Of a DNA stretch of 64,000 nucleotides, positions 1-64,000 are shown piece by piece. This DNA is from Rubrivivax albus (lineage in GTDB: Bacteria; Pseudomonadota; Gammaproteobacteria; Burkholderiales; Burkholderiaceae_C), in assembly GCF_004016515.1 (NCBI RefSeq), contig NZ_SACT01000003.1, positions 62,001-126,000 of the forward strand. Reading direction: 5' to 3'. Every line of letters begins with the position of its first letter. Position 1 is the first letter of the stretch. The notes under the pieces are model-generated. The model had not been told where the DNA came from and made no database searches. It was given only the letters and a program-made list of their open reading frames with translations. Made by a program: the position numbers and the translations under genes.

Positions 1-305
1 TCGGGATCTTCACCCTCACTCAGGCCATCCTCGGGGCGAATATTGGCAGCGAGGATGATGGTATTCGGGAACGCGGCGTCTGACCTATTAATGTAGTCCG
101 CGATTGCATTTAGCCTCTTTGGCTGGAGCAGTCGCTGCGTACCCTCGAGTTCATAGGACTGTCCGTCCGCACTAATTCTGGCGCTCAACCGATCGCTGTA
201 TGCCACCCGCAACAAGAGTTCGGCCGGCAGCACTACTACAAAGTATTCGCCCATAGGCTGGCGAACCCTTAGGGCAGGCACACTGTGCGGGAAGGTTGTC
301 GCCAT
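1..305 (-). CDS. DndB-like DGQHR-domain protein, 5' part only
   Basis: Partial gene: the ATG is at 305 and the frame stays open to the left edge, giving 101 visible codons. Residues 11-27 read ALRVRQPMGEYFVVVLP, an EGTQR motif lies at 54-58, then KRLNAIADYI (63-72) and FPNTIILAANI (79-89). This layout is that of the N-terminus of DndB/DGQHR-domain proteins. DndB is known as a regulator of dnd operons and of modification level. The start lies 4 bases after the stop of the membrane-protein gene, so it is probably the last visible cistron of the dnd-like operon. The ribosome-binding site is weak, which suggests translational coupling. The diagnostic later motifs lie outside the window, so the subfamily is open. 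Confidence 0.7.
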   Translation of the reverse strand, partial: MATTFPHSVPALRVRQPMGEYFVVVLPAELLLRVAYSDRLSARISADGQSYELEGTQRLLQPKRLNAIADYINRSDAAFPNTIILAANIRPEDGLSEGEDP

Positions 306-309
306 ATGT

Positions 310-843
310 CTAGGAGCTAAAGCCTTCAAGGCTACCCTGTAGGCTGGAATTCGGGTTGCTTCTACCTATGGCGGCATCAGTCCGACCATCCTGCAGCCCG
401 GGCTGGTTAGCGTTGGCAATCCACCAAGCCCACAACGCGAGCCAACAACCGACGAGCCCCAGCGTGATAGCGGTCGGGGAGCTCACCGAAGACGGCGCTA
501 TCGCCAAAGCAAGTATTGAAAGTGCTATCAGCAAACAAACCGCCGACGCACGCAATGCACGGTCATCATTCTCCTCCAAGATCACCTGCATGCAGGCAGA
601 ACCAGCGAGCGCCGGGAAGAATGTAATCAGTGCGGTGCGCAAGTTCTCCAATGAGCTGCATTCCCCAGCCGTCGGGAAGAGGAGCTTGTGCAGTTCGAGC
701 CAAAGACCCGCACCGCCAACGAGTAAGACTGAAGCGAAAAAATAGAGTACGAAACTGGGGTGGCGCCAAGGCTTCCGACTACGCTCCAAGAGCGTTCTCT
801 TGATCCGGCGCCAGTAGATGTACTTATCGGCCTCATCGTCCAT
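310..843 (-). CDS. Four-helix membrane protein of the dnd-like operon, function unknown
   Basis: I do not recognise this 177-residue protein. It starts with a charged, basic N-terminus (residues 1-29), followed by four hydrophobic segments at about 31-49, 67-88, 97-116 and 124-143. The tail of about 30 residues is polar and Ser/Asn/Gly rich. A good ribosome-binding site (GGGGAGA) precedes the ATG at 843. The gene follows the dndE-ftsK fusion after a 109-base gap and ends 4 bases before the DndB-like start, so it is probably in the same operon. Small membrane proteins encoded in defence loci are sometimes effectors; that is only a hypothesis here. Base composition is clearly less GC-rich than the ribosomal genes to the right. 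Confidence 0.65.
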   Translation of the reverse strand: MDDEADKYIYWRRIKRTLLERSRKPWRHPSFVLYFFASVLLVGGAGLWLELHKLLFPTAGECSSLENLRTALITFFPALAGSACMQVILEENDDRALRASAVCLLIALSILALAIAPSSVSSPTAITLGLVGCWLALWAWWIANANQPGLQDGRTDAAIGRSNPNSSLQGSLEGFSS

Positions 844-952
844 GGATCTCCCCGCGAGAATGAAAAATCAGGCAGTGCTGCCACCCAGTTCTTCCGATGT
901 TAGTGCCTTGTCCCCACGGGGAACCCCACGAGGGCCCCCTGCAGGAGGGAAG

Positions 953-2494
953 TTACTTCATTAGGGCACCGACGGCCTGGATCACTGACTCCAACCGTAC
1001 AAAGACACCATGCGCTCGTTTCGGGGACTCGCCAGAAAGACGCATCAGCATGTCCCCGGCTCCCAGCAGATTCTCAGCACCCGTCTCATCCAAGATGATG
1101 GAAGATTCACTTCCCCGTTGGACTGTCAGTGCAATCCGACTTGGAATGTTGCTGCGTATGAGTCCGCTGAACGTCTTGGCGTCAGGCCGCTGCGTAGCCA
1201 AGACCAAGTGGATGCCTGCCGCGCGAGCCTTCTGCGCCAACCGTGCAATCAAGGGCTCGATGTTCTTGTCCTGCATCACAAGGTCGGCCATCTCCTCGAT
1301 GAAGACCACGATGTAGGGCATCGCTTGGCCCTTCCGGCGGGCCTCCACGATGTTGTTCACCCCGATGCGGTTGAAGATGCCGTATCGGGCGTCCATCTCA
1401 ACTGCCAGTTCGGTCAGCATCTCCTTGGCGACCGGAATCTCCGTGGCAATCTCGCCTCGGTAGAGGTTCGGCAGCTTGGCGTACGGCTGGAACTCGACCT
1501 GCTTGGGGTCGATTAGCGCCAACTGCAACGTATCCGGCGTGTGCCGCAGGAGCAGCGACAACAGCAAGGAGTGCAAGCAGACGCTCTTGCCCGAGCCGGT
1601 CGTGCCTCCCACCAGCAGGTGCGGTGCGCTCGCTAGGTCAAAGCCAATGTCCTCGCCCGTGACCGAGACTCCGGCGTAGACCATCAGCTGGCTTGGATCA
1701 CGAGAACCGGAGTGCGCCCACTCGCGCAGCCGCTCGATGCCCACCGTCTTCCAGGTCGCCTTGGGCCGAGGGAGGTCGATGAAGACAGTCTTGGCCTCGT
1801 CGCCATTGGCCACGGTCGGCAGTGCCGAATTCATGGCCAGGCCCAGCTGCGGCATGTTGCGCTCGAGTTTGGCGGAGTCCGCCAAATTCAATAGCAGCAC
1901 GCGGTAGCGGGTGATGCGCGGGCCGTGGATGGCATCCTTGACCTGGACCTTGATACCCAGCTCGTTGAGTGCCTTGGTCAGCGTCGCGGAGGCGTCCTCG
2001 GGAGCCGCCGTGCCCTCTTGCTCGTCGCCACCGTTGTCCTGGGCCCCCGGCTTCTTGCGGACCACCTCGGGCATGTCGGAGCGGCGCTCGACCAGGGTCT
2101 CGATGAACTTGTCGTAGTTCTCTTCGCAGGCCTTCCAGTCCGCCCAGAGGGACAAGGCACCGCGGTGCCAGTGAGCACGGATGGCCAGGCGCAGTCCGTC
2201 CATCGAATCAATGACCGGGCCGCCGTTGGTCAGGGAGTGCGCCACGAGCAGGCCCACCCACGCGCCCACGTTCTCGGTGCTGAACAGCGAAGTGGCCGGA
2301 ATGTCTCGGCCCTGGCCGTCGATAGCACCGTCCGGCAGCTTTCCCATCGCAAGAGAGCGACCGATGGCCAGGCGAGCCACCTGCGCCTTGGTTTCCAGGG
2401 CGAGGTGCTGGCGCATCTGGTCCGTGTAGCCGTCCGCTTCCAGGCTGGTCTTGTAGCGCGAGCCCAAAACTTGTTGGAGGTCGATGTCGCTCAT
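953..2494 (-). CDS. DndE-like domain fused to FtsK/SpoIIIE-type DNA translocase motor
   Basis: A 513-residue protein. Residues 1-130 resemble DndE: a short helical region with ARLAIGRSLA (40-49) and GRDIPATSLF (62-71). After a low-complexity linker (about 150-170), residues 180-245 resemble the FtsK segment preceding the motor. The motor has Walker A GGTTGSGKS (296-304), the LIDPKQVEF block (327-335), a Walker B-like YIVVFIEEMADL (394-405, Glu where FtsK usually has Asp), and LVLATQRP (430-437). There are no membrane helices and no FtsK gamma domain, so this is not the cell-division FtsK. The start overlaps the dndD stop by 4 bases (ATGA), implying co-translation. The motor call is firm; the DndE assignment is by eye. 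DndE binds DNA in classical systems; a fused pump would couple DNA binding to ATP-driven movement. Confidence 0.8.
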   Translation of the reverse strand: MSDIDLQQVLGSRYKTSLEADGYTDQMRQHLALETKAQVARLAIGRSLAMGKLPDGAIDGQGRDIPATSLFSTENVGAWVGLLVAHSLTNGGPVIDSMDGLRLAIRAHWHRGALSLWADWKACEENYDKFIETLVERRSDMPEVVRKKPGAQDNGGDEQEGTAAPEDASATLTKALNELGIKVQVKDAIHGPRITRYRVLLLNLADSAKLERNMPQLGLAMNSALPTVANGDEAKTVFIDLPRPKATWKTVGIERLREWAHSGSRDPSQLMVYAGVSVTGEDIGFDLASAPHLLVGGTTGSGKSVCLHSLLLSLLLRHTPDTLQLALIDPKQVEFQPYAKLPNLYRGEIATEIPVAKEMLTELAVEMDARYGIFNRIGVNNIVEARRKGQAMPYIVVFIEEMADLVMQDKNIEPLIARLAQKARAAGIHLVLATQRPDAKTFSGLIRSNIPSRIALTVQRGSESSIILDETGAENLLGAGDMLMRLSGESPKRAHGVFVRLESVIQAVGALMK

Positions 2495-4560
2495 GCTGCA
2501 CCTCCGAAGTACTTGTTGGGCACGACCGTCGTTCGTCCCAGCCCGTCACCCACGTCCTCGTGCTCCAGCAGGAAGGTAGCGCTGACGTTCTTCTTGATGC
2601 GCTTGTAGAACTCGGCGTCGATTTCCTCGTCCTGAGACAGCAAGATGACTTGCCGATTGGCGTTGCCAATCCAGAAGTTCAAGATGTTGGCGCGGTGCTT
2701 GCTGTCCAATCGGCCCAGAGGCGTGTCGACCACCAACGGAGCCTTGACCTTGGAAACCTCCGCCAGGCCTGCAATCAGGGCCGTGGCAAAGATTTGGTTC
2801 TCACCGGCGGAGCGGTCGAAGCCGATTTCCTTGTTGGTCTTGCTCAGAATGTGGGCCGTGCCGTCGCCGTCAATGACGATGCGGGCCACCTGGGTCTTGT
2901 GGGCAAGCTGCTTGTAGACCCGGGTCATCGCCTCCGACAGCGCCTTGACTTTCAGCGGGAACAGCGCCGGGATGACCTCTTCCACCACGGCACGCACACG
3001 CTCGGACTTGTTAAGCAGCTGACGAACGGGGCTGGTTTCGTCGCGACGCTTGCTCTCCTGCTGATAGCGGGAGCGCGTGTTGTTGACCGTCACCTCCAGA
3101 CCGATGACCTCGCGCTCATCGTCCTTGATATGGGTCTCCATCGCGTCAATATCGGCGGTGACGCGGCTGAGGTTCTTCTTCAGCTCGGCCAACGTCCCAT
3201 CGCGGTCGATGCCCTCGACGCGGGAAATCTTGCGGTTCAGCTCTTCAATGCGTGAGGTCAGCTCACGCTGCTGGTTCAGCAGGTCCAGAACTTCCTGCTG
3301 ACCCACGTCGATGGAGTCGAGGAACGACAGCGCACGGTCACGCAGGCTTTCGTGCAGATAGCTGTGCGTGATGGTCTCGGCACAGTTGGCCGGCGGCGGA
3401 TGGAACAGCGAGGCCCACGCGGTCTCAATGCGGCCCTTGATGGCGACAACCTGCTCCTCGGTCAGCTGCGGAGAAATCGCAGGCGTCGCAGCACCCAAGA
3501 ATGCGTTCTCGAACTTGGCACGCTTGGGCTGCAGAGCCCGACACTCGGCCTGCCACTCGGTCAGGGCTACTTCTCGCTGGAGCTGCGTGCGGAACTCCTG
3601 CAGCAGCGTGCGCGGCATCAGGTGGAAGGGCAGCTTGTCGGCCAGGATGCGCTCCAGCGACTTCTGCACATCTCGCTGGGCGTTGCGCAGCTGCTCGCGT
3701 TCTTCCACGAGGTCCTTGACGGTCGCAATGTCGCCACCGCCACCCCCGGCCGCGGTGATGCGCTCGAAGTACGAGTTGCGCTCTGCCTTGAGGTCGTCGA
3801 GCTTCTTCTTGCTCTGCTCGGCATCAAGACGCAGCGCCTTGAGCTTGGCCTCATCTGCCGTCAGCGCTTCCAGCATGCGGTCGATGTTCTGGTCATCAAC
3901 ATTCGCAATGCCTGACCGCTTGTAGCCTTCAAAGCCCTTCAGACGCTCGGCCAGATTGCGCAGCAACACGACACCCAGCAGGCCTTCCAGGCCTTGCTTA
4001 ACCTGCTCGATGCGGTTCTGGTCGGCCAGCTTCTTGACTTCTTCACCGTCGAAAAAGAAGAACGGGGCGACGTGGGCAGGCACGAAGTTGTCGTCCAGCA
4101 TTTCTGACAGCAGGAAGTTGTTCTTGCCGTCGGTCTTAGGCATGCCAGGAACGCCGCGCGTGGTCTCACGCACGACAGCTTCATCCTCCTGCCAGGCGCC
4201 GGTGGAGGTGCGGAAGTACCAGCGACGAAGAATGTCGATGCCCTTGGTCTTAGTCTTCTGGACCACGACACGAACGGACATGAGGTCTTCGCTGGCTCGT
4301 CGAGCCTCGCCATTGAAGGCCCGTTCCAGGAAGGACGGGTAGCCCTTGAACTCATCGGTCTTCAGACCCGCACGAGCCAGGTGGACGATGGCGTCCTTGC
4401 CATAGAGGCACAGGTACAGCGCCTCCAGGATGGAGGTCTTGCCATAGCCATTGATGCCGCCGACAAGAACGATGTTCTTCTCGCCCTCCGGCTCCGGGAA
4501 GTTGAAGTCGGCGTGACGGTAACTTTTGAAGTTCGTCAGCTCAATCTTTGAAATCCACAA
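2491..4560 (-). CDS. dndD: DNA sulfur modification protein DndD, SMC/Rad50-like ATPase
   Basis: A 689-residue ABC-type ATPase of the usual DndD size. The N-terminus has Walker A GGINGYGKTS (34-43) after the typical IELTNFKSY opening. Long coiled-coil segments fill the middle (about 220-300 and 420-520). The C-terminal lobe has the signature SAGENQIF (from 584) and Walker B PLVVDTPLGRLD (about 608-619). DndD supplies ATPase activity for phosphorothioate insertion together with DndC and DndE. I took the TTG at 4560 as start because GGGAGA lies about 8 bases upstream and the next residues match the family. The gene follows the 70-residue gene by 15 bases and overlaps the next gene by 4. Confidence 0.88.
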   Translation of the reverse strand: MWISKIELTNFKSYRHADFNFPEPEGEKNIVLVGGINGYGKTSILEALYLCLYGKDAIVHLARAGLKTDEFKGYPSFLERAFNGEARRASEDLMSVRVVVQKTKTKGIDILRRWYFRTSTGAWQEDEAVVRETTRGVPGMPKTDGKNNFLLSEMLDDNFVPAHVAPFFFFDGEEVKKLADQNRIEQVKQGLEGLLGVVLLRNLAERLKGFEGYKRSGIANVDDQNIDRMLEALTADEAKLKALRLDAEQSKKKLDDLKAERNSYFERITAAGGGGGDIATVKDLVEEREQLRNAQRDVQKSLERILADKLPFHLMPRTLLQEFRTQLQREVALTEWQAECRALQPKRAKFENAFLGAATPAISPQLTEEQVVAIKGRIETAWASLFHPPPANCAETITHSYLHESLRDRALSFLDSIDVGQQEVLDLLNQQRELTSRIEELNRKISRVEGIDRDGTLAELKKNLSRVTADIDAMETHIKDDEREVIGLEVTVNNTRSRYQQESKRRDETSPVRQLLNKSERVRAVVEEVIPALFPLKVKALSEAMTRVYKQLAHKTQVARIVIDGDGTAHILSKTNKEIGFDRSAGENQIFATALIAGLAEVSKVKAPLVVDTPLGRLDSKHRANILNFWIGNANRQVILLSQDEEIDAEFYKRIKKNVSATFLLEHEDVGDGLGRTTVVPNKYFGGAA

Positions 4561-4575
4561 GTTGTCGTCTCCCTG

Positions 4576-4788
4576 CTATTCCATGCCGCCCAGGATTTCT
4601 TCGAATCGGGCGTTAATGCCGGCAGCACGCTCTTGGTGTTGGCGCTCTCGCTGCAACGCCACCAGCTCGGTGATGACGTCTACGGGCACTTTGTGCTTAC
4701 TGCAGACTTGTCGAAGCACTTCATTGGCTTCGGGGTCCGCCCACAAGGGCAGGTCTGCAACGCTGGTCTCTTCGTAGTTGTCAGGCAT
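4576..4788 (-). CDS. Small acidic protein between dndC and dndD
   Basis: A 70-residue protein starting MPDNYEETSVADLPLW, with an ATG at 4788 that overlaps the end of dndC by 8 bases. The second half (about 36-68) is a charged amphipathic helix, DVITELVALQRERQHQERA, fit for a coiled coil or helical hairpin. It has no Cys motif, signal peptide or membrane segment. The position, wedged between dndC and dndD with coupled starts, argues for a stoichiometric partner in the modification complex. It is too short and too unlike DndE to be called that; the DndE-like sequence is in the FtsK fusion downstream. Function unknown. Confidence 0.75.
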   Translation of the reverse strand: MPDNYEETSVADLPLWADPEANEVLRQVCSKHKVPVDVITELVALQRERQHQERAAGINARFEEILGGME

Positions 4789-5908
4789 TTGCCAGCCTCT
4801 CCTCTTGTTGCAAGTCCATCGCCCAGCACTTGTGGATGAGGTCGATTTCCTCGTCCGTGATGAGCTTCGTACCGAACTCAGCCTGGGCAGCCAGTAGCCT
4901 CTCAAGAATCTCTTGCCGGGCCTGGATGGTGAACGGACCCGGGATGTGTTTACCCGACACATCGAACGTCAGGCGTCCGTTGCGGCGAATTGCGCTGCGC
5001 TTGGTCTTGTCGTTGCGGATGCTGACCAGCCAATCGCGGAAAGCGATTAGGGGCTTGTACGCATGTTGACCCGAGTCGACGAAGCCCTGCAGGCTCTTGT
5101 CCTTCTCGACCACGGTGCAGGTCCAGCAGCCGAAGCGGCTGTTCTTCGTGCCGCAACCAGGCGCCTCGTCTTTGCTCAGAACGACCGGGCACTCGCCGCC
5201 TTCGGCGTCGCGGTAAAGCTGGAACAGCTTCTTGTGCGAGCCACCCCAGGGAGCGTGGAAGGAGCCCAAAATTTCCCAGACGTCATCGGTCGTGAGGTCG
5301 ACGATGGGGCGGAAGATGTAGGCGCCAGTGATGCTCGAGTGCAGGTTGAGGTTGGTACCTCGGTCGTTCTCGTACTTGTCGACCGTGCGCATGCGCCGAA
5401 TGCTTTCCGTGCGTCGCACACCCAGCACTACGACGGCAGCGCCGTGCTTCGAGACGTTGTCGCGGATGTAGGTGCTGGTAGGCTGAATCTTGAGGCGGTC
5501 AGTGCACCAGCGCATTTGCTGGTTGGGGCTGGGGTACCCCTTGCCAATGAGGAGTACCCAGAACGTCTTGTCTGGGTCCGGTCGCGTGCGCGCCACCGTG
5601 ATGGGCAGGCTTAGGTTGTCGACTGCCCCTTGAATCTGGGCAGACACTTCGTCTAGGTGCGCCATGACCAAAGGACTTTCCACCATGGTGTCGTTGGACA
5701 CGATGTGAACTGGCCGACTGCGTTGGCTAGGCGGTACCGTGGCGAGGGCTTCGAACACCGCGTGGGCGACAACTGTCGAGTCCTTGCCGCCGGAGAAGCC
5801 AACAATCCAAGGCCAGCGCTGCGCATCTGAAAGGTACTCGTCCTTAACGTGTTGGACGACTTCGGCCCATCTTTCCTGTATTGGCCTGTCTGTTTGCTCA
5901 GCGGTCAC
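4781..5908 (-). CDS. dndC: DNA phosphorothioation sulfurtransferase DndC
   Basis: A 375-residue PAPS reductase-like ATP pyrophosphatase. The PP-loop SGGKDST is at 39-45 and RRTES at 165-169. Cysteines at 135 (MRWCTDR), 240, 252, 261 and 264 (RFGCWTCTVVEKDKS) match the iron-sulfur region of DndC. In known systems DndC adenylates the DNA backbone and transfers sulfur supplied by a cysteine desulfurase (DndA or IscS). It is shorter than the roughly 450-550 residues I recall for typical DndC, lacking part of the C-terminus. The GTG start at 5908 has AGGA about 8 bases upstream. It is the first gene of the operon; no desulfurase gene is in the window. Confidence 0.88.
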   Translation of the reverse strand: MTAEQTDRPIQERWAEVVQHVKDEYLSDAQRWPWIVGFSGGKDSTVVAHAVFEALATVPPSQRSRPVHIVSNDTMVESPLVMAHLDEVSAQIQGAVDNLSLPITVARTRPDPDKTFWVLLIGKGYPSPNQQMRWCTDRLKIQPTSTYIRDNVSKHGAAVVVLGVRRTESIRRMRTVDKYENDRGTNLNLHSSITGAYIFRPIVDLTTDDVWEILGSFHAPWGGSHKKLFQLYRDAEGGECPVVLSKDEAPGCGTKNSRFGCWTCTVVEKDKSLQGFVDSGQHAYKPLIAFRDWLVSIRNDKTKRSAIRRNGRLTFDVSGKHIPGPFTIQARQEILERLLAAQAEFGTKLITDEEIDLIHKCWAMDLQQEERLANA

Positions 5909-6436
5909 GAATCTGTCCTACAAGCATGTTTGTGTGTTCGACGGCAACGCCGGCACCTGTCGCCGTCTGCGAGGCGTAGCCGGCTCGCGCCTCTTGGGAG
6001 GGCGGCGGAATCGAGCCGCTCCGCTTCTACACACGGATGGTAGTGGAGACGGTGCGTGGCGCGGGCACTCGGAAACGATTGGGAAATGCGTAGGCAACGG
6101 CCGCGTATGCCCGTTTGCTGTCGCGACGCGAAGCGTCGGTCCGCGGCTGGTGTTGCGTAGGCGTCCAGCCCGAAATGTGGTTTGCAGCACGCTCAAACCG
6201 CGCATACCAGCTGGACTCGCAACACACTGCCGCGTTTACAGCCTGCACGACGATCACAGGCCTCGCCTCGCGATCACACCGAAGGAGTCGGCCGCCAGGC
6301 TTGGCCAAGGTTTGTCGGCAAGATCGAACACTTGTGGGCCAGTAGACCTACGGTCATTCAGGAACCAGTGCTGAGTCACGCGGGCCACAGATGGGCCAAC
6401 TGTGGGCCACAGACGGGCCACGTGGCCCAGAAACGC
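5909..6436. other. Intergenic junction between dnd-like block and tRNA-fMet
   Basis: About 530 bases with no recognisable gene. It should hold the dndC promoter, but no convincing -35/-10 pair was seen on the minus strand. Near the right end two imperfect 22-base tandem units lie at 6382-6403 and 6404-6425 (18 of 22 identical). They include the inverted repeat CTGTGGGCCACAG (6400-6412) and the perfect palindrome GGGCCACGTGGCCC (6415-6428). I looked for the TACG-N10-CGTA operator I recall for a Salmonella DndB and did not find it. No integrase remnant could be identified. The stretch may be an old integration junction. Confidence 0.5.
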
Positions 6437-6461
6437 CGAAGCCCGCACGAGGCGGGCTTCG
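6431..6461 (-). terminator. Terminator downstream of the alpha operon and tRNA-fMet
   Basis: Perfect 10-base-pair stem CGAAGCCCGC (6437-6446) and GCGGGCTTCG (6452-6461) with a 5-base loop. On the minus strand it is followed by GCGTTTCT, a weak U-tract. It lies just after the tRNA-fMet gene in the direction of transcription and probably ends the ribosomal transcript. Confidence 0.7.
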
Positions 6462-6488
6462 TAAGTGCTTGTCAGCACTCATATTTCT

Positions 6489-6565
<77 letters not shown>

Positions 6566-6610
6566 ACTGAGCCTGACATCATAGCACGCCACGCGTGCCG
6601 ATGTGAAGTC

Positions 6611-7006
6611 TTATTCGGCGGCGGGCTCTTCCGCAGCGGCTTCCTCGACCGGACGATCAACCAGCTCGACGAAGGCCATCGGCGCGTTGTCGCCGACGCG
6701 GAAGCCCATCTTCAGGATGCGGGTGTAGCCGCCCGGGCGCGCGGCGTAGCGCGGGCCGAGCACGTCGAAGAGCTTGGTCACCACGTCGCGGTCGCGCGTG
6801 CGGTCGAAGGCCAGGCGGCGGTTGGCCAGCGTGGCGTCCTTGCCCAGCGTGATCAGCGGCTCGACGAGACGGCGCAGTTCCTTGGCCTTGGGGACCGTGG
6901 TCTTGATCGCCTCGTGGGTGATCAGCGAATTGCACATGTTGCGGAACATCGCGGCGCGATGGCTGCTCGTGCGGTTGAGTTTGCGGAGTCCGTGACGATG
7001 GCGCAT
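6611..7006 (-). CDS. rplQ: Large-subunit ribosomal protein L17
   Basis: A 131-residue protein starting [17 protein letters not shown], the conserved L17 opening, with an Ala/Glu-rich C-terminal tail (about 118-131). L17 sits near the peptide exit tunnel. It is the last protein gene of the alpha operon, 66 bases after rpoA, and is followed by tRNA-fMet. Confidence 0.97.
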
Positions 7007-7072
7007 GGTGTGTTCCTTTCCTTATAGAGCCCCGGCCGTGTCAGGTACCGGGGTTGCATGCGACGCGCTGCT

Positions 7073-8068
7073 TCAGCGCTTGTCGAGGCCCTGAGGGGGC
7101 CAGTTCTCCAGCCGAGCGCCGAGCGTGAGCCCGCGCGAAGCCAGCACTTCCTTGATCTCGTTGAGGCTCTTGCGGCCCAGGTTCGGCGTCTTCAGCAGCT
7201 CGGTCTCGGTGCGCTGGATCAGGTCGCCGATGTAGTAGATGTTCTCGGCCTTCAGGCAGTTGGCGGAACGCACGGTGAGCTCGAGCTCGTCCACCGGACG
7301 CAGCAGGATCGGATCGAAGATCTTCTGGTTGGCGGGCGAGGGGTCGGTCGGGAAAACATTGTCCAGGTTGTCCGATGGCAACTGGGCGAACACGACCAGT
7401 TGCTCGACCAGGATCTTGGCCGACGCGCGGATGGCTTCCTCCGGGCTGATGGCACCGTTGGTCTCGATCTCCATCACCAGCTTGTCCAGATCGGTGCGCT
7501 GTTCGACGCGGGCGTTCTCCACCGCGTAGCTGACGCGCTTGACCGGCGAGAAAGACGCGTCCAGCACGATACGGCCGATGGCCTTGGTGGGCTCGTCGCC
7601 ATAGCGGCGCAGGTTGCCCGGCACGTAGCCACGGCCCTTCTCGACCTTGATCTGCATGTCGAGCTTGCCGCCTTGCGCCAGGTGGGCGACGACGTGCTCG
7701 GGGTTGATGATCTCGACGTCGTGCGGGGTCTGGATGTCGGCCGCGGTGACCGGGCCCTCGCCTTCCTTGCGCAGGACCAGCGTGACCTCGTCGCGGTTGT
7801 GCAGCTTGAACACCACGCCCTTGAGGTTGAGCATGATGTGGACCACGTCCTCCTGCACGCCATCGATGGCCGAGTACTCGTGCAGCACGCCGGCGATCGT
7901 CACTTCGGTGGGCGCGTAGCCGACCATCGACGACAGCAGCACGCGGCGCAGCGCGTTGCCCAGCGTGTGGCCGTAGCCACGCTCGAACGGCTCGAGCGTC
8001 GCCTTGGCGCGGAAGCCGCCCAGAGGTTCGACGTGGATGGCCTTCGGCTTCAGGAGATTGGTTTGCAT
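7073..8068 (-). CDS. rpoA: RNA polymerase alpha subunit
   Basis: 331 residues, normal length. The N-terminal domain (about 1-235) carries the dimer-forming [17 protein letters not shown] (34-50), and the C-terminal domain (about 250-325) the UP-element and activator-binding segment with [13 protein letters not shown] and [14 protein letters not shown]. It seeds polymerase assembly with the beta subunits encoded at 27862-36237. It lies between rpsD and rplQ as in most proteobacteria. The 146-base gap to rpsD shows no clear promoter. Confidence 0.98.
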
Positions 8069-8214
8069 TGAGTGTGTGTTCCTGTCAATACCCTCGGCTC
8101 GTTACACCGATAAGGCTGATGGACCATGCCGGGCGGAAGTACCGAACCCCGCGCCCGGCGGACAAGGTGCGGTTCGCGGCGCGCCCGCATCGCGGGGCGC
8201 CGGCAATGCGGTGA

Positions 8215-8838
8215 TCAGCGCGAATACAGTTCGACGATCAGCGCTTCCTTGATCTCGGCGCCGAATTCGTCGCGGTCAGGCGTCTTCTTGAAGATGCCCT
8301 CGAGCTTCGTGGTGTCCACCGACACCCAGGCGGCGAAGCCGATGGATTCGGCCAGCTTCACGGCATCGGTGACGCGCAGCTGCTTCTTCGCGTTCTCGCG
8401 CACGGCGACGGTGTCGCCGACCTTGACCGAGAAAGACGGGATGTTCACGACCTGACCGTTGACCGTGATGCCCTTGTGCGACACAAGCTGGCGGGCCTCG
8501 GCGCGCGTCGAGCCGAAGCCCATGCGGTAGACCACGTTGTCCAGGCGCGATTCCAGCAGCGTCAGCAGGTTCTCGCCGGTGTTGCCCTTGCGGCGCTCGG
8601 CCTCGGCGAAGTAGCGGCGGAACTGGCGCTCGAGCACGCCGTACATGCGCTTGACCTTCTGCTTCTCGCGCAGCTGGATGCCGTAGTCGGAGGTGCGCGA
8701 GCCGCTCGTGCGGCCATGCTGCCCGGGCTTGCTGTCGAACTTGGCCTTGTCGCTGATGGCGCGGCGGGCGCTCTTCAGGAACAGGTCGGTGCCTTCACGG
8801 CGGGAGAGTTTGGCCTTGGGGCCGAGGTAACGTGCCAC
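8215..8838 (-). CDS. rpsD: Small-subunit ribosomal protein S4
   Basis: 207 residues starting at a GTG (8838) with AAAGGATCC just upstream. The frame is open further upstream, but family alignment ([18 protein letters not shown]) and length fix this start. It contains the S4 RNA-binding domain (about 97-160, [14 protein letters not shown]). S4 is a primary 16S rRNA binder and in E. coli represses the alpha operon translationally. Upstream is a 239-base gap with a palindrome and a possible promoter, so rpsD-rpoA-rplQ may also be expressed separately. Confidence 0.96.
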
Positions 8839-9041
8839 GTTGGATCCTTTGTCGTCTCTTCTGACGCGGCCGGAGCCCACCCCGGTGGGATGTGCTCGCC
8901 GCGCGAGTCCGGCCGCAGTTCTGTGCAGGGCGCGAACGGTGGGCTTGATGAGGGGGCCGCAGGGCGGGAGCCACTGCGCCGGAACCTCAGGAAAATTGCC
9001 GGCGGGCACACAAGGTGCCCACCGGCAGCGGGAAACTTTCT

Positions 9042-9077
9042 ATTGTAGCGCTGTCCGGCAGGTGCTGCCGGCAGCAC
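9042..9077 (-). promoter_or_regulatory. Palindrome and possible promoter between rpsK and rpsD
   Basis: A perfect 16-base palindrome GTGCTGCCGGCAGCAC (9062-9077) touches the rpsK stop codon. Just downstream on the minus strand TACAAT (9042-9047) would serve as a -10 box, though no good -35 is present. A second hairpin (GGGCAC and GTGCCC, 9004-9020) follows. These may form an attenuator or the S4 control region ahead of rpsD; this is inferred from position only. Confidence 0.4.
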
Positions 9078-9482
9078 TCAGATACGGCGGCGCTTCTGCG
9101 GACGGCAGCCGTTGTGCGGAATCGGCGTCACGTCGCTGATCGACGAGATGCGGATGCCCAGCGAGGCCAGTGCGCGCACGCTGGACTCACGGCCCGGCCC
9201 CGGGCCCTTGATCCTGACGTCCAGGTTCTTGATGCCCTGTTCCTGGGCTGCACGGCCGGCAACTTCGGCCGCCACCTGCGCGGCGAAGGGCGTGCTTTTC
9301 CGCGAGCCCTTGAACCCCTGGCCGCCGCTGGACGCCCAGGCCAACGCACCGCCCTGCCGGTCGGTGATCGTGATGATGGTGTTGTTGAACGACGCGTGCA
9401 CGTGGGCGATGCCGTCCGCAACGTTCTTGCGGACTTTCTTGCTGACGCGACGCGCGGCGGTGTTGACGGGTGACTTGGCCAT
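9078..9482 (-). CDS. rpsK: Small-subunit ribosomal protein S11
   Basis: 134 residues with the conserved S11 blocks [16 protein letters not shown] (28-43) and the basic end [12 protein letters not shown]11 helps form the platform and binds the anticodon-proximal mRNA region with S7. It follows rpsM by 28 bases. Confidence 0.97.
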
Positions 9483-9510
9483 CAGGTGTTCTCTTCGTTC
9501 GCTTCAGGGC

Positions 9511-9876
9511 TTACTTCTTGTTCGCCACGGCGCCCTTGCGCGGACCCTTGCGAGTACGGGCGTTGGTGCGCGTGCGCTGCCCGCGCACGGGCAGGCCGCG
9601 GCGGTGACGGAAGCCCCGGTAGCAGCCCAGGTCCATGAGCCGCTTGATGCTCATCGACAGCTCGCGACGCAGGTCGCCTTCGATCGTCAGCTTGCCGATC
9701 TCGTCACGGATGCGCTCGAGCTCGCTGTCGTTGAGGTCCTTGATCTTCTTCGCATAGGCGATGCCGGCTGCGTCGCAGATCTTCTGCGCTGTCGTGCGAC
9801 CGATGCCGTAGATCGACGTCAGGCCGATCTCGGTGTGCTTGTGCGGAGGGATGTTGATACCGGCGATGCGTGCCAT
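9511..9876 (-). CDS. rpsM: Small-subunit ribosomal protein S13
   Basis: 121 residues starting [14 protein letters not shown], with the helix-two-turn-helix core and the conserved [19 protein letters not shown] tail that reaches the P-site tRNA. It lies between rpmJ and rpsK as the first long gene of the alpha series. Confidence 0.97.
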
Positions 9877-9900
9877 GTGATTACCTCAGTTCCTTCCAGC

Positions 9901-10014
9901 TCAACCCTGACGCTGCTTGTGGCGCGGGTCGGTGCAGATCACGCGCACGATGCCGTGACGACGGATGATCTTGCAGTTACGGCACATCTTCTTGACCGAT
10001 GCGGCGACTTTCAT
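9901..10014 (-). CDS. rpmJ: Large-subunit ribosomal protein L36
   Basis: A 37-residue gene starting [21 protein letters not shown] at 10014 and ending RHKQRQG. It keeps the zinc-ligand set Cys11, Cys14, Cys27 and His32 (CRNC, ICTDPRH), so it is the zinc-binding form. It sits between infA (32 bases upstream) and rpsM. Confidence 0.96.
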
Positions 10015-10046
10015 GGTCTTCTCCTTGACCCCAATTCTCGACAATC

Positions 10047-10265
10047 TCACTTGGCGCGGAACACGATGCGTGCCCGCGTCAGGTCATACGGTGTCAGCTC
10101 GACGGTGACCTTGTCTCCCGGCAGGATCCGGATGTAGTGCATCCGCATCTTGCCGGAGATGTGACCCAGAACCTTGTGCCCGTTTTCGAGTTTCACTCTG
10201 AACGTGGCATTGGGGAGGTTTTCCAGGACCTCGCCCTGCATCTGGATGACATCGTCCTTGGACAT
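10047..10265 (-). CDS. infA: Translation initiation factor IF-1
   Basis: 72 residues, a single S1-like OB fold starting [20 protein letters not shown], with [19 protein letters not shown]. It occupies the A site of the 30S subunit at initiation. Placement between secY and rpmJ is common in betaproteobacteria. Confidence 0.97.
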
Positions 10266-10274
10266 CGTCCCTCG

Positions 10275-11585
10275 TCAGCTGGTCTTGAAATTCGCTTTCT
10301 TCAACAGGGACTCGTACTGCTGGCTCATCACGTAGCTCTGGACCTGCGCCCAGAAGTCCATCGTGACAACCACGATGATCAGCAACGACGTGCCGCCGAA
10401 ATAGAACGGCACGTTGTACTCCAACACCAGGAACTCCGGCAGCAGGCACACCAGCGTGATGTAGATCGCACCGGCCAGCGTGAGCCGGCTGAGGATGCGG
10501 TCGATGTGCTTGGCGGTCTGATCGCCGGGACGGATGCCGGGGATGAACGCCCCGCTCTTCTTCAGGTTGTCTGCCGTCTCACGGCTGTTGAACACCAGCG
10601 CCGTGTAGAAGAAGCAGAAGAACACGATCATGGCCGCGTACAGCAGCACGTAGATGGGCTGCCCCGGCGACAGCGCCGCCGAGATGTCGCGCAGCCAGCG
10701 CACGCTGTCACCAGTGGCGAACCAGCCGACGATCGTGGCCGGCAGCAGGATGATGCTGCTGGCGAAGATCGGCGGGATCACGCCCGACATGTTCAGCTTC
10801 AGCGGCAGGTGCGACGACTGACCACCGTAGACCTTGTTGCCCACCTGGCGCTTGGCATAGTTGACCAGGATCTTGCGCTGCCCACGCTCGACGAACACCA
10901 CCGCGTAGGTCACGAGCACCACCAGGGTGATGATGAACAGGCTGGCCAGGATGCTCATCGAACCCGTGCGCACCAGTTCGAACAGGCCGCCGATCGCGCT
11001 GGGCAGACCCGCCGCGATGCCAGCGAAGATCAGGATGGAGATGCCGTTGCCCAGGCCGCGCTCGGTGATCTGCTCGCCCAACCACATCAGGAACATCGTG
11101 CCGGCGACCAGGCTCACGACCGCCGTCATGCGGAAACCGAAACCCGGATTCAGCACCAGACCTTGCGAACCTTCGAGCGCAAGGGCAATGCCCAGGCTCT
11201 GGAACAGGGCCAGCAGCAGCGTGCCGTAGCGCGTGTACTGCGTGATCTTGCGCCGCCCCGCCTCGCCTTCCTTCTTGATGGCCTCGAGCGTCGGCACGAC
11301 GTAGGTCATCAGCTGCATGATGATGCTGGCGCTGATGTACGGCATGATGCCCAGCGCGAACACGCTGAAGCGCTCCAGCGCACCACCGCTGAACATGTTG
11401 AACAGGTTCAGGATGCCGCCGGACTGCTGATTGAACAGCTCGCTCATCTGCTGCGGGTCGATGCCCGGCACAGGGATGTGCGTGCCCAGCCGGTAGACCA
11501 CCAGCGCGCCGAGCAGGAAGAAGATGCGGCGACGGAGGTCGCCGAACTTCCCGCTCTTGGCCAGCTGTGTCGCGGAAGTCGCCAC
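10275..11585 (-). CDS. secY: Protein translocase channel subunit SecY
   Basis: 436 residues with ten hydrophobic segments and the SecY signature regions, including the plug and cytosolic loops ([13 protein letters not shown] near 138-150; [16 protein letters not shown] near 237). It forms the inner-membrane channel with SecE (39484-39870) and SecG. It follows rplO by 32 bases and precedes infA by 9. Confidence 0.97.
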
Positions 11586-11617
11586 GGGTGCGTGTTCCTT
11601 CGGGGTTCCGGCTGCCG

Positions 11618-12049
11618 TCAGGCCACCGAGCCGCCAGCGGCTTCGATGGCCGCCTTGGCGCCGGCGGTGGCACCGATGCCCTTGACCGCGACCTTGCGGG
11701 TCAGTTCACCACGCTTGATGACCTTGACGACCTTGATCAGCTCGCCCACCAGGCCGGCGGCCTTGAGCGACAGCAGGTCCACCTCGTCGGCGCCCAGGCG
11801 CTCGAGGTCGGCCAGCGTGATCTCGCTGCGGAACTTCAGCGCCGCGCTCTTGAAGCCGCGCTTGGGCAGGCGACGCTGCAGCGGCATCTGGCCGCCTTCG
11901 AAACCCACCTTGTGGAAGCCACCGGCGCGGCTCTTCTGACCCTTGTGGCCGCGACCCGCGGTCTTGCCCAGGCCCGAGCCGATGCCGCGGCCCACGCGGC
12001 GGCGGGCTTTCTTGCTGCCGTCGGACGGCTTGATCGTGTTCAGTTCCAT
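11618..12049 (-). CDS. rplO: Large-subunit ribosomal protein L15
   Basis: 143 residues starting [22 protein letters not shown], with the Gly/Arg-rich [16 protein letters not shown] segment of L15. It is a late assembly protein of the 50S subunit. Its ATG overlaps the rpmD stop by one base (TAATG). Confidence 0.97.
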
Positions 12050-12231
12050 TACAGCACCTGCACCAGGTACGCGACCTTGTTGATCATGCCGCGCACGGCG
12101 GGCGTGTCCTCGAGCGTGCGCGTGCTGTTGAGCTTGCGCAGGCCCAGGCCACGGACGGTGGCGCGATGGTCTTCGCGCGTGCCGGCCACGCTGCGGACGA
12201 GCTTGACGGTCAGGGTTTTCTTGTCGGACAT
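12049..12231 (-). CDS. rpmD: Large-subunit ribosomal protein L30
   Basis: 60 residues starting [17 protein letters not shown] at 12231. The frame is open upstream, but that part overlaps rpsE and does not match L30. It carries the conserved [22 protein letters not shown]. It is packed between rpsE (22 bases) and rplO (overlapping). Confidence 0.96.
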
Positions 12232-12253
12232 GGTCGTTTCTCCGTCCGGCGCG

Positions 12254-12772
12254 TCAGTTGAAGAGGTCTTCGACCGACTTGCCGCGCTTGGCAGCCACCT
12301 CGGCCGGCGTCGTGCTGCGCTTGAGCGCGTCCAGCGTCGCACGGACCATGTTGTACGGGTTCGACGAGCCCAGGCTCTTGGCGACGATGTCGGTCACGCC
12401 CATGACTTCGAAGACGGCGCGCATCGGGCCGCCGGCGATGATGCCGTCACCCTGCTTGGCCGGCGCCATCAGCACGCGGGCCGCACCGTGCTCGCCCTTG
12501 ACGTTGTGCTGGATGGTGCCGTTGCGCAGCGCCACCTTGAACATGTTGCGGCGGGCCGATTCCATGGCCTTCTGCACCGCAACCGGCACTTCCTTGGCCT
12601 TGCCCTTGCCCATGCCGATGCGGCCATCGCCGTCGCCGACCACGGTCAACGCTGCGAAGCTGAGCGTGCGGCCGCCCTTGACGACCTTGGTGACGCGGTT
12701 GACCGCGATCATCTTTTCCTTCAGGCCGTCGTCGTTGCCTTCGGTCTGGGCGCGGGGAGTGAACTTTGCCAT
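12254..12772 (-). CDS. rpsE: Small-subunit ribosomal protein S5
   Basis: 172 residues with the double-stranded RNA-binding-like N-domain ([20 protein letters not shown], 20-39) and the C-domain with [23 protein letters not shown]5 affects decoding accuracy and mRNA helicase action at the entry channel. The loop residues where spectinomycin-resistance changes occur in E. coli look unaltered. Confidence 0.97.
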
Positions 12773-12797
12773 TTCGATTCTCTTCCTGTCGTGGCGC

Positions 12798-13163
12798 TCA
12801 GAACTGCAGGCCGGCTTCGCGTGCCGCCTCGGCCAGCGCCTTCACGCGGCCGTGGTAGGCAAAACCGGCGCGGTCGAACGCGACCTTGTCGACGCCGGCC
12901 GCCTTGGCCTTTTCGGCGATGCGCTTGCCGATCAGGGCGGCCGCTTCGGCGTTGCCGCCCTTGCCGTCGCCACCGAGTTGCGCGCGCACTTCCTTCTCGG
13001 CCGTGGAGGCCGAGGCCAGCACCTTGTCGCCGCTGCCGGAAATGACGCTGGCGTAGATGTGCAGGTTGGAGCGGAACACCGTCAGACGCGCCACACCCTG
13101 CAGCGCGATGCGCGCACGGGTCTGGCGGGAGCGGCGAAGGCGTTGTTCCTTCTTGGTCAGCAT
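12798..13163 (-). CDS. rplR: Large-subunit ribosomal protein L18
   Basis: 121 residues starting [19 protein letters not shown], followed by [17 protein letters not shown] and a C-terminal [24 protein letters not shown]18 binds 5S rRNA with L5 and L25. It lies between rplF and rpsE. Confidence 0.97.
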
Positions 13164-13175
13164 GATCTCGCCCCT

Positions 13176-13709
13176 TTACTTCTTCTTGGTTTCCTTGAGG
13201 GACACGCGCTCGTCGGCGTAGCGGATCCCCTTGCCCTTGTACGGCTCGGGCGGGCGGATGGCCCGCACCTCGGCCGCGACCTGGCCCACGGCCTGGCGGT
13301 CGGCACCCTTGATGACGATCTCGGTCTGCGTCGGGCACTCGACCTTGACGCCGGCCGGCATGGCCTTGACCACCGGGTGCGAGAAGCCAACCTGCAGGTT
13401 CAGCTTGTCGCCCTGAGCCTGGGCACGGAAGCCCACGCCGACGAGGTTGAGCTTCTTCTCGAAGCCCTTCGTGGCACCGGCGACCATGTTGGCCAGCAGC
13501 GCACGCATGGTGCCGCTCATGGCATTGGCCTCGGCGCTGTCGTTGGTCGGGGTGATCTTCAGCAGCGCGCCATCGCGCTCCACCTTGACGAGCTTGTTGG
13601 CGCCGCGCTGCAGCGTGCCGTTGGCACCCTTGACGACGATCTGCTCGGCAGTGATCGACACGTCCACACCCTGCGGGACGGTGATCGGCATTTTTCCTAC
13701 GCGGGACAT
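13176..13709 (-). CDS. rplF: Large-subunit ribosomal protein L6
   Basis: 177 residues starting [17 protein letters not shown] at 13709. The frame extends 19 codons upstream into rpsH, but the family start is here. Two L6 repeats are visible (about 1-80 and 85-170), ending [16 protein letters not shown]. It lies near the factor-binding site of the 50S subunit. Confidence 0.96.
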
Positions 13710-13722
13710 TCCGATGTTCTCC

Positions 13723-14118
13723 TCAGGCCACGTAGCAGAGGACTTCGCCGCCGACGCCGTTCGCACGGGCCTTGCGGTCGGTCATCACGCCCTTGGGCGT
13801 GGTCACGATGGCCACGCCCAGGCCGTTCATCACCTGCGGGATCGCGTCGCGGCCCTTGTAGATGCGCAGGCCAGGGCGGCTGACGCGCTCGATGCGCTCG
13901 ATCACCGGGCGGCCGGCGTAGTACTTCAGCGCGATGTCGAGTTCCGACTTGGCGCCCTCGGTGCGAACCGAGAAGCTGTCGATGTAGCCCTCGTCCTTCA
14001 GCACCTGCGCGATCGCGACCTTGAGCTTCGACGACGGCATCGTGACCACGGCCTTCTCAACGCTCTGCGCGTTGCGGATGCGGGTCAGCATGTCGGCGAT
14101 GGGATCACTCATGCTCAT
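13723..14118 (-). CDS. rpsH: Small-subunit ribosomal protein S8
   Basis: 131 residues starting [18 protein letters not shown] and ending [19 protein letters not shown], both characteristic. S8 binds the central domain of 16S rRNA and in E. coli is the autogenous repressor of the spc operon. The spacing to rplF is 13 bases. Confidence 0.97.
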
Positions 14119-14148
14119 GAAAAATCTCCTGTGCAGCTCGCGCCGATG

Positions 14149-14454
14149 TCACCAGCTGGCCTTGACCACGCCCGGGATGTCGCCCTTGAAGGCGAGCTCG
14201 CGGATCTTGTTGCGCGCCAGGCCGAACATGCGGAACGTGCCGCGGCCGCGGCCGGTCAGCGCGCAGCGGTTGCGCAGGCGGGTGGGGTTGGCGTTGCGCG
14301 GCAGCTTCTGCAGGTCCAGGCGCGCCAGGTAGCGCTCCTCGTCGGACTTCTGCGCGTCGTCGATGACGGCCTTCAGCGCGGCGTACTTCTTCGCATACTG
14401 GGCAACCAGCTTCTCGCGCTTGTCTTCGCGCTGCTTGATGGACTTCTTCGCCAT
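14149..14454 (-). CDS. rpsN: Small-subunit ribosomal protein S14
   Basis: 101 residues, the long zinc-free form, with [19 protein letters not shown] near 62-80 and no paired CxxC zinc ribbon. It assembles into the 30S head. It lies between rplE and rpsH. Confidence 0.97.
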
Positions 14455-14463
14455 GGGTTGTCC

Positions 14464-15027
14464 TCAGTTCTTGAACGGGAAGCGGAACGCGGCCAGGAGC
14501 GCCTTGGCCTCCTCGTCGGTCTTCGCGCTGGTCGTGATGCTGATGTTCATCCCGCGGATCGCATCGATCTTGTCGTAGTCGATCTCGGGGAAGATGATCT
14601 GTTCCTTGACGCCGATGTTGTAGTTGCCACGGCCATCGAAGGCGCGGCCGGAGATGCCGCGGAAGTCGCGCACACGGGGCAGCGCCACGGTCACGAAGCG
14701 ATCCAGGAACTCGAACATGCGCACGCCACGCAGCGTGACCATGCAGCCGATGGGCACGTTCTCGCGGATCTTGAAGCCGGCGATGGCCTTCTTCGACTTG
14801 GTGACCACGGGCTTCTGGCCGGCGATCTTGGTCAGGTCGCCGACGGCGTGCTCCATGACCTTCTTGTCGGCCACGGCCTCGCTGACGCCCATGTTCAGCG
14901 TGATCTTCTCCAGGCGCGGAACCTGCATCACGGACTTGTAGCCGAACTTGGCCATCAGTTCCGGGACGATCTTGTCGCGGTACTGCTGCTGCAGGCGCGC
15001 GGTGCGGGCGGGTTGCTGTTGAGCCAT
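14464..15027 (-). CDS. rplE: Large-subunit ribosomal protein L5
   Basis: 187 residues. The core starts at about residue 12 ([19 protein letters not shown]) and includes [14 protein letters not shown]. The N-terminus [11 protein letters not shown] is a few residues longer than the usual 179-residue L5; the ATG at 15027 fits the spacing to rplX (11 bases). L5 contacts 5S rRNA and P-site tRNA. Confidence 0.96.
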
Positions 15028-15038
15028 GCTGGTCTGCC

Positions 15039-15356
15039 TCAGGCCTTGATCTCTTCGCCGCTGGACTTGTAGACGCGGACCTTCTTGCCGTCGTCCAGCA
15101 GCTTGATGCCCACGCGATCGGCCTTGCCGGTCGCCGGGTTGAAGATGGCCACGTTGGACTGGTGGATCGGCATCGTCTTGTCGACCACGCCGCCGGTCGT
15201 GCCCTTCATCGGGTTCGGCTTGACGTGCTTCTTCACGATGTTCACGCCATCGACCACGATGTGGTCGGCGTCGACGCGCTGCGCGACGGTGCCGCGCTTG
15301 CCCTTGTCACGGCCAGCCAGGACGACGACCTGGTCACCCTTCTTGAGCTTGTTCAT
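15039..15356 (-). CDS. rplX: Large-subunit ribosomal protein L24
   Basis: 105 residues starting [22 protein letters not shown], a KOW motif, followed by the [11 protein letters not shown] block. It is an assembly initiator for the 50S subunit. It is separated by a single base from the rplN stop codon region, so the two are tightly coupled. Confidence 0.97.
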
Positions 15357-15357
15357 C

Positions 15358-15726
15358 TCAGAGCACCTCCGGAGCCAGCGAGACGATCTTCATGAAACGC
15401 TCGGAACGCAGTTCGCGCGTCACCGGGCCGAAGATGCGGGTGCCGATCGGCTCCAGCTTGTTGTTCAGCAGGACGGCGGCATTGCCATCGAACTTGACCA
15501 GCGAGCCATCCTGGCGACGCACACCCTTGGCGGTGCGAACGACGACGGCGTTGTAGACCTCGCCCTTCTTCACGCGACCGCGCGGCGCAGCCTCCTTGAT
15601 GGAGACCTTGATCACATCGCCGATGCCCGCATAGCGCCGCTTGGAGCCGCCGAGCACCTTGATGCACATGACGGACTTCGCGCCCGTGTTGTCGGCCACA
15701 TCGAGCCGAGATTGCATTTGGATCAT
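15358..15726 (-). CDS. rplN: Large-subunit ribosomal protein L14
   Basis: 122 residues starting [19 protein letters not shown] at 15726, ending [14 protein letters not shown]. It forms intersubunit bridge B8. It is the first gene of the spc segment and here does not follow rpsQ directly: a peroxiredoxin gene and a sigma70-type promoter (15862-15891) intervene. Confidence 0.97.
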
Positions 15727-15861
15727 TTGTCGTCCCCAACTTGCATCCTCGTGGCCGGTCTCTGAACCAGCAGGCAAGGAGGCAGTCTTGGGCTCCGGGT
15801 TTGGAGCAGATCCGAATCGGCGGCGCCCGAATGAGCACACGCCTTTTCGGCGAAGCCTTGC

Positions 15862-15891
15862 ATTATGCAGGGAAAGCCCGAGGCGCGTCAA
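15862..15891 (-). promoter_or_regulatory. Sigma70-type promoter for rplN and downstream spc genes
   Basis: On the minus strand TTGACG (15886-15891) and CATAAT (15862-15867) are separated by 18 bases. Both boxes match consensus at five of six positions. The start point would fall near 15855, about 130 bases ahead of the rplN ATG, leaving a leader with room for feedback control. It lies between the peroxiredoxin stop and rplN. Confidence 0.75.
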
Positions 15892-15912
15892 GCGCCCCGG
15901 ACCCAAAGAAGG

Positions 15913-16422
15913 TCAGGCCGCGCGCGCCTGCGCCAGCATGGTGTCGGCGTCGCTGACCTCGAACTTGCCCGGGCCCTCGACGTTGAGCGTCTTCACGACG
16001 CCGTCCTGGACGAGCATCGAGAAGCGGTTGCTGCGCAGGCCCATGCCGCGCGCGGTCAGGTCCAGCGTCAGCCCGGTGGCCTTGGCGAAGTCAGCGCTGC
16101 CGTCCGCCATCATGCGCACCTTGCCCGCGGTGCCCTGGTCGCGGCCCCAGGCGCCCATCACGAAGGCGTCGTTGACGGACACACACCAGATCTCGTCGAC
16201 ACCCGCGGCCTTGAGTTCATCGGCCTTGGCCACGTAACCCGGCACGTGCTTGGCCGAGCAGGTGGGGGTGTAGGCACCGGGCAGGCCGAAGATGGCCACC
16301 GTCTTGCCCGCCGTCGCCGTCTGGATGTCGAACGCGTTGGGGCCGATGGAGCAGCCCTCGCCCTCGACCTCGATGAATTCCTGCAGCGTGCCCGCGGGCA
16401 GCTTGTCTCCGACCTGGATCAT
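15913..16422 (-). CDS. Peroxiredoxin of the Prx5/redoxin type
   Basis: 169 residues, start MIQVGDKLPAGTLQEF at 16422 with GAGGAGC upstream; the open frame before it overlaps a terminator-like hairpin. The active-site block PGAYTPTCSAKHVPGY puts the peroxidatic cysteine at 55 with the PxxxTxxC motif. It should reduce hydrogen peroxide or organic peroxides with glutaredoxin/glutathione or thioredoxin; no resolving cysteine partner is obvious from sequence. It interrupts the ribosomal series between rpsQ and rplN on the same strand. A hairpin precedes it and a promoter for rplN follows, so it is probably expressed on its own or by readthrough. Confidence 0.92.
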   Translation of the reverse strand: MIQVGDKLPAGTLQEFIEVEGEGCSIGPNAFDIQTATAGKTVAIFGLPGAYTPTCSAKHVPGYVAKADELKAAGVDEIWCVSVNDAFVMGAWGRDQGTAGKVRMMADGSADFAKATGLTLDLTARGMGLRSNRFSMLVQDGVVKTLNVEGPGKFEVSDADTMLAQARAA

Positions 16423-16469
16423 GCGGTGCTCCTCTTCCGTGGTGGTTGGCATCGTTGGCCGAACGAATG

Positions 16470-16507
16470 ACAAACGGCCGGTGCTGGATTGACCAGCCGC
16501 CGGCCGT
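16470..16507 (-). terminator. Terminator-like hairpin after rpsQ
   Basis: A long stem: ACGGCCGG (16474-16481) pairs with CCGGCCGT (16500-16507), and inside it GCTGG (16483-16487) pairs with CCAGC (16493-16497) around ATTGA. On the minus strand it is followed by TTTGTCATTCGTT, a poor U-tract. It begins 21 bases after the rpsQ stop and may end or attenuate the S10 transcript before the peroxiredoxin gene. Confidence 0.6.
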
Positions 16508-16527
16508 GGCATGCCGAGCCCGGGGCT

Positions 16528-16812
16528 TTAGACCAGGCGGGCCTTCTCGACCAGGCGGGTCACGACCCAGGACTTGGTCTTGCTGATCGGGCGCCCTTCG
16601 GCGATCTCGACCAGGTCACCCATCTTGTACTCGCCCTTCTCGTCGTGGGCGTGGTACTTGCGCGAGCGGGCCACGATCTTGCCGTAGAGCTCGTGCGCGG
16701 CACGGCGCTCGACGAGCACGGTCACGGTCTTGGCGCGCTTGTCGCTGACGACACGGCCGATCAGCGTGCGGGTGTTCTTCACCGGGGCGACAGCAGTCTG
16801 GACTTCGCTCAT
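16528..16812 (-). CDS. rpsQ: Small-subunit ribosomal protein S17
   Basis: 94 residues with the OB-fold motif [20 protein letters not shown] (17-36) and [18 protein letters not shown]. Its ATG overlaps the rpmC stop (ATGA). It is the last gene of the S10 segment before the hairpin at 16470-16507. Confidence 0.97.
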
Positions 16813-17009
16813 TGCGCGGCTTCCTTCTTCTTCTGGGCCAGGATCGTCTTCGCACGCGCGATGTCGCGCTTGACGTTGCCGAGCTGGGCCGTGTTGCCCA
16901 GCTGCTGCGTGGCCTTCTGCATGCGAAGCCCGAAATGGGCCTTCAGCAGATCGGTGATTTCCTTCTCGAGCGCCGGGATGTCCTTGGCGCGCAGTTCGGA
17001 GGCTTTCAT
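16809..17009 (-). CDS. rpmC: Large-subunit ribosomal protein L29
   Basis: 66 residues, a two-helix hairpin starting [18 protein letters not shown], ending in a Lys/Glu-rich tail. It binds near the exit tunnel and contacts trigger factor docking. It overlaps rpsQ by four bases. Confidence 0.97.
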
Positions 17010-17023
17010 GGGGTCACTCCTGT

Positions 17024-17440
17024 TCAGGCGCCGACCTGGCGGGCCACGAACGTGCAGCGCAGCGGCAGCTTGGCGGCGGCGAGGGTGAACGCCTCGCGAG
17101 CCAGCTGCTCGGGCACGCCGTTGATCTCGTAGAGCACCTTGCCCGGCTGGATCTCGGCCACCCAGTATTCCGGGTTGCCCTTGCCGTTGCCCATGCGGAC
17201 CTCGGCCGGCTTCTGGCTGATCGGCTTGTCTGGGAAGATGCGGATGAAGATGCGGCCACCGCGCTTGATGTGGCGGCTGATCGCACGACGCGCCGCTTCG
17301 ATCTGGCGCGCCGTGATGCGGCCGCGCTCGGTGGCCTTCAGGCCGAAGTCACCGAAGGACACCGCGGCGCCACGCGTCGCGATGCCGGTGTTGCGGCCCT
17401 TGTGTTCCTTGCGGAACTTGCGGCGATTGGGTTGCAGCAT
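17024..17440 (-). CDS. rplP: Large-subunit ribosomal protein L16
   Basis: 138 residues starting [17 protein letters not shown], with [19 protein letters not shown] in the middle. It contacts the A-site tRNA and is the hydroxylation target of RoxA-type enzymes in some bacteria. It follows rpsC by 3 bases. Confidence 0.97.
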
Positions 17441-17443
17441 TGC

Positions 17444-18295
17444 TTATTCTCCTTGCGTGCCACCCGCGGCACCGCCCGGGGCGGCGCGGCGGACGCGCTT
17501 GACGGCCGGGGTGCGCGGCGCGTCGCCAGCGGGCGCCGCAGCACGTTCGCCACCACGGTCGCCGGGGCGGCCACGGCCGGCGCCCGGACGGTCGCCACGC
17601 GGGCCACGGCGGTTGCGGCGGTCGTCGCCTTCACCTTCGGTCTTCGGCAGCGTGGGGGCCTCGCCATTGGCCAGACGGTCACCGCGGTAGACCCAGACCT
17701 TGACGCCGATGACGCCGTAGGTGGTCTTGGCCTCGCTGAAGCCGTAGTCGATGTCGGCCTTGAGGGTGTGCAGCGGCACGCGGCCTTCGCGGTACCACTC
17801 GCAGCGCGCGATTTCGATGCCGTTCAGGCGGCCCGACGACATGATCTTGATGCCCTGGGCGCCCAGGCGCATCGCGTTCTGCATCGCGCGCTTCATCGCG
17901 CGGCGGAACATGATGCGCTTCTCGAGCTGCTGGGTGATCGAGTCGGCGATCAGCTGGGCATCAACCTCGGGCTTGCGCACCTCCTCGATGTTCACCGCCA
18001 CGGGCACGCCCAGGCGACGGCCCAGTTCGGCCTTCAGGTTCTCGATGTCCTCGCCCTTCTTGCCGATCACCACGCCCGGGCGCGCCGAGTAGATGGTGAT
18101 GCGGGCGTTCTTGGCCGGACGCTCGATCAGGATGCGCGAGACCGCGGCATTCTTCAGCTTGGCCTTCAGGAAGTCGCGGACCTGCAGGTCTTCGGCCAGC
18201 ATGCCGGCGAAGTTGCGGTTGCTCGCGAACCAGCGCGACGACCAGGCGCGCGTGACCGAGAGTCGGAAGCCGGTCGGATGGATTTTCTGTCCCAT
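17444..18295 (-). CDS. rpsC: Small-subunit ribosomal protein S3 with extended tail
   Basis: 283 residues. Residues 1-210 match S3: [16 protein letters not shown] at the start, the KH domain with [17 protein letters not shown] (72-88), and the C-domain ending [14 protein letters not shown]. Residues from about 218 form a tail of roughly 65 residues rich in Gly, Arg, Ala and Pro. E. coli S3 is 233 residues. S3 lines the mRNA entry channel; the tail would lie on the solvent side of the 30S head and could bind RNA. Confidence 0.96.
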
Positions 18296-18303
18296 GCTCT
18301 TCC

Positions 18304-18633
18304 TCAGTTGCCCACGGTCACGTAGATGTGGCAGGTGGGCTTGCTGATGCGGTTGCCGCGGCCCTTGGCGCGTGCGGCGAAGCGCTTCAGCGTCGTGCCT
18401 TGCTCGACGTAGATGCTCTTGATCTTCAGCTCGTCGATGTCGGCACCGTCGTTGTGCTCGGCATTGGCCACCGCGGACTCGACGACCTTCTTGACGATGT
18501 GGGCGGCCTTCTTGGGCGTGAAGGTCAGGATCTGGATCGCCTGATCGACCTTCTTGCCACGGACGAGGTCGGCCACCAGCCGGCCCTTGTCGACCGACAG
18601 GCGCACACCACGGACACTTGCTTTGGTTTCCAT
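18304..18633 (-). CDS. rplV: Large-subunit ribosomal protein L22
   Basis: 109 residues with [19 protein letters not shown] (16-34) and the tunnel-lining hairpin loop near [10 protein letters not shown]. Its loop forms part of the exit-tunnel constriction where macrolides act. It precedes rpsC by 8 bases. Confidence 0.97.
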
Positions 18634-18643
18634 GGGGGGCTCC

Positions 18644-18919
18644 TTAGCGCTTGGCCTTCTTGTCCGCCGGGTGACCCTTGAACGTGCGGGTCAGGGCGAA
18701 CTCGCCGAGCTTGTGGCCGACCATCTGGTCGGTCACGTACACCGGCACGTGCTGCTTGCCGTTGTGCACGGCCACGGTCAGGCCGATGAAATCGGGCAGG
18801 ATCGTGCTGCGGCGCGACCAGGTCTTGATCGGCTTCTTGTCCTTGGTGGCGGCGGCCTTCTCGACCTTGGCCATCAGGTGGTGGTCCACGAACGGACCCT
18901 TCTTGAGAGAACGCGTCAT
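18644..18919 (-). CDS. rpsS: Small-subunit ribosomal protein S19
   Basis: 91 residues starting [15 protein letters not shown], with [21 protein letters not shown]. It pairs with S13 in the 30S head. It follows rplB by 11 bases. Confidence 0.97.
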
Positions 18920-18930
18920 GGTCTACGGCC

Positions 18931-19761
18931 TCACTTCCTGCTCTTGCGACGCGAGACGATCATGGTCTGCGTGCGCTTGTTGCTCCGCGTGCGGAAGCCC
19001 TTGGTCAGGGTGTTCCACGGCGAGACCTGCGGCATGCCCTCGCCGGTGCGGCCTTCACCACCACCGTGCGGGTGATCCACCGGGTTCATCGCCACGCCGC
19101 GGACGGTCGGGCGGATGCCCTTCCAGCGGATCGCACCGGCCTTGCCGTACTGGCGCAGGTTGTGCTCCTCGTTGGAAACCTCGCCGATGGTGGCGCGGCA
19201 GTCGATGTGGATCTTGCGCACCTCGCCCGAACGCAGGCGGACCTGCGCGTAGACGCTCTCGCGCGCCATCAGCGTGACCGACGTGCCGGCCGAACGCGCG
19301 ATCTGCGCACCCTTGCCCGGCAGCATCTCCACGCAGTGGATCGTCGAGCCCACGGGGATGTTGCGGATCGGCAGCGTGTTGCCGGCCTTGATCGGCGCTT
19401 CGGAACCCGACAGCAGCGTCGCACCCACCTCGACGCCGCGCGGCGCGATGATGTAGCGGCGCTCGCCGTCGGCGTAGCACAGCAGCGCGATGTGGGCGGT
19501 GCGGTTGGGATCGTACTCGATGCGCTCGACCTTGGCCGGGATGCCGTCCTTGTTGCGCCTGAAGTCGACGACGCGGTAGTGGTGCTTGTGGCCACCACCC
19601 TTGTGACGCATCGTGATGTGGCCGTTGTTGTTGCGGCCCGACTTCTGCTTCTGCGGCTCCAGCAGCGAGGCTTCCGGCGCACCCTTGTGCAGATGCTTGT
19701 GCACCACCTTCACCACGGCACGGCGGCCGGGCGACGTGGGCTTGACCTTGATGACAGCCAT
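18931..19761 (-). CDS. rplB: Large-subunit ribosomal protein L2
   Basis: 276 residues starting [19 protein letters not shown], with [20 protein letters not shown] near 220-240 that holds the conserved His important for peptidyl transfer. It is a core subunit-association protein. It overlaps the rplW stop by one base. Confidence 0.98.
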
Positions 19762-20078
19762 TACGCGGCCTCCCCGGAGAAGTTGAGCTCCTGGCCCGGC
19801 TTCAGCGCGACGAACGCCTTCTTGACGTGGTCGCGACGGCCGACACGGCCACCGAAGCGCTTGACCTTGCCCTTCTGGTTCGCGGTCTGGACCGAAGCCA
19901 CCTCGACCTTGAACATCAGCTCGACGGCCGCCTTGATCTGCGGCTTGGTCGCGCTGCGCAGGACCTTGAACATCACCTGGTTGTTCTTCTCACCGACGCG
20001 CGTGGCCTTCTCCGAGATGATCGGGGCGACGAGCACGGTGGCCAGGTAGCCTTCGTCGAATTTCTGCGTCGCGCTCAT
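19761..20078 (-). CDS. rplW: Large-subunit ribosomal protein L23
   Basis: 105 residues starting [19 protein letters not shown] at 20078. A long open frame extends upstream through rplD in another reading and is not coding. It holds the SEKATR and [11 protein letters not shown] blocks. L23 docks trigger factor and SRP at the tunnel exit. The start overlaps rplD's stop (ATGA). Confidence 0.96.
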
Positions 20079-20710
20079 GCGAACATCTCCTTGAGCTGCT
20101 CGATCGCACCCTTGGTCACCAGCACCTTCTTGTAGAAGACCAGCGACAGCGGATCGGCGTAACGCGGCTCGATGACCAGCACGTTGGCCAGGTTGCGCGA
20201 GGCCAGCGCCAGGTTCTCGTCGACCTGGTCGGCGATCACGAGCACCGAGTTGCCGTTGTCCGTGCCCAGGCCCATGGCCTTGAACTTGGCGGCCAGCAGC
20301 TTGGTCTTCGGCGCCTCGATGGCGATCGACTCGACCACGGCCAGGCGGCCGTCGCGAGCCAGCTGCGACAGGATGGACGCCATCCCGGCGCGGTACATCT
20401 TCTTGTTGACCTTGTGCGAGAAGTTCTCGTCCGGCAGGTTCGGGAAGGTGCGACCACCCCCACGCCACAGCGGCGACGAGGTCATGCCGGCGCGCGCGCG
20501 GCCGGTGCCCTTCTGGCGGAACGGCTTCTTCGTCGAGTGCTTGACCTCGGCGCGCGTCAGCTGGGCGCGCGTGCCCTGGCGGGCATTCGCCTGGTAGGCG
20601 ACGACGATCTGATGGACCAGCGCCTCGTTGTAGTCGCGCGCGAACACGGTGTCCGGTGCGTCGACCTTGGCCGAAGCCTGGCCTTGTTCGTTCAGGAGCT
20701 CGAGTTGCAT
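20075..20710 (-). CDS. rplD: Large-subunit ribosomal protein L4
   Basis: 211 residues from the ATG at 20710 ([11 protein letters not shown]); a GTG directly before it could add one residue. The tunnel loop [17 protein letters not shown] is intact. In E. coli L4 also represses the S10 operon by acting on its leader; here rpsJ is joined to tuf, so any such control would have to act elsewhere, for example at the hairpin before rplC. It overlaps rplC (TGATG). Confidence 0.96.
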
Positions 20711-21381
20711 CACTGGGCTCCCTTCTTGGCCTTGACCTTGACGGCCGGGCGCACGACCACGTGGCCGTTCTTCGCCCCCGGCACGGCGCCGCGCACCAGC
20801 AGCAGCGAACGCGCCTCGTCCACACGGACGATGTCGAGGTTCTGGGTGGTGACGGTCTCGTCGCCCATGTGGCCGGACATCTTCTTGCCCGGGAACACGC
20901 GGCCCGGGTCCTGCGCCATCGAGATCGAGCCCGGCACGTTGTGCGAACGGCTGTTGCCGTGCGACGCGCGCTGCGAGCCGAAGTTGTGGCGCTTGATGGT
21001 GCCGGTGAAGCCCTTGCCGATCGAGGTGCCCTGCACGTCGACCTTCTCGCCGGCGGCGAACAGGGTGGCGGGGATGGCGGCGCCGGGCGCGTACTTGGCG
21101 GCCGTCTCGGCGTCGACGCGGAATTCCTTCAGCATCTCCGCAGGCTCGACACCGGCCTTGGCCAGGTGGCCCGACTCGGGCTTGGTCAGCCGCGAGGCCT
21201 TGCGGGTGCCGTAGGCGACCTGCAGGGCGCTGTAGCCATCGGTGGCTTCGGTCTTGACCTGGGCGACGCGGTTGTTGGACACATCCAGCACGGTCACCGG
21301 GATGGCATCGCCATCGTCGGTGAACAGGCGCATCATGCCCACCTTGCGGCCCAGCAATCCGAGACGATTGCTCAGACTCAT
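20710..21381 (-). CDS. rplC: Large-subunit ribosomal protein L3
   Basis: 223 residues starting [20 protein letters not shown] at 21381 with GAAGAACC upstream; the open frame before it covers a hairpin and is not coding. The loop [20 protein letters not shown] near the peptidyl-transferase centre holds the Gln methylated by PrmB in E. coli. A 153-base gap with a strong hairpin separates it from rpsJ. Confidence 0.96.
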
Positions 21382-21466
21382 GGTTCTTCTCCGTCCCCGG
21401 CGGAGCCGATCCGCGGGGCTGGGTTTACACGACTCCGGAACGATTGCCGGAGCTGACTTTTTTGCC

Positions 21467-21502
21467 GCGCGGCTCGCAACCCGTTCGGGCTGCGAGCCGC
21501 GC
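21467..21502 (-). promoter_or_regulatory. 17-base-pair hairpin between rpsJ and rplC
   Basis: GCGCGGCTCGCAACCCG (21467-21483) pairs with CGGGCTGCGAGCCGCGC (21486-21502) across a two-base loop, with one G:U pair in the RNA. In the transcribed (minus) direction it is followed by GGCAAAAAAG, an A-tract, so it is not an intrinsic terminator. It could be an RNase III processing site or a ribosomal-protein binding or attenuation structure. It lies inside the only large gap of the S10 segment. Confidence 0.7.
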
Positions 21503-21534
21503 AAGCGTTCCTGCCTTGCGGCAAGCCCGCCAGT

Positions 21535-21846
21535 TTACTGCAACTTGATCTCGACGTCCACGCCTGCCGGCAGGTCCAGCTTCATCAGCGCGTCGACGGT
21601 CTTGTCGGTCGGGTCGACGATGTCCATCAGGCGCTGGTGGGTGCGGATCTCGAACTGGTCGCGGCTGGTCTTGTTGACGTGCGGCGAACGCAGGATGTCG
21701 AACCGCTGCATGCGCGTGGGCAGCGGCACCGGGCCACGCACGATGGCGCCGGTGCGCTTGGCGGTCTCGACGATCTCGAGTGCCGACTGGTCGATCAGCT
21801 TGTAGTCGAACGCCTTCAGGCGGATGCGGATCTTCTGCTTGGACAT
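21535..21846 (-). CDS. rpsJ: Small-subunit ribosomal protein S10
   Basis: 103 residues starting [19 protein letters not shown], ending [11 protein letters not shown]10 is also NusE and joins NusB in antitermination. The ATG at 21846 is only 10 bases after the tuf stop, so str and S10 segments are continuous here. Confidence 0.97.
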
Positions 21847-21856
21847 GATCCGGCCC

Positions 21857-23047
<1,191 letters not shown>

Positions 23048-23164
23048 TTCTGTTGCCTCGTCAAAGAGCGTTGCCGGTGGATCGGTTTAAGGTCTCCCGG
23101 CGCCGGGGGTCCGCCTGCCACCGGCAGCAGGCGGTCCAGACACCGGAAGACCGATGCGTGTTGC

Positions 23165-25267
<2,103 letters not shown>

Positions 25268-25287
25268 GATGAATCTCCAAATACAGG

Positions 25288-25325
25288 GGCCGCCCCCGGG
25301 TTGGTAGGAACCCGTAGAGGCGGCC
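25288..25325 (-). promoter_or_regulatory. Hairpin between rpsG and fusA
   Basis: GGCCGCC (25288-25294) pairs with GGCGGCC (25319-25325), and inside it CGGGTT pairs with AACCCG. No U-tract follows on the minus strand. It may modulate transcript processing or fusA expression; the function is inferred from position only. Confidence 0.5.
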
Positions 25326-25337
25326 GGAAGCCAGGGT

Positions 25338-25808
25338 TTAGAAGCGGAAGTGCGAGAACGCCTTGTTCGCTTCGGCCATGCGGTGCACTTCGTCGCGCTT
25401 CTTCATCGCGCCGCCGCGGCCTTCGCTTGCCTCCAGCAGTTCGTTGGCCAGGCGTGCGGCCATCGACTTCTCCCCCCGCTTGCGGGCCGATTCCTTCAGC
25501 CAGCGCATGGCCAGGGCCTGCCGGCGGATGGGGCGAACTTCCACGGGAACCTGGTAGTTCGCACCCCCGACGCGGCGGGACTTCACCTCGACCATCGGCT
25601 TGATGTTGTTCAGCGCGATCATGAAGATCTCGAGCGGATCCTTGCCGGTCTTGTTCTCGACCTGCTCCAGCGCACCGTAGATGATGCGCTCGGCGACGGC
25701 CTTCTTGCCCGATTCCATGATGACGTTCATGAACTTGGACAGATCGACGGAGCCGAACTTCGGGTCCGGCAGGATCTCGCGCTTCGGTACTTCGCGACGA
25801 CGTGGCAT
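25338..25808 (-). CDS. rpsG: Small-subunit ribosomal protein S7
   Basis: 156 residues starting [20 protein letters not shown], with [14 protein letters not shown] near 90-103. S7 organises the 30S head and in E. coli represses the str operon by binding between rpsL and rpsG. The gap between them here is 122 bases, roomy enough for such a structure. Confidence 0.97.
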
Positions 25809-25930
25809 GGGAGTCTTCCTTTTTTCGATTCAGTTGGCGCCACCTTCGCGGCACCTCGAAGGGCCATCCGGACCCTTCACTTACTGCAGCCCGCCGAGAT
25901 CCCCCGGGCCAGGCCGCGACATGGCGTGGT

Positions 25931-26308
25931 TTACGCCTTCTTAGGACGCTTCGCGCCGTACTTGGAACGCGACTGCTTGCGGTCCTTGACGCCCTGCAGG
26001 TCGAGCGAGCCACGCACGATGTGGTAGCGCACGCCCGGCAGGTCCTTGACCCGGCCGCCGCGCACCAGCACCACGCTGTGCTCCTGCAGGTTGTGACCCT
26101 CACCACCGATGTACGAGATGACCTCGAAACCGTTGGTCAGGCGCACCTTGGCGACCTTCCGCAGCGCGGAGTTCGGCTTCTTGGGCGTCGTGGTGTAGAC
26201 GCGGGTGCAGACGCCGCGACGTTGCGGACAGTTCTGCATCGCCGGCGACTTGGACTTCGTGACCTCGACCTGACGGCCGTGGCGCACGAGCTGGTTGATG
26301 GTGGGCAT
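25931..26308 (-). CDS. rpsL: Small-subunit ribosomal protein S12
   Basis: 125 residues starting [16 protein letters not shown] at 26308. The decoding-centre loops [14 protein letters not shown] and [13 protein letters not shown] carry the usual lysines (near 43 and 88), so the sequence is of the streptomycin-sensitive type. It is the first gene of the str segment, with its promoter at 26439-26467. Confidence 0.97.
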
Positions 26309-26438
26309 GTTGACTTGTTCCCGTTTGAAGTCAGCTTCTTGGAATCCCGGGAACCCGCCCTCCGGAGCTTCGCTGGTCTGGCGCGCTTCTGGTGCGCGGC
26401 CATGGCAAAGCTCGGCGCAGTTCGCCGAAAAGCCTTCT

Positions 26439-26467
26439 AGTATATTCCGCCCGCGATGAACGGGCAA
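26439..26467 (-). promoter_or_regulatory. Sigma70-type promoter of the rpsL (str) operon
   Basis: On the minus strand TTGCCC (26462-26467) and TATACT (26439-26444) are 17 bases apart. The start point falls near 26432, giving a leader of about 125 bases before rpsL. The -35 box lies inside the first codons of the divergent PIN-domain gene. Confidence 0.75.
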
Positions 26468-26941
26468 GACACCCCTCGCAGCACACCACCCAGCGCGGTG
26501 CTGGACACCAACACCGTGCTGGACATGCTGCTCTTCGACGACTCCGGCGCTGCCGCGCTGGCGCGGGCCGTGCGAGCGCACCAGGTGCGCTGGATCGGCA
26601 CGGCGCGGATGCGCGACGAACTCGCCGGTGTGCTGCAGCGCCCCCGCATGGGCCGCTGGGCGCCGCCCGAGCGCGCGGCAGCGATCCTGGCGTTCGCCGA
26701 CCAGTGCATGGTGGTCGTGCCCGCGCCGGCGGCGACCGACGCGCCGCGCTGTCGCGACGCCGCCGACCAGATCTTCATCGACCTGGCCTGGGCAGATCGA
26801 ACAGAGTGGCTGCTCACTCGCGACAAAGCCTTGTTGAAGCTGGCGCGGGCCGCTCGCGCGCGCGCCGTGCAGGTCTGCTCGCCGGCCGCATGGTCGGCCG
26901 CATGGATGGCCCGAAGCACCGGGGCCGCGCATACGGCGTGA
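26456..26941 (+). CDS. PIN-domain protein, putative toxin-type RNase
   Basis: 161 residues. The PIN acidic set is visible: AVLDTN with Asp17, Glu55 in [10 protein letters not shown], Asp101 and Asp104 in [12 protein letters not shown], and Asp123 in LLTRDKALL. This fits the PIN family annotated as a putative toxin component. No antitoxin gene lies beside it. The ATG at 26456 has no ribosome-binding site, and its first codons hold the -35 box of the rpsL promoter; no better start was found. It ends one base before the stop of the convergent TlpA-like gene. It may be a housekeeping nuclease and not a true toxin. Confidence 0.8.
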
Positions 26942-26942
26942 T

Positions 26943-27758
26943 TCATGGCCTGATCCGCGCCAGCTGCTCGGCCAGCGTGGCCGAGGACAGTTCACCGATG
27001 CGCCGTGCCACCAGCCGGCCCTGGGCATCGTAGAACAGCGTGGTCGGCAAGCCGGCGGCATCCAGGGCGGCCGTGCTCTGGCCGCGGCGGTCGAGCAGCA
27101 CGTTCTGCAACGCCAGGCCGCGCCCGGCCAGCCAGGCCTGCACCTTCTCCGCCGACTCGCCCTGGTTGACGAAGACCACATGCACGTCGGGATGCTGCTG
27201 CTGCGCCGCCTGCAGCACCGGCATCTCGCGCACGCAGGGCGGGCACCACGTGGCCCAGAGGTTGACCACCGTGGGTCGGCCGACGAAGCCGGTGAGTTCG
27301 ACCTGCGCCCCGTTGTCCAGCGCCTGCAGCGCCAGCGCCGGCATGCGCTGGCCCTCGCCGCGCGCCAGCACCAGGGCCAGCGTGCCGCACAGCCACACCG
27401 CGGTGGCGGCCACCAGGCCCCAACGCAGCGGGCGCCGGGTGGCCGGTTGCCGCGTCATGCGGCTCAGCCCATACAGCCAGGCCGCAGCGAAGCCGACCAC
27501 CGGCTCCCAGCCACCGTCGCGCAGGTCCAGCAGCGTCCAGGGCTGCGCCAGGTAGGCGCCGGCGAACTGCCAGACGAAACCCAGCCGTGCGGCCACGAAG
27601 CCGACCAGAGCGGCCGTTTCCGGTGTGCGGCCCAGGTCCAGGCCCGCGCGCCGGGCCAGCCGCCCGGCCACCCACAGGCCGAACCACGTCGTGGCCAAGG
27701 CCAGCAGCACCGACCACGAGAACACCAGCGGCCCCAGCCGCAATGCATCTGCCGACAT
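26943..27758 (-). CDS. TlpA-like thioredoxin with Lgt-like membrane domain
   Basis: 271 residues from the ATG at 27758 (GAGGGA upstream). Residues 1-130 hold about four hydrophobic segments and start IGP-like ([16 protein letters not shown]), recalling the N-terminus of prolipoprotein diacylglyceryl transferase. Residues 140-271 are a TlpA/ResA thioredoxin fold with the redox motif WCPPC (171-175) and a cis-proline region GLPTTLFYD. It probably reduces disulfides in periplasmic proteins while anchored in the membrane, for example in cytochrome maturation. It follows the rpoC terminator and is convergent with the PIN gene. Confidence 0.85.
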
Positions 27759-27790
27759 CGTCCCTCGTTGCAGCTCAACCGCCGCCCATG

Positions 27791-27823
27791 AAAAAAGGCG
27801 GGCCACCTCGCGGCGCCCGCCTT
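27791..27823 (-). terminator. Intrinsic terminator of the rpoBC operon
   Basis: AAGGCGGGC (27795-27803) pairs with GCCCGCCTT (27815-27823). On the minus strand the stem runs into six U residues (27791-27796). It starts 38 bases after the rpoC stop and is the best intrinsic terminator in the window. Confidence 0.9.
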
Positions 27824-27861
27824 CGCTGGATCCCGGCCGGCGGCCGGGGTTCCACGGTGGC

Positions 27862-32091
<4,230 letters not shown>

Positions 32092-32112
32092 GGTGTCTTC
32101 CTTTTCCCTTCC

Positions 32113-36237
<4,125 letters not shown>

Positions 36238-36415
36238 TGAAATCTCCGTGTCGGAGCCCGCTCTGGCCGTGAACGGACCCTCGTCGGCGACTGGCTGCTC
36301 AGACCTTGCGTCTGAAAGCTTGGTGGCAGGCCACTACCTGCCGCTGGCGGACAACCCCGGCGTTGCACCGGAGTCCGACCAAACCCGTTCCCTGCAGTCG
36401 GATCAGAGAACACTG

Positions 36416-36470
36416 GGAAACCCGGCACGCCGGGTTTCGCGGTGGTCTCGACCGGGGGCACGAGGCCCCC
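36416..36470 (-). promoter_or_regulatory. Attenuator-type hairpins between rplL and rpoB
   Basis: Two stems follow the rplL stop. GGGGGC (36454-36459) pairs with GCCCCC (36465-36470), then GAAACCCGGC (36417-36426) pairs with GCCGGGTTTC (36429-36438). The second is followed on the minus strand by CCAGTGTTCTC, a poor U-tract. In E. coli this gap holds an attenuator and RNase III site that set the ribosomal-protein to polymerase ratio; the same role is inferred here. The rest of the gap to rpoB (36238-36415) shows nothing clear. Confidence 0.6.
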
Positions 36471-36476
36471 GCGAAA

Positions 36477-36851
36477 TCACTTCATTTCCGCCTTGGCGCC
36501 GGCTTCCACCAGCTTCTTCACGGCAGCTTCGGCGTCGGCCTTGGCGATGCCTTCCTTCACGGCCTTGGGCGCGCCGTCGACCATGTCCTTGGCTTCCTTC
36601 AGGCCCAGGCCCGTCAGTTCGCGCACGGCCTTGATGACGGACACCTTGTTGGCGCCGGCTTCCAGCAGCATCACGTTGAACTCGGTCTTCTCTTCTGCGG
36701 CCGGGGCGGCGCCACCGCCACCCGCGGCCGGGGCGGCCATGGCCGCGGCGGACACGCCGAACTTCTCCTCGATGGCCTTGACCAGGTCATTGAGTTCCAT
36801 GACGGTCATGCTGTCCATCGCGGTCAGGAAAGCGTCTTTGTCGAATGCCAT
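36477..36851 (-). CDS. rplL: Large-subunit ribosomal protein L7/L12
   Basis: 124 residues. The N-terminal dimer domain starts [19 protein letters not shown], an Ala/Gly hinge lies at about 38-52, and the C-domain has [20 protein letters not shown], which recruits GTPase factors. It is downstream of rplJ by 51 bases. Confidence 0.97.
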
Positions 36852-36902
36852 TTGATGTACCTACAAATCGATGAATGATTGGGAACGGATGTCGTCTGGG
36901 GC

Positions 36903-37424
36903 TCAGGCTGCGGCTGGGGCTTCGGCTGGCGCCTCGCCTCCACCACGCTGCTCGGCCACCGCTGCCAGCACGCCGGCCATCCGCTGGATGGGCGACTTCA
37001 GCAGGCCGGCGACCTGGGCGATCAGCACCTCGCGGCTCGGGATGGACGCCAGGGCCTTGACGCCCTCCACGTCCAGCGCCTTGCCGGCATAGGCACCTGC
37101 CTTGACGACCAGCTTGTCGTTGGTCTTGGCAAAGTCGGCGATGACCTTCGCCGCCGCCACGGCATCTTCAGAAAAGCCGTAGATCAGCGGCCCGACCATG
37201 GCTTCCGAGACCACCTCGAACGGCGTGCCAGCGACGGCGCGGCGGGCCAGCGTGTTCTTCAGCACATGAAGGTACACGCCCTGCTCGCGCGCCTGCTTGC
37301 GCAGCGCGTCCATGTGGGCCACGGTGAGGCCACGATACTCGGCCAGCGCCAGGGTCTGGGCAGCAGCGGCCTGCGCCGCCACTTCCGTCACCACGGCTGC
37401 CTTCTCGTTGCGATTGAGACTCAA
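36903..37424 (-). CDS. rplJ: Large-subunit ribosomal protein L10
   Basis: 173 residues. The start is TTG at 37424 ([15 protein letters not shown]) with GGAG about 8 bases upstream; no ATG or GTG fits. The C-terminus (about 140-173) is the helix that carries L7/L12 dimers, ending in an Ala-rich tail. In E. coli L10-L12 represses its own messenger; a 209-base leader precedes this gene. Confidence 0.96.
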
Positions 37425-37633
37425 GGTCTGCTCCTCACGAATCGTGCTCGGCGGGCGGGCCCGCCTTGCACACGGGTTGCAGCGACCTTCCGTTGCCAGC
37501 TCATCCTGTCGGATGCTCCTTCACGGCGGATCGCCATCTGCGCTGGCCATTAAGGGGAGAGGCGCTCCCCACCAGCGGTCTTCGATGGCCCGTGCCCGGC
37601 GAACCGGACACGCTCCACCAAATCTTCAGTGCC
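37425..37633 (-). promoter_or_regulatory. Probable L10 leader between rplA and rplJ
   Basis: This 209-base gap holds a segment GCTGGTGGGGAGCGCCTCTC on the minus strand whose GGGGAG and CTCCCC halves (about 37553-37574) can pair, followed by further short inverted repeats such as GGCGGGCCCGCC (about 37468-37479). Position and size match the L10-L12 autoregulatory leader of other proteobacteria. I did not fold it and no clear promoter was seen. Confidence 0.5.
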
Positions 37634-38338
37634 TCAGGCCGCAGCCTGCGTCAGCGACGCCATGTCCACGCGGACACCGACGCCCATGGTCGAGGACACG
37701 GCCACCTTGCGCAGGTAGACGCCCTTGCTGCTGGCCGGCTTGGCCTTGTTCAGCGCATCGATCAGGGCGCGCAGGTTGCCGACGAGCTTGTCATCGTCGA
37801 ACGAACGGCGGCCGATCGTGCCGTGGATGATGCCGGCCTTGTCGACGCGGAACTGCACCTGGCCGGCCTTCGCGTTCTTCACCGCGGTGGCCACGTCGGG
37901 CGTCACGGTGCCGACCTTGGGGTTGGGCATCAGGCCGCGCGGGCCGAGGATCTGACCCAGCGTGCCGACCACGCGCATCGTGTCCGGCGAGGCGATCACG
38001 ACGTCGAAGTTGATGTTGCCGGCCTTGACCTCGGCGGCCAGGTCGTCCATGCCGACGATGTCGGCGCCGGCGGCCTTGGCCTCCTCGGCCTTGGCGCCCT
38101 GGGCGAACACCGCCACACGCTTGGTCTTGCCGGTGCCGTTGGGCATCACGACGGCGCCGCGCACGACCTGGTCGGACTTGCGCGCGTCGATGCCGAGCTG
38201 CACCGAGACGTCGATCGACTCGTCGAACTTCGCGGTGGCGCATTCCTTGACGATGGCCAGCGCGTTGTCGATCGGGTACAGCTTGTTGCTGTCCACCTTG
38301 CCCTGCAGGGCCTTCTGCTTCTTCGTGAGCTTGGCCAT
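37634..38338 (-). CDS. rplA: Large-subunit ribosomal protein L1
   Basis: 234 residues starting [16 protein letters not shown], with [20 protein letters not shown] near 126-145. It forms the mobile stalk at the E site and in E. coli represses the rplK-rplA messenger. It follows rplK by 2 bases. Confidence 0.98.
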
Positions 38339-38340
38339 GG

Positions 38341-38772
38341 TCAGACTCCTTCGACGATGATGCCCATCGAACGGGCCGAGCCGGCGATGGTCTTCACGGC
38401 GCGGTCCAGGTCGGCCGCGGTGAGGTCCTTGGTCTTGGTCTTGGCGATCTCCTCGAGCTGCTCGCGCGTGACCTTGCCCACCTTCTCCAGGTGCGGACGG
38501 CCGGAGCCCTTCTCGATCTTCGCGGCCTTCTTCAGCAGCACGGTCGCCGGCGGCGACTTGAGCACGAAGGTGAACGACTTGTCGGCGTAGGCGGTGATCA
38601 CCACCGGCAGCTTCAGGCCGGGTTCGTAGCTCTGCGTCTGGGCGTTGAACGCCTTGCAGAACTCCATGATGTTCAGGCCGCGCTGGCCGAGCGCCGGGCC
38701 GACCGGCGGCGACGGGTTGGCCTTGCCGGCCGGGATCTGCAGCTTGATGAAGCCGACGATCTTCTTTGCCAT
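38341..38772 (-). CDS. rplK: Large-subunit ribosomal protein L11
   Basis: 143 residues starting [20 protein letters not shown], with the proline-rich [14 protein letters not shown] (22-35) where thiostrepton acts. It forms the GTPase-associated stalk base. It follows nusG after a 104-base gap with a hairpin. Confidence 0.98.
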
Positions 38773-38837
38773 GAGTGGCTCCTTGTCGAGTGCTAGCGCC
38801 GGGGTTCAGCCGGCTCCTCGGGGTACAGCCCTGGGGT

Positions 38838-38867
38838 AAAGATCAGACCGGGGCTGGGACGGTCTGA
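38838..38867 (-). terminator. Partial terminator between nusG and rplK
   Basis: TCAGACCG (38843-38850) pairs with CGGTCTGA (38860-38867) around a 9-base loop. On the minus strand UCUUUA follows. It could attenuate readthrough from secE-nusG into rplK or act with an unseen rplK promoter. Confidence 0.5.
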
Positions 38868-38876
38868 CCAGAAAAC

Positions 38877-39473
38877 TCAGACCTTTTCGACCTGACCGAA
38901 ATCCAGCTCCACCGGCGTGGCACGACCGAAGATCGTGACCGACACGCGGACCTTGGACTTCTCGTAGTTGACTTCCTCGACCGCGCCGTTGAAGTCGGTG
39001 AACGGGCCTTCCTTGACGCGGACAAGCTCGCCGACCGTCCATTCCACCTTGGGCTTGGGCTTGTCGACGCCTTCCTGCATCTGGTTGACGATCTTCATCA
39101 CCTCGGCTTCGGAGATCGGGGCCGGGCGATTGCGCGCGCCGCCGACAAAGCCGGTGACCTTGCTGGTGTGCTTGACGAGGTGCCAGGACTCGTCGTCCAT
39201 CTCCATCTCGACCAGCACGTAGCCGGGGAAGAAGCGGCGCTCGGTGACCGACTTCTTGCCATTCTTCAGCTCGACGACTTCCTCGGTGGGCACCAGGATG
39301 CGGCCGAACTTGCTCTGCATGCCGGCACGCTCGATGCGCTCGCGGATGTTGCGCTCCACCGCCTTCTCCATGCCAGAGTAGGCGTGCACGACATACCAGC
39401 GCATGTTGGTCGGCGCGGGCGCAGGCGCCGGGGCCTCAGCACCCGGGGCGGCGGTGTCGGTGATGTCGTTCAT
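38877..39473 (-). CDS. nusG: Transcription factor NusG
   Basis: 198 residues. An Ala/Pro-rich extension of about 22 residues precedes the NGN domain ([19 protein letters not shown] from 24). The KOW domain has [16 protein letters not shown]. It links polymerase to Rho or to the ribosome through S10. It follows secE by 10 bases. Confidence 0.97.
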
Positions 39474-39483
39474 GCGGTTTCCT

Positions 39484-39870
39484 TCAGCTGCGCCAGCCCA
39501 GGATCAGGTCGTACAGCACCCAGCTCAGCGTCTTGTCCGTCAGCCACAGGAACAGGGCCATCACGACGACGAAGGCGAACACGTAGGCCGTCATCTGCAG
39601 CGCCTCGTTGCGCGTCGGCCAGACGACCTTGCGCACCTCACGCGCCGAATCGCGGCCGAAGCCGATCAGCTGCTTGCCCGGCTCGGAGACGAAGAACACC
39701 ACCACGGCCGCGATGAGCAGCGCCAGCAGCGCCAGGACGCGCATCCACAGCGGCTGCTGCGCCAGCAGATAAAAGGCCGCCACGCCGCCCACGAGCAGCA
39801 CGACCGACCCGGCCAGCTTGGCCTTGTCAGCAGCGGTGGAAACGGTTTCGACGGGAGCGGGCGTGGACAT
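39484..39870 (-). CDS. secE: Translocase subunit SecE
   Basis: 128 residues with three membrane segments (about 19-37, 43-60 and 93-115) and the conserved cytosolic hinge [17 protein letters not shown]. The three-helix form matches that of E. coli. It lies between the tufB terminator and nusG, so it needs its own promoter or readthrough. Confidence 0.96.
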
Positions 39871-39941
39871 GGGCTGGATGACTCGTGCAAGGCTGCGCGG
39901 GACGGCGCGAGCGGGTTCCGACGATGCCTTGCATCAGGCGC

Positions 39942-39960
39942 AAAACCCGCAAGGCGCGGG
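39942..39960 (-). terminator. Terminator after tufB and tRNA-Trp
   Basis: CCCGC (39946-39950) pairs with GCGGG (39956-39960) around AAGGC, and four U residues follow on the minus strand (39942-39945). It separates the tRNA-tuf transcript from secE-nusG. Confidence 0.65.
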
Positions 39961-40000
39961 CCTGGCGGGCTGGAGGGCCCCCAACGGGCCCGGAATCATT

Positions 40001-40076
40001 TGGCAGGGGCGGAGGGAATCGAACCCCCGACCTTCGGTTTTGGAAACCGGCGCTCTACCAATTGAGCTACACCCCT
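40001..40076 (-). tRNA. tRNA-Trp (CCA)
   Basis: 76 bases with CCA encoded (40001-40003), acceptor AGGGGTG, anticodon CCA in the loop TTCCAAA. It lies 12 bases after the tuf stop, as in the tufB-tRNA-Trp-secE order common in betaproteobacteria. Confidence 0.95.
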
Positions 40077-40088
40077 GCGGCAAACCTC

Positions 40089-41279
<1,191 letters not shown>

Positions 41280-41330
41280 GTCAGCGCTCCTGGCTCGTCA
41301 AGAGTAGAGAAGATGTTGCCGAAAGATCGA

Positions 41331-41405
<75 letters not shown>

Positions 41406-41454
41406 ATCGATACGGGTCTGACGACGCTGCGCATCGGCAAACCGGTATCGAGGC

Positions 41455-41528
41455 TGGAGCGGGAGACGGGAATCGAACCCGCGTCATTAGCTTGGAAGGC
41501 TAAGGTTCTGCCATTGAACTACTCCCGC
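41455..41528 (-). tRNA. tRNA-Gly (TCC)
   Basis: 74 bases with CCA encoded (41455-41457), acceptor GCGGGAG, anticodon TCC in CTTCCAA. Second of the tRNA cluster. Confidence 0.95.
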
Positions 41529-41585
41529 AGCCTTCCAACTCCGCCACCACCGGCACCCCACGGGAAGGTGGCCTGCGGTGTTCTC

Positions 41586-41671
41586 TGGTGGAGGAGGCTG
41601 GATTCGAACCAGCGTAGGCGTAAGCCAACAGATTTACAGTCTGCCCCCTTTAGCCACTCGGGCACCCCTCC
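41586..41671 (-). tRNA. tRNA-Tyr (GTA)
   Basis: 86 bases with the long variable arm of a class II tRNA, CCA encoded (41586-41588), acceptor GGAGGGG, anticodon GTA in CTGTAAA. First gene of the tRNA-tuf transcript. Confidence 0.95.
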
Positions 41672-41683
41672 GGAGAGCCTGTG

Positions 41684-41692
41684 AGTATAGCA
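41684..41692 (-). promoter_or_regulatory. Extended -10 promoter of the tRNA-tufB operon
   Basis: TGCTATACT on the minus strand (41684-41692) is an extended -10 element 12 bases ahead of the tRNA-Tyr 5' end. TTGACT (41711-41716) lies upstream but 21 bases away, too far for a normal -35. The elements overlap the 3' end of ung. Confidence 0.6.
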
Positions 41693-41698
41693 CGGCAA

Positions 41699-42376
41699 TC
41701 AGGGCGCGCCAGTCAAGCCCCACCAGTCGATCCGGTCGGCCGTGGCCGCGAAGTGGCTGCCGTCGGCCATGAACTCGCGCCGGATGTCGTGTGACGGGTG
41801 GCGCGTGCGGAAGACCGGCACGCTGGGCGCCGCCGGACAGGCGGCGTCAAAGAACGCGTTCGCCGGTTTGCCCCAGAGCAGAAACGCAGGCGGTTGATCG
41901 CGGCCGCACAGATACTGAACAATTTGAGCAGTGAGCGCTTGCCATCCGCAGTCCAGGTGGGCGCCGGCACGGCCCACTTCCACCGTCAGCGTCGGGTTCA
42001 GCAGCAGCACGCCCTGCTCGGCCCAGGCGTCGAGCTTCCAAATGGCCGGTGGCGCCCAGCCCGGGCGATCCGACGCCAGCACCTGGAAGATGCGGCGCAG
42101 CGAATGCGGCCGGCCGTGCCCCGCGGAGAAGGCCAGGCCATCGGCATGACCCGGCTTCGGGTAGGGGTCCTGGCCGAACACCACGACGCGGGCCGCCTCG
42201 GGCGGCACCAGACGCAACGCGCGAAAGGGGTCGGCCGGCGCGATGTCGAGCGTGCCGGACGCGGCGCGCACCCGGTCGGTCACCGCCTGCTCCGCGGCCG
42301 GCGTCCAGCCGGGCAGCGCGGCGCGCCAGGCCGCAGGCAGCGCGGCAAACGCTGCCGGCAGGTCGTCGGCCGTCAC
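41699..42376 (-). CDS. ung: Uracil-DNA glycosylase with divergent motifs
   Basis: 225 residues with a GTG start at 42376 that overlaps the trpC stop (GTGA). Motif A reads GQDPYP (68-73) followed by [11 protein letters not shown], so the water-activating Asp is kept but the usual final His of GQDPYH is Pro. [16 protein letters not shown] matches family 1. LLWGK (166-170) lacks the usual Ser-His, and HPSHD (193-197) keeps the catalytic His but not the HPSPLS leucine loop. It removes uracil from DNA if active. It is the last cistron after trpDC. Confidence 0.85.
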
Positions 42377-43161
42377 GCGAACAGGTCCGCGAGCGCGGCG
42401 CCGGGGTCGGGCGCGCGCATGAACGCCTCGCCCACCAGGAAGGCGTGCACGCCGGCGTCGCGCATGCGGCGCACGTCGTCCCGGCCCAGGATGCCGGACT
42501 CGGTGACCAGGAGCCTGTCCGCAGGCACCCGCGGCAGCAGGTCCAGCGTGGTCTGCAGTGTGACGTCGAAGGTGCGCAGGTTACGGTTGTTGATGCCCAC
42601 CAGCGGTGTCTGCAGCCGCAGCGCACGGTCGAGTTCGGCACCGTCGTGCACCTCCACCAGCACGTCCATGCCCAGCGCCAGCGCCGTGGCTTCCAGGTCG
42701 GCCATCAAGGCATCGTCCAGACAGGCGGCAATCAGCAGGATGCAGTCCGCGCCCAGCGCGCGCGCCTCCACCACCTGGTAGGCATCGACCATGAAGTCCT
42801 TGCGCAGCACCGGCAGCGCACAAGCTTCGCGCGCCTGTTGCAGGTAGGCGGCCGCGCCCTGGAAGAAGCGCTCGTCGGTCAGCACGCTGAGGCAGGCGGC
42901 GCCGTGCTCCGCGTAGCTGGCCGCGATCTCGGCCGGCACGAAGTGCTCGCGCAGCACGCCCTTGCTGGGGCTGGCCTTCTTGACCTCGGCGATCACGCCG
43001 GCACCGCCGGCGGCGATCTTCGCGCGCAATGCGGCGACGAAGCCGCGCACGTCACGCCGCGCCTCGGCCTCCGCGCGCCAGCTCTCGAACGACCGCACCG
43101 CGCGCCCCGCCGCGATTTCCTCGCGCTTGACGGCGACGATCTTCTGCAGGATGTCGCTCAT
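42373..43161 (-). CDS. trpC: Indole-3-glycerol phosphate synthase
   Basis: 262 residues, a TIM barrel starting [17 protein letters not shown]. Signature [15 protein letters not shown] (56-70) holds the catalytic lysine and phosphate contact; VLRKDFMVD and [11 protein letters not shown] follow. It catalyses ring closure of CdRP in tryptophan synthesis. It follows trpD by 4 bases. It is monofunctional, with no TrpF domain. Confidence 0.97.
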
Positions 43162-43165
43162 CGCA

Positions 43166-44203
43166 TCACCCCACCGGGCGGAAGCGGTTGCTGACCTTGA
43201 CGTACTGGCTCAGCTTGGCCGCCGCCTGGCCCGACGACACCGCCTCCCGCGCGCGCTTGACGCCCTCGGTCACGCTGGCGGCCACGCCGGCACAGTACAG
43301 CGCCGCCCCGGCGTTGAGCAGCACGATGTCGCGCACCGGGCCGTCCTCGTCGGCCAGCGCGCGCTGGATGCACTGCACCGACTCCTCCTTGTTGGCCACC
43401 TTGAGCACACGGCTGTCGTAGACCGGCAGGCCGAAGTCGCTGGGGTGCACGACGTATTCCTTGACCTCGCCGTCCTTGAGCTCGCCCACCAGCGTCTCGC
43501 CCGACAGCGAGACCTCGTCCATGCCGTTCATGCCGTAGACCACCATCACGTGCTCGCTGCCCAGGCGCTGCAGCACACGCACCTGGATGCCCACGAGGTC
43601 GGGGTGAAACACGCCCAGCAGCTGGTTGGGTGCATTGGCCGGGTTGGTCAGCGGGCCGAGGATGTTGAAGAACGTGCGCACACCCAGCTCCTTGCGCACC
43701 GGCGCCGCATGCCTCATGGCCGCATGGTGGTTGGGCGCAAACATGTAGCCGATGCCGGTCTCGGCCAGGCAGGTGGCCACCTGCTCCGGCGACAGGCCGA
43801 TGTACGCGCCCAGGGCTTCCATCACGTCGGCCGAGCCGGAGGTGCTCGACACGCTGCGGCCCGCATGCTTGGCCACCCGCGCGCCCGCGGCCGCGGCGAC
43901 GAACATCGACGCGGTGGAGATGTTGAAGGTGTGCGACCCGTCGCCCCCGGTGCCCACGATGTCCACCAGGTGCGTGCGGTCGGCCACCGGCACGGGCGTG
44001 GCGAACTCGCGCATCACCTGCGCCGCAGCCGCGATCTCGCCCACGGTCTCCTTCTTCACCCGCAGGCCCATGGCCAGCGCGGCGATCATGACCGGCGACA
44101 TCTCGCCGCTCATGATGCGGCGCATCAGCGCCAGCATCTCGTCGTGGAAGATCTCGCGGTGCTCGATGACGCGGGTCAGGGCTTCGGTGTTGGTGATGGG
44201 CAT
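43166..44203 (-). CDS. trpD: Anthranilate phosphoribosyltransferase
   Basis: 345 residues. The phosphoribosyl-binding [14 protein letters not shown] (about 86-99) and [21 protein letters not shown] blocks are intact. It attaches PRPP to anthranilate. Its usual neighbour trpG lies 790 bases upstream, separated by a plus-strand PEP-CTERM gene, so trpDC-ung probably has its own promoter within 44204-44319 or reads through from trpG. Confidence 0.97.
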
Positions 44204-44319
44204 GGATGCAGACTCCGAGAGGGGCGGTCCGTCACACCGGCAGCCCCAAGAATGCGGGGTTGTCGCCTGACGACCACCCGCTTACCTTGGGTCGCCGAGT
44301 CGGCGCAAAGGAGGACAAG

Positions 44320-44952
44320 ATGACAGGTGCCAACGCGATGCGGCTTGCCACCCTGATTATCGGTGGCGCGCTCACCACCCCGGCAGCGTGGGCCGTCGCC
44401 GCCGAGGAGCAGGCGCTGGCCGTGGCCGTGCCGTTCTACTTCGAGGGCAACTGCGAGGATTGCGCGGCCGCGGCGGGCAGAACATCCTTCCGCGTGACCG
44501 GGGTGCTCGAGTTGGTCAACTACGCGCAGGGAGCCGACCTGGCGGAGGAGAACTTCGTCAGCTTCAGCTACAGCGGCTCGAACCTGCTGGACCCCTACGT
44601 GGTCACGGTGTTCGCGAACAACGCAGCGGTGCCGGCCGACACGGCGTTCCACTACTTTGCTTCGATCTCGGGCAACATCACCCTGGGCGGGCCGCAGGCC
44701 GTGCGCATCGATTTCGGCGATGGCCTGGGTTTCCAACTCAGCGCCGACGGCTCGTTCTTCACCTGCGGCGTGCGAGGCAACCGCTACTACGGCGTCCCCT
44801 GCGACCCGCTGTGGAACGATGACCTCGGCACCGGGTTCTTCGCTGCGGCACCGGTGCCCGAACCCGCCACGTCGGCCCTGCTTGGGCTGGGCCTCGCGGG
44901 TCTGGCCTGGCGCCGCCGCCAGCGCCTCGACACGTCGGCCAGTGAGGCCTGA
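44320..44952 (+). CDS. PEP-CTERM sorting-domain protein inside the trp cluster
   Basis: 210 residues from the ATG at 44320, with a textbook ribosome-binding site AAAGGAGGACAAG (44308-44320). A signal peptide (about 1-28, MRLATLIIGGALTTPAAWAVA) precedes a beta-rich body with paired cysteines (NCEDC, 46-50 region; FTCGVRGN). The C-terminus is VPEPATSALLGLGLAGLAW followed by RRRQR, the PEP-CTERM anchor processed by an exosortase. The body resembles no enzyme I know. It lies on the opposite strand to all trp genes and splits trpEG from trpDC. A weak plus-strand promoter (TTGTCG 44260-44265, TACCTT 44283-44288, 17 apart) is possible. Confidence 0.85.
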   Translation: MTGANAMRLATLIIGGALTTPAAWAVAAEEQALAVAVPFYFEGNCEDCAAAAGRTSFRVTGVLELVNYAQGADLAEENFVSFSYSGSNLLDPYVVTVFANNAAVPADTAFHYFASISGNITLGGPQAVRIDFGDGLGFQLSADGSFFTCGVRGNRYYGVPCDPLWNDDLGTGFFAAAPVPEPATSALLGLGLAGLAWRRRQRLDTSASEA

Positions 44953-44992
44953 CCTGCCCCCCTGACGGACTACGTCGCCCACGACGACCGCC

Positions 44993-45586
44993 TCACGCCG
45001 CAGGCCTGCCCATGCGCAGGAAGTTGCGCAGCATCGCGTGGCCATGTTCGGACAGGATGGATTCCGGGTGGAACTGCACGCCTTCGAGCGGCGCCGGCCC
45101 GCCGGCCAGCGCGCGGTGGCGCACACCCATGATCTCGCCGTCGGCGGTGGTGGACGTGACCTCCAGTTCCGCCGGCAGCGTCTCGCGCTCGATGGCCAGC
45201 GAGTGGTAGCGCACCACGCTGAAGTGCGACGGCAGACCCTCGTACACGCCCCGGCCGTCGGCGGTGAGGGTGTCGGTCTTGCCATGCATCTGCACCTTCG
45301 CGCGGATCACCCGCCCGCCCAACGCGGCGCCGATGGCCTGGTGCCCCAGGCACACGCCCAGGATCGGCAGCCGGCCCTGGAAGTGGCGGATGGCGTCGAT
45401 GCAGATGCCGGCCTCGGCCGGTGAGCAGGGCCCGGGGGACAGCACCAGGTGGTCGGGCTTCAGCGCCTCGATGCCGGCGAGGTCGATCTGGTCGTTGCGC
45501 ACGACGGTCACGTCCGCGCCCAGTTCGCCGAAGTACTGCACCAGGTTGAAGGTGAAGCTGTCGTAGTTGTCGATCATCAGCAGCAT
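44993..45586 (-). CDS. trpG: Anthranilate synthase glutamine amidotransferase
   Basis: 197 residues starting [19 protein letters not shown] at 45586. Class I amidotransferase marks: oxyanion strand [11 protein letters not shown], nucleophile in [10 protein letters not shown] (Cys about 79), and the His-Glu pair in VQFHPESI. It feeds ammonia to TrpE, and in many Burkholderiales the same subunit serves PabB. The start is 2 bases from the trpE stop. Confidence 0.96.
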
Positions 45587-45588
45587 GG

Positions 45589-47064
45589 TCAGAACCCTTC
45601 CTCGACGAGTTCCGCCGCGCGGATGAGCGCCCGAGCCTTCTGCTCGGTCTCCCTCCATTCGAGTTCCGGCACCGAGTCGGCCACCACGCCGGCGGCGGCC
45701 TGCACGTACAGGGTCTGCTTCTGCACGATGCCGGTGCGGATGGCGATCGCCAGGTCCATGTCGCCGGCATAGCTCAGGTAGCCGCAGGCGCCGCCGTAGA
45801 TGCCGCGCTTGACCGGCTCGAGCTCGTCGATGATTTCCATCGCGCGGATCTTGGGTGCGCCGCTGAGCGTGCCGGCCGGGAAAGTGGCCTTGAGCACGTC
45901 CAGACTGCTCAGCCCGTCGGCCAGCAGGCCCTCGACGTTGCTGACGATGTGCATCACGTGCGAATAGCGCTCCACAGCGAACGCTTCCGTGACCTTCACG
46001 CTGCCGGTCTTGGCGATGCGGCCGATGTCGTTGCGCGCCAGATCGATCAGCATCAGGTGCTCGGCGCGCTCCTTCGGGTCGGCCTGCAACTCGGCCGACA
46101 GTTCGGCATCACGCTCCGGGGTGGCCCCGCGCGGGCGCGTGCCTGCCAGCGGACGGATCGTGACCTTCGGGCCTTCCGGGGACAGTTCCTGGCGCACCAG
46201 GATCTCCGGGCTGGCGCCGACGATCTGGAAGTCGCCCAGGTCGTAGAAATACATGTAGGGCGACGGATTCAGCGAGCGCAGCGCGCGGTACAGGCTCAGC
46301 GGGCTCTCGGTGTAGCGCTTGCGCAGCCGTTGGCCGATGACCACCTGCATGCAGTCACCCGCGGCGATGTACTCCTTGGCGCGGCGCACGGCGGCTTCCA
46401 GCTGTTCGCGCGAGGTCTCGCGCTCCACGGCGTAGCTGGCCCCGCGCTTCACCGCCGGCGCGGTGACGCTGTAGCGCAGCTTGTCGGTCAGTTCCGCCAG
46501 GCGCCGCTTGCCACGGAAGTAGGCCTCCGGCTGCCCCGGGTCGGCCCAGACGATCAGGTACAGGCGGCCGCTGAGGTTGTCGATGACCGCCAGTTCTTCG
46601 GTCTGCAGCAGCAGGATGTCAGGCGTGTCCAGGCCGCCTGTCTTCTGCGTCTTCGCCAGCCGCGGCTCGATGAAGCGCACGGCGTCATAGCCGAAGTAAC
46701 CCGCCAGCCCACCACAGAAGCGCGGCAGCCCCGGGCGCAGTGCCGGCTTGAAGCGCCGCTGGTAGGCGGCAATGAAGTCCAGCGGGTTGCCCTCGTCGCG
46801 TTCGACGACACGGCCATCGGTCACCACCTCGGACACGAACCCGGCGGCGCGCAGCAGCGTGCGGGCCGGCAGGCCGATGAAGGAGTAGCGGCCGAAACGT
46901 TCCCCGCCGACGACGGATTCGAGCAGGAAGCTGTGGGGTTGCCCGCCGGCCAGCTTGAGGTACAGCGACAGCGGCGTTTCGAGGTCGGCAAAGGCCTCGG
47001 CAATGAGCGGGATGCGGTTGTGGCCCTGCGCGGCAAGGCTCTGGAATTCCAGTTCGGTGATCAT
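45589..47064 (-). CDS. trpE: Anthranilate synthase component I
   Basis: 491 residues from the ATG at 47064 ([19 protein letters not shown]), with GAGGA about 9 bases upstream. The N-terminal domain has the feedback-binding LLESVVGG, and the chorismate-binding domain has [19 protein letters not shown] and [20 protein letters not shown]. It makes anthranilate from chorismate. It is preceded by a putative leader peptide rich in Trp codons and by an RNA pairing that can hide its ribosome-binding site. Confidence 0.97.
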
Positions 47065-47070
47065 CGGTCG

Positions 47071-47150
47071 GGTCCTCGGGCCACCCACGGGGGTGCGCCT
47101 GGCGTTCAGAGGGCCAGCCGGGGCGCCCGGGCAGGATGCCGGAGAGGACC
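47071..47150 (-). promoter_or_regulatory. RNA pairing that can mask the trpE ribosome-binding site
   Basis: On the minus strand GGTCCTC (47144-47150), just after the leader-peptide stop, is the exact complement of GAGGACC (47071-47077), which contains the trpE Shine-Dalgarno. Local stems between them are CCGGG/CCCGG, CTGGC/GCCAG and CACCC/GGGTG. No U-tract follows any stem, so control would be translational, not intrinsic termination. Confidence 0.45.
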
Positions 47151-47163
47151 GCGGCGGCGTGGT

Positions 47164-47244
47164 TCAGGCAGACAGGTGCCAGCGACGCCAGGGCCAGGCT
47201 CCCCGGTCGTGTGACCCGTTGCTCAGAACGCGCGCGATGAACAT
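47164..47244 (-). CDS. trpL: Putative trp leader peptide
   Basis: A 26-codon frame, MFIARVLSNGSHDRGAWPWR then RWHLSA and a TGA stop, ending 99 bases before trpE. Trp codons fall at 17, 19 and 22. Three Trp codons within six positions ahead of the first tryptophan gene is the hallmark of ribosome-mediated attenuation. There is no ribosome-binding site; a possible promoter (TTGTCG 47277-47282, TACACT 47252-47257, 19 apart) would start transcription almost at the ATG, so the message may be leaderless. Not proved to be translated. Confidence 0.55.
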   Translation of the reverse strand: MFIARVLSNGSHDRGAWPWRRWHLSA

Positions 47245-47362
47245 GCGTCGGAGTGTAGCCCAGGGCCCTTGAACCTCGACAATACGCGCCGCGCCCGATC
47301 TGCGCCCACCCCCGCACGGCCCGCCCCACCGGCGGCCACGCCCGCTTCCTCGAGGACTCACC

Positions 47363-47983
47363 ATGTTCCGCGCCTTCGTTCCCGCCCTGGGCCCGCTGAT
47401 CGGCCTGTTGATCGGCCTGCTGGCGACCCAGCCCGCGGCCGCCGCCGTCGTCTCCGGCGTCGACTACCCGGAACGCCTCACGGTCGCCGGCCAGCCGCTG
47501 GTGCTCAACGGGGCCGGCATCCGCTACCGATTCGTCGTCAAGGTCTACACCGCGGGGCTCTACCTGCCTGCCAAGGCCGCCACGGCGGAACAGGCCCTGG
47601 CCATGCCCGGTGCCAAGCGGCTGCACATCCAGATGCTGCGCGACATCGACGGCAACACGCTGGGCCGGCTGTTCACGCGCGGCATGGAGGACAACTCCAC
47701 GCGCGCGCAGTTCGCCAAGGCCATTCCGGGCACGCTGCAGCTCTCGGAGCTGTTCGTGGCCAAGAAGAACCTCAAGGCCGGCGAACACTTCTCGGTCGAG
47801 TACCGGCCCGGCACCGGCACCCAGGTGCTGGTCAATGGCCAGGCGATGGGCAAGCCCATCGTCGAGCCCGAGTTCTTCGCCGCGATGATGCGCATCTGGC
47901 TGGGCGACAAGCCGGCCGACGACACGCTGAAGGACCAGCTGCTGGGCAAGCCGGTGGAAGCGCAGCCCGGCCAGCTCAACTGA
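47363..47983 (+). CDS. Secreted chalcone isomerase-like protein
   Basis: 206 residues with a signal peptide (about 1-28, ending ATQPAAAAVV). The mature part matches the bacterial chalcone isomerase-like domain: LNGAGIRYRFVVKVYTAGLY near 49-68 and a C-terminal EPEFFAAMMRIWLGDKP. These periplasmic proteins are widespread in proteobacteria and lack shown chalcone isomerase activity. It is divergent from trpE and convergent with the transporter gene at 48005. Confidence 0.88.
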   Translation: MFRAFVPALGPLIGLLIGLLATQPAAAAVVSGVDYPERLTVAGQPLVLNGAGIRYRFVVKVYTAGLYLPAKAATAEQALAMPGAKRLHIQMLRDIDGNTLGRLFTRGMEDNSTRAQFAKAIPGTLQLSELFVAKKNLKAGEHFSVEYRPGTGTQVLVNGQAMGKPIVEPEFFAAMMRIWLGDKPADDTLKDQLLGKPVEAQPGQLN

Positions 47984-48004
47984 CGGCGGGCCGGCAAGAC
48001 GCCG

Positions 48005-48763
48005 TCACTCGCGGGCCGCCAGCAGGGCGGCACCGACGATCAGCGCCCCGCCAGCCAACAGGCGCAGGTCCAGCGTGCCGGCGGCCAGGGCCAGCGCGGG
48101 CAGCGCCCAGCCCCAGGCCGGGGCCGGCAGCGCCGGCACCACACCCTGCACGGCCAGCGCCGCAGCCAGGCCGCCGGCCACCACCGTGCCGCCGCTGAAC
48201 ATGGCCAGCGCGCGGGCGGCGTCCGACCGATGCGCCTCGCGCCGCAGCATCACATTGTTGAGGGCGAAGCTGAAGCCGCCGAGCACACCCAGCCATTCCG
48301 CCGTGCTGCGCGGCACGGGCCAGCCGCCGCCCTCGGCGGGCCACAGCACGATCGCGGCGCCGGCCAGCGCCATCGCCACGCGCGCACCTGCCAGCGCCGT
48401 CAGGCGCTCGCCCAGCAACGCCCGGGCCAGCAGCACGGCCCAGAGCGGCATCAGGTAGAACAGCAGCACCACGCGCACGACGTCGCCGATGGTCACGGCC
48501 CAGTTGAAGCTGGCGTTGGTGGTGCCTGACGCGATCACCAGCACCCACAGGCTGGGCGTGCGCAGCAGTTCGCGCCAGGCCGCCGGCCGCGACAGGGTGA
48601 GGACGAGCACGGCGATGGCGTAGATCAGCGCCGTGGCCCACAGCGCATGCAGGCCCTGCGCCTGCAGGTGCCGGAACGGCCACCAGGACACGCCCCAGGT
48701 GAACGCGTTGAACGTGAGCGCGGCGGCCGCCAGGGCCGCCGCCGAGCGGGCCACCGGCGGCAT
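48005..48763 (-). CDS. DMT/EamA-family transporter, apparently shortened
   Basis: 252 residues, start at 48763 overlapping the lplT stop (TGATG). The first EamA repeat (about 1-135) looks complete with about five helices and the motif ending [18 protein letters not shown]. The second repeat begins normally ([16 protein letters not shown]) but jumps from PALALAAG straight to [17 protein letters not shown]. The stretch of some 45-60 residues that normally holds two helices and the second GE-containing motif is missing. It may be a broken or reduced exporter. Substrate unknown. Confidence 0.8.
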
Positions 48764-50040
48764 CAGTGGTGGTCCGAGCGGGCGATGTCGAGCAGGTGCT
48801 CGACTTCGGCACGGTGCGCCTGCAGGTTGTGCCGGTGCCAGCGCCGGATGGCCTCCATCGTGCCGGCCACCACCAGCCCGAAGATGGCGATGGCGCCGAA
48901 GGCCGAGAGGCCGAACTTCGTCATGCCGGCGTAGAAGGCCCCCAGGCCCAGGATGCAGGCCTGCTCGTTGAAGTTCTGCACCGCGATCGACCGCCCCGCG
49001 CCCATCAGGTTGTGGCCGCGGTGCTGCAGCAGCGCGTTCATCGGCACGACGAGGAAGCCGCCCAGCGCGCCGACCATCATCAGGAAGGGTGCGGCCACGG
49101 CCACGTCGCGGATGGCGATCATCGCGATCACCAGCAGGCCCATGCCGGTGCCGAGCGGGATCACGCGCGTCGCGCGGTCGAGCTTCATCGCCACCGAGGC
49201 CACCACGGCGCCCACCGCCGTGCCGATGGCCACGACGCCCACCAGCAGCGAGGCCTCGGACGTGGCATAGCCCAGCGCCGCCGCCGCCCAGGCCAGCACG
49301 ATGTAGCGCAGGTTGCCGGCCACGCCCCAGAACAGCGTGGTCGTGGCCAACGAGATCTGGCCCAGCTTGTCGCGCCACAGGCGGGCATTGCACTGCTGGA
49401 AGTCGCGCAGCAGTTCCAGCAGGTTGCCCGACATCGAGCGCAGCGGTGCTTCGGTGCGTGGGATCTTCAGGTTGAACAGGGCCGCCACCACGTAGAGCCA
49501 GACGATGACGGTGATCGCGGCCTGTGCCGGCAGCACGATGCCCAGGTCAATGCCCGGCACGTCCAGGCCCAGCAGCAGCGGCGCCACCTTGTCGTTGACC
49601 AGCGCGCCGCCGACGACCACGCCCAGGATGATGGAGCCGATGGTCAGCCCCTCGATCCAGCCGTTGGCCTTGACCAGCTGCGACGGCGGCAGCAGCTCGG
49701 TGAGGATGCCGTACTTGGCCGGCGAGTAGGCCGCCGCACCCAGGCCGACGATGGCGTAGGCCAGCAGCGGGTGGCTGCCGAACAGCATCATCAGGCAGCC
49801 CACCACCTTGATGCTGTTGGAGACGAACATCACCCGTCCCTTGGGGATGCTGTCGGCGAAGGCGCCGACGAACGGCGCCAGCACCACGTAGAACAGCGCG
49901 AACATCGGCACCAGGGCCGCCCCCTGCCAGGCCGGCGCCTGCGCGTTGCGCAGCAGCTCCACCGCCGCGACGAACAGCGCGTTGTCCGCCAGCGAGCTGA
50001 AGAACTGCGCCGACATGATGGTCGAGAAGCCTTTTTTCAT
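48763..50040 (-). CDS. lplT: Lysophospholipid transporter LplT
   Basis: 425 residues, major-facilitator fold with about 12 membrane segments, starting [20 protein letters not shown]. The family block [25 protein letters not shown] (near 105-129) is present. It flips lysophospholipids inward for re-acylation by Aas, a separate protein not in this window. The ATG at 50040 has no clear ribosome-binding site. TATAAA preceded by TGC (minus, near 50132-50140) may be an extended -10. Confidence 0.93.
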
Positions 50041-50109
50041 GCGGGCGCGCGGGCTGCGGCGGCGGTCCTGGCCGGGCCGACGCGGTGTCTCCTGAAGGCT
50101 TTCGAGCTC

Positions 50110-50140
50110 TTGGGGGTTGACGGGCGCGCGGTTTATAGCA
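50110..50140. promoter_or_regulatory. Divergent promoter region of lplT and alr
   Basis: The 129-base gap holds an AT-rich core TTTATAG (50132-50138). On the plus strand TTGGGG (50110-50115) and TTATAG (50133-50138) are 17 apart and could drive alr. On the minus strand TGCTATAAA is an extended -10 for lplT. Both are predictions from consensus only. Confidence 0.4.
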
Positions 50141-50169
50141 CGCACCCCGCTGGCAGAATCCGGCGCACG

Positions 50170-51270
50170 ATGCCGCGTCCGATCCAAGCGTTGATTCATG
50201 CCGATGCGCTGGCGCACAACCTGGCCCGTGCCCGCCAGGCCGCGCCCGATGCCCGCGTGTGGGCGGTCGTGAAGGCCAACGCCTACGGGCACGGCATCGA
50301 GCGCGCCTTCGGTGGCCTGCGCGGCGCCGACGGCTTCGCGCTGCTGGACCTGGCCGAGGCCGAGCGCCTGCGCGCGCTGGACTGGCGCGGCCCCATCCTG
50401 CTGCTCGAAGGCTGTTTCGAGCCGCGCGACCTGGAGCTGTGCTCGCGGCTGGACCTTTGGCACGTGGTGCACTGCCCCGAGCAGATCGACTGGCTGGCGG
50501 CGCACAAGACGCTCAGGCCGCACCGCGTGTTCCTGAAGATGAACAGCGGCATGAACCGGCTGGGCTTCCGGCCCGACGCCTTCCGCGGTGCCTGGGCGCG
50601 GCTGGACGCGCTGCCGCAGGTCGACGAGATCAGCCTGATGACGCATTTCTCCGACGCCGACGGCCCGCGTGGCATCGCGCACCAGGTGGCGGTGTTCGAG
50701 GCCGCCACGCGCGACCTGCCGGGCGAGCGCAGCCTGGCCAACAGCGCGGCCACGCTGCGCCACGCGGCCGAGGCCGGCGTGGCTGCCGACTGGGTGCGCG
50801 CCGGCATCATGAGCTACGGCAGCGCGCCGGACTTCCCGGCGCACGATGCCGGCCACTGGTGCCTGCAGCCTGCGATGTCGCTGCGCGCGCGCGTGCTGGC
50901 CACGCAGACGCTGGCGCCCGGCGACACGGTGGGCTACGGCAGCAGCTTCACCGCCGAGGCCACGATGCGCATCGGCATCGTGGCCTGCGGCTATGCCGAC
51001 GGCTACCCGCGCCACTGCCCCACCGGCACGCCGGTGCTGGTGGACGGCATGCGCAGTGCCACCGTCGGCCGGGTGTCGATGGACATGCTGGCGGTGGACC
51101 TCACGGCACGGCCCGACGCCGGGCCGGGCAGCGAGGTCACGCTCTGGGGTCGCGCGTCGGCCGGGGCGGTGCTGCCCATCGACGAGGTGGCGCAGGCCGC
51201 CGGCACCATCGCCTACGAATTGATGTGCGCGCTGGCGCCGCGGGTGCCGGTGGCGCTGGCCGACGGCTGA
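50170..51270 (+). CDS. alr: Alanine racemase
   Basis: 366 residues from the ATG at 50170 ([18 protein letters not shown]). The PLP lysine is Lys35 in [11 protein letters not shown], and the second catalytic residue is the Tyr in [12 protein letters not shown]. It supplies D-alanine for peptidoglycan. It is divergent from lplT and its TGA overlaps the arfB ATG. Confidence 0.96.
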
Positions 51271-51677
51271 TGCGCCCACCGCGCGTCGACCCGACGGAGG
51301 TGGAATTCACCGCCATCCGCGCCCAGGGCGCCGGCGGACAAAACGTCAACAAGGTGTCCAGCGCGGTGCAGCTGCGCTTCGACGTCGCCGCATCCTCGCT
51401 GCCGGACGGTGTCAAGGCGCGGTTGCTGGCCCGGTCCGACCAGCGCCTGACGGCGGACGGGGTCATCGTCATCAAGGCGCAGGAGCACCGCAGCCAGCCG
51501 TTGAACCGTTCGGCCGCGCTGGCGCGCCTGCAGGCCATGGTAGACGCCGTGGGCGAGCCGCCGCGGCTGCGGCGCGCCACCAAGCCCACCTGGGGCTCGC
51601 AGCAGCGGCGCTTGCAGGGCAAGGCCGTGCGCAGCGCGGTGAAGGCCGGCCGCGGCAAGCTGCGCGGCGAACCGTAG
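51270..51677 (+). CDS. arfB: Ribosome rescue peptidyl-tRNA hydrolase ArfB
   Basis: 135 residues with the GGQ motif in RAQGAGGQNVNKVSS (about 17-31) and a basic C-terminal tail (GKAVRSAVKAGRGKLRGEP) that enters the empty mRNA channel. It frees stalled ribosomes lacking a stop codon. Shorter than release factors and without a codon-recognition domain, hence ArfB and not PrfB. It overlaps alr by one base (TGATG). Confidence 0.94.
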   Translation: MRPPRVDPTEVEFTAIRAQGAGGQNVNKVSSAVQLRFDVAASSLPDGVKARLLARSDQRLTADGVIVIKAQEHRSQPLNRSAALARLQAMVDAVGEPPRLRRATKPTWGSQQRRLQGKAVRSAVKAGRGKLRGEP

Positions 51678-51723
51678 CGGCCGCCGCCGCAGGTGCGGCG
51701 GTGGCACCGGCGACAATCCTCCG

Positions 51724-53085
51724 ATGGCCAAGGAGAAGAACGTCTACCTCTGCAGCGAGTGCGGCGGCAGCGCCCCACGCTGGATGGGCCAGTGCCCGCA
51801 GTGCAAGGCCTGGAACACCCTGGAGGAGACCGTGGCCGAGCCCTCGGGCGGCGCACGCCACCGCTTCCAGGCGCTGGCGAAGACGCAGCCGGTGGCCACG
51901 CTGTCGGCCATCGAGGCCACCGAGGTCGAGCGCCTGCCCACCGGCGTGGACGAACTCGACCGCGTGCTGGGCGGCGGCCTGGTCGCCGGCGGCGTGGTGC
52001 TCATCGGCGGCGACCCCGGCATCGGCAAGAGCACGCTGTTGCTGCAGGCGCTGGACAGCCTGGCGCGGCAGGCGAAGGCGCTTTACGTCACCGGCGAGGA
52101 AAGCGGCGCGCAGGTGGCGTTGCGGGCCCGCCGCCTGGGGCTGGGCGCCTCGGCGGTGCGGGTGCTGGCGGAGATCCAGCTCGAGAAGATCCAGGCTGCC
52201 ATCGAGGCCGAGCAGCCCACGGTGTGTGTGGTCGACTCGATCCAGACGCTGTACTCCGAGCAGCTCACGTCCGCCCCCGGCTCGGTGGCCCAGGTGCGCG
52301 AATGCGCGGCCCAGCTCACGCGGCTGGCCAAGGCCGGCGGCACCACCATCGTGCTGGTGGGCCACGTGACCAAGGAAGGTGCGATCGCCGGGCCGCGCGT
52401 GCTGGAGCACATCGTCGACACGGTGCTGTACTTCGAGGGCGACACGCACAGCAGCTTCCGCCTGGTGCGCGCGATCAAGAACCGCTTCGGCGCCGTCAAC
52501 GAGATCGGCGTCTTCGCGATGACCGAACGCGGACTCAAGGGCGTGGCCAACCCGAGCGCGATCTTCCTGTCCACCCACGGCCAGCCGGTGCCCGGCAGCT
52601 GCGTGCTGGTGACGCTGGAAGGCACGCGCCCGCTGCTGGTGGAGGTGCAGGCGCTGGTGGACAGCGGCGGCCCCAGCCCCCGCCGGCTGTCGGTGGGCCT
52701 CGAGCGCGACCGGCTGGCCATGCTGCTGGCGGTGCTGCACCGGCATGCCGGCGTCAGCTGCATGGACCAGGACGTGTTCGTCAATGCGGTGGGCGGCGTG
52801 CGCATCACCGAGCCGGCGGCCGACCTGGCGGTGCTGCTGGCGATCCAGGGCAGCCTGCGCGGGCGGCCGTTGCCGCGCGGCTTCGTCGCCTTCGGCGAGG
52901 TGGGGCTGGCCGGCGAAATCCGGCCGGCACCGCGCGGCCAGGAACGGCTGAAGGAAGCCGCCAAGCTCGGCTTCAGCGTGGCCGTGGTGCCGGCGGCGAA
53001 TGCCCCGAAGAAGCCCATCGAGGGCCTGACCATCCACGCCGTCGAACGGGTGGAGCAGGCCGTGGACCTGGTGCGCGACCTGTGA
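51724..53085 (+). CDS. radA: DNA repair protein RadA
   Basis: 453 residues. Zinc finger YLCSECGGSAPRWMGQCPQC (8-27), Walker A GGDPGIGKST (96-105), the RadA-specific KNRFGAVNEIGVF, and a Lon-like C-domain. It promotes branch migration in recombination as a RecA paralogue. It follows arfB by 46 bases. Confidence 0.97.
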   Translation: MAKEKNVYLCSECGGSAPRWMGQCPQCKAWNTLEETVAEPSGGARHRFQALAKTQPVATLSAIEATEVERLPTGVDELDRVLGGGLVAGGVVLIGGDPGIGKSTLLLQALDSLARQAKALYVTGEESGAQVALRARRLGLGASAVRVLAEIQLEKIQAAIEAEQPTVCVVDSIQTLYSEQLTSAPGSVAQVRECAAQLTRLAKAGGTTIVLVGHVTKEGAIAGPRVLEHIVDTVLYFEGDTHSSFRLVRAIKNRFGAVNEIGVFAMTERGLKGVANPSAIFLSTHGQPVPGSCVLVTLEGTRPLLVEVQALVDSGGPSPRRLSVGLERDRLAMLLAVLHRHAGVSCMDQDVFVNAVGGVRITEPAADLAVLLAIQGSLRGRPLPRGFVAFGEVGLAGEIRPAPRGQERLKEAAKLGFSVAVVPAANAPKKPIEGLTIHAVERVEQAVDLVRDL

Positions 53086-53095
53086 AGGCGGTGCG

Positions 53096-53557
53096 ATGAG
53101 CGAGGTGATCGGTTGGGGCCTGGCGGTGTTGGCCGTCGCGGCCGGCTGGATGCTGTATGGCTGGCGTGGCGTGCTGCTGGCGGTCACGATCACCGTGTTC
53201 TGGCTGCTGCTGCAGTTCACGCGCGCGCTGCGGGCCATGCGCCAGGCCGGACAGTCGCCGGTGGGGCGGGTGGGCAGCGCGGTGATGTTCAACGCGAGGC
53301 TCAAGCCCGGCCTGAGCCTGCTGCAGGTGATCCAGATGACGCGCAGCCTGGGCGAGCGCGTGAGCCCCGAGGGTGCAGACCCGGAACAGTGGCGGTGGAC
53401 CGACGACGGCGGCTCCACTGTGACGCTGGACCTGCAGCGCGGCAAGCTGGTGCAGTGGACGCTGGTGCGGCCCGAGCCCACCGGCGACGAAGGAAACGGT
53501 CAGACCGCCCGTGCGGCGCCGGACAGCGAGATCAGCGACCGGCTCACGTCGCGATAG
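53096..53557 (+). CDS. Small membrane protein of unknown function
   Basis: 153 residues. Two hydrophobic segments (about 4-20 and 22-42) are followed by a soluble part with NARLKPGLSLLQVIQMTRSLG and a beta-strand-like end. It begins 10 bases after radA and is probably co-transcribed. I do not recognise a characterised family. Its last 58 bases overlap the convergent gene at 53500. Confidence 0.75.
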   Translation: MSEVIGWGLAVLAVAAGWMLYGWRGVLLAVTITVFWLLLQFTRALRAMRQAGQSPVGRVGSAVMFNARLKPGLSLLQVIQMTRSLGERVSPEGADPEQWRWTDDGGSTVTLDLQRGKLVQWTLVRPEPTGDEGNGQTARAAPDSEISDRLTSR

Positions 53558-54816
53558 GTCGCACCCGCCTCGAGCGCCTGCACGCAGCGCCGCCAGGCGT
53601 CGTCGGGGCGCTTGACCTGCATGCTCCAGACACCGTCGGTCACGGTCCGCAGGACGCGCGCCTGAACGACGCTGCTGTCACCGGCGCCGAGCTGCACCAT
53701 CAGTTCGCCCTCGGTACCTGTCGGCAGGGCGGCCGACGCCAGCTCCACCTGACAGCCACCCAGCGAGATTTCGCGCATGACCAGCGCCCACCGCCCGCCG
53801 CCGCGAGCGGCGGTGAACACGGCGGGGAAGCGGATCGCGTGGCGCGGGTGGCGCCGCAGCGAGACGCCGGAGATCGTCACGTCCGGCATCGGTGGCAGCA
53901 CGACGGCGTAGTCGGACCGGTCGTAGATGGCGTGCAGCATCCGCCACTGGCGCGGCGTCATGTCGGCAAAGCCCGATGTGCGCTGGCGGAAGAAGTGGTC
54001 CAGCAGCGCCGGCGTCATCACCGGGTCGTTGGTGGTGAAGTAGCGCCGCGGCGGCATGCGCAGGTTGGGCAGCGCCAGCTGGGTGAAATAGGCGTGCAGG
54101 TTGCGGCGCGCGGCCTTGCCGCCATACAGCCGCTCGAAGATGGCGGGCGCGGCATCGAGGTCCAGCGACGCGCCCACGGCCGGCGCCCCGTTGGCGAAGT
54201 CGTAGGACTCCACCACCTCGGCCGGCAGGCGCTCGAACTGCAGCAGCGCCTCGTAGAGCTCGATCCGGTTCGGGTTGACGGCGATCACGAGGTGCCGCGT
54301 CTCGAAGAAGCGTGTGCAGTACTCGTACATGAACTTCATCAGCGGAAACAGCACGGTGCCCCCGGTGCGCCGGTGGTCCGGGTGCACGGCCAGCGCCGAG
54401 ATCTCGGCGATCTGCCCGCCGCGGGCGCGCACGGCGCCGAGGTCAAACGCGCTCTGCAGCGGCAGGCCGAAGACGCTCTCGCGCACCATCGACAGCGTGC
54501 CGACCACCCGAGAATCGACCAGCGCGCAGATGGTGGTGGTGGTGGGCAGCGCGTGGTAGGGCGTGACGCGCAGGCCGGACGGGTGCGGCTTCATGAAGCC
54601 ACTGGCCACATAGGCATCGTGCAGCAGCGCGAAGCAGGCCTCGAGCTCCTCGCGGGTCTCGGCGATCTTGAGCACCAGCGAGGGCGGCGGTGCCGGGTCG
54701 CACTCGACCAGGCCACGAATGAGCGCGAAGCGCAGGCGGTGCGGCAGCCACGAGAACGCCACGCGCAGGCCGTGGTTCAGGGCTCGACGCAGGCGCCTGG
54801 GCGTCGGAAGCGGCAT
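53500..54816 (-). CDS. FeeM-like acyltransferase fused to PilZ domain
   Basis: 438 residues. The N-terminal part (about 45-205) is a GNAT-type domain of the FeeM N-acyl amino acid synthase group: AYVASGFMKPHPSGLRVTPY, then EISALAVHPDHRRTGG for acyl-donor binding. Residues from about 318 form a PilZ domain with RRHPR (321-325, the RxxxR motif) and EISLGGCQVE (349-358, a variant of D/NxSxxG). PilZ binds cyclic di-GMP, so acyl-lipid synthesis may be tuned by that messenger; this coupling is inferred. It is divergent from ilvE and its 3' end overlaps the convergent gene by 58 bases. Confidence 0.8.
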   Translation of the reverse strand: MPLPTPRRLRRALNHGLRVAFSWLPHRLRFALIRGLVECDPAPPPSLVLKIAETREELEACFALLHDAYVASGFMKPHPSGLRVTPYHALPTTTTICALVDSRVVGTLSMVRESVFGLPLQSAFDLGAVRARGGQIAEISALAVHPDHRRTGGTVLFPLMKFMYEYCTRFFETRHLVIAVNPNRIELYEALLQFERLPAEVVESYDFANGAPAVGASLDLDAAPAIFERLYGGKAARRNLHAYFTQLALPNLRMPPRRYFTTNDPVMTPALLDHFFRQRTSGFADMTPRQWRMLHAIYDRSDYAVVLPPMPDVTISGVSLRRHPRHAIRFPAVFTAARGGGRWALVMREISLGGCQVELASAALPTGTEGELMVQLGAGDSSVVQARVLRTVTDGVWSMQVKRPDDAWRRCVQALEAGATYRDVSRSLISLSGAARAV

Positions 54817-54918
54817 GTGGCGTGTTCTCCTCCCGGCGGCATCGGGCGCTGCACCGGCAGCCCGGCTTGGCCGAACGCCTAGAATTTACGCTCTTAACGA
54901 TTCTCAGGAGTGCAGACC

Positions 54919-55842
54919 ATGTCGATGGCCGACCGCGACGGCAAGATCTGGATGGACGGGACCATGGTGGATTGGCGCGACGCCAAGATCCACGTGCTGA
55001 CCCATACGCTGCACTACGGCTGCGGCGCCTTCGAGGGCGTGCGCGCCTACGAGACTCCCGACGGCACGGCCATCTTCCGTCTGCGCGAGCACACCGAACG
55101 CCTGTTCAACAGCGCCAAGATCCTGCGCATGAAGATCCCGTTCACCGTCGAGCAGGTGATGGAAGCCCAACGCGACGTGGTGCGCGCCAACGCGCTGAAG
55201 AGCTGCTACCTGCGCCCGCTGACCTGGATCGGCTCGGGCAAGCTGGGCGTCAGCCCCAAGGGCAACCAGATCCACCTGATGGTCGCGGCCTGGCCCTGGG
55301 GCGCCTACCTGGGCGAGGAAGGGCTGGCCAAGGGCATCCGCGTCAAGACCAGCAGCTACACCCGCCACCACGTCAACATCACGATGACGCAGGCCAAGGC
55401 GGTGAGCAACTACACCAACTCCATCCTGGCCAACATGGAGGCCACGGAGGACGGCTACGACGAGGCGATGCTGCTCGACGCGTCGGGCTTCGTCAGCGAA
55501 GGCGCGGGCGAGAACCTGTTCATCATCAAGAAGGGCGTGGTCTACACGCCGGACCTGTCCGCCGGCGCGCTCAACGGCATCACGCGCGACACCATCTTCG
55601 CCATCTGCCAGGACCTGGGCCTGAAGCTGGTGGAGAAGCGCATCACGCGCGACGAGGTCTACATCTGCGACGAGGCCTTCTTCACCGGCACCGCGGCGGA
55701 AGTGACGCCGATCCGCGAACTCGACCGCGTGCAGATCGGCATCGGCGCCCGGGGCCCGATCACCACCAAGATCCAGGCCGCGTTCTTCGACATCGTCGGC
55801 GGCCGCAACCCGAAATACGCCGAGTGGCTGACCCGCGTCTGA
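54919..55842 (+). CDS. ilvE: Branched-chain amino acid aminotransferase
   Basis: 307 residues from the ATG at 54919, chosen because AGGAG lies 8 bases upstream; a GTG nine bases earlier is also in frame. Class IV aminotransferase: HYGCGAFEGVRAYE, the PLP-site region AKAVSNYTNSILANMEA, ASGFVSEGAGENLF and FFTGTAAEVTPI. It makes the final step of Leu, Ile and Val synthesis. The zinc-ribbon gene follows by 8 bases. Confidence 0.96.
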   Translation: MSMADRDGKIWMDGTMVDWRDAKIHVLTHTLHYGCGAFEGVRAYETPDGTAIFRLREHTERLFNSAKILRMKIPFTVEQVMEAQRDVVRANALKSCYLRPLTWIGSGKLGVSPKGNQIHLMVAAWPWGAYLGEEGLAKGIRVKTSSYTRHHVNITMTQAKAVSNYTNSILANMEATEDGYDEAMLLDASGFVSEGAGENLFIIKKGVVYTPDLSAGALNGITRDTIFAICQDLGLKLVEKRITRDEVYICDEAFFTGTAAEVTPIRELDRVQIGIGARGPITTKIQAAFFDIVGGRNPKYAEWLTRV

Positions 55843-55850
55843 GCACCGAC

Positions 55851-56057
55851 ATGAGCAGCGAACCCAAAGCCGTGGTCGAGCTGACCGCCAACGATCTGCA
55901 GGGGCATGGCAGCACCTACTGCCCGAACCCGAAGATGACGCTGTGGAACCAGCACCCGCGGGTCTTCATCGACGTGGCCACCACCGGTGAGGGGCGCTGC
56001 CCCTACTGCGGCACCGTCTACCGCCTGAAGGCCGGCGAACACTTGCATGGCCACTGA
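55851..56057 (+). CDS. Zinc-ribbon (zf-CHCC) protein
   Basis: 68 residues with Cys24, His35, Cys50 and Cys53 (STYCPNP, NQHPRVF, GRCPYCGTVY), the CHCC zinc site of a family related to a mitochondrial complex I subunit. In betaproteobacteria it commonly follows ilvE. It overlaps purU by 11 bases. Confidence 0.9.
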   Translation: MSSEPKAVVELTANDLQGHGSTYCPNPKMTLWNQHPRVFIDVATTGEGRCPYCGTVYRLKAGEHLHGH

Positions 56058-56955
56058 CGCATCGCCCGCCGCCGCGATGCGTCCGTCGTACATCCTGACC
56101 CTGGCTGCCCGCGACCAGCCGGGCATCGTGCACGCCGTGGCCGGCCTGCTGTTCCAGGCCGGCTGCAACATCGTCGACTCGCAGCAGTTCGGCGACCTGG
56201 AAGGCGCCGACGCCACCGGCCTGTTCTTCATGCGCGTGCACTTCGAGGCGCCCGCGCACCTGGCCGACCCCACGCAGCTGCGCACGCTGTTCGAGCATGC
56301 CCGCCAGCAGTTCCAGATGGACCTGCACTTCCACGTGCAGGCCCGCAAGCCGCGCGTGATGCTGATGGTCAGCCAGCACGGGCATTGCCTGAACGACCTG
56401 CTGTTCCGCTGGCAGAGCAGGCAGCTGCCGGTCGAGATCCCTGCCGTGGTGTCCAACCACGAGACCTTCCGCGGTCTGGTGGAGGGCTACGGCATCCCCT
56501 TCCACCACCTGCCGCTGGCCGCCGGCGCCGACGCCGCCACCAAGGACACGCAGGAGGCCGCGGTGATGGCCATCGCTGACCGCGAGCGCGTGGACCTGGT
56601 GGTGCTGGCGCGCTACATGCAGATCCTCAGCCCCGGCCTGTGCGACGCCTGGCGCGGGCGGGCGATCAACATCCACCACAGCTTCCTGCCCAGCTTCAAG
56701 GGTGCGAAGCCCTACTTCCAGGCGCATGCGCGCGGCGTCAAGCTGATCGGCGCCACTGCGCACTACGTGACTGCGGATCTGGACGAAGGCCCCATCATCG
56801 AGCAGGACGTGGAACGCGTGGACCACACGCTCTCGGCCGAGGACTTCACCGCGGTGGGCCGCGACATCGAGTGCATGGTGCTGGCCCGCGCCGTGCGCTG
56901 GCACGTGGAACACCGCGTGCTGCTCAACGGCCACAAGACCGTGGTCTTCCGCTGA
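56047..56955 (+). CDS. purU: Formyltetrahydrofolate deformylase
   Basis: 302 residues. An ACT domain (about 13-95, LAARDQPGIVHAVAGLLF) is followed by a formyltransferase-type domain with catalytic NIHHSFLPSF and HYVTADLDEGPIIEQ. It hydrolyses 10-formyl-THF to formate, balancing one-carbon pools. It overlaps the zinc-ribbon gene by 11 bases. Confidence 0.96.
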   Translation: MATDASPAAAMRPSYILTLAARDQPGIVHAVAGLLFQAGCNIVDSQQFGDLEGADATGLFFMRVHFEAPAHLADPTQLRTLFEHARQQFQMDLHFHVQARKPRVMLMVSQHGHCLNDLLFRWQSRQLPVEIPAVVSNHETFRGLVEGYGIPFHHLPLAAGADAATKDTQEAAVMAIADRERVDLVVLARYMQILSPGLCDAWRGRAINIHHSFLPSFKGAKPYFQAHARGVKLIGATAHYVTADLDEGPIIEQDVERVDHTLSAEDFTAVGRDIECMVLARAVRWHVEHRVLLNGHKTVVFR

Positions 56956-56965
56956 GACGCGAGCG

Positions 56966-57412
56966 ATGGCCCGCCGCAAGCCGCCCGCCACCGCGATCGG
57001 GGCCACCCCCGACGAACTGGAGTCGCGCTTCTACGAAGCGCTGCAGCGCGGCGACATCGACGCACTGATGGCGGTCTGGGCCGATGACGACGAGGTCGTC
57101 TGCGTGCACCCGGGCGGGCCACGGGTGATCGGGCTGGCGGCCATCCGCGCCAGCTTCGAGGCCATCTTCGCCAATGGGCCCATCCCGGTGCAGCCGGAGC
57201 AGGTGCACCGGCTGGACGCCCTGTCTGGCGCCGTGCACCACCTGGTCGAACGCATCGACGTGCGCACCGACGAAGGCACGCGCACCGCCTACGTGATGGC
57301 GACCAACGTCTACCTGCAGACCGCCCGGGGCTGGCGGCTGGTGGCGCACCACGCCAGCCCCGGCAGCCTGCAGGCGCCGGACGACACGCCGGCTGGCGGT
57401 GTGCTGCATTGA
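56966..57412 (+). CDS. NTF2-like (SnoaL/DUF4440-type) protein
   Basis: 148 residues. The cone-shaped NTF2 fold is suggested by ESRFYEALQRGDIDALMAVW near 19-38 and the C-terminal GWRLVAHHASPG. Members are small ligand-binding or isomerase-like proteins; the substrate cannot be told. It lies 10 bases after purU and its stop overlaps the next gene's TTG start. Confidence 0.85.
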   Translation: MARRKPPATAIGATPDELESRFYEALQRGDIDALMAVWADDDEVVCVHPGGPRVIGLAAIRASFEAIFANGPIPVQPEQVHRLDALSGAVHHLVERIDVRTDEGTRTAYVMATNVYLQTARGWRLVAHHASPGSLQAPDDTPAGGVLH

Positions 57413-58380
57413 GCCCTGAGTTCCGCGCACCGGCCTGGCTGCCGGGCGGGCACGCGCAGACGATCTGGCCCGCGCTGACGGGGCGCCGTCAGCTGGCCGG
57501 CCGGGTTCCGTTTCGTCGCGAGCGCTGGGACACGCCCGACGGCGACTTCGTCGACCTCGACTTCGCGCCAGCCGGTGCACCTGACGCACCGCTGCTGGTG
57601 CTGTTCCACGGCCTCGAGGGCTCCACCGCAAGCCACTATGCCCTGAGCTTCGCGCTCGAGGCCGAACAGCGCGGCTGGGGCTTCGTGATGCCGCATTTCC
57701 GCGGCTGCAGCGGCGAACTCAACCGCGCGCCGCGGGCCTACCACTCGGGTGACCATGCCGAGATCGACTGGTTCCTCGGCCGCCTGGCCGCGCGGCAGGG
57801 GGCACCGGTGCTGGCCGCCGGGGTGTCACTGGGTGGCAACGCGCTGATGCGCTGGGCCGGCGAGGTGGCCGAGGACGCGGCCCGCGTGACGCGCGCGGTG
57901 GTGTCGGTCTGCTCCCCGCTGGACCTCACGGCCAGCGGGCAGGCCATGGGCCGCGGCTTCAACCGCCACGTCTACACCCGCATGTTCCTGGCCACGATGA
58001 AGCCCAAGGCGCTGGCCAAGTGGCAGCAGCACCCGGGTCTGTTCGACCGCGACCGCCTGGCCGCCGCGCGCACGCTGTACGACTTCGACAACGTCTTCAC
58101 CGCGCCGCTGCACGGTTTCCGGGACACCGACGACTACTGGGCCCGCGCGTCGGCCAGGCCCCATCTGCGCGCCGTGCGCATCCCGGCGCTGGCGCTGAAC
58201 GCGCGCAACGATCCCTTCGTGCCAGCGGATTCACTGCCCGGGCGGGCGGACGTGTCGTCGACCGTCGAACTCTGGCAGCCGGCCCATGGCGGCCACGTGG
58301 GCTTCCCTCAGGGCCGGTTTCCGGGCCACGTGCAGGGCCTGCCTGCTGAGGTGTGCCACTGGCTGGCGCAGCACGCGTAA
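57409..58380 (+). CDS. YheT-like alpha/beta hydrolase
   Basis: 323 residues with a TTG start at 57409 overlapping the previous stop (TTGA). FRAPAWLPGGHAQTIWPAL near the N-terminus, the oxyanion HGLEGS and the nucleophile elbow AGVSLGGNAL are those of the YheT/ABHD1-type hydrolases. The His near the C-terminus is in HGGHVGFP. Substrate unknown; esters are likely. Confidence 0.9.
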   Translation: MSPEFRAPAWLPGGHAQTIWPALTGRRQLAGRVPFRRERWDTPDGDFVDLDFAPAGAPDAPLLVLFHGLEGSTASHYALSFALEAEQRGWGFVMPHFRGCSGELNRAPRAYHSGDHAEIDWFLGRLAARQGAPVLAAGVSLGGNALMRWAGEVAEDAARVTRAVVSVCSPLDLTASGQAMGRGFNRHVYTRMFLATMKPKALAKWQQHPGLFDRDRLAAARTLYDFDNVFTAPLHGFRDTDDYWARASARPHLRAVRIPALALNARNDPFVPADSLPGRADVSSTVELWQPAHGGHVGFPQGRFPGHVQGLPAEVCHWLAQHA

Positions 58381-58390
58381 GCTCGGGCGC

Positions 58391-58906
58391 ATGGACCCGA
58401 TCGTCGAAGCCGCGCTGCGCAAGTGGCCCAACGTGCCGCATTGCCACGGCTGGCTGGCGCTGGATGCACGGGGCGACTGGTACATGCGCGACGACCGCGT
58501 GCGCGCCACCGGCCCGTTCCCGCAGGTCAAGGGCAGCCGCATCCAGCACGACAAGCTGCTGTCCTTCATCGGCCGCAACTACGCCTGCGACGCCAGCGGC
58601 GCCTGGTTCTTCCAGAATGGGCCACAGCGGGTCTACGTGGAACTGGAGGCCGCACCCTGGGTGTGGCGGCTGCACGGTGAGGCCGTGACTTCGCACACCG
58701 GCTTGCCTGCGGTGGTGCGCAGCGCCTGGCTGGACGAAGAGGGCCGGCTGTTCCTGGACACCGACCTCGGCCTGGGCATCGCGCACACCGCCGACATGCT
58801 GGTCGCGGCCGAGCGCATCGAGCGCGGGGACTGGCAAGCGCAGGACATCGCTTTCACCGAGATGCCGGCACGGTTCGGCTTCGTGCGCGTGCCGCAGCCC
58901 GCTTGA
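58391..58906 (+). CDS. Conserved Burkholderiales protein, probably DUF2946
   Basis: 171 residues starting MDPIVEAALRKWPNVPHCHG at 58391. The block WYMRDDRVRATGPFPQVKG and AWFFQNGPQRVYVELE are typical of a family I recall as DUF2946; the number is from memory. No signal peptide, membrane helix or catalytic motif is seen. It lies 10 bases after the hydrolase gene and before a bidirectional terminator. Confidence 0.7.
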   Translation: MDPIVEAALRKWPNVPHCHGWLALDARGDWYMRDDRVRATGPFPQVKGSRIQHDKLLSFIGRNYACDASGAWFFQNGPQRVYVELEAAPWVWRLHGEAVTSHTGLPAVVRSAWLDEEGRLFLDTDLGLGIAHTADMLVAAERIERGDWQAQDIAFTEMPARFGFVRVPQPA

Positions 58907-58934
58907 TCACTGCCGAAGTCGTCCCCTGGAAACG

Positions 58935-58961
58935 GAACCGGGCGCCCTGGGCGCCCGGTTC
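58935..58961. terminator. Bidirectional terminator between convergent genes
   Basis: GAACCGGGCGCC (58935-58946) pairs perfectly with GGCGCCCGGTTC (58950-58961) around a three-base loop. It separates the plus-strand genes ending at 58906 from the cytochrome gene on the minus strand. U-tracts are weak on both sides. Confidence 0.65.
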
Positions 58962-58978
58962 ATGCATGCGGTGAAGCC

Positions 58979-59512
58979 TCAGTTGGCCGCGCTGGCCGCC
59001 GGGGCGGGGGCCGCCGGCTCCTCGAACTTGCCGCCACCCTGGTTGGCCAGGTAGACCACGGCACGGCCGACCTCGTAGTCCGAATACTCACCGCCGCCCT
59101 GGGCCGCCATCGCACCCTTACCCTTGAGCGCCGAGTTCAGCAGCGTCTCGTAGCCCTGCGTCAGGCGCGGCGCCCAGGCGGCGGTGTCGCCGGTCTTGGG
59201 CGCGCCGGCGGCGCCGCTGCCGTGGCAGGCCGTGCAGGCCGCCTGGTAGACCTGTTCCCCGGTGCGCACCACGGCCGGCCCCGAGGCGTCGCGGATCTCG
59301 ACATGACCGATGGGCGCCAGTCGCTGCGCGATCGCCTCGGCGCTCAGGCCTTCACTGCCGGCAGCCGGCTTGTCGCCGGAGGCCACGAAGTTCACCAGCA
59401 GGATGATGGTGACGATGGGCACCACGAACGACGCCACGACCGTCCAGATCAGTTGCCTGGGCGTCTTGATCGGGCCTTCGTGGGATTCGTGGGTGTCGTG
59501 TTCGGCGCTCAT
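58979..59512 (-). CDS. Membrane-anchored cytochrome c5
   Basis: 177 residues. One membrane anchor (about 19-45, LIWTVVASFVVPIVTIILLV) is followed by a class I cytochrome c with heme site CTACH (about 92-96) and the axial methionine region KGKGAMAAQGGGEYSDYEV. The tail is Ala/Pro rich. It should carry electrons in the periplasm, for example to a terminal oxidase; no oxidase gene is nearby. Confidence 0.92.
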   Translation of the reverse strand: MSAEHDTHESHEGPIKTPRQLIWTVVASFVVPIVTIILLVNFVASGDKPAAGSEGLSAEAIAQRLAPIGHVEIRDASGPAVVRTGEQVYQAACTACHGSGAAGAPKTGDTAAWAPRLTQGYETLLNSALKGKGAMAAQGGGEYSDYEVGRAVVYLANQGGGKFEEPAAPAPAASAAN

Positions 59513-59613
59513 GATGGGTGTGCGGGCCAGCGGGAGAAAAACCTGTCAAGTATAGCGGGCGCGCCGGCATCGACGCGACCTGCTGCCCGACACCCGGGCT
59601 GGCCCGCCCGGCG

Positions 59614-60189
59614 TCACTGCTTGATCGCCTCGACCTGGATGATCAGCTTGGTGTCGTCGGCCACGCCCATCTGCAGGCCCCAGTTCACGCCCCACAGGCT
59701 GCGCTTGATGGTGGTCTCGAAGTCGCCGCCGCAGACTTCGCGCTTGAGCATGGGGTTGTCGTAGCAGCCGAAGCGCACCGCCTTGAGCGTGACCGGATGG
59801 GTCTTGCCGCGCAGCGTGAGCACGCCCTCCACCGCCGTGACCTTGTCGCCATCGAAGACGAACTTGTCACCACTGAAGCCGGCCGTGGGGTGATTGGCCA
59901 CGTCGAAGAAGTCGGCGCTGGCCAGGTGGCCATCGAAACGGGCCACGCCGGTGCTGATGCCAGTCATGTCCAGCGTCAGGTCCACCTTGCCGGACTTGCC
60001 GGCGCGGTCGAAGACCACGGTGCCGCTGTTCTTGATGAAGCGCCCGCGGTTGGTGGAGGTGCCGAAGTGCAGGGCCTCGAAGAAGACCGAGGTGTGGGTC
60101 GGGTCGATGGCATAGGTGGCCGGGGCGGCGGCAGCCAGCAGCGGCGCGGCGGCCAGGGCCGCGACGAAGGTCTTGAGGGTGCGGGTCAT
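59614..60189 (-). CDS. YceI-family lipocalin-like protein
   Basis: 191 residues with a signal peptide (about 1-25) and the YceI barrel: IDPTHTSVFFEALHFG, SADFFDVANHPTAGF and LRGKTHPVTL. Relatives bind isoprenoid lipids in the periplasm. It is the third gene of the cytochrome b561-yceI-yceI operon, 49 bases after its paralogue. Confidence 0.92.
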   Translation of the reverse strand: MTRTLKTFVAALAAAPLLAAAAPATYAIDPTHTSVFFEALHFGTSTNRGRFIKNSGTVVFDRAGKSGKVDLTLDMTGISTGVARFDGHLASADFFDVANHPTAGFSGDKFVFDGDKVTAVEGVLTLRGKTHPVTLKAVRFGCYDNPMLKREVCGGDFETTIKRSLWGVNWGLQMGVADDTKLIIQVEAIKQ

Positions 60190-60238
60190 GGGTTCTCCTT
60201 GAGCGTGGGATGGAGGGGGCGAACAGGGGAACGGGGGA

Positions 60239-60784
60239 TCACTTCGGCAGGCCGGCGAGCTTGAGCTTGAAGCGCACCTGCACCTCGTCGGCCACCATCG
60301 AGGTGTCGGCCCAGTCGCCGCTGCCGATGTCGAAGGCCAGGCGCTTGATCGCGAAGCTGCCGCTGGCGGTGTCGCCCGCCAGCTGCACCGGCACCGTCAG
60401 CGGCTGCGCCTTGCCCTTGATCGTCAGCTGACCGGCCACGGCGTAGCGGCCCGGGCCGGTGGCCTGGATGCCGGTGGAGGTGAAGCTGGCGCGTGGGAAC
60501 TTGACGACGTAGAACCATTCCGGCTTCTTCACCTCGGCGTCGGTCTCGCTGGCGCCGAAGCTGGCGCTGCCGGTGTCGATCGTGAAGCTCACGCTGCCGG
60601 TGGCCGGATTCTTGGGGTCGAAGCGCATCTGCGCCTGCCATTGCGTGAAGCGGCCGTCCACCGGCACACCCATCTGGCGCGTCGTGAAGGCGATCTCGCT
60701 GCCGTCGCGGACGACGGTCTGGGCATTGGCGGCGGTCGCGGCAACGGTGGCAGCCAGCGCGAGGGACAGGGCGGATCGGCTCAT
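60239..60784 (-). CDS. YceI-family lipocalin-like protein, second copy
   Basis: 181 residues with a signal peptide (about 1-21). It has the shorter YceI form: GSEIAFTTRQMGVPVDGRF, SFTIDTGSASFGASETDAEV and LTIKGKAQPLTVPV. It differs enough from its neighbour to be an old duplication. The start overlaps the cytochrome b561 stop (ATGA), so the two are translated together. Confidence 0.92.
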   Translation of the reverse strand: MSRSALSLALAATVAATAANAQTVVRDGSEIAFTTRQMGVPVDGRFTQWQAQMRFDPKNPATGSVSFTIDTGSASFGASETDAEVKKPEWFYVVKFPRASFTSTGIQATGPGRYAVAGQLTIKGKAQPLTVPVQLAGDTASGSFAIKRLAFDIGSGDWADTSMVADEVQVRFKLKLAGLPK

Positions 60785-61305
60785 GGGCGCATGCGCGACA
60801 GCAGGCCGTCGCGGTCGATGAAGTGGTGCTTGAGGGCGGCGGCGACGTGCAGCGCCACCAGCAAGATCAGCGTCCAGGCCAGGCGCTCATGCCAGGGCTT
60901 GATGGCTTCGGCCAGCGCCTTGTCCACCGGCACGAAGTCGGGCAAGGGCAGCACGCCGAACCAGACGATCGGAAAGCCGGCCGCGGAGCTGTAGGCCCAG
61001 CCGACCAGCGGCACGGCGAAGAACAGCGCGTACATCAGGCCGTGGGTGGCCTTGTAGGCCTGCTGTTGCCAGGCCGGCATGGCCGGCGGCGGCGGCGGCC
61101 GGTGCGACAGGCGCCACAGCAGGCGCAGCACCGTCAGTGCCAGGATCGTCACGCCGGCCCACTTGTGCCAGTTGTAGAGCTTCAGCCGCGCCGGCGAGAA
61201 CGGCAGCCCGGTCATGTACAGGCCGAAGCCGAACGCGCCCAGGATCATCAGCGCCAGCAGCCAGTGCAGCGCGATCGCGGGCAGGGTGTAGCGGGTGGCG
61301 GACAT
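60781..61305 (-). CDS. cybB: Cytochrome b561 family protein
   Basis: 174 residues with four membrane segments and candidate heme histidines His14, His47, His88, His139 and His152 positions (HWLLALMI, HKWAGV, THGLMYALF, HERLAW, HVAAALKHHF). It probably passes electrons between quinones and a periplasmic partner. It heads the b561-yceI-yceI operon, a common pairing. No Shine-Dalgarno is visible and a hairpin ends 2 bases before the ATG. Confidence 0.9.
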   Translation of the reverse strand: MSATRYTLPAIALHWLLALMILGAFGFGLYMTGLPFSPARLKLYNWHKWAGVTILALTVLRLLWRLSHRPPPPPAMPAWQQQAYKATHGLMYALFFAVPLVGWAYSSAAGFPIVWFGVLPLPDFVPVDKALAEAIKPWHERLAWTLILLVALHVAAALKHHFIDRDGLLSRMRP

Positions 61306-61306
61306 T

Positions 61307-61355
61307 GGCTCGCAGTGTCGCGAGCCACCCGCGGCCAGCGGTTGAAGGCCGCTGG
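61307..61355 (-). promoter_or_regulatory. Two hairpins ahead of the cytochrome b561 start
   Basis: CCAGCGG (61335-61341) pairs with CCGCTGG (61349-61355), then GGCTCGC pairs with GCGAGCC (61307-61326). The second stem ends two bases before the b561 ATG and replaces a normal ribosome-binding site. The first may end the oxidoreductase transcript upstream. Function inferred only. Confidence 0.4.
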
Positions 61356-61398
61356 CGCCTTGGTTCAGGGAATTTGAATGAGGCTGTGCCGGCAGCCG

Positions 61399-64000
61399 TC
61401 AAGCAGCCTTGGCCGGCGCCCCCGCATCGCCAGCGCGCCAGCGCTGCATCAGCGCCGCCCACTTCGGCCGCACCGCCGCCAGGTGGCGCGCCTTCACGTG
61501 GCCGAACCCGCGGATCTCCTCGGGCAGACGCGCGATCTCCGCCGCAAGCGCGTGGTTGGTGATGTTCAGGCCCTTGAGCAGCTCCTCGACGCAGGCACGG
61601 TACTCCTGGATCAGCGCCCGCTCGGTGCGCCGCTCCTCGCTGCGGCCGAAGACATCCAGCGCGCCGCCGCGCAAGCCCTTGAGCTTGGCCAGCCAGCCGA
61701 AGGCACTGCGCATCCACGGGCCGTAGGCCTGCTTGACCAGTTCGCCCTTGTGATTGGTCTTCGCCAGCATCGGCGGCGCCAGGTGGTGCACCAGCTTGTA
61801 GTCGCCCTCGAACATCTCGGCGATGCGCGCCGTGAAGGCCGGGTCGGTGTGCAGGCGGGCGACCTCGTACTCGTCCTTGTAGGCCATCAGCTTGAAGAGG
61901 TAGCGGGCCACGGCCTCGCTGAGACGGCGGTCCGGGCCGAGCCGGGCCTCGGCATCCTGCACCTTCTGCACGAAGGCCCGGTACTGCGACGCATAGGCGG
62001 CGTCCTGGTAGCCGGTGAGGAAGTCGACGCGGGTCTTGACCATGTCGTCCAGCGACGGCTTCTTCACGAACTGGATGACGTTCTTCGCCACGTACAGCGC
62101 CTGCACCGCGGCAAGGTCATGGGCACAGCGCCGGCCCCACTCGAAGGCGGCCTTGTTGTTGTCCACCTGCACGCCGTTGAGCTCGATGGCCCGCATCAGC
62201 GCCGCATGCGTCAGCGGCACCCGGCCCTGCTGCCAGGCGTAGCCCAGCATCAGCGGGTTGGTGTAGATGCTGTCGCCCAGCAGTTGCGTGGCCGCCTGCT
62301 CGGCGTCGAAGGCGCCCACCAGCGGCTCGCCGACGCTGCCCTTGACCGCCGCTTCGCAGGCCCCGCCCGGGAACTGCCACTCGGTGTTCTTCACGAATCC
62401 GGCGGTGGGCGTGCCATGCGTGTTCATCGCCACATAGGTGCGGCCTTGCTGCATCACCGCCAGCGTGGCCTTGGAGGCGGTGACGATGGCATCGCAGCCG
62501 ATCACGAGGTCGGCCTTGGCCAGGTCCACCTTGGTGGTGTAGAGGGCGTCGGGGCGGTGCGCGATCTGCACGTGGCTCCAGGTGGCACCGCCCTTCTGCG
62601 CCAGGCCGGCGCTGTCCTGCGTGACCACGCCCTTGCCTTCCAGGTGGGCGGCCATGCCCAGCAGCTGGCCGATGGTGATGACGCCGGTGCCGCCGACACC
62701 GGCCACCACGATGCCCCAGGCCTGCTCGGCCAGCGGCAGCACGGGGTCGGGGATCGGGGGCAGGGCCGACAGGTCGCCCCGCTTCTCCTTCTTCGGCTTC
62801 TTCAGCTGCCCGCCCTCGACGGTGACGAAGCTGGGGCAGAAACCCTTGGTGCAGCTGTAGTCGAGGTTGCAGCTGTTCTGGTTGATGCGCCGCTTGCGGC
62901 CGAACTCGGTCTCGTAGGGCTCCACGCTCAGGCAGTTGCTCTGCACGCTGCAGTCGCCACAGCCCTCGCACACCGCCTCGTTGATGACCACGCGCTTGTC
63001 GGGCGTGGCCAGCTTGCCGCGCTTGCGGCGGCGGCGCTTCTCGGTCGCACAGGTCTGGTCGTACAGGATCACCGTGGTGCCGGGGATCTCGCGGAACTCG
63101 CGCTGGATGCGGTCGAGCTCGTCGCGGTGCTGCACCACCACGCCCGGCTCCAGCGCCACGCCGTTGTACTTCTCCGGCTGGTCGGTGACGATGGTCAGCT
63201 TGGCCACGCCCTCGCTGACCAGGCTCTTCATGATCTGCAGCACGCTGTGGCCCTCGGGCCGCTCACCCACCTGCTGGCCGCCGGTCATCGCCACGGCGTC
63301 GTTGTAGAGGACCTTGTAGGTGATGTTCACGCCGGCGGCGATGCTCTGGCGCACGGCCAGGATGCCGCTGTGGAAGTAGGTGCCGTCGCCCAGGTTGGCG
63401 AAGATGTGGTTTTCCTTCGTGAAATGCGCCTGGCCGACCCAGGGCACGCCTTCGCCGCCCATCTGCGTGAAGGTGCTGGTGCTGCGGTCCATCCACACCG
63501 CCATGTAGTGGCAGCCGATGCCGGCCACGGCGCGGCTGCCTTCGGGCACGCGGGTGCTGGTGTTGTGCGGGCAGCCGCTGCAGAACCAGGGTATGCGGTC
63601 GCCGGTGTCGCTCTTGAGCTCGAGCAGGCCGCGCTCTCGGGCCGCGATCTCGTCCAGGCGCTGCTGCATGCGCGCGGCAACGTCGGCCGGCACGCCCATC
63701 TTGTTCAGCCGCTTGGCGATGGCCTTGGCGATGATGGACGGCGTCAGGTCGGCCTTGGCGCGCAGCAGCCAGTTCTCGCTCGGGTTGGGCATCGCCCACT
63801 CGCCGCCGGAGAAGTCACCCTCGGGCTCGTCGAACTTGCCCAGCACGTTGGGGCGGACGTCGGCGCGCCAGTTGTAGAGCTCCTCCTTGAGCTGGTACTC
63901 GATGACCTGGCGCTTCTCCTCGACGACCAGGATCTCCTGGAGCCCCTGCGCGAACTCGCGCGTGATCGTCGCCTCCAGCGGCCACACCACGTTGACCTTG
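61399..64000 (-). CDS. Indolepyruvate ferredoxin oxidoreductase, 3' part of gene
   Basis: Partial: the frame is open to the right edge, so the N-terminal part is missing (866 codons visible). It begins inside the alpha part with VVWPLEATITREFAQGL, then the TPP-binding segment with GIGCHYMAVWMDR and NLGDGTYFHSG. A Cys-rich insert (CEGCGDCSVQSNC; CNLDYSCTKGFCPS) may bind iron-sulfur clusters. The gamma-type domain starts VAGVGGTGVITIGQLLG and has LAQKGGATWSHVQIA. The C-terminal part has no motif I can name. The single-chain form fuses subunits that are separate in archaea. It oxidises arylpyruvates to acyl-CoA in amino acid breakdown. Confidence 0.92.
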   Translation of the reverse strand, partial: KVNVVWPLEATITREFAQGLQEILVVEEKRQVIEYQLKEELYNWRADVRPNVLGKFDEPEGDFSGGEWAMPNPSENWLLRAKADLTPSIIAKAIAKRLNKMGVPADVAARMQQRLDEIAARERGLLELKSDTGDRIPWFCSGCPHNTSTRVPEGSRAVAGIGCHYMAVWMDRSTSTFTQMGGEGVPWVGQAHFTKENHIFANLGDGTYFHSGILAVRQSIAAGVNITYKVLYNDAVAMTGGQQVGERPEGHSVLQIMKSLVSEGVAKLTIVTDQPEKYNGVALEPGVVVQHRDELDRIQREFREIPGTTVILYDQTCATEKRRRRKRGKLATPDKRVVINEAVCEGCGDCSVQSNCLSVEPYETEFGRKRRINQNSCNLDYSCTKGFCPSFVTVEGGQLKKPKKEKRGDLSALPPIPDPVLPLAEQAWGIVVAGVGGTGVITIGQLLGMAAHLEGKGVVTQDSAGLAQKGGATWSHVQIAHRPDALYTTKVDLAKADLVIGCDAIVTASKATLAVMQQGRTYVAMNTHGTPTAGFVKNTEWQFPGGACEAAVKGSVGEPLVGAFDAEQAATQLLGDSIYTNPLMLGYAWQQGRVPLTHAALMRAIELNGVQVDNNKAAFEWGRRCAHDLAAVQALYVAKNVIQFVKKPSLDDMVKTRVDFLTGYQDAAYASQYRAFVQKVQDAEARLGPDRRLSEAVARYLFKLMAYKDEYEVARLHTDPAFTARIAEMFEGDYKLVHHLAPPMLAKTNHKGELVKQAYGPWMRSAFGWLAKLKGLRGGALDVFGRSEERRTERALIQEYRACVEELLKGLNITNHALAAEIARLPEEIRGFGHVKARHLAAVRPKWAALMQRWRAGDAGAPAKAA

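Follow-up and report, generated by a model that had tools for sequence, protein, structure and literature searches.

What DndE does in DNA phosphorothioation, and why some of its versions carry a DNA pump, is unsettled, and both questions meet in a single gene of Rubrivivax albus. The window, a stretch of 64,000 nucleotides, contains on its reverse strand (positions 953 to 2494) an open reading frame of 513 amino acids with an ATG start, the dndE::ftsK fusion gene, which was characterized with Pfam and NCBIfam profiles, a 26-sequence full-length alignment and estimates of selection. The joining of a DndE head to an FtsK motor is confirmed, and we think it probable, with some reserve, that the protein acts as DndE in a phosphorothioate (Dnd) modification complex and brings with it a built-in translocase for double-stranded DNA. 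A gene of this kind permits a direct test of the motor's part in modification, in density and in DNA-length dependence.

The order within the fusion protein is a DndE-fold head (residues 1-138; positions 2081 to 2494), a variable, disordered linker (residues 139-165; 2000 to 2080), an FtsK alpha domain (approximately residues 166-250; 1745 to 1999) and a complete, RecA-like FtsK beta motor (approximately residues 251-513; 956 to 1744), all encoded on the reverse strand. The AlphaFold2 model of the full-length protein (pLDDT 84.2, pTM 0.64) shows disorder at residues 139-162, where the pLDDT drops below 50, followed by an FtsK-like body, and the chain ends directly after the beta domain; the orientation of the head to the motor is unreliable in this model because of its pTM. 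Neither a gamma nor a membrane domain is among the Pfam matches of the protein at E ≤ 1, and a nuclease domain is likewise absent according to Pfam.

The original prediction had likened about the first 130 residues to DndE and had named a structure prediction of this part, and a profile search of it alone, as checks. The AlphaFold2 model of residues 1-150, based on a 30-sequence alignment, has a pLDDT of 89.0 and consists of two strand-helix-helix (RHH) units, in which the second core helix is long, followed by a helix at the C-terminus (E13-15, H18-31, H36-48, E64-66, H76-89, H98-122, H127-139). The first 17 rows of the Foldseek comparison are all DndE crystal structures with E-values from 1.5e-3 to 0.11 and a probability of 1.00, none of them as low as E 0.001. 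VIA-align, which warns that helical models can score Z of about 13-14 from arrangement alone, aligns residues 4-127 of the model at most, with Z of 14.7 for 7x4e (rmsd 2.3, 113 aligned), 12.1 for 4lrv and 11.3 for 5wtu; this warning is the reason why the fold was weighed jointly with DndE profile matches and gene context. The next fold after DndE (Z 8.8) belongs to 9f0x, a relaxosome entry of the F plasmid, whose chain E we take to be TraY. TraY is the other tandem-RHH protein that is named beside DndE in PMC10853773.

The structural check hence bore out the DndE-like N-terminus, which ends near residue 138, and the profile search did so in part. The head of the window's own protein stays below the PF08870 (DndE) cut-off of 25, with 15.4 bits for the head alone and 12.5 bits for the whole protein (residues 14-116), but the DndE profile matches all seven members of the head alignment A2 (best E 2.4e-9). 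TIGR03184 scores 13.7 bits against the fusion protein, four relatives exceed the PF08870 cut-off (L050, 35.7; L047, 31.7; L056, 32.5; L060, 37.5 bits) and the DndE profile of PADLOC matches one of 26 relatives. A sequence-profile search of the head against solved structures found no DndE, and it was the fold comparison together with the DndE profiles, not this search, that supplied the link. The generic FtsK N-terminal domain that the original prediction had named as its counter-case did not appear in Pfam at E ≤ 1, FtsK_alpha excepted.

Could the resemblance to DndE be fortuitous, the protein being a generic FtsK-like motor of a plasmid or mobile element with an unrelated N-terminal domain? 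The sub-threshold Pfam score of the window's protein and the Foldseek values short of E 0.001 fit such a reading, and three plasmid-borne relatives are annotated as 'DNA translocase FtsK', a plain name that conceals the DndE part. It is nevertheless very improbable in view of the distance between DndE and the next fold (Z 14.7 versus 8.8), of DndE profile matches above the cut-off in 29 of the 41 genomes holding relatives, and of the location of the gene behind dndD at most loci. By its predicted fold and by its relatives the head belongs to DndE, and we regard the assignment as settled because the fold agrees with the DndE profiles and the gene context. The loops of the head model comprise four (H1a-H2a) and eight (H1b-H2b) residues, and the averages given for clade-2 DndE are 15 and 14 residues (PMC10853773); the modelled loop lengths fit the clade-1, DndD-paired DndE of that paper.

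The motor had been predicted as a clean FtsK/SpoIIIE type, and this holds: FtsK_SpoIIIE (PF01580) matches with 159.9 bits (cut-off 24), the best Foldseek hit of the motor body to FtsK motor structures has an E-value of 7e-31, the structures 2ius and 6t8b are matched, and the identity to E. coli FtsK across residues 176-504 is 40%. The prediction had missed the FtsK alpha domain between head and motor, which is documented by helix and strand elements of the model and by a match of FtsK_alpha (PF17854) to residues 158-242 (25.5 bits, cut-off 22.9). FtsK_alpha exceeds its cut-off in two of the five FtsK-type fusions scanned, the window's own and L039 (29.1 bits); it falls below it in L050 (17.7) and L023 (15.9), and L019 is unlisted. 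Residues G302, K303 and S304 of the Walker A motif GGTTGSGKS (residues 296-304; positions 1583 to 1609, reverse strand) are the same in all 26 rows of alignment A4. The Walker B motif reads IEEMADL with the acidic pair Glu400-Glu401 (positions 1292 to 1297, reverse strand), and Glu400 aligns with the Asp of E. coli FtsK; the original prediction had correctly noted Glu in place of the Walker B Asp. This exchange was considered as a sign of an inactive motor and rejected, given that lineages differ at position 400 (16 of the 26 rows have Glu, 10 have Asp) and the other catalytic residues checked, namely Lys303, Ser304, Glu401, Arg424 and Gln435, are invariant in all 26. Arg424 is the presumed arginine finger and Gln435 the presumed sensor, roles assigned from the description in PMC10853773 and the alignment. 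Alpha and beta domains, both Walker motifs, the presumed finger and the presumed sensor glutamine are accordingly all present in the protein.

The dN/dS ratios of head, alpha domain and motor range from 0.03 to 0.08 in comparison with L020, L026 and L027, the last from an environmental strain of Variovorax boronicumulans, where a ratio was obtainable, and those of the linker from 0.33 to 0.65 in comparison with five relatives. Saturated dS precluded ratios for L028 and L029 (linker excepted) and for one segment each of L020 and L027, and all values are rough because the remaining dS values are high (1.1-2.9). Head and motor parts are both under purifying selection. A decaying or misassembled fusion devoid of function could be imagined from its location on an island and from a transposase-like gene near the operon, but full-length homologues occur in other genomes and on plasmids, the catalytic residues are conserved in 26 of 26 rows, and together with the low dN/dS ratios they leave this explanation with a negligible probability.

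The fusion gene is the last member of a cassette with the order dndC - small protein - dndD - dndE::motor, all on the reverse strand. It is overlapped by four nucleotides (ATGA) by dndD (positions 2491 to 4560), encoding an ABC ATPase that matches TIGR03185 with 296.5 bits (cut-off 245.85). Upstream follow the gene of a 70-residue protein (4576 to 4788), which resembles the missing C-terminus of DndC (TIGR03183 positions 382-444, E 3.3e-4) and whose homologues match PRK06850 in 12 of 12 cases at E ≤ 0.1, and dndC itself (4781 to 5908), encoding a PP-loop sulfurtransferase of 375 amino acids with an SGGKDS motif and Cys residues (TIGR03183, 375.9 bits, cut-off 290.4). The locus hence contains dndC and dndD, both above their curated cut-offs, beside dndE, which is the composition of a Dnd modification system. 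A cysteine desulfurase is not among the genes named in the window's cassette.

On the other side of the fusion lie the gene of a small predicted membrane protein of 177 amino acids with several hydrophobic stretches (positions 310 to 843, reverse strand), recognized by hydropathy and by homologues that adjoin a DGQHR gene, and a DndB-like DGQHR protein gene that is cut by the window start (positions 1 to 329, reverse strand). The latter is entire in contig record L004 (9080-10330), where the whole protein matches TIGR04172 with 461.5 bits (cut-off 450). The island in the window's genome (L004) further comprises a tyrosine-recombinase-like gene, a dnd_rel_methyl gene (525 bits) and a phosphorothioate-DNA restriction endonuclease gene (PT-DNA_restrict, NF045808, 346.3 bits). 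An IS3-like transposase gene near the operon was named from a reading of its translation only. ARAGORN located a tRNA-Met gene (positions 6489 to 6565, reverse strand; L116 18490-18566) between dndC and ribosomal-protein genes, the latter named by reading translations. The tRNA-Met possibly marks the island edge; no att repeat was found between it and the recombinase end of the island.

Within the taxonomic order to which the window belongs, eight of 399 genomes (the window's own included) contain a relative of the head, and seven plasmid records match it. A phage collection yielded no relative at E ≤ 0.01; one viral contig with a relative was encountered (L117). The four-nucleotide overlap with dndD is found in 37 of 52 loci, and four of the 52 are without dndD in the stretch searched. 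Among the 35 FtsK-type loci, several of which are cut by contig ends and one of which is counted twice (L013, L065), dndC was recognized in 32, the small protein in 30 and dndD in 33; the corresponding numbers for the 14 HerA-type loci are 12, 9 and 13. A TusA-like gene is present in seven of the 35 FtsK-type loci, and SBD-HNH-like genes are present in two of the 35 and in one of the 14 HerA-type loci. Neighbour clustering revealed no recurrent nuclease in the loci beyond the SBD-HNH-like genes. In L045, exceptionally, the neighbour that abuts the fusion is an SBD-HNH-like (restriction-endonuclease-like) gene in place of dndD, which was not found there.

The membrane-protein gene and/or the DGQHR gene lie near the cassette in 12 of the 35 FtsK-type and four of the 14 HerA-type loci, several of them truncated, and in the window's island. 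One might imagine on this basis that the two proteins dock the motor at the membrane, where it would engage incoming phage or plasmid DNA on entry, the more so as the fusion has, according to Pfam, no FtsK membrane domain of its own, by which cellular FtsK is docked. This scenario is improbable: the pair is unseen at most loci as far as the examined stretches extend, and L023, with a different Dnd layout, has it too.

At E ≤ 0.1 PF08870 matches in 40 of the 41 genomes holding relatives, and 38 of them contain exactly one match, bearing in mind that the scan could miss divergent DndE genes, since the window's own head scores under the curated cut-off. The exceptions are G963 with three matches, G964 with two and G968 with none, the locus of which (L057) starts at a contig end and is without head residues 1-30. 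In 37 of the 38 genomes the single match sits in a frame of at least 434 amino acids; in the remaining one, G977, it sits in a frame of 106 amino acids with an internal stop. The one DndE match of the window's own genome is the fusion. This single match in most genomes is the chief ground for placing the fusion in modification and not in a restriction module of its own; most likely, it is the protein that fulfils the function of DndE in phosphorothioate modification. A different arrangement is seen on the Mesorhizobium plasmid L023, where a stand-alone DndE lies behind one dndD gene and a DndE-FtsK fusion behind another.

The original prediction had seen the fusion in the place of DndH. On a rival reading the protein would be mainly a restriction translocase, a compact DndH stand-in whose head reads the modification state or target sites and whose motor pumps unmodified DNA to a separately encoded nuclease. 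DndH and SspH translocases are indeed FtsK/HerA motors, and the motors of all 26 relatives scanned are recognized by the SspH profiles of PADLOC. A candidate nuclease, the NF045808 endonuclease, is encoded on the window's island; matches to its family at E ≤ 1e-20 are found in seven of the 41 genomes of relatives, but exceed the cut-off in one of them only, and it is a gene related to this endonuclease that abuts the fusion in L045. TIGR03237 (DndH) has no match in the window's genome and the 41 genomes of relatives, which does not prove that DndH is absent because the model matched no control genome either; the SspH model PDLC02804 behaves likewise, with no match in 274 genomes and none in the controls. 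The fusion itself is without a nuclease domain, no nuclease is common to the loci, the single DndE match of most genomes would have to perform both modification and restriction, and the motor forms a clade separate from the two SspH motors tested. A replacement of DndH is accordingly unsupported for a motor that resides on a modification-side subunit, and we consider a primary role in restriction unlikely.

For the DndE of the modification complex, the family, the fold and the coupled genes suggest how the parts might cooperate, and we infer from them that the protein forms a hexamer, translocates DNA, docks on DndD and takes part in modification. As its family and the coupling of the genes suggest, the tandem-RHH head would bind DNA at the target, reading or holding it, and dock on the DndD dimer. 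The FtsK alpha-beta part, to judge from its fold and its conserved catalytic residues, would form a ring around duplex DNA and move it by ATP hydrolysis, and the complex could in this way pump or scan long DNA stretches during sulfur insertion by DndC, with the small protein acting as the detached C-terminal piece of the latter. In many Dnd systems DndE is short and a motor is absent, and the motor is for this reason not required for modification as such. What the head itself recognizes was proposed to be a nick or a phosphorothioate. The first half has a precedent in an archaeal DndE that is reported to prefer nicked DNA (PMC9239217); phosphorothioate recognition is not ascribed to DndE in the literature consulted, and PMC10853773 argues for recognition of the target site.

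The FtsK motor is not the only partner of this head. In a sample of 42 genome loci, which stems from one peptide-pattern scan of genome contigs and to which the counts refer (L065 and L013, L055 and L014, and L057 and L016 are the same contigs), related heads are joined to an FtsK motor in 30 cases, to a second, HerA-type motor in ten, to a DEDDh exonuclease in one (L059; RNase_T, 93.2 bits) and to no partner in one (L052), where the location of Walker A and the sequence motifs decided the class of the motor. A scan of four of the ten second-type proteins placed each of them above the DUF87/HerA cut-off of 23.2 (26.9, 23.6, 40.6 and 37.0 bits). These versions beside related dndD genes constitute a natural comparison panel.

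In the motor tree, a branch (99/94) separates 30 DndE-FtsK rows from 14 FtsK, three TerD-FtsK and two SspH sequences. Four of the 30 represent a second layout (L023, L103, L105, L106); among these, the head profile matches L105 (10.6 bits) and L106 (12.7 bits) weakly and has no match to L103 at E ≤ 1. The rows L019, L026, L034, L036, L041, L042, L044, L045 and L067 were left out because of thinning or a long branch. Two other motor trees lost rows to an over-strict Walker A pattern, one of them all cellular FtsK, SspH and TerD sequences, L103 and four fusions, the other SspH and TerD; the SspH and TerD rows were restored in the final tree. The DndD tree (47 rows, 690 columns) places the FtsK-bearing lineages in two groups, with eight rows that cluster with three HerA-bearing ones (100/99), away from the other 25, and its well-supported branches require at least two label changes. 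The head tree agrees with at least two label changes; it omits the short heads L018, L048 and L067, as well as L023, the head of which is missed by the head profile despite a PF08870 score of 35.4 bits, and the long branches of L019, L023 and L024 weaken details of the trees.

Since the FtsK motors form one clade and their DndD partners do not, the simple reading of the trees is at least one replacement or transfer of the motor, and the motor part appears to have been exchanged in evolution. We lean towards the interpretation that DndE acts as an interchangeable docking head for a core of dndC, small protein and dndD that is itself conserved. The dndE gene would have carried varied DNA-working modules (FtsK alpha-beta, HerA-type or DEDDh exonuclease) or no module at all, and the motor would have been replaced at least once. 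On this view the FtsK version represents a modification-side capture, which has its counterpart in the 'HerA/FtsK capture' that was described in print for DndH. Should this be true, the systems need processive movement of DNA, whichever engine provides it.

The fusion can be placed among known systems as follows. As a kind it is not new: DndE fused to 'clade-3' HerA/FtsK ATPases beside a DndD-related gene is reported for a subset of phosphorothioate systems (Rakesh, Aravind and Krishnan 2024, PMC10853773, citing Krishnan et al. 2020). Like clade-3, the window's protein unites DndE with a HerA/FtsK ATPase in a single chain and has a DndD-related neighbour; clade-3 may be of FtsK or HerA type. 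The parts of PMC10853773 covered here contain no domain anatomy of the DndE fusions, no FtsK-alpha version and no panel of head partners with a conflict between motor and DndD trees. They state that, outside one Orc/CDC6-linked protein set, FtsK alpha is confined to cellular FtsK and to some DndH proteins; the window's fusion, which like L039 passes the FtsK_alpha cut-off, would be an addition to the list given there.

DndH/DptH and SspH likewise have an FtsK/HerA-type motor at a phosphorothioate-linked locus, but they are large proteins with many further domains including a nuclease, and DndH has a mean length of 1,700 residues (PMC10853773). Membership of the fusion in DndH/DptH was rejected on account of its 513 amino acids, set against a large multidomain protein with a nuclease and a C-terminal motor, and TIGR03237 is not among the NCBIfam families listed for it at E ≤ 0.1; it consists of DndE and motor only and belongs to the modification side. 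The PbeABCD/CxC-type ABC ATPase systems resemble the cassette in the pair of ABC ATPase and DndE and in the small protein, and PbeC is the label of the PADLOC profile that matches dndD best. This assignment was rejected as well: DndD passes the DndD cut-off, a CxC or CxxC motif is absent from its sequence, and the head loops of four and eight residues are clade-1-like. With cellular FtsK/SpoIIIE the fusion shares the alpha-beta motor for double-stranded DNA; it differs by having neither the membrane nor the gamma (KOPS-reading) domain and by its position outside the 14 FtsK sequences in the trees. Canonical DndE (PF08870; 4lrv, 7x4e) has, like the head, the tandem-RHH fold and a gene directly behind dndD, but is short and motor-free with solved chains of 91-114 amino acids, to which the fusion adds about 350 amino acids of FtsK.

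Beside dndC, a small gene (window 4576-4788, minus strand) encodes a protein that resembles a detached C-terminal piece of DndC and bears the name "DNA modification system-associated small protein". This reading is based on the split profile match to the DndC family model TIGR03183, in which the small protein covers positions 382-444 of 447, whereas the adjoining DndC covers positions 2-364. It also draws on the homologues of the small protein in alignment A5, all 12 of which weakly match PRK06850, while 11 of the 12 weakly match TIGR03183 (E <= 0.1 in both cases).

The genome island of the window (locus L004) continues beyond the window start and carries there, outside the window, a Dnd-associated methyltransferase-like gene (L004 4137-6722) and a phosphorothioate-DNA restriction endonuclease (NF045808; L004 6830-7726). 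Both share one island with the modification genes, and it is a paradox that these genes have as a neighbor an enzyme named for the binding of phosphorothioated DNA. The closest plasmid-borne cassette (L020) is located on the Burkholderia glumae plasmid psl2395s1p, which was typed as conjugative, and is surrounded by insertion sequences.

The gene neighborhood of the dndE::ftsK fusion was compared among the relatives. Seven loci, all of them alphaproteobacterial (L021, L022, L039-L041, L043, L044), have a gene for a TusA-like sulfur carrier that shares 4 nt with the end of the fusion, which suggests a dedicated sulfur supply. In L045 as assembled, where no dndD was recognized, an SBD-HNH-like gene (365 aa; 7913-9010) directly abuts the fusion and occupies the usual dndD place. 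A second layout, comprising a dndD-like gene, an FtsK-type protein, an AAA-type ATPase and a further protein, is present in L023 (8660-14224) as well as in L103, L105 and L106, and is sometimes adjoined by an ordinary dndD-dndE pair. The DndE head of its FtsK-type protein is clear in L023 (35.4 bits, Pfam family PF08870) and weak or absent in the other three loci.

DndE heads and FtsK-type motors also occur with other partners. In Candidatus Parabeggiatoa sp. HSG14, a 345-aa protein encoded behind a small protein and dndD joins a DndE head to a DEDDh (RNase_T) exonuclease (L059 8995-10032); the same genome harbors two further DndE matches, one of them with 137.8 bits. An FtsK alpha-beta motor is fused to a TerD domain in L104 (3542-5332) and L107 (4800-6554), both according to Pfam, and by similarity in L108 (4162-5874), all from genomes of the phylum of Rubrivivax albus. 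In the motor tree, these TerD-FtsK fusions are the sister group of the sampled cellular FtsK.
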